Shown: positions 1 through 64,000 of the stretch, one piece after another
How the letters are laid out: each line of letters opens with the position of its first letter
How positions within the stretch are numbered: the first letter of the stretch is position 1
Assembly: GCA_033065855.1 (NCBI GenBank)
Contig: JAVXUO010000546.1
Coordinates: 1 to 64,000 of the forward strand
Length of the DNA stretch: 64,000 bases
Reading direction: 5' to 3'
DNA from: Escallonia rubra
Taxonomy: Eukaryota; Streptophyta; Magnoliopsida; Escalloniales; Escalloniaceae
Program-made: the position numbers and the translations under genes
The notes under the pieces: generated by a model
What the model was told of the DNA's origin: nothing
What the model saw: the letters and a program-made list of their open reading frames with translations, nothing else
Databases searched by the model: none

Positions 1-843
1 CCGGACTACCCGTTTTTTTTAATATATAACACATAGGGTTTTCATTTCTCTTCTCATCTTCTCCATTTTCATAAGCGCCGCTCCTCCGGTCCTCCCTCCC
101 TCTCTCACGTCCTCGTTCTCACGGCCACGACCTCGCTCTATCTCGGTGTATCTCATTCTCACCCACCACCGTCAGATGCGCCGGCGGCCACGCGACTCCA
201 TATCAACTCGAACTCAATGGTGCCCCTTTGTCCCTCTCACGCTCCGCCGCCAGATCCGCCTCATATCACTACAGATCCACCACAGCTGCGCCGGCAATCT
301 CTGATCAGGAAAGAGAGCTAGTACAGGACCTCCGATCGTGGTCTCCGATCGGCTCTGAGACTGGTGACTCTGTAGCTGGAGCAGTGAACCAAATTTTTGT
401 TTAGATGTACTTGTTTTATTTTTATTTGTGTTAAGTTCTTGTTTAGATTTAGGAATGTATCTCTAGGTAATTTTCTGGTTTTTGTTTTGAGATGTGTGTG
501 CTTCTTGAGATTTGGAGTTTGAGACGAGTTATTATGTTGGATTGAAGAATAACATGATTATTGAAGTGATAATTGTGAAATTACATTAGAATGTGATGTG
601 ATAATTGTAGTAATAAAAGAAGGGGATAAAAATTACTCTAAGAAAACACATGAATATTTATTAATAAAAAAATTCAAAAATTTAATAATTTACCCGCGGA
701 TAATACCCGACCCGCCAGGGTAGGGTACGGGCATTAAAAAATACTACCCGTAAAAATTCGGGTAATTTTTACCCGACCCATTTTTAATTGTACCCGATCG
801 AATTTTACCCGTATCCGACGGGTTTACCCGTTTGTCAGGTCTA
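1..843. mobile_element. hAT-like non-autonomous element, right portion
   Basis: The segment ends with several ACCCG-rich blocks and a terminus that reads TAGACCTGACAAACGGG on the reverse strand. This nearly matches the terminus of the element at 8710-9742 (TAGACTTGGCAAACGGG), and both carry a similar CT-rich, GC-richer inner part. The left end lies outside the window, so the target-site duplication cannot be tested. No transposase coding is visible. hAT is inferred from the terminal sequence style and from the 8 bp flank similarity seen in the related copy. Confidence 0.6.
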
Positions 844-1008
844 CCGTAAATGTATATATATTTTACCAATTAATAGATTAGATTTTTTAGATCGATAGAA
901 ATAGGAGTAGCTATATCTTGACGGGAGAACAAAATCAGGGACGAACCGACGATCGGCCTTATTCATCTCATCATTCTCCCTCTCTCTCTGCGGTCAGCTT
1001 AATCAATC
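844..1008 (+). promoter_or_regulatory. Short promoter/leader region of the RRM gene
   Basis: Only 165 bp separate the hAT-like terminus from the RRM start codon. The last 50 bp are CT-rich (TCTCATCATTCTCCCTCTC), which is typical of a plant 5' leader. No clear TATA box is present. Most of the upstream promoter must therefore lie in, or have been displaced by, the hAT-like element. Confidence 0.4.
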
Positions 1009-4000
1009 ATGCCTTCCAACACTACTGCCACTGTTTATGTCGGTAAGTTTTCCTTTCAGATTAGGGCTATTTTGATCTGTCCAACTTACTACCTGTTATT
1101 AGCTTGTTCCTGATATCAGACTTTCCAATCAATTAAGCTTAATCGCATCTGTTTTGAATCAGTACAAGGCCGGCATATCTTGCTTTCCATTCATCTTTGA
1201 TAGCTTCTTTTTGGGTTCTTGTTCTTTAAAGATTTCAATGCGTGTGTTCTTGCACTGGCCGGAAATTCATGTAAATATCTGTGAATTTCTGCTATCAAAA
1301 ATTACTAACTCATGCGAGTTTAACTTCTTACCTGTACTCATCAATCTGGTAAGTTTCCGTGTAGCGCCTTATCTTTTCCCATTATAGATGTTGGTGACAT
1401 AGACAAGGATACAACAGAGAAATATCTACTCCAGGAAGGGTAGTTGTTTTGCAAACATAGCGGAATAAGTAAGTAAGGAGTTAGTGAAATTGCATAGCCT
1501 TTTTGGTGTTTTAGTCAGAAACTACATCGTTGAGTGTGACTGTCATGGGGAGACCAATATTTGATACCAAGAAGTGGGAAACATCACCAACTTTGGAGTC
1601 TCAAGCACGCACGCACGCACGCACGCCTCTCGAAAGGCTTCATTATTTGCATGCATGTGTGTACTTGCATGGACATAAAGCATGTGGAATTATAGCATGT
1701 TGACTAGAATAATGTAATTCTACCTGCATTCGAGTGCTTAGATATGGCTACTTCCCGTCAATAATACTATGAAAAGTAACCTATCCGCGTTGGAAAATTT
1801 ATGTGTGTTATAGTTGTATGAAAGCTTATATTTGTGACCTGAAAGGTCTCTTTGATATATATGTTAAATGCTCCTGTATTCGGTTACCCTTGGACTGTCA
1901 GTTCTTATCCATTCTGCGCGAATGCTATGTAAAGATGCTGCAGGATCATGGGACCCTTTTCTATCAGATAGGAAGGGCTGTAGTTCAAATTTTACTTTTA
2001 CGTAGCTGCCCATGAATCCTATATCCGTCTTTATGAAGAAGAAGTTATGTAACAAAGGGGATTTAATGTGCTTTAGTCTACTCCTGGATGTTGGTTTAGA
2101 TATGGGGAGGAACAAAGCTGGCATGTTGAGTCTAGTTACTAGTACAGGAGTCTCCCAGACCACTTAATAGTGCTGGGTTTTCAATTCAAGCTTCATCAGC
2201 TGTCCGTGTCGCAATTCATTCGGTAAATTACGTGTCCGATGCACGGGGAACTACCTTAGGTCCCCCAAACTGACTCACTCGTAGCAACTTTCGGCTGCCC
2301 AACGACCTATGACGCTAGTCACTGCTCCCATTGGGGCTAGCAAGCAAGCAACCAACTTCGAGTAGTTCCCCTGGCTACACCCGTGCCAATAGTGACTGTT
2401 TTTACTCCTTTTTTCAGGACTTTGCCTTACATTCATTTCAAATTTACTGAAATGAATTGGCATTGTTATTAGTGGCTTGACCTTGGACAGCCATGGCTTG
2501 GTTGAGATACGTAATGAGTGGAAGTTGAACCTGTGAGAGAATCGAATCATGCTATCAGTATGATGGTGTTGGTTCAGATAAAAAGGTTAAGGAAATAAGG
2601 CTACTTCAGAGGGAATTCTAGCAAATGGCATCGAGTTTTCGTCCAATAGACTCCTCGTAGTGACCATCCTTCAAATATAGGGAGGTGGCTTCAAGATATA
2701 GTGGCTTCAAGCTACACCATGTTGCCACCCACCTAAAGACTCCACCTCAATGGAACCACTTGCATAAGAAGAAACTCTCTGGAACGAAAGCATTGGGTCG
2801 AACTCTTCTTGGGTGTCTAGGTAAAAGCTAATAACAAGACTTACATCTTTGGAAAAGAGAAAGGGGAAGAGGACCCTAGCAAAGACCACTTTGAATGAGC
2901 TGGTTTAACTGGTGGTGCAAAAGGAGAAATAAAGCCTTGGTGATGTAGGAGAGACCTTAATAAGGGGTATTTGAAGCTGTCCTACGGTGACGGATGGTGT
3001 GCTAGGGCTTAGGTTAATAGGATTTTGAATTGAGAAGCTAGATTAGGGCTGAGGCACAACAAAGAGGGGTTTAATTGGCTGCTTTGGGACTGTTTAGGGT
3101 GCTGTGAACAGTCCCATGAACAGTACTTCTCTTGTACTTTTAAGTAGGAAGTCTCACCTAGAAGAGAATCAAATGTCTCGCATCTGGAGAGAAAAACAAA
3201 GCTGCTTCTGAAAATTATATTCATCAACTCTAATAATTCTGTTTGCATTGCATCCTAAATACACAAAAGGGAAAGACCTTTCGTACTAGGAAGAAGCTAA
3301 AAGATTGCTAAAAAGAAGACTACAAACTAAATACTAAGATGACTTAGAACATAGAGTAACCACTTAAACTAAAGACTAAAACTAATAACAAGTGGACTTG
3401 GACAATATAATAGCTACTAAAAGCTTCTGCCTTTCTCTGAAAATCTATGCTCTCTCTTTCTCTTTCGTTGTAAGAATACATACTGTAGCTTTTGGGTTCC
3501 GTTCCCTATCAATTGGTTTTATAATTGGAGAACAAAGCTTAAGCTTAAAAATCACATGGGTCCTTGCTATTGCCAATAGGTTGAGTTGAAAACACCGTCT
3601 AGTGACTAAGATTCCATCGGCATGGCCTTCTGCTAGTTAAGTAGCCGATATCTCATATCGATATTTCCATGCATTCAAAAGAACAAAAAGAGACCATAGT
3701 GGCCTGGCACGACGGTTATAAAGTGCTGGTATCATTCTATCTTACCTTTCGTCTATGAAGCATGGGCATTGCGTTTTGGCTGACGCACGAGCACCAGGTG
3801 TGGTTGGTTGAACACGGGGTGTGTGTCCATAATTTTTGTTCGTTTCAATTCCTTTGCTGAATTTTGGGGTGCGGCTATGGCACGGGAGGGACATGGTTGG
3901 GACATGCACTGGCTGTTTGAGGTCTCAATTCCAATTTGAGAAAAACAAATTCAGGGTCATATTAATGATTTTGTGACCTAGGGTTTCTAACAATTTGGAC

Positions 4001-7000
4001 TGAGGAGAGGCAAAGAAAAAGAAAAAAGTGGCGGCGACTGGAAGTCCGTGACGACGAGCATGTCTGGCTCTAGCAACGACGTCGACATTGAGTTATTTCT
4101 GAAGGAGAAGAAGAAATAAGAAATAAGAAAGAAGAAAGAAGAAAGAAGAAGGAGAAGAAGACGAAGAAGAAGAAGAGGAACGTACCTGGATGGGCTTGTC
4201 TTGGAAGAAGAAGGACAGACTTTGTCGTCTTGGAAGAAGAAGAAGAAGACAGCTCTCCTCTCGACGTTGTCGATGGGTTTATGTTACTGCGTGACTTTCA
4301 AACTTTCTATTCCTTTATTTGGTACCCACTTATTAACTTATTATCTAAACTATCCCCATAAAATTATAAAAAATACTACTACTACCCAAACTTATACAAA
4401 CATTATTATATTTAGCTATTTTATATCAATAATTCTAAAGCAGCCTACCAATTTATCAAATTTTCTCAATAATTTGGTTGGATGGATTAATTGTTACAAA
4501 TACAAATAACATATGTGTGTGTTTATATATATTATGTGTATATGTATATAGGGAGCTGATCCCTTATCTGCGTTAGCATCGTAAGTTAAGTTCCAAGTGC
4601 GATCTGCCCGTCTATAAGCGATTTGTGGACGGTCCAAAATTTTCTTTTTCTCATTTTACTAAAATTGTTCGCCCTATTATGGGTGAGACGTGACTTTTCA
4701 TATTTTTACCTCTCTAGTTACAACGGAAAAAAAGAAATATAATTCCCTCATTCGCCCCATAGCGGGACGAACTGTGGTAATTCTAAAATTGCTTCCTAAG
4801 TTTTCCTTTTTGTTGTTCTCTTTTTCTTCTTTCCTCCCACCCCCACCCTACATCTGAGCACCACTGCCAGCTAACAGCCTACACACACCCATCTGAGCAC
4901 CATTGCAACTTATGCTAAGTTGCCAGCGGTGGTAAGAAATCAGCTTTCAAATATATGCTTACAACTATATACACATTTAATTGATGTACAATTGCGTGTG
5001 TATATTCGGAAGATATATACTCCTACATAACTGACAACTTAGCTTAAATTGCCAGTGGTATCTGTAGCGTGGACGGGTTAGATTACGAGTTCTTTCAGCA
5101 AACTTTCACCTTCTGCTACATAATGTAGCGAATGGTGGAGTTTACGCCCATGTCCGCTACATGATGTAGCGGACGACGGGTAACCTTAAATGAAAGCCAA
5201 TCTGGCCTGTCCACCTGCGATGGACGGACGGGCATACAACACTTGCAAGTTAGCTCAAGTTGCCAGAACTAGCGGTGGATCACGTCCCATATGTATATAT
5301 GAGTATGTCTATCAATATACATACATATTTATATCTAATTTTATACATGTCCTATATACGTATATATGCCGTATCCCTGCCGCATCCTCTTTTTTTTTTT
5401 AGACGTACCCGCGTATCCGCACCAGTGTTGTATCCACACCTGCACCGGAGTCCGTGCTTCCCAGCCTTTGGTACAAAGAACGGATCTACAGGGAGGGAAG
5501 ATACTCTCCCCTAGTGCCCAAGTCATCGTTTTGTAGCACAAAGCAAGGCTGGAAGGATAGTCTTCCTAGGCCCAAGTCATTGAAAACACAATGTGTCTGA
5601 TAAGCAAGTAATTTTATATCTGATAAACAATAGGCCCAAGTCGCAAAAAATAGCATGCACAAAACTTTGATAGGTATTGCAACCTTCCTGACACTTGTGC
5701 ATGCTGAAATATGATTTTAGCGGACCTGTTTTTGGATGCTTTTAATGAATTTAAAGTACTACCTCTTCCTGTTAATAAATAATCTTTCAATCTAACTTAC
5801 TTTTTTGTGTTTTTTTTTTTAACACAGGTAATCTGGATGAGAGAGTAAGTGATAGGGTTTTGTATGATATTCTCATTCAGGCAGGTCGGGTGGTCCACTT
5901 GTATATTCCTCGAGACAAAGAAACTGAAAGACCAAAGGGTTACGCCTTTGCAGAATATGAAACGGAGGAGATTGCAGATTATGCTGTCAGGCTTTTCTCT
6001 GGCCTGGTGACTCTCTACAGTCGAACATTGAAATTTGCGGTGCGTTCTTGTTATTTGTGCATTGAACTAGTTGAAGTATATACAAGCATTTATTCTTGAT
6101 GGCATCTTGTTTCCTGTTAAAACAAATTAGTTAGAATAGGACTTTGAACTATTAATTGGCTTCTGCATCAGTAGTTATAGTATTACTTGTAAGATCATAG
6201 ACCATGGGATAGCTTTATGTATGTGTGTTGTTTAGATGCCTTTAGAGCCAGGGTTCAAATCCTCAACAAATATTGGCGTTGCTAGTCTGTTTCCAGTTAC
6301 ATTGTGGGACACCATTCTGTAGAGTGTTCCTGCCAATTTGCCTCAGTAGGGTCTGATGAATTATCTATTGAAACTATATATGGTGAAATGATATCACACT
6401 CTATGATTGGTAGTAGGCTGGAAATTGGTACTTTTTACTGTAAAGCCATCAAGGAGTCTTGATCATAGAGTCCGGGCCTAGTGTAATTTTTGAACAGAAT
6501 GTGTAATAACGCATGGTTGCACTCTTGGAAAACAGATTTCTGGACAAGACAAGCCCGGACTGAATACACCTACAGCAGACACACCCCCATTAAATTTAAA
6601 TTTCAAAGCAAGGGCTCACCCTGTACCATTTAACAACATGGAAGTTTCTCCATACTCTACGAGTTTATCGACATCGTGCAGGATGTCAGAACACCATTCA
6701 AATTATACCCCAGGTGATGTGTTCCCTGACCTTTCTCCTAATTTCTCATCCTAAAATGACTGTCGTCTTGCAAAGATTGTTTCATATATATATGTGTGTG
6801 TGTGTGTGCGTGTGTGCGCGTGTACGTTTCTGTGTAGAGGCTAAATACACACCCTTCTTATGCTTATCCACGGAAGTGTGACAATAGTTTTACCTGTGAC
6901 TCGGGTGTGACTGAAGGAGTAAAGAATTAGCATTTTTCTATGATTTGCACACATAATCACACACTCGCACGCCCGCGCGCGCACGCACACACACAACATA

Positions 7001-7250
7001 TATATACATATAGATTGATTTTGTAGTAGTTTCCTAAGTTTTTATCTTTCTTTAGTTCGGCCCCTGATGGGCGTAATAACCTCTCTTTTATCCAGTGCCA
7101 GTTCCCCCTGGTGTATTACACCAACCTAATGGGTATAGATCACATTATGACGGCAACAATTATGATTACAGCAGAAGAGTTTTTGGGGCAACATTGGGTA
7201 GTATCACGCGCTCTAGATCGAGCCGTTATGATTCTAGTAACCCTTATTGA
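1009..7250 (+). CDS. RRM RNA-binding protein, RBM7-like (4 exons)
   Basis: Four exons with GT-AG junctions: 1009-1042, 5828-6039, 6536-6713 and 7096-7250. They give one frame of 192 codons plus TGA. A single RRM occupies about residues 8-83. RNP2 is VYVGNL (9-14), split by intron 1, and RNP1 is KGYAFAEY (48-55). The sequence around [19 protein letters not shown] resembles RBM7 and the first RRM of SF3B4. From memory it is closest to the Arabidopsis At4g10110 type, regarded as the RBM7 subunit of the nuclear exosome targeting (NEXT) complex; that role is inference. The tail (about 84-192) is low in complexity, rich in Ser, Pro, Asn and Tyr, and ends in a short Arg-Ser stretch. Splice phases 1, 0 and 1 are consistent, and no break is seen. 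Intron 1 is unusually long (4785 bp). The start is the first ATG after the CT-rich leader. Confidence 0.88.
1043..4550 (+). other. Left part of RRM intron 1, no gene seen
   Basis: AT-rich non-coding DNA inside the 4.8 kb first intron. It contains a GCAC microsatellite at about 1605-1626 and a GAA-rich purine tract at about 4100-4250. Small open frames here have no recognisable domain. No complete transposon with paired ends was found in this part. Confidence 0.6.
4551..5288. mobile_element. MITE with degenerate TIRs in RRM intron 1
   Basis: The left end starts GGGAGCTGATCC and the right end read in reverse starts GGGACGTGATCC. Similarity continues inward for about 60 bp and includes GCCCGTC on both sides. 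Inside lie near-palindromes such as CTACATAATGTAGCG at about 5117. The flanks are TA-rich on both sides (tatgtatata and atatgtatatat). No coding is visible. The inner palindrome and terminal motifs recur in the element at 39655-39862, so the two belong to one broad family. Superfamily is uncertain; insertion in TA repeats recalls the Micron type. Confidence 0.6.
6784..7012. repeat. Paired TG and CA microsatellites in intron 3
   Basis: A (TA)n-(TG)n-(CG) tract at 6784-6824 and a (CG)-(CA)n-(TA)n tract at about 6948-7012 are inverted relative to each other, about 125 bp apart. Together they could form an imperfect hairpin in RRM intron 3. The alternating purine-pyrimidine runs are also of a type that can adopt Z-DNA. 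Confidence 0.7.
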
Positions 7251-8209
7251 TCATCTGGAGACCAGTGATAACAGAGCCTTAATTAGCTGTGCTAATTTGA
7301 CAACCTTAGAGGAAGTTATGCATTAATTTCTGTTACTTTTCGTATTAATAGGGATCACGGTGGGTTATGTTGATTATGTGGTGGGAGACTCATCAGATGT
7401 TGTACTTAATTTGCCCATGCAAGAGTTCTGTAATATTGTTTGTCTTTAGATAAGGATCTTTATGAAAAATAGTCTTAATATCTTTTATATCGTACTGTTT
7501 ACTTTGTGTGCACAAATCTTTTTCCTTGGCACTTCTTTAGACTCTCGCCGTGCATGAATAGGGTGCCACATTGTTAATAGCTTATGAATTACTATATCTT
7601 GTTAATTTGCTATTGTTGTTCCGTGTTATATAAATGTCATCATTTCCTTCTTATAAGAACCTGAAATCTTGGAGTCCATCCCTTCTGGAGCTTCAAGGGT
7701 AACAGGTAGCATCTTCTTTGAAGATCTACTTTAATTGTGTTATGGTTAGCGATTTAGAAGGGTTAGTGGGAGAGGTGGTTTGACCTGCGAGTGGCATTCG
7801 TCTTCCTCTAAATTCAATAGTGTTTTAAAATGCTGCCTTATTGCCTTAGTGAATTTATCAAAGCAATTAAAATTTGCATAGATGTTGAAGTACTATTACG
7901 GTAATATTTATCTCACAATTGATAATCTACATCGTGTATTTAGTTTAAACTGTTGATCCACTTCAGATGCCTGATTTAAAGGCTTCTGATGTAACTATAT
8001 TGGAAGTTTACTCTGTTAACTCACCATCTGCTAGGTTGAAGTTGCATCCTTTTAGTAGCAGCCTGGCTAGATTCGTTGATAATTGCTTCTGTAAATTATG
8101 TGATGTTCAATTGCTGTTAAGCTAATAATTCAATATTTTCTTAGAATTCATTTTATATAAACTAAGTTCATTCAGAAGGGAGATTCCCCATGAATTACAA
8201 CATTAGAAT
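7251..8209. other. Intergenic, 3' flank of RRM gene
   Basis: The first 200-300 bp is likely the 3' UTR of the RRM gene. The rest is AT-rich with no recognisable gene or paired repeat. Confidence 0.5.
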
Positions 8210-9940
8210 TACATCTAATGCATAACGATATAAGGATATTCCAAATTTTACATAGTTCTTAGCTTGTAAATGACTAGGTTCCTTATTGCTTGGAGATCAA
8301 TCTCAAACATTATCTGCTTCTTTTGAAAGATTCTTCTGTTCCTTTGAATCCAAACGGAGTAAATAGTCATACAAAGGACCGGCTACACAGTTTAGCTTGA
8401 AATATTGGCCCTTGATGGTCCAGCGCGAGTTGAAGTAATTCATCTTAGCGAATGGGGAAATAATTGAATAGTAATCTTTCAAGAGCCATCCTCAAATTTT
8501 CTGGACATGCTGTCACTGCCGAAACGGATGGTCTCAGACTTATTGCAGGCACAACATAATGAGCACTTGTTTCAACTGGGATATTCCATCTCCTTAACAT
8601 GTCCTTAGTAGGTACCCCGTTTTTCAACAGAAACCATATAATGAAAAACACCTAGGAATGTGACCACAACGCCAAACTCTTCTCCACCAGCTCACCTTGT
8701 GCTCCCGAGTAGACTTGGCAAACGGGTCAACCTGCCGGGTACGGCTAATACCAGGTCGGTTACAGTAAAACGGGTCTGAGTAAAAATTATTTGGATTTTT
8801 TCGGGTAGCCTTTACATACACTTGTACCCTTTCCGGGTAAACCTGCTAGTAAACCGGCAAATTTCATAATTTTTGTTCCTTTTTCTTTTACCAGATTAGT
8901 TATGACAGTTAACATGTTTATAAAATTTTTGTTTCTTTCTTCTGTATGACTAACATCTTGCTTATTGGTACTAGTATAAATTAGTGAATCAGTTTTAAAC
9001 CCATGAAAATAACAAAATCATACAACTACCAACCAAAATAACAAATACATACAAACTACAAATAACTAACAAAATCATTCATAACAATAGTACTAAACTA
9101 ACCTTAAACGAATATTGGGGTTGAACAAACTATATGGGGTTAAGGTGACAGACGAAGCGGAAGTGGCCGGTGGAAGTGTTGACATCGCTCGATGATGACG
9201 GCGTAGGTGATTATGGCAGTTGACGTTGACGGTGGCGCTGGAAACAGAGCTGTGGATCTGCATTGACGACGATAATGGTCTGCGCACTTTGATTGTGGTC
9301 TAAGGGAGAAAATGGATCGCGGAGGCGTAGATCTGCAGTGGACGGTGGAAAGAGACGGCAGAGGATGCGCGGATCTGCGATCTTGTGGACTATGGAGTAT
9401 TGGAGTGTGGAGGGTGGTGGTGACTGGTGAGCGGTGACAGTCGTGTGGGCTTAGTGTGGAGTGGATGGTCAGAGAGAGAGAGAGAGAGAAGAAGAAGAAG
9501 AAGAAGCAAGTGAGAATGAAGGCTTATAAACCCTAAATCCACTATATAGCACAATAGCTGGGTAAACCCAGGAAACCGTACTAGATCTAAACCAAATCGG
9601 AAACTTACGGGTCGGTCTGGGTATGGGTTTATTTTCATCAGGTCTCGTATATACATACCCGTACTTGGGTTTTTAAACGGGTACAGGTAGATCTGCGGGC
9701 TCCGGTAAACCAGCAGCTCTGGGTTAGATTTTGCTAGGTCTACCCATGAGTCCCCGTTACCTCCCAAGCATTAGCTATAGAAAATATACCACCTTGTGAA
9801 GGTAATATTTTGATATTGCGGTGGGATTTTGAGGAACCAGGGAAGCATGAACAGGTAATGACAGTCCCCCATACATTATTGATTGCATTATCTACCACAG
9901 TTGGCAACGTTGTAACTTTTATTTTCTTTGGTTTCAATTA
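8210..9940 (-). mobile_element. L1-type LINE ORF2 tail fragment, split by a hAT insertion
   Basis: On the reverse strand, 9937-9743 ends with FSIANAWEVTGTHG. After the hAT-like element at 8710-9742, the text resumes at 8709 with REHKVSWWRRVW, then a segment with IIWFLLKNGVPTKDMLRRW, then CCACNKSET, then YSVWIQRNRRIFQKK. This order (FS..AWE, WW..VW, LPTKD.L.RW, C..C, W..RN.R.F) is that of the zf-RVT region behind plant L1 reverse transcriptase. At least one frameshift is visible near 8550-8650 and there are several stops. Only the C-terminal part is preserved. Confidence 0.75.
8710..9742. mobile_element. hAT-like non-autonomous element inside a LINE
   Basis: The left end is TAGACTTGGCAAACGGG and the right end, reversed, is TAGACCTAGCAAAAT. 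The flanking 8-mers CTCCCGAG and CCCATGAG match at 5 of 8 positions, as expected for an old 8 bp hAT duplication. ACCCG/CGGGT blocks sit near both ends, and the inside holds GA and GAA microsatellites at about 9470-9505. No transposase is visible. LINE coding on the two sides is continuous in content, which supports these limits independently. Confidence 0.72.
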
Positions 9941-9942
9941 CT

Positions 9943-12484
9943 TGCCGATACAACATAAGCTAAAATATCTTGCTCTAGACATGGACTCAACATTAGCATG
10001 AAATTTCTTTCATTCGTGATGGTGGGATAACTTGGACACAACTTGGGAGAACTTTGTCTTTTATCTTTTTCGATACTGAAGCAATATTACAATGCTCCCT
10101 CGAGTTCTCTTTTCAGGAAACAAAGCAATCCATAGCAAACATGAGATCTTTTTGCTTGCAGCTCTCAAGTTCCCTTATCTTAATGCTTGACTGTAGGTGG
10201 AATCATGATGCGTTTAGCTGAATAACCCATTACATCTGGTTATTTTAACATGGACTTATTCCACGCTTATCTGTATGTGATGAATCGGTAATCTATTCAA
10301 ACTTTGAAGCTAGCTTCTCATATCTGCAATTCAGCCGGTTAGCATGGACAGTAATGACTGGTAGGTCCAAGCAGTGAACAGTAATGGGAGAAATCTGAGA
10401 GGGAGGTAGAGAGGAATGGGCAGTGGTGAAATGCTCATAGGGGTTCCACATCTGCCCACCGCGAATTGCGCTTCCGGCACTGCTGTGCTTCCGGCAACGG
10501 TGCTATGGCATGGTGATTGTTGGTGGATGGATCACTAGGTCGTCGGAGTAAATCAGGTGGACGCAGAAACGCGCTGTGGAATTATCAGCCGAAATGTATA
10601 TCCGGTCCTTAATTTGTGCCCAAACATGGAAAATGAACCAGCCGGATGATTCACATCCTATATGGACCTTTTATCCACACTATCATATGCAGCCTTTTAA
10701 GTATATGCTCCTTTTCCCTTTTTTGTGCCAACATAATTGGTACGTGAGTTGGGCTAAAAATCCTCGGGTTGATGAAGGTCCCAAGTGTTAGGTGGTTCGC
10801 CGATTCAAGTGGTAGTGAGTTGGGCTGGCAGTGCTTTTATCCTTCCGCCGGCAAAAGGACAGGTGAACTGTCACAACATCCTCTACGTGAAGCTGGATCT
10901 GATGATTTAAGTTGGGGTTGTGGTCTGCGACCAGATGGACAGTGATAGAATCCTTAGAAGAATGGGTTAATGACAGTGACCCCTCATGAGGTTTACGTTA
11001 ATTACACCCACTGACACGAGTTATAAAAAACTACCCCACCCACGTAAGTTTGAAAATGACCAAACTAGCCTTTCGTGTTCAATATAATCAATTGAAAAAA
11101 AGAAGAAAAATAACAGAAGAAATGGTTCCGCGGTTCTCTTCTAACCAACCAACCTCAGTTCCCTAGCACAATCATTATTCGTCCTCTTTAGTTGCAGCAA
11201 TTTCACCGTGATCTTTACACTACCATCTTGGCCATCACCCATTGGAATCTCTATCGTCCAAATCCAACCACCGCTCATAATGATGGGCGGAGACACCAAA
11301 GAATCAATCGGTGGTTTATATGGTCGATTAGTATGAGGATTCAAATTCGAGACCTTGAGGTTATTCTTCAAAGACTTTTGTCACTTCACGGGGTTGGATA
11401 TGCATATATGTACAACTTAATTCAGTGAAGTCCTCTACTTGTGGGCTCTACTTGTGGGGTAGACGAGAATTGTGATTGATGGGTTCGGTGGGCGGAAATG
11501 AGTGTTTTGTGGTGTTGGATACCAGATGTCGGTAGTTGCTTTTGGTTCGGGATTCTTGGTGGTGGTGGTGGTGGTGGTGGAGGATAAAGGGGGTGGGATT
11601 GTGCCAGTGTTGTGTCTGTTGTTTTGGTCGTTTTAAGACCTTAAGTTGCGGCCTTTGTTAGTCAGTGACATGGTGGCGGTGTTTGTGGGGAATTTTTGAG
11701 TGAGCATATAATGCTACACATGCATGTGATTTGATTGTTTTCTATTTAATTTGGGTTAATATCAGTTTAGTCCCTTGTAGTTTACCTGCTTTTTTAATTT
11801 AGTCCCCATATTATACTATGGTCCGTTATCAATTTAATCCCTCCATTAGCATTTTTGTTAAAAATTTGGGGGCATTTTTGTCCTAGCAGCCTTCTTTTAC
11901 CATCCAAGTCTCTTTCTCTCTCTCTTCGGATGCCGCCAACCCTCACCACCAAACCTACCACAACATCACCCAAAACATTGACCCAGCGATGGTGGCGATG
12001 GAAGAGGAGGTGGTGATTGTCGTCGAGCAGGGAGGAGATCGATGCCGGAATCGATGTCGCGGAGCTCTAGCGACCGTCTGATCTGTTGGATATGTTTCCA
12101 AGCGCTTTGTGTTACGTCAGTTACTGCATATGTCATGTTGTATTTGGAGAAATTTGGGAAGTTTGTGTAATGGGTGAGTTCTAATGGTTGTGATTATGCC
12201 ACATACCAAGTGGGAAAGAGTATTGCACTCTAGGTGTTTGACAAAATGCTTCAATCTACTCCACTCACATGTGCTGCCCAAATATCTGGGTTTTCTTTGT
12301 ATTTCTGCTTGAGTACTTGTTGTGCTTTGATGCTCAAGATTGAGGGGTTTTTGTTTGGGTCGTGTAGGGGAGATTTGAATTTTGGCGTGGTGGGTTTTGT
12401 TTGTGCTTTACTGGATTTGAAGGATATGCTGTTTTGAGCAATTGGGAGCTCTTTTTTAAGGAATTGGTCAAAAAATACAATTGA
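9943..12484. other. Intergenic, isolated repeat-like ends only
   Basis: No gene was recognised. Two segments look like transposon termini without a partner found: about 10959-11065 (GGGTTAATGACAGTGACCCC) and about 11752-11880 (TTAGTCCCTTGTAGTTT followed by TTTAGTCCCC). A short (GGT)n tract lies at about 11553-11583. Small open frames here carry no domain I know. Confidence 0.4.
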
Positions 12485-13620
12485 AATTAATTCGTACGAC
12501 TATTATAATTAAATGATACTCCGTAATAAGTAAATCAATTGTTAACTGGATGCTAACCAAATATTCGAATTATGAAAAGTTCATTACACAAAATATGCTC
12601 TTACTTCCAAACCCAAATTGTTAATGTCAATTATCACCAATATTTTTCGCTTATCATACTTATTTCTTTTGTCACATCAAGTTACCTCCAAAGAGAATCT
12701 TAAATATTTAATTCTCACAAAACACTATAAGTTTATTATAAAAGTAAATAAAGTATTTTAGAGATAATTAGTATTAAATGTATATACTGGAGCTGTCCAA
12801 TTTCTTGTATGGGGCATGTATATAAGTTAGGAAGTGAAAGTGAAGCTTAGAAGAAGTTTAAATTAACACTAAGTGATATCAACAAAAGTTCAAAAGTTAA
12901 CCCAAAAAGGATTGTCAATAATAAAGTATCTAACATAAATAAGTTGTGATTAACAAATGTAAAGCAAAGTTTGTAAAAAGTAATGAATTATGAGTTTAAA
13001 TGTTTTATCTTTAAAACCAAGAATCAAATGAACTCAAGAGATCTAACAAGTCACATATAAAAACTTAATTGTTTAGGCAACAAATCTAGTAACTGTAACT
13101 TTTAAGGATCTTTCTAAAATTTTCTAACATTCACTTACATAGTTTGAGTCATTTTTCCTATAGAATCACCACTAAAATTTTAAATATCATTACTAAAGCT
13201 CTCTTCTATGTTTACGTAGCAAGGTCTTGTTCATCTTAGTAGTATAATAAGGGTATCAATTTAGTTGTGCATGTAATTTAGCATATATTTGCCATAAGAC
13301 TTTTATTTTTAATTAGAATTTATATGATAATATCTTAGTTACTTATCTAAAAATTCATTATATATGTGCGTGTCTTCATGTGTGTGCGTGTCTTTTTGAG
13401 ATTTTTACTACGAAATGAAAGTGTGAACTTGATATGAGAGAATGGTAATGAAAGAAATAATTTTAATAATGTTCACGAATCTAATTTTTTCGCTCTATAT
13501 AAATAACCATTATGTTTATAAAATATATACAAACTCAACAAATGTTTATCAAGAATAATTATTAACTCAAATCATTCATCGAATAATATGCCCTGTATTA
13601 TCAAAATAAAAAGGATTTTT
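12485..13620 (+). repeat. Dispersed 1.1 kb repeat, copy 1
   Basis: AT-rich non-coding sequence that matches 62629-63785 in the same orientation over almost its whole length. Shared blocks include ACTATTATAATTAAAT near the start, TTATTTCTTTTGTCACATCA, GAGCTGTCCAATTTCTT-like text, and ATCAAAATAAAAAGGA at the end. It has no coding capacity. It is probably a non-autonomous mobile element of unknown class. Confidence 0.7.
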
Positions 13621-13629
13621 TTTAACCTA

Positions 13630-14035
13630 TGGGCTAGCATCATGTTTATATTATTGGGCTAGATCCACTCCCGCTTGTTGAATGCAATATAAAATCATAT
13701 TTTGAAGAAAAAATGTTTAACCATTTAACCTTTTGGGATCATTTCATATGGTTTAGGGTTTAGGTGGGGCTAGATCCACACCCGTTTTGGTTAATTTCAT
13801 ACATTTTGTCACTTAAAGATGAACTACTGAACTTTTAACCTCATCAGCAGCAAATTGTTTAAATTTAGAAAAAATATTGTAGTTTTGCCTCCATTTTTTA
13901 AATGCCATTAATTCTTTTCAAGATTTTATTGTTGAAAATATATTTTTATTGAAAAAATGTTCAGTCATTTGATTCCTTGATATTAATTTATATCCTGGGC
14001 CAGATCCTCACCCGTTTGGTTATAGATTGTGATGT
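13630..14035. repeat. Spaced GGGCTAGATCC repeats
   Basis: GGGCTAGATCCACTCCCG (about 13663), GGGCTAGATCCACACCCG (about 13767) and GGGCCAGATCCTCACCCG (about 13998) recur about 100-230 bp apart, each followed by GTTTGGTTA-like or related text. This looks like a decayed array or nested short repeats. Confidence 0.5.
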
Positions 14036-14980
14036 GTAAAAGTGGGGAGGAAGAAGTAATGATGAAGTGAAAATATAAAGAGAAAGAGACGAGAGGGAGG
14101 CTTGTCTTGGATATAGAGGAAAGAGAGAAAATTATGTTGGATGATGTGAAGAGAGAGAGTGTGAAGGAAGAAAGAGAAAATGTAAAGGTGGGGAGTGATC
14201 GGAGATAAAAAGGAAGTGAGAGAAGGGAGAATGAATTAAGGGGGGGTGGGTGGGGGGTTGGCCTAGGGGAATGGGGTGGGGAGGCTGAGGGGCGGGGGGG
14301 GGGGGGGTGAGTAATGTGAAGAGAGAGAGAGTGGTGAAAGGTAAAAATAAAATGAGAGAGAAAAAGATTGTGTAAGATGGTGTCAGAGAGAATGATGAAT
14401 GATTAATGGGAGAGTGTGAGATGATGTCTTCTCAGGTGAAAAAAAAAAGTGAGAAAGGTTGAATGATTCATCGGAGAAAGAGGACAAGGATAGATTTTTT
14501 TTTTGGTTGGGCATTTAATGCCTTGACCATTAAAGAAGAGGGACATTAAAGAAGAGGGAGAGTAGAGTGGGGGAGACCCGCGTGAGAAAAAAAAGGAGTA
14601 AGGACTGGGCTGCCCAGCGCCTGGGGGGTGGGGGGTACCCCCAAAGAATTTTTTTTGTGGCATTCCAAGAAAGAGTGGGAAAGATGAAAATTTTTGTTGG
14701 AAGAATTTTCAAAGTAATTGAAAGAGAATGCATGGGGTGGCGGGGGGATGAAAAATTTCGCGAAATTCTTTTTTCAAGTGTTGGAGAGAGGATTGGAGAT
14801 TGAAAAATTATGTGAGAATTTTTCTAAGTATAGAATGAGATGAGAGGGTGGTGACCCAACCACGAGCGGGCAAGGTGAAAATATTCTAAGTGTTGGGAAA
14901 TTATCCTGAGTGTTGGAAGGAGCATATATATGATGTAGGGGGTGAAAATTTTGTTAAATTTTTTTTTCAAGTGTTGAGCT
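14036..14980. repeat. Purine-rich, G-run low-complexity tract
   Basis: About 900 bp of strongly purine-biased DNA dominated by GAGA and GGAGA, with a run of 14 G at about 14294-14307 and other G-runs at about 14241-14280. Open frames here are compositional. No gene is seen. Confidence 0.7.
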
Positions 14981-14984
14981 CAAA

Positions 14985-15140
14985 CATGCCGAGGGAGACA
15001 ACTGAGGGTGATCATCGATGATCGGCTGCGAAAAAAAATAATTTTTTTTATAAGTGTTGGGCTGAGACAAGGATGTCTAGGGAGACCACTGAGGATGATC
15101 ATCGATTACCGGTTGCGAAAATTTTTTTCTAAGTGTCAAG
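14985..15140. repeat. Tandem duplication of about 75-85 bp
   Basis: Two adjacent units share GAGACmACTGAGGrTGATCATCGATkA, a CGGyTGCGAAAA block, a T-rich block and TAAGTGT. They are diverged by roughly 15 percent by eye. No function is visible. Confidence 0.6.
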
Positions 15141-15559
15141 AAAAGTTAATGATGGATGATGATGCGACCGTAGTAGCACGGCTCGAGCCACCCTGGGCAC
15201 CACGTACCAAGTCGTTGTAATGTGAGGCCGAATGGGTTGGGAAGGGGTGAAGCCCCCTAGGGGGTGGGTGATAGTATGAAGGGTGGTGTCAGTAGACTTG
15301 TGCAAGAGCAATGTAGCTTGAAAATTGTCTAAGTCTGGAAAAGAATACAACTCCATTGCACCCATAGAGAGGCAACGTGTCGTGGTGACATATGAAGCAT
15401 GGGAAGGTTTGTGTGCCCGGTCGGAATGATCCTGGCACTTGAGCCCCCGGACGGGATAACCCGAGGCATTGTGGGATGATAATGGTGCAAAGGGGTTAGT
15501 GGTGGGGATCAACTTTTTGGGGTGTGGTTTGCACATGGGTAGTGCCAGCAGCAGGATGC

Positions 15560-17467
15560 CGACAGTTGGGAAGAGATGATTGGAGCAACTCAGGAGCATG
15601 GTGTCAGTTGGTTATGTTGGGGTTGATCTTGGAGTCGGACGACACAAGTCTCTTCTTGGTCACCAAGGTGGGCTTTTTCTTGAACAGTCGGGACGAGGCC
15701 TTGGCTGGTAGTCCTCGTAGCTCTTCGTTGTACAGGCATGTGATCGAGGGTGCAAGACAAGCAGACTGCAGTACGATGCTCACCTCCCCAGCAGAGTCGC
15801 CAAAATGATGTCAAGGAAAGTGGGTTCGTACATACGTGGAGGTGCCACAAAGGCTGCAGTCCAAGTCAGCTTCCAAGTATGTAAAGTGAGAGACAGTGAG
15901 GGTGGAGTAAGGGCAGAGAGCAAGGCTTCCCAGACAGGCCGTGAGGAGTGGCAGTGCTGCGGAGACAAGGTTGAAAGGAACAGGGTCGGCAGTCGACAGT
16001 CCAAGTCAAGGTCAGAGTCGGGGTCCAATGTTACGGTCCAAAGTCACTGTCAAAAGTTATGTCCAATTTTGTGTTTCTCTCTCTAGAATTCAAGAGCTCT
16101 CAAATTCTAGAGTGAGAAAGTGATTTTTGTGAGAATGAAGAAGAAGTTCTCTTTTGAGTCATAAAGTGCACTATTTATAGGAAACAATGTGCTTATGTCA
16201 TAAAGTGCCACATGTCGTCCCCTGGGAGTGACACGTCACCAAGGGGTCCCAAAATACCGGTTCTCCGTTGGACTGCCGGTTCCCAAATTCGCGTTGCCTG
16301 CCTCGCACAGCGTCGCTCTACTTGTCTGAGAAGACTGACCACACCATGACAGCATGATCAGAGTAAGCCCGTTGCCCCAGCCACCGATCCAAGCCCTTAC
16401 TGAATCCCGTGAGGTGCGTCAAGAGACGCGCAGAGAACCTGACAGCGGCGAGTTGCGTCATGAGAATGGCGCATCGACGCGGTGACGAACGTCGCAGCGA
16501 CGGCGCACGGGCGCACGTCGGGTGTCCCGAAGACGGGATGTGAGTTGAGTGTGCCTGACATAACAAGATAATGAATGCAACATGTAGTAATGACAAAGTT
16601 GGGAGTGATGGTATGTGGTCGTCGACGACGGGTCATTTGTTGGTAGCGCGCGACTTTTGGCGACGGGCATCGCGGGAGCGGTGCACAGTCACGGGCGACG
16701 GGCGTCGTGAGGTTGATGTACGACAGACGACGCGAGGTTGATGTACGAACGTCCGTAAACATCGCGGAGGTACAAAGACTCAAGAAAATAAGTGCGCGCG
16801 GGAGGGGAGGCCATAGGCCAAACATTGGGGGAAGGCCAAGGCCACCTTCCCTGGGGAGGCCGAGGCCGACCCTAGGGGGTGGCCAAGGCCAATGGCCAAC
16901 TCCCATGAAGGGAGGCCAAGGTCATTCCCCCTTTCGGTGCACTTCGGGCACGCCGACGGTAGGTGTTTTGATGATCAAAGACGAATCCAGAAGTTGCGTT
17001 ACTACGAGCATGTCGACGTGAATCGTACCCACGTGACGAACAAGATGTCAAAGTCACATACGAAGCGTACAAAGCAAAAAAAGTGCGAAAAGGACTTTGC
17101 GCAAAAAGTGAAGAACCGGGGGGGGGGGGGAGGCCAAGGCCAACCCCCCATGGGAGGCCGAGGCCGACCCCATGGGGTTGGCCAAGGCCTTTGCCCCTTG
17201 ACCCCGTTGCTCCGATTGCACCGTCAGTTGACATTTTTGATGAAAAGGTGCTCGGGTGGTTTCGGGGTGACGGGCATGCTAGCGTGAGTCACGTCGACGT
17301 GAAATAATCGGCGCCTAAGTCGCGCACAAGGTGCGTGGAGAGAAAAACGCACGTGACTTGAGCATGCGCGCGCTGACCGGTTTGATGCTTGTTGTATCTG
17401 TCGACGTGTTCGCATGAAATGGAACCCCTATTGGGCCCTTGGGTACGACCAGAATAGGTTGGGAACA
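15560..17467 (-). mobile_element. Tat-lineage Ty3/gypsy fragment: 5' LTR plus leader
   Basis: A reverse-oriented fossil of the same family as the element at 43481-58157. The LTR is 15806-17467 (TG...CA ends, about 1.66 kb). Just inside it the reverse strand reads TGGCGACTCTGCTGGGGAGG, a Tat-type primer-binding site. The leader to about 15560 matches the leader of the large element (about 56150-56393). The rest of the element is missing on the left, so it is a broken remnant. The right end directly abuts LINE coding at 17468. Confidence 0.8.
15806..17467 (-). repeat. LTR copy A (Tat family)
   Basis: It begins TGATGTCAAGGAAAG and ends GGTTGGGAACA on the plus strand. It matches LTRs 43481-45044 and 56394-58157 and keeps the LTR TATA context (CTATTTATAGG) at about 16170. 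Its middle holds GGCCAAGGCC-rich repeats (about 16800-17190) in place of the 41 bp tandem units of the other two LTRs. Confidence 0.8.
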
Positions 17468-19370
17468 CACATCTACTACATGCAGGTATGTATTTTTCCA
17501 CTACAAGTTTGCAAAGAGATTGATACTATGTTGGGCAACTTCTGGTGGTCGGGCAAAGGAAACTATCATGGAGTAGACTGGGTCAACTGGCATGCCTTGT
17601 GTGGACCCCAAGAGATTGGGGGTTTAGCTTTTAAATCTATGTGACTTCTAAACAATGCGTTGCTAACACAAATTGCATGGCGTATTTCGGTGTCACCGAA
17701 TTCCCTTCTAGCTCAAGTCTTTCGAGGTAGGTACTGTGTACGGCATGACTTTCTTACTTCACCTGCTGCTGGCAACCTCTCCCGAGCTTGGAGAGGCAGT
17801 CTACTGGGCCGTTAGACTCTCTCAGAGGGGCTCCGCTGGCAGGTGGGTAATGGTAGGAAAATAAATATCTGGAACGACTCTTGGGTGCCGTCTGGGCCCA
17901 GTGTTACATACCTCGTTCCCGCAGCGACTGCACAACAGCCTCAACTTGTCTGCGATCTTATTCAAGATGGCGCTTGGGATCACCAGAATATTGACCGAAT
18001 GTTTTCTGTTGAAATAGGCCAAAGAATTAAGGCCATTCATGTGGCGACCCATGATTTTGAGGATCAACAAGTTTGGGCGCATACCAAGGATGGAAATTTT
18101 ACCGTTGCCTCTGCTTATAACATGTTATATAATCGACATGACCGCAACCTCGCTCTACACAGAAGACTTCTTTCAAAACCAACTCTCTACTCCAACAACA
18201 TCTGGCTGAAAATTTGGAAGCTCGACCTACCGCTAAAAGTTAGCTTCATAATCTGGCAAATATTATGGGATCGTTTACCCCTATCTACAAACCTATATAA
18301 GTGCCACATCACTCCATCCAACCTGTGTCCCATTTGCTAACTTTTACCTGAGGACCTAAACCATCTTTTCCTAACTTGCTCAAAGGTCAGACCTGTTTGG
18401 TTTGGAATACCACTTGGTATCAGGATAGAAGAAGTGGGCAGCACATTTAAAGAATGGCTCATTGCTTGAATCAACCCACTAGCTAAATCCCCACAAAACT
18501 GGCGCACGACAGTGTGGTTTTTTGTTACCATTTGGTCCATTTAGAACAATAGAAATAATCTCGTCTTTAGGCAAACCCCTTTCCAACCTATGACCATGAT
18601 TCGCCAAATCCTTGATCTAACTAACACCATTCATCAATACTCTCATAAATTACCAAGCTCACCTAGAAATCTACCACAACCTAATTGCTCACCGGGACCT
18701 GTAACCACTAATTCTATTACAAGCTCAGGATCAATAACTTTACATATCAGCCAACCATCCTGTCTGTGCGTAGAGCCAGTCCACATTACCATGGTCATCT
18801 ATACTTGTTTTGACTCTCAACGATTGCGGGCTGGATTTGGCTTAGTATGCTACAACAATAATATTTCTTGTGGATCTGTCGCCCTAGCTACTACATCGTC
18901 TGATAACTATACTGCATTGTCACATTGCCTCCTACTTACATCCACTTGGGCTTTTAAAAAAAATTCTTGCACATTCATGTACTGACAACATCTCAATTCC
19001 TCTTACAACAGATGTCGTGATCTGAGGACATACTGGATACGGTGACACCTATTATCTATGACTTTTGCCATATTTTGACTCAATTCCATCATTACAGTAT
19101 CAACAGGGCAGCCCCACACCTCCTGAAGGAAGCACGATCGTTAGCTGTTTTTGCCTGTCAGGCACGAACATCAATCTATCAAGATTGGGTGCTTGACAAC
19201 CTATGCAACTAAGGTTTTTATATATGATGGAATACATAATGGGTACTTATATTATTGGTCTTTGATATTACCGTTCCTTTTGTTATGACCTGTAAGGCCA
19301 TAAGAGTGTACTTCTTATGACCTGTATCTCTACTCTTTTATCAATGCAATTCTCTTATTACGAAAAAGAA
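17468..19370 (+). mobile_element. L1-type LINE, 3' part of ORF2 and tail
   Basis: A mostly single-frame translation runs from 17468 with YYMQVCIFPLQVCKEID and FWWSGKGN (end of reverse transcriptase), then WQVGNGRKINIWNDSWVP, then the zf-RVT region (IWKLDLPLKVSFIIWQILWDRLPLSTN, about 18208-18290). A plant RNase H-like domain (about 18780-19212) ends near DWVLDNLCN. In-frame stops occur at about 17641, 17813, 18338, 18466 and 18541, and there is a frameshift within the RNase H part, so it is dead. The tail runs to an A-rich end near 19370. The 5' part of ORF2 is absent. Confidence 0.82.
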
Positions 19371-20497
19371 GAATCAAGCTATTTCAGCCTTTAAATCGTG
19401 ACCAATCCTAAGATTAAAGAATAGGGTTTTACTAGTTATTTTGTGTAGAAGTTACGAAGTGGTGTAAACCTTTCTTTTAAGTTGATTTCAGACGCGAAAT
19501 GTGTTTGTCGAGATCGATTTCAATATGAACATACGTGAAGGGGTTGGTTTAACACTAATGTCTCCCTTACCATTTTTTGTTGTTGTTATTAGATGGTATC
19601 TTTATTCTAAAAAGCACCTCACCCCCTCAAAGAAAGAAGGAAGAGAAATCATGAATAACACGGGTGTTGGTGGTAATGGTTTTCTTTTGATAAAGTTGAG
19701 AATAAAATATATAAAAAATGCTGGAGTAGCGGTTTACAGGAAATTGAGCATCATGACATGCCATGGAATTGCAGATATAGATAACATAGTATAATTAGGC
19801 TTACACCATCAAAAGTTGCCAAAAAGAAGTTAGATCTGGAGGGCATAGATCCCTTTGCAACAAAACGTCAGAGTCAGATTTGATGCACATCAATCCGAGC
19901 TTGACAAGCAAAAGTTTCCATGTTCGTTAAGTTGGCTCTTCACTTCCTATGTTGGATGAGAAGTCGAGGAATAACAATATTAGATATTCCCTCAGACTCT
20001 CTCTTGCTATCCCATCTTCTTCCTCGCCCTTTTCTGCCTACATTACCTTGCCAAAGGCAACTACTGCCCCATCAATCCATTGCCAAATTGTCAAAAACAG
20101 TAACTCATCACTACATTGAAATAAAATCTTAGCCACAAAATCTGCATTTTTTCATCTATTTCTCAATCTCTAATTTTAATGAACCCCACAACCACATAGC
20201 CGCTCTCTCCTGACCACATCGCCACCATAAATCTCATATCATCCTCTCTCTCTAGTCATAAACTTGTCTCTCTGCTCTATAAAATACATATATTATTTTA
20301 CACATTCGCATATGTGTTTGTGTGTGTGGTGGCTCCATTTGCGTGCTTTTTTAAACTATTGTCATCATCGGTGCTCCATTACACGGAAAAAAGAACCTAA
20401 GTGAACCAGATCTCTTTGTGGGCGTGTGCGTGGCTATTAGTTTATTCGGCTTTTCGCATAGCTTGCTTATAGTGCAGGTCTCACTAGTATATCGGAT
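19371..20497. other. Intergenic between two LINE tails
   Basis: AT-rich DNA with no gene recognised. Open frames at 19501-19794 and 19920-20132 show no domain. Part of it could be diverged 5' sequence of the second LINE tail, but I cannot show that. Confidence 0.4.
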
Positions 20498-21245
20498 TTG
20501 GCTGAAGAAGTACCGGAGAGGTTGGAGTTCTTAGCTTCTTTGTACTCCATGGACCAAAATCTGCGTTTTTTTAAGGTGTGCAAGGTAGTGTTAATTAATA
20601 GAGTTCCATCATCCCACGACGGAGACACGAACTTGCAAGCGAGGAATAGATGCTCTAATGTCTCAATCTTTGCAGAGCAAAATGCTCAGGATAATTGCCA
20701 CAGAAGGACACATAATATGGCCGGGACATGTGCATTCTCGTATTATTCTCAAGATCCTTTCACTTCACAGGCATTGGCAGTTCTGAAAACACTACAGTGG
20801 GCAAAACAACAAAATTTGAAACATATTGTTCTTAACTGCGAACGTTTGCTTGCACTGGTAAAAGGACTGGAGGAGATTAGTGTTGTCGCTGTACCTATCA
20901 TGTATGATATCTGTCTAACTAGCGAATATTTTCACTTCTGTCGAATTTTAGTTAGGAGCAAACGGCTGCTGTCTGAAGCCGCTGATCTTGCCACTTTTGC
21001 TTGCAAGGCTAGATCGAAAGTATCTATGACATGGACTCATAGATGAGATGCTTTTAGATCTAATCATGCAAATATGGACAATGGTTAAGCTTCCTTTTTG
21101 CTTGTCTGTAAAATATTTGGCTTATTTATGCTAAATGTCTGTAAAATATTGTAGATCTGTAAGATATTGTAACTCTCGTTTTTTATAGCCGGGATGGCTT
21201 GTTTAATATAATATATTTCTCCTCTTAACCAAAAAAATAAAAATA
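20498..21245 (+). mobile_element. LINE-derived RNase H-like fragment with A-rich tail
   Basis: An uninterrupted frame at 20498-21046 encodes a plant RNase H-like (RVT_3 type) C-terminus. Visible features are SQALAVLKTLQWAKQQNLKH, then VLNCERLLALVKGLE and LLSEAADLATFACKA. The same ending (ARSLAVFACQA) occurs in the neighbouring LINE. The downstream tail finishes in AAAAAAATAAAAATAAATAA at about 21228-21248. It is most likely a 3' LINE fragment. A domesticated RNase H-like gene is possible but less likely, because upstream exons are not seen. Confidence 0.6.
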
Positions 21246-22490
21246 AATAATCTGTTCGGGACAGTAGACACCACCACTTGTACCAATAAGAAACGTCCTT
21301 AGCAATACTCTTTGAGAAAGTTGTCCAATTTATTCCAAAAATGCCTCCTACTTTTGTTGTTTACGCCACAAGCTATAAACTAGTCACTCAAAAGTTCATA
21401 ATAGATTTACTCCTTTTACAGAAGATCATTTTCACACCTAGCATCTGTAGCCAAAAATCAAGATCCAAAAATCAGAGATACTTGGTCAGGTCATCATAAG
21501 AGCAAGATTCACAACCTCAACCACTGACCCGATACGCAGGCACCAATACACTTAAGAGAGTTATAAGGTTACCATCCCCGAAACAGGTCAAAGCTTTTTG
21601 AAACTCAAAGTGGGCATTTGCACAATATATAGTCTATAGTATAACTACTCCTATCTACAAACCAAGACTTCTGAAATAAAGTAATCAACCGTATACCCTT
21701 GGATTGCAGAACATATTCCCAATCTATGAATCATAATTTACTTAGCACGCTTTTAGTAGATACAAAAAGGTGTAACCTCTTGAACAAACTTCCTAATAAC
21801 ATAGTTCAACTTCTCTAGATCATATGTCAACACCCAAAGAAAGCCAGCTGAAGAATAGCATGTGTCCACCAATGTAAGGCATGCTAGCCTCGTACTACCA
21901 AATTCCAATGATCCTGACTTAAACCGTTAAAACTCGTTACAACTTTGTGACTTCTGATTCCCAAAAAACAAGAACAACCATATTTCCAAGAGTAACTTAA
22001 AAGCTTCTAAATGTCAGATAGTACTTAGTTGGATATAGACCCTATGAAACCATATGTTGAGACGAAAACAAAGGATCACAAATCAAACTAGATAAGCCAA
22101 TTTACTTTAATAGCAAGAGCCTCCAAGTTGCTACATATCATTAAATCTGAAAAATAAGATTGTCTATTGAACTTAATTTCCACTCATACTACGCATGAAA
22201 TACCTTAATTGTAACAAAGAATACCACTTTATCTTTGTCTTTGACTCTAAAAAACATGGTTATCACCAACTTTATGGACAAAAACTCCAACAATATACCT
22301 TGATAAAGTTGAGCCAATAAAACCTTACTTTCCACCAAGAAAATGTAACATAAGCTAAGCCATTATGTAATTCAAATTACTCTTATGTTCTTTCACCTCC
22401 ACTTATTATTATTATTATTATTTTGACGAATTAAAAGAGGACACCACAAGAGAGAATAAACCCCCCCATAACATTTACGAAACTAGCGAC
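21246..22490. other. Intergenic AT-rich DNA
   Basis: No gene or paired repeat was recognised. A short (TTA)n tract lies at about 22404-22422. Part may be decayed sequence of the reverse-strand gypsy fragment to the right. Confidence 0.4.
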
Positions 22491-22499
22491 GAGCCAAAA

Positions 22500-22865
22500 T
22501 AATTGAGAATATAACTAACAACCAACTTCGCTTTGAACCCTAAAATTCAAAGTGAAACGAATCAGATAATCTGAAACAGATTCGCTTGTCAAAAATTATC
22601 CACCAAAGCACGATAATATGCTAAGTAATCCATACCCAAAATCACGCTAAAATCATGACTATCAGAAGGAACTTGATCCCAACGAAGGTCTCAATCACAA
22701 TTGTAGATCTTGCAGTTCCTCAATACTAACTTAATTATCACGGAATCGAATATTGACTCTAACCATAATCTTAACTCTACCCATCCTAGCCATCTCACGA
22801 CTTATCCGATCCTAAGCATATAAGTCTACAGGAGTTTAAACCTATGGCTCTGATACCAATGAGAA
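22500..22865 (-). mobile_element. Ty3/gypsy fragment: primer-binding site and protease piece
   Basis: On the reverse strand, GGTATCAGAGCCATAGG (about 22861-22845) looks like an initiator-Met tRNA primer-binding site. Further on, about 22670-22600 encodes DSHDFSVILGMDYLAYYRAL, the end of a Ty3/gypsy aspartic protease (GMDWL motif). Having these two only about 200 bp apart implies that gag is missing. It is a broken fossil. Confidence 0.6.
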
Positions 22866-23975
22866 AGAATACCGAAAGCCAATTAAGGTGCAAACAATTG
22901 ATATGTCTGTTTTGCTATGTGCTCACCACATGGTTGCATGCAGCTCATGCCTAATTTACAAGTCAAGAAAATTTAAGCTATTTTGTAGTGCAGACCTTTA
23001 GTAATACATTTTCTAAAAATAGATTGAGGACTTTTTTGTAACTGCTATATTAGTAAGCCTTCCAAAACTCTAAAACCCTACATCGCCATTGTACAAACTT
23101 ATTAATACTTAATTTTGACTATTGGATCACTAACAACATTCTCTATTACAAAAATAAAATCCCATATATCTAAAAAGAATTTTAGAAAGAAAATTTGATT
23201 CTGTGATTGATTAGGATTTATTTTACTTTTATTATACCTCTATCATAGCCAATATATAACTTTTATGATCCTTTTAGTAAACAATATATAGGCCACTTTT
23301 TGGATTGGACCTCACAAATATCTTGGATGAAGTCTTTACCATAAGATTTCATTGATTTCGCAAGATTAACAAGGTATGCATCAGTAAGCCTTATGTTTCA
23401 TAGCACTATAAAACTCTATTTACCTAATATACTAACTTATTAATGCTTGCATTGTATACTTGAACCACTCTCTAATAAGAAGATAGAAATTTATATATAT
23501 CTAAAGAACGAAGATTTAGAAGAAAAACATGACGACCAAATTGATTTAAATTTACTACATTTTCTAAGTACATACATGCATTCATGGATATATGTATATA
23601 CATGACTTAGAATCCATTGATACTGCCAATAAGTTGCTTAACCTGTCAGCGCTGCTTTGGCTGTCCATTCGCCATCTCTGGATATTTTAGATTTTTTTAT
23701 TTGCGTTTATAAGTTCATTTGCTCAATAATATTTGACGAAATGTTTGACCTTTTTGCCCCTCTCTTTGCAGTTTATAAGTCAATGCATCTCTGTTCGTCT
23801 TATACTGCGGATGGTGATATCTTGTACTGATCGTACAATTTCCCAAACCAAACACCAGAAAATCCAAAGTTTCAACAACCTCAACCCCACATCAGATCTA
23901 AATGGAATACCAAACATGCGTGCATGAACACTGGCCATCATCTACCAAGCCACCCAAGTCTACCATGCCATTGCC

Positions 23976-24987
23976 GCCTTTAGTTTTCTATCCAAAATTT
24001 CTTTTGATGATATCTCATTCATCCGATCTCTGATTGAGCTGATTTTTATTTCGTTGAATTCGTATTTTCGTTCTCTTCGATTTGAGTCTACAATAACTAT
24101 TTTTGAACTTCGAATGAATATTCGCTATATTATCAAATTACTTTGTGGGTGATATTTGTGATTAAAAGTCACTTTTGATTATTGTGACTTATATGTGACG
24201 CGCCGGCTGCGATATTCGACATGATATAATCATGATTTGTAATGCTTAATAATAAGCAATATGTGTATGTGACACCCACAAGTTTGGGTAAATATATTTT
24301 GATATTCGACTTATTGGTTATGTAATCCCTTTTCGGATCGATTTGTTATTCGTTTGCGAATCGATATTCGACTTATTGGTTATTAAACCCTCTTTTGGTC
24401 ACTTTTGTTATTCGTTTGTGAAATTTGGTTGAGTTATCAAATCCTATTTATAGGTTATGTTCGATAACTCAAATTTGTTATTCATTTTTGGTAACCCTCT
24501 TTTGGTCACTTTCGTTATTCGTTTGTAAAATTTGACTGAGTTATCTAAATTCCTATTTATTGGCTCTACTCGATAACTCATGTTTCGTATTCGTTTTGGC
24601 CCTCTGTGTGTAAAAAATTTTACTGGGCAATTCGTGCTTACCTCTATGTTTTTCGTTTCCTTTCCCTTCCAGGCTAAAAGTAACACAAATGGTGAGATAT
24701 TAGTGCAGCGGTGGGAATGCCTCTGGTTTTTTATATTGAGAATAGAGCTTATGATTTCGTTAGACAAAATATTGGTTAGTTGATTTATTTTCCTTTGGAT
24801 TCAGATGATTAGTCCGAGAGATTGTAATAAAGTTTTGAAGTATTTTTGGAGTTAAGATTTTGAGATTCAAATCATTATGTTTGCGGTATTTTAGATGCTC
24901 TGCTCCACCATTACGGTTGTTATGTTTTAAACATGATTGGGTTTTGGTTTAAGGACGTGTTCGGACCCTCGGGTTCGGGGCGTTACA
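23976..24987 (+). repeat. 5' LTR (right portion) of the chromovirus
   Basis: It matches 28676-29685 almost throughout and ends GGGGCGTTACA just before the primer-binding site. The left half of the LTR, present in the 3' copy, is missing here. Confidence 0.8.
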
Positions 24988-26742
24988 GAATGGTAGCAGA
25001 GCTTATGTTTGAGATTCTGTAGACTCCTAAGCCTAAGATATATGTGATTGGGATTAGACCTTGAAAAGGTGGATTCAATTTTGAGAATTTATTTCATTTT
25101 GGAGCATAAGATTGAGATTTGGGCATATGCTCGGGATTTGGGTCGAGTACGCAATTGTGGAACGCATGTTACTTACCTTTGGGATTCAAATATTTTTAAG
25201 TGTTAATCAAAGAGGATGATTGAATGATATGACTATGATCTTTTGATGTCTATGAGTTTATCTATCAAGTAGGGTACGGAAAAAGGTTGTGATTTTAAGA
25301 TACAAGTGATATGGTGACAGATATTTTGTAATGAATTTGAAAGAAAATATTGGCATTACTAGATCCTGATGCCACTTTATTCATTTGTTTCGATATCATT
25401 TTGTAAGTATCTAAGTGTTAGACCTAGAAACTCGAAACCACAACAATATGTAGTTACCCTTATAGAAAACCCTATGGTGGCCCTTAGGGTTTATAATTCT
25501 TGCCCCATCAGTATCGATGATAGAGATTTGATAGTTGACTTAGTTTTCTGGATATGAAACAGTTCGATATAATTTTGGGTATGGACCAATTTTTTTCTAA
25601 TCATTCCAAGATGGATTGCTTTAGAAAATAGAATGGTTTAAAGATAAGGTTATGATCTTCTGGTGAATAGCTCTAATAGCTAGTAGCTATAGGCTGCGTT
25701 GTGATTGAGAGATACAAGTGATGTGGTAGATTAGAGAATTAAACTTTGGTGGATGTGTGATTTATGTGTGTAATTTTATTTTGGGTACTTTAAGGTAATA
25801 CTTTTCTCTGTGATGTATTTGGTAATAGTTTGAACTGGTTTGCTTTGAGGCATCAAAGTGCGCAGCGAAAGCATGGTGGTCTTTTGGTGTGATGCGTAAG
25901 TACTTATAGAAATTGGTTATTCATACTGGCTAAGTCAAAGTGGTATACTTCGAAGGTTGTTCGATGGACTAGGTTTTGATTTTGGTATCAGACTGAAAAT
26001 AGAGGGTGAAAATATTGATCATTAGGTGATCTTATGGTTTGGTAGGTGAATTGCATAGACATTATGTCGTTGTAATTTTAGTTAAGCCTTAGATTTTGAG
26101 TTTTCGGCCTTTTGTAATTGACAAACATGGGCAAGAAGTTTGAGTTTGATGTTATCTTAAGTAATCGTGTGTTTGAAGTACTAAGATGTTTGTGGGTTTA
26201 GAATTCTGGAATTCATATTTACGGTTTGATTAAGTATTATCATTATTTAGAAGGCTAATGCATGGCCGATGCATTGGGCGGAAAGCATGCCAATATCTTA
26301 GCAACTTTAGTAACAAGTTAATCTCAGTTGTCAGCAAAATGTCACTAAGGAAGTATTGAGATGACTTCATTTGTGGCTTTTTATGAGTGTAGATTTGATC
26401 ACCTAGATACTAGTATATAGTTAAGGTGATGATGAGAACATAAGTTAGAACTCAAGGTTTGGATCTCGCAGGGAACAAGTCATATGTGACAATTACTCAG
26501 TACTTTGGTATACTTAGGCTTGAAGTTAAGCACGTTATTGTTAGGTGGATTGTGCAAAAGTATGGTTTGGTGTATTATCAGAGTAGCGCAGTGAAAGCGT
26601 GATGGGATAGAGACTGATTTCAATTGATTTACATCGTTGAACTTGAGTAGAGTAATTTAGTTCACTACGTTTCGTATACTAGATAAGTCATAAATACTTC
26701 GAGGTTAAAATTTCATTCAAAAGCGGAGGAATGTAATGACTC

Positions 26743-27675
26743 GTGTTGAAAATCAGGAAATTATTTTTGATGATAAGAAGCAAGGATTCGATTGAGATGC
26801 TTGCTCACTTGTACATTCGAGAGATTCTTAGATTGCATGGAATGCCTTTGTCCATTGTGTCAGACAGAGATCCGAGATTTACTTCACGTTTTTGGAGTAG
26901 CTTGCAAGAGGGCATGGATACAAGGTTGAATCTTAGCACAACTTTCCATCCACAGAACATACAGACAATCTGAACGGACTATTCAGACATTAGAGGATAT
27001 GATTCGGGCTTGTGTTTTGGATTTTCAGGGTAATTGGGACAGTCATCTACCGTTAATTGATTTGCTTAAAATAATAGTTATCATGCTAAACATTCAGATG
27101 ACACCATTTGAGGCTCTTTATGGGAGAAGGTGTCGATCACCTATAGGTTGGAGCGAGATTAGGGAAAGGAAATTGATAAGCCCAGAACTGGTCCGGATTA
27201 CTGCGGACAAAATTCTTATGATTAGAGACATCGTGAACTCGAATTTAATCTTAGTGATCATGTATTTTTACGAGTTTCTCCGTGGAAAGAGTGTGTTGAG
27301 GTTCCGAAAGAAAGGGAAATTAGCTCAGAGATATATTGGACCATTTGAGATCTTGGAACTAGTTGATACACTTGCTTACTGTCTAGCTTTACATCCTAAT
27401 TTGTCAAACATACATAACGTCTTTCATGTTTCGACCTTGAGGAAGTATGTCTTTGACCCCCTCATGTTATTCAGTTCAAGCCTATCCAAGTTAAGCACGA
27501 TTTATCCTACAAGGACCAACCTGAACGCATTTTGAAATGCGATGACCGTGTGATGTGCTCTAAGACGATGGCTTTTGTGAAGGTGTTATGGCGTAACCAC
27601 TCTGAAAGGGAAGCTACTTGGGAACTCGAGGAAGTTATGCAGAAAAACATCCTCAACTTTTTGATAACTAAGGTA
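26743..27675 (+). pseudogene. Integrase and chromodomain-like remnant
   Basis: Integrase core text is visible in SIVSDRDPRFTSRFWSSLQE and later in TPFEALYGRRCRSPIGW, typical of Ty3/gypsy chromoviruses. Near 27540-27665 a VKVLWRNHSEREATWELEE-type segment is the C-terminal chromodomain. It is broken. It defines the lineage and orientation of the element. Confidence 0.8.
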
Positions 27676-27726
27676 CGTTTAATTCCGAGGACGGAGTTAT
27701 TTTAAGGGGGGGTGGGGGGGGGGGGG

Positions 27727-29685
27727 TTGGATAAGGTATTTCCCCGGATTTTTGGATACTTGTATAAAGAATAATTAGAAAATTACACTGATTTTGAATT
27801 AAGTAATGGACCTTAAATAGATTGCTTGGAGTCCTTTTAGTGAAGAAATTAATATTTAATAGTATTAGTGGCTAATGTGACTGGAGTAAGGAAAAAAAAA
27901 GAGATTTCAACTTAGATTAGGATTTTAACTTATATTGTGATTAAATTAGTAATGAGGACTTTAAGTTGTGTTATAATTACACTAGCAATAAGGACTTTTA
28001 GTTGTATAATAATTACACTAGGAATAAGGATTTTGAGTTGTGTTATAGTTACACTAGAAATTTGGACTTCAAGTTATATTAGAATTAGATTAACAAACTA
28101 TATAAGGAGGAAGAAGACATAAGAGTCATAAGAGTTTTCATTTTTTTTTTAGACAAAGGAGAGAAAAGAGAAAAGAATTAGTGCATTCTTTTGGGTATCC
28201 GAACAAAAAAGTGGCGATTGATCAAGATGAAGAGGAGATTTTTGACGTTATATTCGTTACTTTAAGGTAAGAGATTTATGTTATCTTTTCGTTTTATACA
28301 CGAAAATTTATTTGTTATCGTTTGATTTCCAAAATTATATTTGTCTTTGAACCTATCGTTATCGTCATGCTTATTGTTAATCATCACGTTATTTTTCACT
28401 TCATTAGAAAATTTCTTGTCGTGAGTCGCGCCGAAAACCATTTGTTTTAACGCATGTAGCCACCATTACTGTTCACAGCAAATAAAGTCTTCCATCTATT
28501 CCAACTTTTTTGGTGCCACATGTCTCTTTTCTATTGGCCCTTCAATTATTTAATTACTTTGTCATGCGTTCTAATCGGGTTCAGTGTACCCAGATTTGGG
28601 TCCAACCATGCAAACTCTTGCTTCCCTTTGCCACGTGTCACCTTTTAAGTTGTTCTTTTTCGTCCTCTATTTTGTGCCTTTAGTTTTCTATCCAAATTTT
28701 TTTTTGACGATATCTCATCCATCCGATCTCTGATTGAGCTGATTTTTATTTCGTTGAATTCCTATTTTCGTTCTCTTCGATTGGAGTCTACAATAATTAT
28801 TTTTGAGCTTCGAATGAATATTCGCTATATTATCAAATTACTTTGTGAGTGATATTTGTGATTAAAAGTCACTTTTGATTATCATGACTTATATGTGACA
28901 CACCGACTGCGATATTCGACAGGGTATAACCATGATTTGTGATTCTTAATAATAAACAATTTGTGTATGTGACACCCACAAGTTTGGGTAAATATATTTT
29001 GATATTCAACTTATTGGTTATGTAACCCCTTTTCGGATTGATTTGTTATTCGTTTGCGAATCGATATTCGACCTATTGGTTATTAAACCCTCTTTTGGTC
29101 ACTTTTGTTATTCGTTTGTGAAATTTGGTTGAGTTATCAAATCCTATTTATTGGTTATGTTCGATAACTCAAATTTGTTATTCGTTTTTGGTAACCCTCT
29201 TTTGGTCACTTTCGTTATTCGTTTGTAAAATTTGACTGAGTTATCTAAATTCCTATTTATTGGCTCTACTCGATAACTCATGTTTCGTATTCGTTTTGGC
29301 CCTCTGTGTGTAAGAAATTTTAATGGGCAATTCGTGCTCACCCATTTGTTTTTCGTTTCCTTCCCCTTCCAGGCCAAAGTAGCACAAATGGCGAGATATT
29401 AGTGCAGCGGTGGGAATGCCTCTGGTTTCCGAAATTGAGAATAGAGCTTATGATTTCGTTAGACGAAATATTGGTTAGTTGATTTATTTTCCTTTGGAAT
29501 CAGATGATTAGTCTGAGAGATTGTAATAAAGTTTTGAAGTGTTTTGGAGTTAAGATTTTGAGATTCATATCATTATGTTTGCGGTATTTTAGATGCTCTA
29601 CTCTACCATTACGATTGTTATGTTTTATACATGATTGGGTTTTGGTTTAAGGACGTGTTCGGACCCTCGGGTTCGGGGCGTTAGA
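27727..29685 (+). repeat. 3' LTR of the chromovirus (about 1.96 kb)
   Basis: It starts right after the G-rich purine tract and ends at GGGGCGTTA. Its first half has no counterpart at the 5' end of the element. It contains a 36 bp tandem array at 27919-28098. Confidence 0.65.
27919..28098 (+). repeat. Five tandem 36 bp units in the 3' LTR
   Basis: Units start at about 27919, 27955, 27991, 28027 and 28063, with the pattern AGGACTTTAAGTTGTGTTAT then AATTACACTAG. The period is a multiple of three, which explains the open frame of repeating residues across it. Confidence 0.8.
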
Positions 29686-29759
29686 CGAAGTCTACTAAGC
29701 CATCGTTTTTCCGTCGTTGCGAGCAACCGACATCCACCTTGCCACCACCTCCTTTATCT

Positions 29760-31381
29760 TCAGCACAGATGCCAAGGAAGTGGGTTCGTAGTATATGTTG
29801 AGGTGGCATAAAGAATGCAGTTTGAATCAAGTCAAGTGTGTTGATAGGACAGAGCAATCGGCTAGAGACTAAGGCTTCCCAAACAGTGCCTGATGAGAGC
29901 AATGCATTGAGAGTAAAGGCATGGGATAAACACGCAATGACAGTCACTAGTGCAAAGTCAAAGTCTGAAGTCTAAAGTCCAAATCTAGGAAGTTTCTCCT
30001 CTAGAATCCTCTTGCTATGAAGTACTAGAGTGAGAAAGTCCTTTATTTATAGGTATTGATAATGTGATGTCATCAAGCTATACGTGGCGCTTCCTGATAG
30101 TGAAACCTCATCTAAAGGCCACAATTTTCGGTGCTTTAAGGACCATTTGATCACATATTGTATTGCATATTGTACATGTCGTACAACACAAAAGGCCAAA
30201 AAGCAATAAAAAATTTCAAATCTAGTCCTCCTGGTTTTTAGCCCCCAACAAAATCGCGACTATAACAAACAGCCTCAAAAAATTTCCTTAGACTCCGGAA
30301 AGGTCTAAGAATTAAAGTCGCCATCTTATTTGATTAACCAAGAAAAAAAAAAACCTAAAAAGACTCTAAAATGTCCGAAGATGAAGTTTATTGAATTCGA
30401 CAGTGGGGTTCAAATGGCCTACGTATCTGGTCGGACAAACCAAAATCAAAACTGTCGTAATTAATTGGACCGAGCCTTAAGGGTGGCGACCTATATTTCA
30501 GTCTTAGACTCGAACTAAGAAATGAAAGACTCATTCGATAACTTTTGTACAATGGAAAGTGATTGAGGGGACGGGAAACACTAAAGACTATTATGTTCAA
30601 AACTGCCCTAGAAAGCAATAGATATACCTCGCAATTGCGTTTGCCTAAAAGACTCAGGAACACTTTATGACAGATTCACGATGCAAGTGACTTAAGACTA
30701 CATCGAAATGAAATATGAAGTGCTAAATTCTCTTAAGAGATGATCTACCACTTATTTGAGAGAAAAGGTAGAAAAACTCTAGAGAGAAAAAGTTGGTCCC
30801 TAAAAATATACCATAAAGACCTTTTTATAGGTCTGTGGTGCCAGAAATGATAAAGATAACCATATTATTCTGTGTCTAGAAATAAAACATATATTTGATA
30901 GAGATTACAAACTGAGAAAAATTAACTAACCAGTCGGTTTGTCGATAACTGGCCGGTTCATCCCATAGTATTTTAAAATGTTTTTCGAATTTCGGGACAT
31001 TATATGCTCTTAATTCGGTAATTATCTCTATTTAATCAGATGTGATGTACTAGATTCGGGAAATATCTTCATATTTCATATAAATCAAGGATTAATCACA
31101 TGCATTAAGGATAAACCACAAAATAATTTTAAATCTCCTAAGTAAATCACAATCTTCTACCATGGCCTGGACCCAACTAATTGGACTGGACTGCATAATT
31201 GGGTATTGAATTGAACTAGACTGGACAACATGACTGGAATAGACAACTGGACTAATTACTAGACTTAAAATTAAGTTTAATATACCATTAGCCCTTCACC
31301 TACAGTAATAAACTTTAATTAATAATAAAGCTCAATAATAATATAATAAAATAAAAATACTACAAAAATTGGGTGTCTACA
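29760..31381 (-). mobile_element. Old Tat-type LTR, probably solo or truncated
   Basis: The left part (about 29768-30090) resembles the left part of the other Tat LTRs (GATGCCAAGGAAGTGGGTTCG; CTAGAGTGAGAAAGT; TTTATTTATAGG TATA context). The right end, reversed, begins TGTAGACACCCAATTTTTG, a common Tat/Ogre LTR start. The length is similar to the other LTRs. It is strongly diverged and has no coding. The boundaries are less certain than for the others, and no clean target-site duplication was found. Confidence 0.55.
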
Positions 31382-32212
31382 ATAATAAACGAAGGCAATT
31401 TACCTTCATGGTGTTTGCCAATGAGCGTATTTATGCATATAATAACTCTGAGAGTACAAAGCAACTCGTTCAAAGACTGAATACACTTTCGGGACTATCT
31501 GGATGACACATATTTGGTTCTAATGGTTCTACCCTAACCTAAGATATACCTGTTTGCTTAACGTAAACAAATGTGTGAAAACGTAAACTATGTCGTGTTT
31601 GTGTTTGGTGCTGAAGAAGATTAATCCCGACAACATTTGTGGCTTTCATAGCCAACCTGTAATTATTTGGCCTTTGGTCGATCCAATTTGGAGTTCCCAC
31701 GTAGATTTTAGCATGCTTGTTTGTTACTTTGTTTAGGGTAAGTTTCTAGAATGATCCAATCTGAAGTTGCCATGTGTCTAAGCGTGCATGTATACCACTT
31801 TGCTCAATCTAAGATTCCTTGAGTGATTTGATCTTGCTATGTGTTGGGACTGGAAAAGACCTTATTTTACCTTGTTGACTAAGTTTTCATCTGACATTTG
31901 ACACTTTTTTCACAAATATCTCACAATGACACATGTATCTTTCCCATCCTCAGAACTTGCCCACGTCCTTTAGTTATTGTTGTCTTCGATTTGAAGGTAC
32001 GATTTGACCGTCACCAAGTTGTCCCACTTGTTACAGGACGAATTGGCCTTAAATGGTGACTTGTTCTCAGGCTGATTGCTCACTTACTGACGACGTGACA
32101 TGTTTGGCGCTTTTTTCCCCGATACATTGCAATTTTTTTGATAAAACCCGGGTGAAGCACATGTAGGAGCATTAAAATTTCATGTGTACTAGCTAGCTAG
32201 GAACATACCACC
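31382..32212. other. Intergenic, nothing recognised
   Basis: AT-rich DNA without a recognisable gene, RNA or paired repeat. Confidence 0.5.
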
Positions 32213-32778
32213 GGGAAAATTAGAACAAAAGGGGATTTTGAGTTAAATATTTGTAGATGAGGGGTTTATTTTGGAAAATTGTGAAAAAGGGGGGCCAGTT
32301 TTAAAAATCTCTGAAAAAGGGGGTTAGTTGGAAAAAAATGGTTTTTGTTTAAAACCTGACTTTTCCATTTCCCAAATTACCCCTGCCCCAGGTTCCCCCA
32401 CATCAGATTTCTTCTCCACTTCTCCCCCAATCCCGGTTGATCTTTTATTCTCCTTTTACAATCTGATTCCCTCCAAAATTCTTCCAACCCCACCCACCCC
32501 TCACCCTGCGACGAATACCCACTCCACCCCCCCCCCCCTATTTCCCTCCATGCACTTTTGCATAAAAGACTGGGTCATCGGCAGAATTCGACATGCACTT
32601 TTGCATAAAAGACTTGTGTTTCCACATAAAATAACTAGTGTCACCCAAACTGTACGTCTACACCGTTTTACCAATTCATCTGCAGGAAGAGAAATTATGA
32701 AACTTTACATGCCCAAATTGTCCTACCAATTCATTTACTACCTTCTTCCACGCCGCGATAAGGCGACAAATCAACCAG

Positions 32779-33222
32779 CTACAAGCTCGGGATACAGCTG
32801 TCGGACTGGCCCAATCGAGAGCCTCTCATCGCTGCTGTCTTGGTGGGGCTGCTCGGCATCGATCTCGGCGAGTTTGCACTCCGCCGCAGGATCTGCCTCA
32901 TCGCGTATATCAAATGCACGGTCGGATTCGGCGGGGGACAGACGGAATTAAACTTGCGGCAGAAACTCATGTGCCGGTTCACGACCTCCTCCGTGCTCAC
33001 CAGCCGCTCGCACCGCACGATCTTGTCCTTCACCGCCTCGCGTCACAGCCTGCAGATCCACCTCCCGTTGAACCGCTCGCAGATGTTGTCTATGTACGCC
33101 GCCGTGCACTCCGCCGTCAACCCGCAGCAGTCGCATTTCACGAACTCAACGTCGTTGTTCGGCTTCTATTGCGATTCCGCCACCGTCATCACCATTGCTT
33201 CGCTAAGCACAGTTGCCGACAT
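32779..33222 (-). pseudogene. DUF1677-family gene copy, two premature stops
   Basis: Read from ATG at 33222 to TAG at 32779, the frame has 147 codons plus stop with no frameshift. It shows the DUF1677 hallmarks: CDCCGLTAECTAAY (residues 30-43), ICERFNGRWICRL, then REAVKDKIVRCERLVSTEE and NRHMSFCRKF, then PTVHLIYAMRQILRRS. DUF1677 is a plant family of unknown molecular function with a Cys-rich motif. Two in-frame stops, TAG at codon 19 (33168-33166) and TGA at codon 60 (33045-33043, where the family has Cys), make it a pseudogene. Just before the ATG, a T-run followed by GGATTTGCAG looks like a retained intron acceptor, so this is a genomic copy and not a retrocopy. It lies inside the MULE and was probably captured by it. 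Confidence 0.85.
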
Positions 33223-33510
33223 CCCTGCAAATCCAAAAAAAAAAAAAATCACCAAACAAAATCAGTGATAACACCATCTAATAAAATTAAAGCCGCAACA
33301 AAAACAATCCAAAACCAATTCAAATTACTTGCAAAAGAAACATAACGAAACCAATCGACGGATTCCTACGCTTTCCTGTCGGAGTTCTTCTAATTCCTAT
33401 TGCTCTTTCTCCCAATCTCCTTCTTCAATCTCTTCCGGATTGAAAAATTTAAACATCAAAGACATTTCACAACAAAAACACAGAATCAGAGCAATCCTCT
33501 TCTTCCTCCA

Positions 33511-34206
33511 ATCATTTTCTCATCAACAACTACGTGTATATTTGGGCTGAAAAAATGGGGCCAAATTAAGAGGTGACAAAACGCTTTGCTTTTCATTACA
33601 AAACGGCTAAAGCGCATCCGTTTATTCAATCCCAATCCCCTTAGCAAGGGAAAGCGTAGTTCCCGCAAGGTCCTTTTTTTTAAGGAGTCTCAACAAAGCA
33701 AAAGCAGCGCTTGTCCCCCCCCTCCCCCCCGCGTAATTTCTGCATAAAAAAAACTGAGGCGTCGGCAGAATCCGACATGCACTTTTGCATGAAAAAACTT
33801 GGGTTTCTGCAAAAAGTGACTAGTAACACCCAGACCGTGCTTCTACACCGTTCTTCTATGATTGATCAGTAAACACACTCCGAAGTGGATCATTTTCTCC
33901 TCAACATCTATGTGTATATTTGGGCCGATAAAATGCGGCCTAATTGAGAAGTGACAAAACGTGGTGCTTTTCATTATAAAATGGCTAAACCGCATCCGTT
34001 TCTTCAATCCTAACCCCCTTAGCAAGGAAAAGCGTAGTTCCCGCAAGGTCCTCTTTTTTTAGGAGTCCCACCGAAGCAAAAGCAGCGCTTGTGCCCCCCG
34101 TAACTTCTGCATAAAAAGACTGGGGCGTCGGCAGAATACAATATGCACTTTTGCATAAAAGGACTTGGGTTTCTGCACTCAACGACTGGTGTGGTGTTAG
34201 AACCAA
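33511..34206. repeat. Tandem duplication, unit about 378 bp
   Basis: Unit 1 is 33511-33888 and unit 2 is 33889 to about 34206. They share ATCATTTTCTC, GTGTATATTTGGGC, GCGTAGTTCCCGCAAGGTCC and GCAGAATcCgACATGCACTT. A third, partial copy lies at about 32555-32662, on the other side of the DUF1677 copy. Confidence 0.78.
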
Positions 34207-35144
34207 AATACTTACTTTTTTGCAGAGTAACTAAATATTAATACGAAGGGACAAATACAATTGCATATAATTACTTGCTTTTTTGGAGAGTGAGACTTGT
34301 ATCACCACGACCACGCATCACCCCTCACATCCCTAACCTTAAAATCTACACCCAACTCAATCATCACTCCCCAGTTCCTCCGGAAGTCAATCGAATCTTC
34401 TCAGAAACATTTTATCAAATAGTTGGCGGCCACTTTCACCCTCCCTTAATATCCACCGCCCTTTTTAACCTCCGCAAATCCCCTCACATAATCCTCAATT
34501 TTATCCAACAAATCAATCTCAATCGCCAATATCTTTATTTCCATTATGCTAGTAACGTTAGTCACCATTTCCGATGGTTATTATACAACTATGTCATAAG
34601 TTCAAAGGATATAACTGGTAGGTACATACAAACGAGTTTGGATCAGTTCCAACCTATATATTTTTTTTAATTAGACGTTGATATTTAAAACTTGATACTT
34701 AGTTTTTCATTGTTCTAAAAGCAAAGAAGAAATAATCCTGCTTTGACGAATTGGCACACTTGCATGAAGAAAGGGGGCTAAAGCATTTGCATGGAAGTTG
34801 TTCATGAAGGAGATTAACGTGTTTGGAATTTTTGGTATTGAAAATTATAACAGGTGGGGTAGGTGGGTGGGTGGGTGGGGGTGGGGTGAGGCGTGGGAAA
34901 GGGAGAGGAGGGGGGGGGGGGGTGGGGGGCATGTAGTTTGGAGGGAAAGCTGATTTGGAGGAGAAGATGGGGAGGGGTAGTTTGGGTAGTCAAAAACTTA
35001 AGTTTCAAAAAAACTCATTTTTTTTAATCTCCCCCGCTGTTCAGAAATTTTCAAAAGAAAACTCACTTTTTTTCTCAAGTTTTGAAATAGATCCCACCTT
35101 TTACAAAAACTTAACACCCAAACCCACTTTTTCCTAATTTTCCC

Positions 35145-35896
35145 TGTACCTAATCAAACAGAAAACTGATCAGTTAAAAAACATGTTGTTATCATGTGTA
35201 TGCTTGGTTTATGCCCGACCACTTACTTGAATACATAGGCGCCTTAATTATTGATCCGGCTTTCTTACGGACCCCAAATTACGGGTCCGGCTTCTTCTCG
35301 GTTTTGGGTTTAGCTTTCTTCAGTACGAATCCGTGTTTTCCCATTTTGTTTACGTAATAAACTAATATTTTGTCAAGAATAGTTAGGATGAAGAAGAAAT
35401 TAAAGTGGCGGCGCAAATGGCGCTCTTTTGGACGGGGCTCCGGGGATCGCGCGCCCCAAAGTTAAACAAATGATGAATGTCTTGAAGGGGTCTTGCCGCT
35501 TTACTTGTATTTGTTCATGATCCTTTTCTTATACCTCTCCTTTCTATTCTTTTGAGTGATAAACATTCAAAAGATAACTGGAAGAACGGATTTCCAAGTC
35601 AATGGAATCAAGCTTTGAGAAGACACGCCATTTTTTATGGGCCATGTTTGGCAACTAAATCTGTGAATATACCAATATATATATCTCTGATTTTATCACC
35701 TCCGTATAATTTACTTGACAATAACGGAAAGGCGCCTTGACTAAAAAGCCTAAATTTACGTTGTTGTGATGGGAGTTCCCCCATGCCACCCCACCCTTAG
35801 TTCACTATAAGAAGATTACTGCATTGGTAGAGTTGAAAGGCATCAGACACAGAGCCGTGCTGTGCTGCATTTGGGGGGTTGATCGAAGGAGGCACA
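35145..35896 (+). promoter_or_regulatory. Upstream region of the GH9 gene
   Basis: Gene-free DNA between the MULE end and the endoglucanase start. A TATA-like CTATAAG at 35805-35811 lies 86 bp before the ATG, compatible with a leader of about 55-60 nt. No specific cis element can be assigned. Confidence 0.45.
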
Positions 35897-38462
35897 ATGG
35901 CAGCATTGAGAAGTGGGATTCTCTTGGGCCTTATCCTCTTCTTCTTCTCTTCCACGTCCTTGCTCTGCGGCACTGTCCATGGTAATCCTAACTACAGGGA
36001 TGCCCTGGCAAAATCCATTCTCTTCTTCCAGGGACAGAGGTCGGGCAGGCTCCCACCTGCCCAACAAGTCAACTGGAGATCCAGCTCCGGCCTTTTGGAT
36101 GGACTTCCAGCCCGCGTACGTAATTTTATTATTAATACCATTTAGCTTTGGTTTTGATCTCTAAGCCAACTGTAACGAGTCTTTTTTCGCGTGACATTAA
36201 TGTGGCGGCGATGAGGAATATTTTCTCCTCATATAAAGTGAACCCGTTTGACTTACGGCGCTCAAAAACCATACCACTAGGCCTACTCGCATCACCGCTT
36301 GTGCTGCAAACCTGCGTTTTCCTTCATTTTAGGAAGAGAAATATGTGCATTTTATCTTGCAATGATTAGATTTATCCAGTGTACAGATTGTATGTTGCCA
36401 TTATAGCGTTGGTCTGGTGGTTCTGTTTTTGCTGAATCGACAGAAAATGGCAACACTATCCCAATTTCTACTTAATTCCTTTCATTCTATGACCACTATG
36501 GTGCTGCCGCTGATGTAGGAAGTTGACTGACCATATAGATAGTTTCATATGCTTAACTTTTAGAAACCATACAAGCGTGGACCCTCTAAAGGTACATGTC
36601 CTCAAGTAAAAGCGCCTCACATGTCGCTAAATGAGTAGTTTCATAACCAAAGTTAATGGCTTTGCCTACGAAATTAACCCACTGCTGGGATCCAAGTCAT
36701 TCCACTAGTATGAGCAAGCCTTGAAAGATCGCTAAATAATTGGCAGGTGGATTTAAGCGGAGGCTACTACGACGCTGGAGACAACGTAAAGTTCAACTTC
36801 CCAATGGCCTACGCTACAACCATGCTCTCGTGGAGTGCCCTTGAGTATGGCAAGCGGATGGGCCCCCAGCTACAAGAGGCGAGGGCCGCAATCCGTTGGG
36901 CCACAGACTACCTCCTGAAGTGTGCCACGGCCACGCCCGGTAAGCTTTACGTTGGGGTCGGCGACCCCAATGTGGACCATAAGTGCTGGGAGAGGCCCGA
37001 GGACATGGACACTGTCCGAAGTGTCTACTCGGTCTCTGCGAGTAATCCAGGCTCTGATGTTGCTGGGGAAACTGCTGCCGCCTTGGCAGCTGCATCCATG
37101 GTATTCCGGAAGGTCGATCCAAGGTACTCAAAGTTGCTCCTGAGAACAGCAAAGAACGTAATGCAGTTTGCTGTGCAATATAGAGGCACTTATAGTGATT
37201 CACTTGGCTCGGCCGTGTGCCCATTTTATTGTTCATATTCAGGATACAAGGTATGTGTTCGTCTTTGGTCTTTTCTTTACATTGTTCTTTTTCAACGTCA
37301 GTTTTTGTGTTACCATTGTCATAATTTGACTTCTATTTCCTGTGTTTTCGTGTTCTGGTTTGGACCTGTCAGGATGAATTGTTGTGGGGAGCTGCATGGC
37401 TGTTGACAGCGACTAACGATGCTTCATACTCGCACTTCATTCAATCCTTAGGAGCAAATGACGCAACGGACATTTTCAGCTGGGATAACAAACTTGCCGG
37501 AGCTTGGGTTCTTCTATCAAGGGTAAATCCATAGAAACTTAAAACACCTAGTATCATGCCAGTCCTTTTTTCTTTTGGCCTTTTGGTGATCAGTTCTCAC
37601 CTAGGCTCTTGTCATATATGGTCCCTGATCAACTGCAGAGACGCTTCCTGACCAATGATGTGTCGTTTGAGCCATTTAGACAGCAAGCTGAAGATTTCAT
37701 GTGTAGAATTCTTCCAAATTCTCCTTCCTCGAGTACACAATACACTCCAGGTACTGCAAAATTTTCAAACAAGATCTAGACTTGACTATAAATACCTCAT
37801 TTCAAAGCTATAAAATGCATTAGCGGCAAGATTGTGTTCTCAAATATTCTCTGTTTTGTTTGTGGATGAAGGTGGTCTGATGTACAAGCTACCTGCAAGT
37901 AATCTCCAATATGTTACCTCCATAACCTTCTTGCTCGCCTCCTATGGCAAATACATGAGTGCCACAAAGCACACTTTTAACTGCGGGAACATTTTGGTCA
38001 CGCCAAGCACCCTGCGAAACCTTGCCAAGAGACAGGTGATTACCAGTCCCCCCCTCATTAAACTTTGGCATTAGCGCAGCCCTTGTATTCAACAATTAAT
38101 TTATGGACTAACCAGTGAACTACTATATGTAGGTGGACTACATTTTGGGAGAGAACTCAATGAAAATGTCCTACATGGTGGGATATGGTGCAAATTATCC
38201 GAGAAGAATCCACCACAGAGGATCGTCGTTGCCCTCATTGACAATCCATCCACAGTCGTTTGGCTGCGAGGGAGGTTTTCAACCGTTCTACTACACTGCG
38301 AATCCTAACCCAAACATCTTAGTGGGAGCAATTGTCGGAGGTCCAAACCAGAATGATTTCTTCCCAGATGATCGGACAGACTATAGTCATTCAGAGCCAG
38401 CCACGTATATAAATGCTGCTATCGTTGGACCTTTAGCTTACTTGGCTTCGAGCTACACTTAG
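35897..38462 (+). CDS. Endo-1,4-beta-glucanase, glycosyl hydrolase family 9 (6 exons)
   Basis: Exons 35897-36115, 36747-37250, 37373-37522, 37639-37750, 37872-38035 and 38133-38462 give 492 aa. All junctions are GT-AG and phases are consistent (0,0,0,1,0). A hydrophobic signal peptide covers about residues 1-29, so the enzyme is predicted to be secreted to the wall. It hydrolyses internal beta-1,4-glucan bonds. GH9 features: GGYYDAGDN (78-86, catalytic Asp), [10 protein letters not shown] (404-413) and [18 protein letters not shown] (462-479, catalytic Glu 471). The chain ends at [10 protein letters not shown] with no C-terminal carbohydrate-binding module and no N-terminal membrane anchor, which fits plant class B. 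The length is normal for that class and no lesion is seen. The start is the first ATG; an earlier in-frame extension begins at a TTG and is not needed. Confidence 0.95.
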
Positions 38463-39051
38463 CTAATCTAATGGGAGACTCAGTAGGCTTAATGTACTCG
38501 TGTCTCTAGCCAGTAATGTCCTGAAAGTAGTCCTGTGCGCCACCAAAATGGTGGATAATGTGGATGTTTCAAATCTTATATGCAGTATGATTTGGTGAGT
38601 GGATGAATTTAAGCCCACCACAAACCTTTTAAAAGCCACCAGCAGATGTCCTCTGTTCCTTTGTTTTCTCTTACTTCCTATGAAAATGCTGTCAAGTGTT
38701 AATGAACCATCCCTTTCTGTCACAAGCCCCAAGCTCCAAGCTCCCTTATGTGCTTTGCTCTAACTCTTCAATTAGCATGGGTAGATTTGTGCAGTTCATA
38801 GAGAGGCTGGGTCCTCTAAAGCCGGACCATTACGGGTCTGGTCCAGCAAGCACTGCGCACCCCAACTTACAAAATGGGCCGACATCCATGTCTTCTTTCA
38901 ATACATAAAGGTGCACCAGGCACCCACATGTCGGATCACCTTGTAATTAGGCCCATACCGGTCCATAGAACAAGAGACTACCGGTTTGGTTTCGACCCGA
39001 GACAAATGTAATTGAAGAGGCTACAACCGTTGTAGCGTATTCGCGACAACC
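38463..39051. other. 3' flank of the GH9 gene
   Basis: This holds the probable 3' UTR and intergenic DNA. No second gene was recognised. The open frames at 38463-38732 (reverse) and 38696-38908 show no domain. Confidence 0.5.
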
Positions 39052-39463
39052 TAGAGATGTCAAACGGGCCGGGCCGCCTGTAGGCCGGCCCAATCCGGCC
39101 CTACAAGTGAATAGTGAAAGCCCTGGCCCTGGACCATAGGGCCTAGGGCCAGGGCTAGGCCTGATTTTTTGGCCCAAAAAATCCGGCCCGGCCCTAAAAC
39201 ACGGGCTGCCCTGAAACCGGCCCGTTTTTTGGTTCTGGCCCGATTTTGGCCCTTTGTATTTTTTCTTCTTTTCATTGATAGACCTTGCAATCTTTTGATC
39301 TCCCTTAGTTTATATATTTAATTTGTCATATCTATTGTATATTTGGTTTATATTATCTCTATTGAAAATAACATTTCTTTTATCTTTTCATTTTTAGACA
39401 TTATATGTAACTTTTGTACCCAAAATATCCATTTCTTTATATTTTATTAACACTTTATATTAA

Positions 39464-39582
39464 TTTTTCTTTCCACTTCTTTTATCCATATATATATAAG
39501 TTTCATTTTTCAAAAAAAGTGAGGAAAGAAAGTAATAAAAAATTCAAATGTATAATATGGATAAAAGAAGTGGAAAGAAAAA
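39464..39582. repeat. Perfect 28 bp inverted repeat
   Basis: The arm at 39464-39491 (TTTTTCTTTCCACTTC...) is the exact reverse complement of the arm at 39555-39582, separated by 63 nt. It could form a strong hairpin in DNA or RNA. It lies inside the hAT-like element. Confidence 0.9.
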
Positions 39583-39588
39583 ATTCAA

Positions 39589-39591
<3 letters not shown>

Positions 39592-39653
<62 letters not shown>
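39592..39653. repeat. (TA)n microsatellite
   Basis: About 60 bp of uninterrupted TA dinucleotides lie directly left of the nested MITE, and shorter TA runs continue on its right side (39863 onward). Confidence 0.95.
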
Positions 39654-39654
<1 letters not shown>

Positions 39655-39656
<2 letters not shown>

Positions 39657-39862
39657 GGTCGTGATCTATTGCTAGCGTTGGCAACTTAACCGAAGTTGCC
39701 AACGCGATCTAGCCGTCCACGCGTGAGATGTCGACGGCCATATCGCAATCGTGGACGACCATTTTTTCTCGTCGTTCGCTACATAATGTAGCGGACGGCT
39801 AGATCGCGCTGGCAACTTGTCAGCGCTGGCAACTTGTCAGCGCTAGCAATGAATCACGACCA
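39655..39862. mobile_element. 208 bp MITE nested in a TA tract
   Basis: The left end ATGGTCGTGATCTATTGCTA and the right end reversed, ATGGTCGTGATTCATTGCTA, form inverted ends of about 24 bp, with TA repeats on both sides. It contains CGCTACATAATGTAGCGGAC and repeated GGCAACTTGTCAGCGCT units. The palindrome and the GCAACTT blocks are shared with the MITE at 4551-5288. It appears to have inserted inside the hAT-like element. Confidence 0.8.
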
Positions 39863-40122
39863 TATATATATAAATATATATATAGGAGGACAGCCTATTA
39901 AAAAATTTATTTTGTATGTTAATATTTTCGCAACATAAAATAGGAATTAAAAAAAAATTAGGCCCGGGCCATGCCCTAAGGTCAGGGCCTAGGCCTTGGG
40001 CTTGGACATGGCCTCAATATCCCAGCTTTGGGTCGGGCCCTAAGACCGATTGGCCCAGACTTCCACTTTGGCCCGTTGGGCCCGGGCCGCGCCGGCCCAA
40101 GCCCGTTCCATTGATACCTCTA

Positions 40123-40450
40123 CTGTAACCTCTCAATTGGTAAAAACAGTAGTCACTAGATATAGTTACTGACTAATTGTGACATTAAAAAGTTGTTAAA
40201 ATAATCATCACTGGAGAGTGCTACCAAAATTTTCGGTGACTATATCTGGTGGCAATTATATTTTCCTAAACAATGTATTGCATGTTGTTACAATATATGC
40301 CACCCACTTTTTTGCACAAAAGTTAATAGGAAAGGAGTACATGAAAAAAACAAGTTTTGATCGTGGTCCATTCTGCCCGGAGGATATACCATTGAATTAA
40401 TTATACTCAAATCTATGAGGTTATGATGAAATTCTGATTAAGAATACTAA
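40123..40450. other. Short intergenic stretch between two elements
   Basis: Nothing was recognised besides AT-rich DNA. It ends with the TAA that flanks the next element. Confidence 0.5.
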
Positions 40451-41841
40451 CGGTCCGTTTGGAACCAATTCTTTTAGGATTTGGATTTCATATTTGGAGT
40501 TGGATTTGAAATTCAATTCACTTTTTTTTGTTTGGAACGAAAGGGAATTCTAATCACGGAATTTCAATTTTGTGTTTGGAGAACAGAGGAAATGAAAAGG
40601 TAATAAATTTTTAGGCAATTATATCATTGACTTACGATGAAAAATAAATTACGGTAAGCGGTTTCAAGTGCGCTAGTGCCACCACATGGTGGTGGCAGCA
40701 CTACACGGGGTAGCAACATCGACTGTGGAAGCGGTGGGGTGGTTAAGTGATGGTAATGATGGTAGTTGTGGTATTGAGGTGTAACTGGTGGTCGTCAACT
40801 AACGCCAATAGTGATGTCGGTGGCAGTAGTGGTGGCAATAGTGGTGGCGGCGACAGTGGCGGTAGTGATGTCGGCGGCGATGGTGGTGGTGGCGGCTGCA
40901 GTAGTGATGGTGGTGGTGGTGGTGGCAGAGGTGATGGTGGCAATAGTGGTGGCAATAGTGGTGGTGGTGGCATTATTGGTGGCTGTGGCGGCGATAGTGG
41001 TGGTGGTGGTAGTTGTGGTGGTGGTGGAGGTGGTGGTGGCGACGGTGGTACTGGCGGCGGTGGTGGCAGTAGTGGTGGTGGCAGTAGTGGTGGCGACGGT
41101 CGTAGCTGTGGCAGTACTGGCGACGGTGGCGGTAGTGGTTGGGGGTGCAGTAGTGGTGGCAATGGTGGTGGTGGTGGCATTAGTGGTAGCGACAGTGATA
41201 GTTGTGGCAGTACTGGCGGTGTTGGCGGTGACGATAATGGTGGCGGAGGTGGTGGTTGTAGTGGTGGTGGCGATAGTGTTAGCGGTGGTTGTGGCGGCAG
41301 CGACAGTGGTAGTGGTGGCGACAATGGTGGTGGTGGTGACGGTGGTGGTAGTGACAGTAGTGGTGCTAGTAGTGGTGCCGGTGATGGTGGTGGTGGCAGT
41401 AGTGGTGCCAGTGGTGGTGACAGTCGTAGTTGTAGCAGTATTGGCGGTGACGGTAATGGTGGCGGAGGTGGTGGTTGTAGTGGTGGCTGTGGTGGTTGTA
41501 GTGGTGGCGGTAGTGTTAGTGGTGGTTGTGGCGGCAACGACAGTGGTAGTGGTGGTGGCGGTGGTGGTGGTAACGACGGTGGTGGCGGTAGCGGCAATGA
41601 AGATGGTGGTGATTGGTTCATAGTTGGAGAGATCCAGACAAAATGGTAAGATATGTAAATAATTAATTTTAATTCAAGTAAAGCGAAATCCCATGAAATC
41701 CGACCATTTTTCATCGGTTTTCATACTATAAAAATAAATCTAATCAAATCCCGTGAAATTCAATTCTGATTCCCTTTTTTACAGTTCCAAATAACAAATT
41801 TTGGATATTTGAAATGAAATTCCATGGTTCTAAATACACTC
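40451..41841. mobile_element. PIF/Harbinger-like MITE expanded by a GGN repeat
   Basis: The left end CGGTCCGTTTGGAACCA and the right end reversed, GAGTGTATTTAGAACCA, align in register without gaps, and TAA lies directly outside both (40448-40450 and 41842-41844). A 3 bp TAA/TTA duplication with a GTTTGG-type end is the mark of PIF/Harbinger (Tourist-type) elements. GAATTTCA/TGAAATTC blocks continue inside both ends. The interior is mostly trinucleotide repeat, and no transposase is visible. Confidence 0.68.
40743..41640. repeat. About 0.9 kb imperfect GGT/GGC trinucleotide tract
   Basis: Imperfect (GGT)n with GGC, AGT, GAC and GTT variants, arranged in longer recurring modules such as GGTGGTGGCAGTAGTGGTGG. 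All frames stay open because of the repeat, producing Gly-rich and Val-rich reads forward and Pro-rich reads reverse. This is low complexity, not a gene. Confidence 0.92.
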
Positions 41842-41844
41842 TAA

Positions 41845-43480
41845 GTTTTAAAAGGTAACAGACCGTGACCAACAACTTTGAAAAGGTATCAGCCATGTTC
41901 ATCCGTCGTTGACCCGTTAAAAAAATGTACTTTTTTGTTGCTGTCATAAATGTTTACTTTTAAATAAATTGTACTGCCCTCATACTTTTATACAGTATGC
42001 ACAAAATATATACATAGAACATATTTCCCTTTCCCTTCTCCTCTTTTTCCCTCTTTCTCTTTTTGACAGAAACACTTAGTAACACCCGGCAACAAAGCAG
42101 CAAGACTACCGTGACTAACCACTACCTTCATTGCGGACCAGCCACCGACACCACATCGCCCCACTAATGTAAATCACAAAACCGCCACAACCAATTACTC
42201 CCTCCATCATGGACCAGCCAAAAAATGCCACATCCCCTATTACCACAAATCACAAACCACCACATCACCATAGTTGCAGCGCTTACATCCCAAAATCACT
42301 AGTAGGAGATGCTTTGATATGTTATTTTTCTTTTTTCTACTGAAACAAATTTTTGTGAATACTGCAAGTTAGGCGGCCTGGATGGGCTCAAGGGCCAGAC
42401 CATACTCCATCCACTGTCAAAATCTCGTGCCCCTGCCTAGTCCATTCCATTTACGGGCCGAACGACATTTATCCACATCCAACCCATGAAAGTTTTGGTG
42501 AGCACAGGCTGAACACTGACTACTTACGGGTTGTCCATGGTTATAGAATAATTCTGTTAACTAAAATTTTAAGCATATCAACTACCATCCAAGTTTACTA
42601 CCTAGTCATCAGTTTTTATTTACTGAATTTTTTGAGTATATCACTTACTATCTATGTCTAGTACTTAGTCATGATAATGAAGAAAGGTGGAGTAAAGTAT
42701 CAAAATAGATTTAAATATAAATATGGAATCAAAGCTTTAGGACAAAAAAAAAGGAAAAAAAAAAGGACAAGAGTTTCGAAACAATATTACTAAGTATAAT
42801 CTATAATAAGAAATAATGAAGAAGAAGAAGAAGAAGAAGAAGAAGCCTTGAAAGGTCTCTAAACCGTACATGTAGTGAAAATTTAAAGACTAAAGAAAAA
42901 AAAAACTATCATGTACATGTAGAATTCTAATATATAGTTCATACTATATAAAAGTTTGACGGTTTGCATTTCTCAGGGCTGGGTGGACTTTAAAATATTT
43001 GCCTGCGCCCGGCTCATATTATTTACGGGCTCAAAATTTTGTGCTCGCATCTACCACTTTCTCTATAAAACTGAGCTCACGCCTATATTTATATGGACAG
43101 GCACTGATTGCCCAACTCAAATTGCATCCTTAGTTTTTGTTTACCTCATTGATCATATGATACGAATATATATGTTCTCTTGTAAATATTTTGTGCATAA
43201 CACAAGATTATAGCTAACAAACGAGTAGATTTGGAAAATTGTGCCATTGTTCTTTTTTTCTTTTTGTTGATTTTTCTTAGTAAAACCGAATAGAGATTAA
43301 GTGTTTTTCTGAGAAGTTCAATTTTGCCCTAGTATTCTTGTCTAGACAACATTCTTGCCCTAGTATTCTCCCAACATTTTTTCTGTTTTCATATTTCATT
43401 TTCTTTCCCATAGTTCCAAACAGAGGGTTCGCCTGCAAGGAGGTTGAATACGAATTTTTGAGGTGAAAGACTATAAAGTT
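41845..43480. other. Intergenic AT-rich DNA
   Basis: No gene was recognised. A (GAA)n microsatellite lies at about 42818-42845. The last bases, AAGTT (43476-43480), are the target site of the following retroelement. Confidence 0.55.
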
Positions 43481-45044
43481 TGATGTCAAGGAAGGTGGGT
43501 TCGTACCTACGTGGAGGTGCCACAAAGGATGCAGTCTGAATCAGCTGCCAGCTGTACAAAATGAGACACAATGAGGGTGGAGTAAGGACAGAGAGCAAGG
43601 CTTCCCAGATAGGCCGTAAGGAATGGCAGTGTTGCGGAGACACGATGGAAAAGAATAGGGCCGACAGTCGACAGTCCAAGCTAGGGTCCAAGTCAAGGTC
43701 CGATGTCACGGTCGATATTATGTCCAAAGTCACAAGACAATTGTGTTTCTCTCTCTAGAATTCAAGAGCTCTGGATTCTAGAGTGAGAAAGTGATTTTGT
43801 GAAATGAAAAAGTTCTCTCCCTAAAATGAGTTTCGAAGTCCACTATTTATAGGCAAAAGTATGCATGTGTCATCAAGTGCCACATGGCGTCCCCTAGGAG
43901 TGACACGTCACCGGGGTTCCAAAAATATCAGTTCTCTGTTAGACTGTCGCTTACCAAATTCGCACTACCTGCCCTGCACAGCGTCGCTCTACCTGTCTGA
44001 GAAGACTGACCACACAACGACGGCATGATCAGAGTAAGCCTGTTGCCTCAGTCACCGATCCAAGCCCTTGCTGAATCCCACAAATATGTGTCAAGAGACG
44101 CGTAGAGAACCTGACAGCGGTGAGGGAGGCCCCTGTGACCAACTGCTAGGTGGACTAGGCGCGATGCCCTCCAAAGACCTGCTCCCGTCTCGGAGTGACC
44201 CTGGGGTCATCGTCTTGGGGGCGCCGATGATCACCTGTAATGTGATTGGACGTGGTCGCAGCTCAGTGCCTAGTGTCATGCAAGTCACCCCAGGCGGCGA
44301 TGGCTTTGTGGTAATGAGCCCATCCAGCTGCGAAGGGTCCTCGTGCTAGAGCACTACGAGCGGAGCCCCTCATAATGCTGCACACTCCGGAGAGTGGGTC
44401 AAAGCATGTTCCACGTCCATGGCATGGGCACATGGTGTGGTGAATGAGTGTGATTCTCGGGGGCATGTAACATGATGGTGGCGCATGGGTATGGCGCATG
44501 GGCGCGGTGCCTACATCACGATACATGATTGTGGTGCATGGGCGCGGTGCCTATAGCACGAGACATTGATTGTGGCGCATGGGTGACCTGCCAACAGCCC
44601 GAGACATGATTGTGGGGCAAGGGCGTGGTTCCAACGACACGAGACATTGATAATGGCGCATGGGCGCGGCGACGAGGGACGCTAAGTCGGCGTGCGGGTG
44701 ACGGTGCTTGGCAGCGAGTGACGGTTGTCATGGCGTTGGCGGCGATAATGGTTGACGTATGGTCACGGGTGATGAGTGAGCATTGCTGACCATAGTGTGT
44801 TTGAAGGCGCTAAGTCCATTTAGTGTATTTTCTAAGGAAAGTGGAGCCAAAGTCCCTATATTGGCGACGTAAGAAATACATTGTTATGAATTGTCGCGAA
44901 ACGTTGATGAAAAATGCGCGTGACTTGAACGCATGTATTTTGACCGGTTGAAAGCATTGAACAATTGACCGTTGAATGTGTGACATGTTGCGTAAAATGG
45001 GACCTCGGTGGGCCCTTGGGTGCGACCAAAGTAGGTTGGGAACA
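43481..45044 (-). repeat. 3' LTR (copy B)
   Basis: The ends are TGATGTCAAGG and TTGGGAACA on the plus strand, preceded by target AAGTT. The LTR promoter context TTTATAGG lies at about 43846-43853. It holds about 4-5 tandem units of about 41 bp (GATTGTGGCGCATGGGCGCG type) at about 44470-44665. Confidence 0.88.
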
Positions 45045-45494
45045 TATGCCCCCTCCGTGAGATATGCGCGGAAGGGCAACTCGAGCGGGCGCCGCATGCA
45101 TAGACATTGTTGAGTAAAAAAGACATGTAGCGCAAGAAATACATTTTTTTTGTGTAGTGCGAAAAAAGATAATGTGAATTTTGAAGAGAGCGGAAAAGAA
45201 TTGTAGCGCGAATGTCATGAGATGTGTTTCGTAGCCTAGCGCAAAAAGAGAATTGTAGCGCTAAAATAGAGGTTGCGTCGCAAAAATGGGAGTGCGTGCA
45301 ATTTTTGGTAACGGAAAGATTAATATCAAAAACTTTTGTGACAACTTCCAACAAAAATAGCACGCAAAAAAGTAAGTTAGTGCGAAATGGGGTTGTGCGT
45401 TTGAAAAATAGTTGTTGGGATTTAGGGGAGAGGGGGGGGGGACTTTTGGTTTGAAATTAAAATGAGTGGCCAAGATTGAATCTTGGCCCACACC

Positions 45495-45502
45495 TATATA
45501 AA
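45495..45502 (+). promoter_or_regulatory. TATA box of the antisense gene
   Basis: TATATAAA on the plus strand lies 98 bp before the first ATG (45600) of the opposite-strand cassette, inside the retroelement and just outside its 3' LTR. Position and sequence fit a plant core promoter. Confidence 0.65.
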
Positions 45503-45599
45503 GAGAGGGGGGAAAAGTCTTTCATTCTTCATTCATTCTTTCAAGACTTATAGCAAAAAGAGAGAAAGGAGAAGAGAAGAAAGAAGAAATTTTGAAGAC

Positions 45600-47580
45600 A
45601 TGGCCAAAGGAGGTAAGGAGAGGGGAACAAGTGGGAGTGGAGGGGGGAGGGGTGGTGGGAAGTCCAACCTTACTGAACCAAGGCACTCGGCCATGACCGA
45701 GGGTCGGCGGGGAAGGGGGTCGGCGGGCATTCCTTGTTCGGTGACCATAGGAATCGAGGGGAGGGAAGGGGGAGGAAAGGAAAGGGAGAGAGAGATGGAA
45801 AGGGAGAGAGGAGGGGAGGGGGAGAGGGAGAAGGGAGGAAAGAAGGGGAGGGGAAGGGAGCTCAACCAGCGTGGGGGGGTCGGCCACCCTTGGTGCTTCG
45901 GCGAGTAAGGGTACATCGGTGGGTTCTGTGGGGAGTGAGGGAAAGGGAAATAGATTGGGGGAGGGGGGAAAGAGGGGTGCCGAAAGTCATGGAGGGTCGG
46001 CCGTTGTTGGATCGGCGAGTGCAAGAGTAGGCCAAGGTAAGGGGTCGATGGGCATGGTGGGTTCGGCCGGGGGGAGTTGTTTGGCCGAAGGAAGGGGGTC
46101 GCGGGGTGTGGTGGGTGCCGATGGCCAAGGCAAGGGAAATGAGAAAGTGTCCATACGTGATGGGCAAGATGGTTTGCCCGAACCCGTGATCGAAGCCGAC
46201 CGTGGTGGCGATGGTGCGGCCGAACAAGTGGTTGAAGGCGAGCACGCCAAGCCAGCGCAGGTGGTGAAGAAAATGAGGGCAAAGAAGTGGGCGAGGCCGC
46301 GAGGTGTGGCGATTAGCGCGTCACGACCGTCGTGGGGCACGAAGATCGTGCCCGTGTCGGCACCACCTATAGATTATTCCGCGCTGATGCTGACAGGATT
46401 ACCCATGCACGAGGAGTAGGATGCGCAGGCGACCCGGATGAGCGGGGATGAACGAGTGCTGCATACACAGTTGCTGGATATCTTGGCAAAGATGAAGAGT
46501 CACCGGAAGGGAACATATAGTGGGTGGATCAAGCATTTCTTTGGTTCGGCGCAGGCGAAGACGAGGCAGAAGCTGGGCAATGCGGCCAACTTCGTGATGG
46601 GGCCGTACCACGGCAATGAGAGATATGAGATGATGGCCTTCTTAGCGATGTTCCTGTCGAGGTAAGTTCCGTACCGTCTCCTTTCTTTATTCTTGTATTA
46701 TGTTGTATATTTTTACTCTTGCCATGCATAATATGCCGAACTTGTACTTAGGAAAATTTGTTATGTAGTTAATAACACATCATTCTGCCATGCGCTGCAC
46801 TGTGGGATAGAGTCGTGATATATGCTTTCTGTCAATATCTGTAGGTTTGTATTCGAGGGGACACCGAAGGACGGCATCTCCCCCATGGTGTTCCCGCTCG
46901 CTATTTGGATGGCGCAGGGCCGGCGTGTCGGTTTGGCTTCTGTATATCTGGGCACTTTGTACTCGTGTCTGAATCAGTTTGTGAATGACGTGAAGCGGTC
47001 ACATCGGCGTTATCAGGTGACTACGTACGTTGACTGGATGTTCCTGCAGCGGTATCTGTATGAGTGTTTTCCAGACTACCGCCCGACAGGTTATCCTCTC
47101 AAGCATCTGTCTCCGACGATGGGTACGGTGACACGGCCATGCAGGTCACGACAGGTGGCTTTGTCGTGCTCTGGCTCACGGGCATATGCGTGGGTAGGCA
47201 TTAGGAGGCCGGAGTGTCCGTTGGTGCAGGTCCTGGATAGGCGTGATGAGTGCTTGCGACGGCCGTATATGGACATGCATCCGTCATATGGGGTGCCACT
47301 GTGGTTGCATGTAGAGGACATTACGACAGCATTGACCAGAAGAGGGGACTTAGGGCCGGGACAATTGATACTTCTGGTTGTATATTTTCCAGGTTGGCTC
47401 CCTGTTCTAACAAATGATGGCGGGAAGCCCACCGAGTCCCGGCACTATGTGGCTAGATACAGCCCTGAGCGTCTGTCGATGGCTTTCGGGTATTATTTGG
47501 AGCCCCCATGTGGGTATTGTAGTCCGTGGAGTGTGGCGACTGCCTTTGAGTATACACGATATGACAGAGTCCGTTGGTGA
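45600..47580 (+). pseudogene. Antisense plant-mobile-domain (PMD) gene of the Tat element
   Basis: Opposite to the retroelement's own genes. The N-terminal part (45600-46420) is low in complexity and Gly/Ser/basic-rich. The next part (46438-46665) holds HFFGSAQAKTRQKLGNAANF and ends at a GTAAGT. After about 180 bp, which may be an intron, the part at 46844-47580 reads DGISPMVFPLAIWMAQGRRV, then a GLASVYLGTLYSCLNQFV-type helix and VDWMFLQRYLYECFPDYRP. These fit the plant mobile domain (aminotransferase-like, PF10536), found in MAIL/MAIN host proteins and known to have been taken up by transposons, with extra ORFs of this kind reported in Tat-type elements. It is driven by a TATA at 45495. The cassette is broken overall. 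The PMD assignment is by eye. Confidence 0.72.
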
Positions 47581-48515
47581 CCGGCACCGACGACGGAGTG
47601 GAAGTGGCCTGGGACGTTGTCAGCTGGGGTGGTGACAGCGGTGTACGCCCGGAGGTGGGAGCGACTGCGATCGAACTGGGTGGAGTGGTTGGCACAGCCG
47701 GCGGGCAAACGCCGGTAGGTTGATGTGTTTGTTTGTGACATAGGTTTGAGTTTGATATCAGCCTCGATTGCTAGACTGAGTGGGATGCCGGTGCTAGTTA
47801 CTGGGTGCTCCGTTGCTAGCTCGGAGAGGGAGCCTGAGGAGGTTGGCGGGGCCTGATGATGATGCCCAAGGGGTGACATTAGGGAAGAACCGGTGGTGCA
47901 TGTGCTGAGGGTGACAGGGGCTTGCAAGGGTCCCTTGTTGTTGATGAGAGTTGGGATGATGGAGACGGCTCAGCAGGCTGGCACGGGCACGTCAGCCCCA
48001 TATGTATCAGGGTCAAAGAGGCCGTGCAATGTAATAGATGAGTCGGACTTCGAGGTTAGCATTTTTCTTCTTATTAATTCCAATTGCATGTGTGAAGTGT
48101 CAATGGACTTATGCATATATATTGATTGACGGTTGTTTTGATAGAAGCTCGATGAGGGGGCTAGCGAGGAGCGCAACGAGCCGATATCCGAGGTCGAGGC
48201 GGATGAGGCTATGGAAGCCGAGGCGATGGGGACATTAGGGGTCGGTGAGGTCGATGAGGTCGAGACACTGGATGCCAGTGTGACTGAGGAGACCGGGGCG
48301 GCAGAATATGTGGTGGAGCCGGAGAGGCAACCGAGTCCATCGTGATTCGTAGAGGAGACAATGAAGGCTTTATATGGCGGAGCAGTGGGGGATACTCTGA
48401 TGTTTGATGCTGGGGTGAGTGGTGGATGTGCATGGAGACAGAGGTCGTTACAGGTGACCGTGGGGAGCCTGAGGATCCCGAGATTGTGGTGACAACCCCG
48501 GTACAGGGATAATGG

Positions 48516-49219
48516 ATGCCGATTCAGCCAGTTGCAGAGAGTCTTCCGGACACATTGTCGGGGTCAGCGGTTGACGCTGGTACTACTCTTCTGGCGATGC
48601 ACTCAGCGGCTGTAGGCGCGCGGACGACTGTTGGACTGTCAGATGTTCCTTCAACGAGAGGTAGTGTTGCGGCAGCCGGAGATGCGAGCAAATGGTCTTT
48701 GAGTGGACAGGTAGATGAAGTGTCTTGGGAGGGTCTTCAGCTGCCTGTCAAGACGGTGCACCAGCTGGAGCTTGTGAAGGTAGGGTTCCCGCAGACATTT
48801 GAGGGGGTTACTGTGGGGAACCCGGTGCTGCGGAGGTGGGTGTATGGCGGGTTTGTAGAGTGGTTGGTGCCCTTTGCTAGGGTGCCAATAGCGGGCTGGA
48901 TGCCAGAGTTCATATCACAGTCACTTGAGGAGTTTGCGCCGTTTACGTCCTTGGGCCTTCAGTTGGATTGGTTTTTGGACTTCTTGAGATCGAGGAGTGA
49001 GAGTCGGGATGCGGGGGAGAGGTTAGTGTCGTGTGCATGCGGGAGACGCTGGTGGGGAGGCAGCGTACAACATTGGAGGAGGAGGGGTCCCAGATTGCTA
49101 GTGAGCTTGCCATGATTGACAGACAACTGGCTGACTTACACAGGCAGGTGGCTGACTTACAGAGGCGGGGGGCTGAGGTGGAGGCTCGAGAGGTAGATCG
49201 GCTGAGACGGCAGACATAA
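48516..49219 (+). pseudogene. C-terminal part of the antisense cassette, coiled coil
   Basis: An open stretch on the plus strand with HQLELVKVGFPQTFEGVTVG and then VYGGFVEWLVPFARVPIAGW-type text (unrecognised globular part). It is followed by a heptad-rich segment at about 49060-49215 (ASELAMIDRQLADLHRQVAD) that looks like a coiled coil, then a stop at 49219. It follows the PMD block and ends tail-to-tail with the retroelement's integrase (49723). It probably belongs to the same antisense gene. It is broken, and its function is unknown. Confidence 0.5.
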
Positions 49220-49722
49220 TGTGATGTTGGATGGTCCGATCTACAGATCATGTTGCGGCGATGCTATTTAGGCTGCCTTATTTTATTTTCTTTCATTCTG
49301 TTGTATTCATGGAGCCCGGAGTGGCCTGCAACCCTGTGATTGTATTTATGTGATGGGTACTGCAGTCTTACGATGTCTTTGTACTTGTACTTGTCGTAGT
49401 GTGATGTTTATCTTGTGTTGTGCTTGTATGACTTGCGTGTGTTGTCTTCCCATTGTTGTTCCCCCTTCCCCGCCCATAGCAAGTGACTTAATGAATAATG
49501 GTGAAAACAAAAAAATGCATTACATACAATAGTTGAGGCGAATGAATGATTTTGCATTGATAGTATTTGGGTCAAAATACCGTTACCTGAGTAAAGTGAG
49601 AACTTGTAATAATCGGCAAAAGTTACAAGTCGGTAAACATGTGTGCATATACAAAAAAAAATTATGTGTTCAAGTGTGCTATGCTTTGGGTGGGTAGGGC
49701 TGGGGGAACAATTCGCATCTGA
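49220..49722. other. Convergent spacer between integrase and antisense gene
   Basis: About 500 bp where the two opposite coding blocks end tail-to-tail. The plus-strand side is T/G-rich, compatible with a 3' end of the antisense transcript. No further gene is seen. Confidence 0.5.
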
Positions 49723-51214
49723 CTATGCGTAGTATTTCTTCAGATAGCGGCCGTTGATAGGAGTTGTGATCCGTCCATCTTCCGTGTTGAGCAGGAGATA
49801 AGAGCCATTGTCTCTGGCTGCATGCACTTGAAGTGGGCCTTCCCAATTTGGTGTGAACTTGGGGGCTGACATGTTGGCACGTACATGCTTGGCGGCTTGG
49901 TGGACAAGGTCGCCTTCAATAAATGATCGTGGTTTGACTGTCTTCCCGTAGGCTTTCTTGAGCTGTTCATGATACTTCTTCATGCAGCGCAAGGCGTTGG
50001 TTATTTTTTTATCAAGGCCCTCAGGGCTGCCTTTCTGGTTTCCTTCTCCCCGAGACCAATGCTTAGGGAGAGTCGAGCCGAGGCGATCGCGATCTCAGCT
50101 GGTACCACACACTCATCCCCGTAGACGAGGGAAAAGGGTGTGGCTTTCGTTGCTGTGTGCTTGGAATTTCTGTAAGAGCAAAGTGCCAGACTTAGCTTTT
50201 CGGACCATGACCCACTGGCGTCATGAACCATGCGTGAAAACACACGAGCACCATCTTGTTGGAGGCTTCAGCTTGACCATTGCCTTGTGTATAGTAAGGA
50301 GTTGATGTGGCATGGTTGATGTTGTACTCTTCCATGAGAGCTCAAACATCTGTGTTGATAAACGGCGTGCCGTTGTCGGATATGATACACCGGGGGATGC
50401 CGAAGCGACAAATAAGGTGATCGCACAAGAAGTTAGCAACAGCGCCACCCGTGGCTTGTCGTAGGGGTAGGGCTTCGACCCATTTCGTAAAACGTTCTGT
50501 TGCAACCATGATCCATGTGTGGCCTTTAGATGTTGGGTGTATGGGGCCAATGAGATCGAGGGCCTAAGAATGAAATGGCCAAGGAGCCAGGATCATGTGA
50601 AGATCAGACGCCGGTGTGTGCATTCTGTCAGCGTGCCTCTGGCAGGGTTGACAGTGTCGAACATGGGAGATGGAGTCGGATTCCATAGTTGGCCAATAGT
50701 ATCCCAACCTTAGCAATTCTGCATACAGATCCTTGATGTTCCCCGCAGTCACCATTGTGCACTTTATTGATCACCTATACTGTTTGGGAACCTTACAAGC
50801 ATCGCAGGGTGCGCCCCGAAAAACCTTTGAAAAATAACTCGCCTTCCGTCACAAAACACCTGACCGATTTTCGTTTGATAGATCGGGTCGAGCTACGGTC
50901 AGGAGGTAGAATCCCATAAGATAGATATTGAATGAAAGGTTGGGGCCAGTCACCCTCGACGTTGATCACAAGAGCTTCTGCACTAGCTGGCGCATATAGG
51001 CATTCAGGACAATCCCGTGTATATCTGAAACATCCTTGGCCATGGATGGCCAAAAGAGGCCCATACGTTGAAGGCGACGGTATATAGAGGGACCGTCGAG
51101 GCCGCAACACTTTTGATGGCCAAGTTGAAGTTTGTGCTTTGCTTCTTTCGGTGCCAAACACCTGGCTAGCGTGCCTCCGGGGCATCGTATGTACAAGACA
51201 TCTCCCAACATCAA
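49723..51214 (-). pseudogene. Integrase region of the Tat element
   Basis: Zinc-binding part with LGYYWPTMESDSISHVRHCQ and CQRHADRMH, catalytic core pieces, then a C-terminal part with SEKLSLALCSYRNSKHTATK and TPFSLVYGDECVVPAEI. The end is typical of Tat/Athila integrase (PNWEGPLQV and RYLKKYYA). It is broken. Confidence 0.85.
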
Positions 51215-51280
51215 AAAAATTATGAGAGTAGAGGCATAAGCAAGAGATGATGCCTTGAGTTGGTCGACGATCGGCTGCCT

Positions 51281-51985
51281 CTAATCGTCTGTGGCAGTGT
51301 CCTTCGGTACTAAGTTCAAAGCTATGCAGGGTTCGGTCCTCTTGATGATAGTTAGCATTCGTTGTTCACCATCAACATCTATCTTTGTCGCGATCGTGGC
51401 CAAGCTGTATGTATGTCTATTGTGGCACCTGTTGTGATGTTCATACTGGCCGAGTCTTCCTTCCAAGTGTTGTACCAAGGCACGATAAGGTGTCAAGGCT
51501 GGCTCCTTGACTGCGAACTCCCCATCAGCATGCTTCATGATCAAGTTTGAGTCTCCTTTCACACATAATGACTTAGCCCCCATATTGATGGCTAGCATGA
51601 GGCCAATGACGAGTACCTCATATTCAGCTTCATTATTAGACACTGGGAATGCAAGCTTGAAGGATAGGGATGTGGTAACACCATCTGGGCTCTGAAGGAC
51701 TATTCTAGCACCCCCTTACCTGAGAGGTGCTCCATTGAGACCTTTGCCAGTGGCTGAGCCGTCGAACTCAAGCGTCCACAATTCATCGATTTTGGTGATC
51801 AGAGATGTCTCATCCCCAGGCAATTGAACCGAGGTCGGTTCGTACTGTTGGCATGGGAAGAAGGCCAATAGGTCTGCAAGTGCTTGACTTCGTAGAGATG
51901 TGGGATTCTTGATAGATAGGCCAAACTCGGCCAAGAGCAACAGCCAGCAGGTAAGTCGACCGGATAGGGCAGGGCGGGTGAGCAT
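51281..51985 (-). pseudogene. Second (archaeal-type) RNase H region
   Basis: LEFDGSATGKGLNGAP and SNNEAEYEVLVIGLMLAINMG, then KGDSNLIM, are the D, E and D motifs of the additional RNase H that distinguishes the Tat lineage from other Ty3/gypsy elements. It lies between the first RNase H and the integrase. It is broken. Confidence 0.85.
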
Positions 51986-52021
51986 GTACTAGAGTGGATC
52001 AGCCTTGGTGACAAGTATGAT

Positions 52022-53296
52022 CTAGTGTGCCAAAAAGTAATGTCTGAATTTCTGTAAGGCGTAAACCAAGGCTAGATAGTGTTTCTCGAGCTCGGAGCAA
52101 TTGGCTTGAGGTCCCCTGATCATCGGGCTGAGGTAGTAAACAGGTTGCTCCATCCCATCCACCTCTTGAGCAAATAAGGCCCTGATGGACCTGGGCGTGG
52201 AGGTCAAGTAGAGTAAGCGTGGGATACCTCGCTGTGGCACTACCATGGTCTACGGCGACATGAGGACCGACTTGATCTATTCAAAGGCTTGTTGTTGGGG
52301 CGCACCCCAACTCTATGGTGCGCTTTTTCATGTCAAGTGCTGAAATTGTGTGATAAGCTCGGCCAACGCAGGGATGAATTGGTGAAGGTAAGAAACCTTT
52401 CTAAGGAAGCTCTTCAACTGTTTGGTGATTTTGGGAGAGGGCATCTCTTGAATGGAAGCGGCTTTAGAAGGGTCAACGTTGATGCCATGTCGACTGACCA
52501 GGAAGATGAGGAATTTACCGGAGGAGACTCCAAAGGCAAATTTTAGCGAATTCATCCACATATTGTACTGGCGACAACGATCAAAGACTGCTCAGAGGTC
52601 AGTGAGGTGATCACTTTCCTTTTTAGACTTGATGATGAGATCGTCGACATAGTCTTCCACTGTACGGTGTATCATGTGGTGGAAGATGGTTGTCATCGCC
52701 ATATGATAGGTAGCACCCGCATTCTTGAGACCAAAAGGCATGAATTTCCAACAGAAGTTGCCCATGGGAGTGCGGAAGGTTGTCTTGGCACAATCAGCAG
52801 GATTCATCGATATTTGGTTATAGCCGGCGAAACCATCCATGAAGGACAAGGTTTCGTGTCCAGTAGCGACCTCTGTAAGCATGTCAATGTTGGGCAGTGG
52901 AAACTCGTCTTTCGGGCACACCTTGTTCAAGTCCCGAAAGTCAATACAAATGCGGACTTGGCCATTCTTCTTTTGTACGGGGAGGACGTTGGCCAGCCAT
53001 ATGGGATGAGTGATGGGCTCAATGAAGCCAGCCTGTAAAAGGCACTCTATCTCTTGCTTGATTTTCAACTCGAGCTCGGGGTGGAAGGTCTGTGGGTGCT
53101 GTCTGACAGGAATAGACCAGGTAGTAATATTGAGGTGGTGCGTCACCAAGGCAGGGTCTAACCCAGGCATCTTATTGTAACTCCATGCCAGTACATCGTG
53201 ATATTCGTGAAGGATGGTAACCAATTCCTCTCTTCGGCCCGGGGCGAGTTTTGTGCCAATGTACGTAAGTCGTGGTTCCTCCCCCGGGTTAGCCAT
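52022..53296 (-). pseudogene. Reverse transcriptase and first RNase H region
   Basis: The longest preserved block. LPVQKKNGQVRICIDFRDLN and FMPFGLKNAGATY are present, and the catalytic YVDDL is intact. It is followed by the connection part (GINVDPSKAASIQEM) and an RNase H piece (QPVYYLSPMIRGPQ and SELEKHYLALVYALQKFR). Overall the region is broken. Confidence 0.9.
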
Positions 53297-53578
53297 GTTG
53301 ATTTCCTCAAGGTCTTCGGCCTGTGGTCGAGGGCCGTCTTCGTAGTAAGGCGGGGCAGTACAGGGGTGAGTTCAGGGTCTGGCGGGCAATGCTAAGCCAC
53401 GCAGCACCATTCAGTCTCCATGGGCGGGTCAGGGTCGAGGGGGTCAGATGACGGGCCACCTAGAGCCCCCGCGCACCATCACAATTGGTAGATCACTTTG
53501 CCATTTTTGACGATGCGTTGGAAGGTTGGTTCGGCCTTTTCCTTCTTGGACTTGGGGATGAAGGCGGGGAGTTGGCCT

Positions 53579-53965
53579 TCATAGCAGGCGGCGTCTATGA
53601 GGTCGACCCCTTATTCTTATTATTATTCTTGGCTTTGGACTTGGGGGGCTTGTTTCCACATAGCTCGTCCCAGTTTGGCAACTTGGTTGAATGGATGTGT
53701 GTCGCATTTTCACCGTCCTCGGCGAGTTCGGTGAAGAATGAGACCTCGACAAAGTATGATTCGGCACATTCAAAAAGGGCCTTGGTGGCGGGATTGTCAT
53801 TGCTACTTTGCGTCCTGTAGGACCGACCACCAGTTTTACACACTGATGGTACGTTAAGGGAACAACTCTGTTGATATGAATCCATGGTCGGCCAAGTAAG
53901 AGATGAAATGCGGGCTCATTGTTTATTACATGGAATATAGTGTCACGACGGACAGTTCTGACCAT
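53579..53965 (-). pseudogene. Aspartic protease region of the Tat element
   Basis: LLLGRPWIHINRVVPLTYHQ with the following VKLVVGPTGRKVAM is the C-terminal part of a Ty3/gypsy protease. It lies between the gag zinc knuckle and the reverse transcriptase. It is broken. Confidence 0.75.
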
Positions 53966-54224
53966 GAGGTCTACAGTGATATGGCCGAGAGTTGACTGAG
54001 GACCCTACCCGAAACTGGTGATCTTGATTGGGTCACGTATGATCTTTCTCGCGGGGATGCCAGCCCTTTGCAGAGTGATGAGGGGTATGATATTGACTGA
54101 GGCTCCGCAGTCTATGACGTGATGCCGTGCCATTAATGGTACATTTCAGAAACAACAGCCAGTTATGATGTTCGATCGGCGGTGAGTCTTCATTTGAGAA
54201 AAACAGTGCAGTGGAAGGGATATG

Positions 54225-55942
54225 TCAGAGTTCGGCTTGAGCAGTGAAACATTCGAGACAGAGGCCGGTGGTAACCTCGATTAGGCAATTGAAGAAATAA
54301 GTCATGGCCGCGGGTGAAAACCCCATTTCGTCGAAGAATCCTTTGATCTTCATCATTTGCCCAAATGAGGACGTTGGCTGACTGGCTGGAGGTGCATGAG
54401 GCTGGATTGCGGGGATAGCCTCCGCCGAGGCTTCAGTGATGACATGCTCAACATGGTCAGTGACAACCATGAGAACCTGATGCTCCCTATTGTTGTTGCC
54501 ATGCGGTGGGTAAGGGTGCCCACGCACATCATTGTTCTTTCGTAGCTTCAGATCACCCGCAGCGACCTTCTGTGGAAAAATGTCCCTCAGACCATTGCAA
54601 TGCTTGAGGTGATGTCCGACAGTTCGATGGTAAGGGCAGTAGTTGGGCTTGGCCTTATCTGGTTCCGTGACGTTTGTTCTCATCGGTGGTAGTTGGAAGT
54701 CATTGTCATGTGCCACCCATTCTGCCAGAAGGTTTTTTTGATTGTATTTAGGTCACATGGGTACTCAGGGGCATGCTCTTGCTGCCTTCTCTTATCAGGG
54801 CGTCAATCCCTTTCTTGGAACTGACGCTTGTAGCCGCTGTAGTTGTTGTTGCTGTTGTTCCGAGGTTCGGATGGGTCCGCCGTGGCAAGAAGTGCATTCT
54901 GCGGGTGAGGCTTCCATGGCTTGACGGGACCGACCGACTCGTAAGTGCTGCGGGCTGTCTCTTTGAGGTGACCCCATGACCTCAACTATAAGTTTTCAAT
55001 ATGCACCCTGTAGACATCACTCGTGTTCTTCATGCATATGAGAACCAATTTCTCATCCTTGCTAAATTTCATGCACTCAAGGTATTTGAGATGAAAGCAG
55101 TGCACGTACTTGTTCAAATCCTCCCTGAGATTTTGGCGTATGCCAGCAATATCAACAATAGTGACCCGTTCAGCTTCGTAGTGGAACTTGTCCAAGAATA
55201 ACTAGGCCATGTAGCTCAATGGATGGATAGTCCCCGCAGGGATCTGGTGGTACCAAGTATAGGCCAAGCCTGTGATGGACTTGTGAAACTCCATCAACTT
55301 CAAACTATCTCCCAGGCCATATTGCTCCAATGAGCCTGCAAATCTTGTTAAGTGCTCACGGGCATTGCGCTCACGTCTGTTAAAGAGCACAAAGGTCGGT
55401 TGCTTGTACTTGAAGGGGTATGGTGTGATGGCTATGTCGTTGGCGTATGGTGCGTGACCTGTCAGTTGGGCTGAGGAGTCAAGTACATAGTTTTGTGACA
55501 GGCGGTGGATAATTACTTCCAAGTCTGACCAGGTGACATAGTTGGGGGATGGTTCCTTGTTGTCGGTCAATAGATGGTGGCTAGTTGGGGCGCTGCGAGT
55601 CCTCAAGACCCCAGATGGGGCAACTTGGTGAGCGAGAGCAATGGAAGGTTGATACATGATAGAGGCCGGTGGTGGTAATTGTACATGGGCATGGGTGGGT
55701 GGGCGAGACATGTCCACCACTTGGTCGGTGGTTTGGTGATGTTCAGTTGGGTAAAGGTTGGGCTCCATCTCAATAGAGTCGTGGGTTTCGAAGGAGCTTC
55801 GAGTTGGCATATGTTGAGGTACAACAACAAAAAGAATCTGTTGCAACACCGGTCCGAGGTTTGTTTTTGGTTTGCGGGATGGCACCGTAGAAAGAGGTGC
55901 ATCAGCTACGGGTGGTGAGGATGTCGCGAGTCCTACCGCCAA
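54225..55942 (-). pseudogene. gag region with zinc knuckle
   Basis: The N-terminal part is Pro/Ser-rich. The gag core has TRFAGSLEQYGLGDSLKLME and LTGLAYTWY-like text (ITGLAYTWYHQIPAGTI). A zinc-knuckle-like CPYHRTVGHHLKHC lies at about 54650-54610. It is broken. Confidence 0.82.
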
Positions 55943-56393
55943 AGGTCTGGATGATCAAGACGACGGTGGTCACGATACTGGGACCTGAGCGGCGTCAAGA
56001 GCCGGCCCAAGTCTTAAAGGCTGGACTTGTGGAATGGATTGTTACGAGGCCAATGTCCGTATGGATCTTTGCATTTCCATAATGGCGGCAATTAGAGTGG
56101 TCTGAGAGTCTTGCAGGTTGGCTATGGTGGGAGTGAGCTATTGTATGGCTGCATTGACAACCACTTGCACATCAGGTGCAGCGACTGAGGGTTGATCTCG
56201 GAGTCGTGTGGGATTTGTCTCTTCTTGGTAACAAAAGTGGGCTTCTTCTTGTAAAGTAGGGTTGGGGCCCTGGCTGGTAGTCTTAGTAGCTCTCTGTTGT
56301 TCAGGCATGGTGACTGAGTGTGGAAGACAGGCAGACAGGCAGACTGCAATACGATGCTCACCTCCCCAACAGAGTCACCAAAATGATGCCAAG
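55943..56393 (-). other. Leader and primer-binding site of the Tat element
   Basis: The non-coding leader between the 5' LTR and gag. The reverse strand beside the LTR carries the TGGTGACTCTGTTGGGGAGG primer-binding site. About 240 bp of it matches the leader of the fragment at 15560-15805. Confidence 0.75.
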
Positions 56394-58157
56394 AAAAATG
56401 GGTTCGTACCTACATGGAGGTGCCATAAAGGCTGCAGTCCGAGTCAGCTTCTAGATGTACAAAGTGAGAGACAGTGATGGTGAAGTAAGGGCAGAGAGCA
56501 AGGCTTCCCAGATAGGCCGTGAGGAGTGACAATGATGTGGAGACACGACAGAGACGAACAGGTCTAACAGTCGACAGTCCAAGCTACGGTCCAAGTCAGG
56601 GTCCGATGTCACGGTCAATATTATGTCCAAAGTCACAAGATAATTGTGTTTCTCTCTCTAGAATTCAAGAGCTTTGGATTCTAGAGTGAGAAAGTGATTT
56701 TTGTGAAATGAATAAGTTCTCCCCAAAATGAGTTCCAAAGTCCAATATTTATAGGCAAAAGTATGCTTGTGTCATCAATTGCCACATGGCATCCCCTGGG
56801 AGTGACACGTCACCAGGGGTTCCAAAAATATCAGTTCTCTGTTGGACTGCCGATTCCCAAATTGGCGCTACCTGCCCCATACAGCGTCGCTCTACCTGTC
56901 TGAGAAGACTGACCACACAACAACGGCATGATCAGAGTAAGCACGTTGCCACAGCCACCGGTCCAAGCCCTTACTGAATCCCACAAGTGTGCGTCAAGAG
57001 ACGCAGAGAGAACCTGACAGCGGCGAGGGTTGCCCTTGTGACCAACTGCTAGGCGAACTAGGCGCGATACCTTCCAAAGACCAGCTCCCGTCCCGGAGGG
57101 ACCCGAGGGTCATCATCCTGGGGGAGCCGATGATCACTGGTGACGTGAGTGGACGTGGTCACAGCTCAGTGCCTAGTGTCATGCAAGTCACCCCAGGCGG
57201 AGATAGCTTTATGGTAATGAGCCTATCCCACTGCGAAGGGTTCTCGTGCCAGAGCACTACGAGCGGAGCCCCTCAAAATGTTGCACACTTTAGAGAGTGG
57301 GTCGAAACATGTTCCACATCCATGGTGGGGGCACATGGTATGGTGCCCGAAGGCATGTAACATGATTGTGGCGCATGGGCGCGGTGCCTACAACACGAGA
57401 CATTGATTGTGGTGCATGGGCGCGGTGCCTACAGCACGAGACATGATTGTGGCGTATGGGCGCGGTGCCTGCAACAAGAGACATGATTTGGCGCATAGGC
57501 ACGATGCCTACAGCACGAAACATTGATTTTGGCGCATGGGCGCAGTGCCAATGGCATGAGACATGATTGTGGCGCATGGGCGCTGTGGCAATGGCACAAG
57601 ACATTGATTGTGGCGCATGGGCGCGACGACAAGGGTCGCTAAGTCGGCGTGTAGGTGACGGTGCGCGGCCGCAAGCGACGGTTTTCATGGCATCGGGGGT
57701 GACAACAGGCGAAGTATGGTCGCGGGTGATGGGTGAGCATTGCGGACCATAGTGTGTTTGAATAAGTTAGGCAAAAAAAAAGGTGGCAGCAGCCCCCGCA
57801 TTAGGAGTGGCCGACCCCCCCTTAAAGAGGGTGGCCGACACCCCCCCCCCCCCCCTCTTAAAGGGAGGTGGCCGACCCCCCCTCGTTAAGGGAGGTGGCC
57901 GACCCCCTAAGGGGGAAAGCGCTAAGTCCATTTCGTGTATTTTCTAAGGAAAGTTGAGCCAAAGTCACTATATTGGCAACACAAGAAATACATTGTTATG
58001 AATTGTCGCGAAAAGTTGATGAAAAATGCGCGTGATTTGAACGCATGTATTTTGACCGGTTGAAAGTGTTGATCAATTGACCGTTAAATGTGTGACGTGT
58101 CGCATAAAACGGGATTCCCGGTGGGCCCTCGGGTGCGACCAGAGTAGGTTGGGAATA
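56394..58157 (-). repeat. 5' LTR (copy C)
   Basis: The plus-strand ends are TGATGCCAAG and TTGGGAATA. It contains about 6-7 tandem units of about 41 bp at 57356-57625. A GGTGGCCGACCCCC minisatellite with a long C-run (about 57840-57855) lies at about 57781-57915 and is absent from copy B. These explain why it is 200 bp longer than the 3' LTR. Confidence 0.88.
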
Positions 58158-58162
58158 AAGTT

Positions 58163-59157
58163 TAACTAATGTGAACAAGAATTGACTGCTGTACATCAAC
58201 TTTATTGTAACGGCTTCACTGCTAAGATATTATCACTATGAAGCTTTTATCGTCGTTGTTGCCAACATTTATAATGACAATCATTTATTACTAAAATGTA
58301 TTTAACGACAATATTACGTAAGATCTAATCTCGATTAGTGTATATGAGTCCTAGAAATTAGCTTTATCTAAACCGTTGCCGCCGCATGGTTATTATAAAC
58401 TAAAGGAGTAGTCAGTCACACATTGCCCGAAGGTTGTTGTTACAAGTCCACATGCGTGATTATCAGCCGAATGCCGGCCCCAGAACTGCGAGACTTCTCC
58501 CCACGCCATCAAACACATCACCCTTAAACTGCCCACCACATGGTTAACAACATCGCAAGCCTTCAGCTATTTTTAGAAACTTTTCTCCCTCTCAATGACC
58601 ACCAATCCCATGTTCTCTTCAACCGACTTTCCCGCTTTTAAGTTTCAACCAACCAACCAACCAACTGCTTTCTCTCTCTCTCTCCTGATCGTATCGTGGG
58701 TGATCCGATTCATCGGTTTGCTCGTTCTAACAATGCATACTACTTGTAATTCGGTAGCGACTGTTAGTGACCGATACACAAAGAACAATGGCACACAGTT
58801 TCTGTGGGACAAGATAAAAATGAAAGAAAGCGATAGAGCGCATTCCCGAAGAGTCCGTGCTGGACTATAACTCTCACACTACCACGCTAGTAGTTTTTCC
58901 TTCCTATCAAAAGAGGGCATTAAAAGACCTAGTTCACAGTGACCTCTACAATCAAGGGTTTATGTTCATGCTGACATCTCTCACCAGGCAAGCCTCGAGT
59001 CCCTTGTAACTCCAGAGCGCAATTAATACCCCCCCGCAAACACAGCAAAAGCCCATTAATAATCATGTCTCTCGATCACCAGCCTGAATACCTTCTTGAC
59101 TTCCCCTAGTTTCTCCTCCTTTTCTATTTTAAGTAAATTGCGTTATCTCCAAATCAC
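58163..59157. other. Upstream region of the mannanase gene
   Basis: No gene was recognised. It has short CT repeats at about 58670-58685. This is the region available for the mannanase promoter before the retroelement begins. Confidence 0.5.
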
Positions 59158-59165
59158 TATAAATA
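59158..59165 (+). promoter_or_regulatory. TATA box of the mannanase gene
   Basis: TATAAATA lies 55 bp before ATG 59213, predicting a leader of about 20-25 nt. An in-frame ATG at 59096 lies upstream of this TATA and would not be in the mRNA, which decides the start. Confidence 0.75.
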
Positions 59166-59212
59166 GCCCTCACCAGGCCTCTAAGCTACTCACATCCAAT
59201 CCTACAATTACA

Positions 59213-62200
59213 ATGGGTTGTTCTGGTAGAATCAGCTATATTTTGGGCATCCTGCTCTTCCTAGCTCTTGTTTGTGAAGCCAGGGTTCCAGGAAGTGGAG
59301 CCTTTGTTCGAACCAAGGGAGCCCGTTTTGTTCTCAATGGGTCTCCTTTTCTCTTTAACGGGTTCAACTCCTACTGGCTGATGGATGTTGCATCCGATCC
59401 CAGCCAGAGGTATAAAGTGACCCAGGTTCTTCGAGATGCTGCTGCAGCCGGTCTTTCTGTTTGTCGGACATGGGCGTTCAGTGACGGAGGTGGCCGTGCA
59501 CTGCAAATTTCACCTGGCACTTATGATGAACGTGTTTTTCAGGTAAATATAGAGAATCTGATAAACACATTTGAGGAGACCATCATACCATTTATTGTGA
59601 TGGTTTTGTTATTGCTTCCAACGTTGTTTTCTTCTAATTAATATTATTGCTTGCAATGTAGGGACTGGACTTTGCAATATCGGAAGCAAGAAAGTATGGC
59701 ATTCGGTTGATCTTAAGCTTTGTGAACAATTACAATGATTTCGGAGGGCGAGCGCAGTATGTTCAGTGGGCACGAAATGCAGGAGTGCAGATTAGTAACG
59801 ACGACAATTTCTTCACAAATCTAGTGCTTAAAGGCTATTACAAGAATCATATTGAGGTGAGTTAGAATTAGGAGTCGATCTTCAGCTAATTAGATTGAGT
59901 AAGGACTCAGCAAATTTAACCAGTTCTAAACGGTTTTCACTAACTAAGCACCATGTGTTTTTTTTTAAGTATAAAGATTTTTTGTCGAGTGGAGGGTGAA
60001 AAATAATAGTCATAAAGAACAATTATCTGAGTAATTTCTTTTCCAACACATATGGCTAGATTAGCAAAGTTTGTATGACCAATAAACCAAAACCTTTTCT
60101 ATTTGGTTGGCTAAACGAACACCCTTAAGTAATGCCCGTAAACCTCGAAGTATTCCAAGCTTCTTCCAAAAGGCGTAACTCATACAAACGAGGGCAAAAA
60201 TTTAGACTCGGGCAAAGTGCATAGGTTTAACGTAACTCCTAAAATAGTACAAGAAGAGGAAGTGCACTCATTGAAGTCCATAAGGTGGGCAACCCTTTAG
60301 TTTGCAAGGTTAATACAAGGGTGGCATGTTACACTAGTAGTATGTGTTTTCGGTGTTTTAGTAACATCACAGGCATTTTTCCGGATCTAAGGTGGGCAAT
60401 TGCCCAACTTGGCTTCCATATGCGGCTCTGCCACCGACGTTGGTGACGGAATGATATTACTCATAAGAGCATTACTTTAACAAGCTCAATCTTTATCTTT
60501 TTAATTATTTTCTATAAGTGTAGGATTCTAGTCATCAGCTTTGTGTAGATTTTAGTATCTTATTATCTCATTCTTTTCCAAGTCATTATTTGTCTCAAAG
60601 TGCTTGATTATTTCTAGCTGTGGCAAGTACGTATCAAAAATATTCTATACATGCATAATGGTTCTGTCATTTGTATGCATGCATGCATGCATGAAACATA
60701 TTGCTAATACGAAGCATCATAACTTGATCGCAGAAAGTGATAACAAGATTCAACACCATAACCAGAGTTGCGTACAAGGATGATCCCACGATCATGGCGT
60801 GGGAACTCATGAATGAGCCTCGTTGCCAAGCTGATTACTCTGGAAGAACAATCAATGTGAGCGCGTCAACACGATGTTTAATGTTTGATCTCATGCACAT
60901 AAATTCATTTCTACTTACATAAGCTGGGTCAATGAAATGGTTCATTTTGGCTAACCAATACCAATGGTGACAGGGATGGGTTCAAGAGATGGCAACTCAC
61001 GTAAAAAGTATGGACAGAAAGCACTTGCTGGAGATTGGCATGGAAGGATTTTACGGGGACACAATGCCCGAAAGGAAGCAAATCAATCCTGGTTACCAAG
61101 TCGGGACTGATTTCATTAGCAACAATATGATCAAGGAGATAGACTTTGCCACAATACATGCTTATCCTGACATTTGGTAAATCCTAATTAATCTTATAAC
61201 CTAAAAGAGAAGTAACATTGCAACAGCTTGCTTGGAAAAGAAAAACAACTATAGCACAAGACATGCTTATCCTGATATTTGGTGAATCCTAATATATCCT
61301 AAAAGAGAAGTGTCATTACTACAGTTTACTTGGGAAAGAAAATAGATGTGCCAGATACACGCTTATCCTGACATTAGGTGAATCCTATAATTAGTTTTTG
61401 TTTGTAACATAGAAGAGAACATTACATCGTTACAATTTTACGTGAAAAAAATTATCGAACTAGAGGATTTACATAGGTAATTTGAAGCTAGGAAATCCCC
61501 ACTTGAAGTTATTGGTGACGAAAGAAGTTGTACCATTCAGTTCTCATTAGCAACAAAAGGTTTACTTTGAGAACAAATATCCTGTGAAAAATAAGAGAGG
61601 ATATGAAGTTGGGTCACAAATGGCACATGCACAAAATTGTAAATAGAATCAGCTGAAATTCCTTGTCCTATCATGAACTTATTTCTGAGTTTCTACATGT
61701 AGGTTGTCCGGACAAAACGACGATGCGCAAATGGCATTTATGCAAAGATGGATGTCAAGTCATTGGGACGACTCAAGGAGGATACTGAAGAAGCCACTTG
61801 TAATAGCAGAATTCGGAAAGTCTAGCAAAGATCCTGGATACAGTCTGAACGTAAGAGATTCGTTCATGAGCACCATCTACAGAAGCATCTACAACTTTGC
61901 GAGGGGTAGAGGAACCCTAGGCGGGGGCTTGGTGTGGCAGCTCATGGCAGAAGGGATGGAGTCGTACTACGATGGATACGAGATCGTCTTGTCGCAAAGT
62001 CCCTCCACCGGTGGAGTCATCTCTCAGCAATCTCACGCCATGACCGCTCTGTCGCACTTGTTTAGCGGACCTCATAGTCATCCTATGAGCCACGCACATG
62101 GAGTGATCAATCGCCATGAGACCTTAAACCAGGCACACCACCGTCACGCATTACATAAGGGGAAGAATGGACATGCATTTCGCCGAAGACATGGAAGGAA

Positions 62201-62213
62201 ATCAGATCCTTAA
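59213..62213 (+). CDS. Mannan endo-1,4-beta-mannosidase, glycosyl hydrolase family 5 (5 exons)
   Basis: Exons 59213-59542, 59662-59856, 60734-60856, 60974-61176 and 61703-62213 give 453 aa with GT-AG junctions. Residues 1-23 form a signal peptide ([14 protein letters not shown] core), so the enzyme is predicted to act in the cell wall, hydrolysing internal beta-1,4 bonds of mannans. GH5 features: [10 protein letters not shown] near the N-terminus, WELMNEPRC (198-206, acid/base Glu 203), IHAYPDIW (277-284) and VIAEFGKSS (317-325, nucleophile Glu 320), then GGGLVWQLM. The last 46 residues hold 11 His and many Arg/Lys, a charged tail beyond the catalytic fold. Intron 4 begins with tandem copies of the exon-4 end. 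The Trp codon at 284 is split by intron 4. No lesion is seen. Confidence 0.95.
60672..60694. repeat. (ATGC)n microsatellite in intron 2
   Basis: About five ATGC tetranucleotide units, palindromic in nature, close to the 3' splice site of mannanase intron 2. Confidence 0.85.
61155..61445 (+). repeat. Triplicated exon 4/intron 4 boundary
   Basis: Three units start at 61155, 61259 and 61355 (spacing 104 and 96 bp). Each has CTTATCCTGA, a TTTGGTrAATCC or TTAGGTGAATCC donor-like site, TAAAAGAGAAG-like text and a CTTGGrAAAG block. The first unit contains the last 22 nt of exon 4 and the true donor. Confidence 0.88.
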
Positions 62214-62628
62214 TTAGTGGATTTGGGCGATATCTAGGATTTGAGTCAATAATGTAGTACTATTCATTTATCGAGGTGGGCTTTTTTAGGTGTAATACTC
62301 AATATAAAGTTATTTGAAGTGTGACATCTAAAATTTTGCTAGCTTCCTTTGTCACTTCATATTTTGATTTGAGTTTCATTGTACCAGAAAGAAGGGGTTC
62401 ACTACAACCAACGAGGGTGTGGTACTCTGCAGACAAAAACTTACAACTAGTGCAGATCTATATAATGCCCATTATGATTATTGGGGACTTTGTGTCTTTC
62501 TTAGTACCACTTCAATTAGATCTGCAGCCTCATATTACTCATATCTCATTCTAGGCATATAATCATTACTAGTAAGGATCACGTGCTTTACACGTTATAT
62601 AGTGATTTAAAAGAAAATTTAAATGTTA
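62214..62628 (+). other. 3' UTR and flank of the mannanase gene
   Basis: AATATAAAG at about 62301 is a possible polyadenylation signal about 90 bp after the stop. The remainder is AT-rich. CACGTGCTTTACACGT at about 62580-62595, just before the dispersed repeat, may belong to that repeat. Confidence 0.45.
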
Positions 62629-63785
62629 TAATTAATACGACTATTATAATTAAATCGTAATAAGTAATCAGTTTTTAACTGCTTATCAAAATATAGTCTT
62701 ATTCTTATATCCGAATCATTAATGTTAACTATCACCACTATTTATCACTATTTATTATACTTATTTCTTTTGTCACATCAAGTTGCTGCTAAAGAAATTT
62801 TTGACTGTTTCATATTATATTCTGTTTTCCACGGTACACTGACATCAGTTTCAAACATATTCCATAAATAAGTAATTCTCATGAAACGCTACAATTTTAA
62901 CATTGCAATAATAAAAATGAAAAAAGTATTATAGAGACAATTAATGTCAAGTGTGTATATTGGAGTTGTCCAATTTCTTATAATACATTCAAAAAAGAAG
63001 TTATGATAAATAAATACATATAAAATTTGTAAAACAAAAGAGTTAGGAGCTTAAATGTTGCATCTTTAAAATCAAGAATCAGATGAACTCAAAAAATCTA
63101 GCAAGACACACATAAAAACTCAATTGCTTAGGTAACAAATCTAGTGTAACTTTCAAGAATCTTTTTAAAGTTTTCTACTGTAGCTTTCAATATCACTCAT
63201 GTGATTACCATTTCTTGTAGCGATGATTGTTGGGGGTCAAAGTATATTTTCTTTTGGTAATTATCTACTATTATTATAGTTTTTATGTATCATTTATTTG
63301 AAGATTAACATACAAAGAAGTCCTTTTCCAATATTTTCTAGCTTAAGTTCAAATTTTGAGTACAATTTGTCTAAAACTACGGTTAATCTTAATGTTACTT
63401 TATTTTTTCTACTTTTTCAATTATAAAGTCTACAGTGTACTTTGAAACTCTCTTTTATTTTTACCTAACATGATCTTGTTCATCGTTGTAGTACAATAAG
63501 GCTATTAAGTTAGTTGTCCGGGTAATTTAACATATATTTGCCATATTATTTTTAACAATAATTCATATGATAATACCACACCTTCTCATATATAAATCAA
63601 TGTGTGTGTTTGTGTGTGTCATTTTGAAATGTATACTACCAAATAAATGTGTGAAGCTGATATGAGATTATGGTAATGAACGAAAGAATTATAATAATGT
63701 TTAAAAAACAAAAGTTTTCACCTTCAAGTTCATTCATAAGGTTTTTAGAGATAAGGCTTGTATCATCAAAATAAAAAGGAAAAAA
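62629..63785 (+). repeat. Dispersed 1.1 kb repeat, copy 2
   Basis: It matches 12485-13620 in the same orientation, from ACTATTATAATTAAAT to ATCAAAATAAAAAGGA, with many small indels. It has no coding. The two copies lie about 50 kb apart. Confidence 0.7.
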
Positions 63786-64000
63786 AAATTACCTATTGCA
63801 TAAGGTTTTTAGAGTTAAGAAAACCATAACAATCCAATATTTTACCAAACACAAAATAACACATATATTCATCATAAAAATTAAAAAAAGAAGGCGTAGT
63901 CGAACTTGTAGATATTCTCACTTGTATCTATATCGGTAAGTTTAAATTTGCAGTCATATGCAAAAGTTAGTTGATGCAACAACCCATCCACCTTAAAAAA
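63786..64000. other. AT-rich end of window
   Basis: Nothing was recognised. TAAGGTTTTTAGAG occurs here and at about 63737, a short local duplication. Confidence 0.5.

Follow-up and report, generated by a model that had tools for sequence, protein, structure and literature searches.

The window analysed here, 64,000 nt of Escallonia rubra DNA (contig JAVXUO010000546.1), holds a 14.7-kb LTR retrotransposon on its minus strand, and between pol and the 3' LTR of this element sits a plus-strand gene, antisense to gag-pol, with a match to the plant mobile domain (PMD). This raises the question of whether such a gene belongs to the element family and is maintained in it, and what its product might do there. 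From sequence comparisons we put at about 85% the probability that a family putatively of the Tat lineage carries here an accessory PMD gene that is antisense, contains introns, has a TATA box and is under selection, a figure that refers to the claim at the level of the gene.

The host element and its relatives

The LTR pair was identified by self-BLAST and inspection of the ends, and the element has the components by which LTR retrotransposons are recognised, namely paired LTRs, a target duplication, a PBS and a PPT, the last two as PBS-like and PPT-like sequences. Its features in the window are as follows.

43476-43480 and 58158-58162, no strand: target-site duplication AAGTT, left and right copies, from the sequence
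43481-45044, minus strand: 3' LTR, from self-BLAST and ends
45049-45056, minus strand: PPT-like run GGAGGGGG, adjoining the 3' LTR on its inner side, from the sequence
49723-50300, minus strand: 3' end of pol, presumed integrase by position and appearance only
51284-51643, minus strand: RNase H-like RVT_3 piece (E 1.1e-7), taken as an additional RNase H
52595-53296, minus strand: reverse transcriptase (RT; RVT_1, E 3.7e-20)
56363-56380, minus strand: PBS-like sequence on the inner side of the right (5') LTR, from the sequence
56384-58157, minus strand: 5' LTR, from self-BLAST and ends

The PBS-like site by the right LTR, the PPT-like run by the left LTR, and the RT and RVT_3 matches on the minus strand agree with an earlier sequence-only reading in which the element lay in reverse orientation. 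Both the RVT_1 (52595-53296) and the RVT_3 (51284-51643) matches precede the presumed integrase region on that strand; Ogre and Retand are described as having a second RNase H, placed between the first one and integrase (PMC6317226), and we regard the element as a putative Ty3/Gypsy member of the Tat lineage. Integrase pieces at 49726-49992, 50004-50243 and 50224-50550 gave no significant Pfam match, and with broken frames in the window copy this stretch shows no clear frame (best dN/dS 0.52). A search of the plant's own genome for the primer tRNA with a paired-acceptor pattern returned 0 matches, and the single place found there with a T-arm pattern was rejected, ARAGORN predicting no tRNA at it; a plasmid search for the PBS end with the integrase stretch likewise gave no match.

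The window copy is old, and both its pol and its plus-strand gene are broken. Across 1549 aligned sites its two LTRs share 87.9% identity, differing by 129 transitions and 58 transversions (K2P 0.134). Plant substitution rates lie between 2.5e-9 and 1.3e-8 per site and year, and at these rates the LTR divergence corresponds, very roughly, to insertion some 5 to 27 million years ago. The LTRs also hold a 40/81-bp tandem repeat (44491-44669 and 57360-57625) that differs in copy number; counted in 40-bp units, there are 4.4 copies in the first and 6.6 in the second.

The layout of the window element was surveyed across the same genome using two lists, one giving 150 PMD matches out of 816 candidates and the other 150 RT matches out of 5791. 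Among the matches listed, at least 58 PMD matches have an RT within 10 kb, and in all 58 pairs the two are in opposite orientation with the RT 3' of the PMD, so that the antisense placement claimed for the window element recurs in its family. The PMD-RT distance among the listed pairs is 1.4 kb in one and 5.5 to 6.0 kb otherwise (median 5783), and 14 of the 58 are stop-free in both parts, with PMD frames of at least 400 codons and RT frames of at least 1200; the family thus still has open copies, and the window copy is a broken one. The other 92 of the 150 listed PMD matches have no RT nearby among the RT matches listed, an outcome to be expected with 150 matches listed of each kind.

These pairs bear on a rival origin for the cassette, by which another PMD-carrying mobile element would have inserted, nested and privately, into the window copy. 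MULE transposons too carry PMDs (PMC5418596), and the same genome has further PMD repeat families, but the strand and place are identical in 58/58 listed pairs, the alignment to the window extends as far as the RT in 15 of 19 long loci, and in a set of 16 sequences the PMD distances correlate with those of the RT (Mantel r 0.64, p 0.0011), which argues that the gene travels with pol. We have rejected a private insertion on the shared strand and place, and its probability is close to nil; an ancient PMD insertion may have occurred when the lineage arose.

Predicted exons, introns and promoter of the antisense gene

The gene model for the window copy comprises three exons and two introns downstream of a TATA-like sequence.

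45495-45502, plus strand: TATATAAA, putative core promoter for this gene (TATATAA conserved in aligned elements)
45601-46661, plus strand: predicted exon 1, first ATG to donor site (dN/dS 0.21 for 46420-46659)
46662-46844, plus strand: predicted intron 1, GTAAGT ... TGTAG, 183 nt (splice-site conservation and gain in PMD score on joining)
46845-48054, plus strand: predicted exon 2, remaining PMD match and continuation (dN/dS 0.24 for 46846-47577 and 0.42 for 47581-48054)
48055-48144, plus strand: putative intron 2, GTTAGC ... GATAG, 90 nt (alignment judged by eye)
48145-49219, plus strand: predicted exon 3, heptad-like C-terminus (dN/dS 0.36-0.40)

When scanned against PF10536, for which the curated cut-off is 34.9 bits, the segment 46819-47577 alone scores slightly below it (32.8 bits, E 5.5e-8). 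Splicing in silico across intron 1 raises the score by 20 bits, and the two segments joined at the predicted junction give a match above the cut-off (52.7 bits, E 4.8e-14) that spans only profile positions 75-193, or 119/347. The PMD-like block proposed at 46438-47580 in the sequence-only reading is therefore correct as to the domain; it is not one frame, being two exons separated by the 183-nt intron at 46662-46844. The upstream segment 46420-46662 scanned alone gave no PMD match and just a sub-threshold one to DUF362 (E 0.047). Neither the N-terminal segment 45871-46416 nor the downstream segments 47581-47715, 48145-48342 and 48513-49112 matched anything in Pfam at E up to 1; TRP28 had no match in the segments scanned, and 46819-47577 had no sequence match among solved structures at E up to 1.

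The window PMD is only 24-29% identical to four PMD genes of the same genome (L001-L004), which lie in tandem on one strand (G000:C922:1278226-1296817) with open frames of 643-689 codons. Other PMD repeat families are present in this genome, for example at G000:C85:82273-82800; at least some 50 listed matches have near-equal scores and a 468-codon frame, and further PMD groups among the matches listed have frames of 596 and 685 codons.

In the window copy the gene has in-frame stops at 46417, 47578 and 48343, its open frame shifts again after 48342, and the N-terminal part of exon 1 is of low complexity with a broken and changing frame. Intron 1 unites the upstream and downstream frames within a codon. 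Its splice sites were counted in 27 anchored relatives (L012 could not be anchored and was left out), with GT present in 23/27, AG in 22/27 and both in 19/27. By intron length the relatives form two groups, one at 170-185 nt and one at 85-88 nt, between which the intron ends are homologous. For intron 2 (48055-48144) a like pattern is seen by eye in the alignment of relatives. The interval between exon 1 and exon 2 matches was also measured in 39 elements (window included) that were chosen by eye from two lists of 150, are mostly stop-free copies and are known by their coordinates only; among these the implied intron is 91 nt long in 20 and not a multiple of three in 26, and in many, open frames of several hundred codons flank it on either side.

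Upstream of the gene, TATA-like TATATAAA and the first ATG at 45601 are where they had been placed. Of 37 loci examined, 23 aligned across the TATA region and 14 did not, and dropping L027 (the same element as L033) left 22 distinct elements. In 20 of these 22 the heptamer TATATAA at 45495 is unchanged, the highest conservation among 227 seven-base positions (mean 0.21), a value biased somewhat towards TATA conservation by the restriction to loci aligned across it. The surrounding region 45380-45600 has no coding signal (dN/dS 0.74-1.15 in six frames, 13 relatives). The TATA is conserved and the introns make sense only when read antisense, so the gene probably has its own promoter.

Selection on the protein and the question of strand

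A DNA search of the same genome provided the best 40 of 429 candidates, being the window and 39 relatives at 76-87% identity, and 28 of the 39 (L010-L018 and L029-L047) were compared with the window by the method of Nei and Gojobori. In pairwise comparisons that all share the window and hence are non-independent, dN/dS in the plus frame is 0.21 for 46420-46659 in exon 1 (26 relatives) and 0.24 for 46846-47577, the PMD part of exon 2 (28 relatives), as against 0.14 for the RT used as a yardstick (15 relatives) and 0.61-0.97 across the six frames of intron 1 (10 relatives). Differences from the window at codon positions 1/2/3 number 1284/876/2304 in exon 2, a third-position excess, and 314/362/324 in the intron, where they are even. 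These values show that the PMD part is kept by protein-level selection across the family, as pol is, and the plus frame proposed for the gene is indeed conserved in this part among family members. Further downstream dN/dS is 0.42 for 47581-48054 (26 relatives), 0.40 for 48145-48342 (7 relatives) and 0.36 for 48516-49000 (26 relatives). The N-terminal stretch 46201-46416 gave no frame signal in 16 relatives, with 0.72 in the read frame and 0.70-0.91 in the others.

The compared relatives are likewise broken in the joined frame. In the degraded relatives the first stops of the exon 2 frame are nearly all TAG or TGA, with one TAA, a pattern expected from deamination of methylated cytosines.

A minus frame that shares its third positions with the plus frame also has low dN/dS, at 0.33 in the first and 0.39 in the second of the two stretches from the PMD part. 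In the window it has stops in 25/1994 and 194/6669 codon cells of these stretches, compared with 0 in the plus frame, a comparison biased by the choice of both stretches for their open plus frame in the window. Among the relatives, stops occupy 27/2018 and 62/6675 cells in the plus frame and 45/1994 and 178/6669 in the minus frame. In 47581-48054 the relatives have 33 stops in the minus frame and 93 in the plus frame, and in 49001-49216 the corresponding numbers are 1 and 11, so that the downstream part taken by itself leaves the strand undecided; the arguments for the plus strand therefore come from exon 1, from 46846-47577, from the splice sites and from the TATA. The same applies to the coiled coil that had been read as extending to 49219. 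Hydrophobic residues spaced 3-4 apart in 49001-49216 make it plausible by eye, but in 13 relatives a minus frame with fewer stops has a dN/dS of 0.42 there, close to the 0.38 of the plus frame.

A different explanation for the conserved locus is that the antisense transcript itself is functional, pairing with sense RNA to form dsRNA that limits the element, with the reading frame incidental. By its layout the gene overlaps the sense genomic RNA, and an antisense-RNA role has been raised as a possibility for such elements (PMC7264820), but protein-level selection and introns that join frames are unexpected of a noncoding antisense RNA, and we consider this explanation quite improbable. Restriction of the sense RNA by the antisense RNA may be an additional effect beside that of the protein.

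Possible roles of the product and relation to known systems

If the gene is expressed as its sequence suggests, the TATA promoter just inside the 3' LTR would direct a Pol II antisense transcript, and this pre-mRNA would be spliced at two or more spliceosomal introns to encode a PMD protein with a heptad-like C-terminus. The sense RNA is the template for reverse transcription, and in it the splice signals would be in the wrong orientation; the genome would then be copied whole and the introns would persist. The conserved splice sites and the persistence of the introns are consistent with antisense orientation allowing them to survive repeated RNA-mediated copying. As its most probable function, though with considerable uncertainty, the product may be a nuclear factor acting at the element's own chromatin.

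Several parts of this arrangement have precedents. Mobile copies of the PMD, which the sequence-only reading had mentioned, are established in the literature, where the PMD-A1 and PMD-A2 clades are exclusively Gypsy-encoded and widespread in angiosperms (Ikeda et al. 2017, PMC5418596). The window gene resembles these in being a PMD on a Ty3/Gypsy element, but the account of the clades there does not appear to cover strand, promoter or introns. In a REXdb survey 57% of Ogre elements had PMD extra ORFs (Neumann et al. 2019, PMC6317226), and these share with the window gene a PMD in an extra ORF and, putatively, the Tat lineage; ORFs were predicted in that survey as unbroken frames of 250 codons or more, so that split genes like this one would only partly be captured. 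PMD is commoner in Ogre and TRP28 in Retand (PMC6317226), which for the window element is only a hint. Among LTR retrotransposon consensus sequences, one survey reports PMD as the non-canonical domain that occurs most often (PMC9289625).

A similar layout is that of gene23 of Grande, an antisense accessory gene with its own promoter that likewise lies between pol and the 3' LTR and has a nuclear product; its description in the review mentions no PMD, and its transcription has been shown by experiment, that of the window gene being predicted from sequence (PMC7264820). Antisense ORFs mark recently active Retand elements (Vicient 2025, PMC11963269) and agree with the window gene in position and orientation, but mostly carry TRP28 instead of PMD. 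Neither a PMD on a retrotransposon nor an antisense extra ORF that has its own promoter is thus new to the literature (PMC5418596, PMC7264820). For conserved introns within such an antisense ORF our literature search gave no precedent, although Steinbauerova et al. 2011 possibly contains such a description.

The gene may be real and its protein serve replication, through nuclear import, RNA handling or integration. Other extra ORFs in antisense orientation have been suggested to act in this way, from the parallel with retroviral accessory proteins (PMC7264820, PMC11963269); such a role would fit the nuclear location of the Grande product (PMC7264820). The PMD common to the host silencing factors MAIN and MAIL1 (PMC5418596) points weakly to chromatin instead, the identity being low. 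We hold a replication role to be a serious possibility, somewhat short of an even chance, and at least as likely as an anti-silencing one.

An anti-silencing role would draw on the host PMD-C proteins MAIL1 and MAIN, which are required for silencing; they share the PMD with the window gene but are host genes with a silencing role (PMC5418596, PMC7156037). By this analogy the product could imitate or compete with host MAIN/MAIL-type proteins, which we offer as a tentative and rather doubtful suggestion. The fuller proposal, that an intron-bearing, self-promoted gene is held antisense and its PMD works against silencing by the host PMD proteins (MAIN/MAIL), which would set host and element PMDs in a direct arms race, seems to us unlikely, slightly more so than the imitation or competition itself. 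Ikeda et al. speculated on an anti-silencing function for MULE-borne PMDs (PMC5418596), and VANC of VANDAL transposons provides a transposon-encoded analogy for countering silencing (PMC6419827, PMC5735166, PMC10398659); VANC is, however, a different protein on a DNA transposon, and its anti-silencing activity has been shown by experiment, where ours is proposed by analogy (PMC6419827).

Conserved introns and a probable promoter make the antisense gene of this family unusually testable: some copies are open, the TATA is conserved and the introns are mapped, which opens its transcription, splicing and partners directly to experiment. The results would bear on the function of retrotransposon PMDs and on the direction of origin between host and element PMDs (PMC5418596). 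A 2020 review urged a search for antisense and spliced transcripts (PMC7264820), for which exact junctions are now given. There is also a consequence for annotation, in that surveys limited to long uninterrupted frames split or miss intron-bearing extra genes.

Elsewhere in the window, a glycosyl hydrolase family 9 gene has plus-strand exons at 36747-38459 (E 8.9e-67 and 5.1e-34), and a repetitive tract at 40743-41714 is open in several frames on both strands, its long ORFs appearing spurious.
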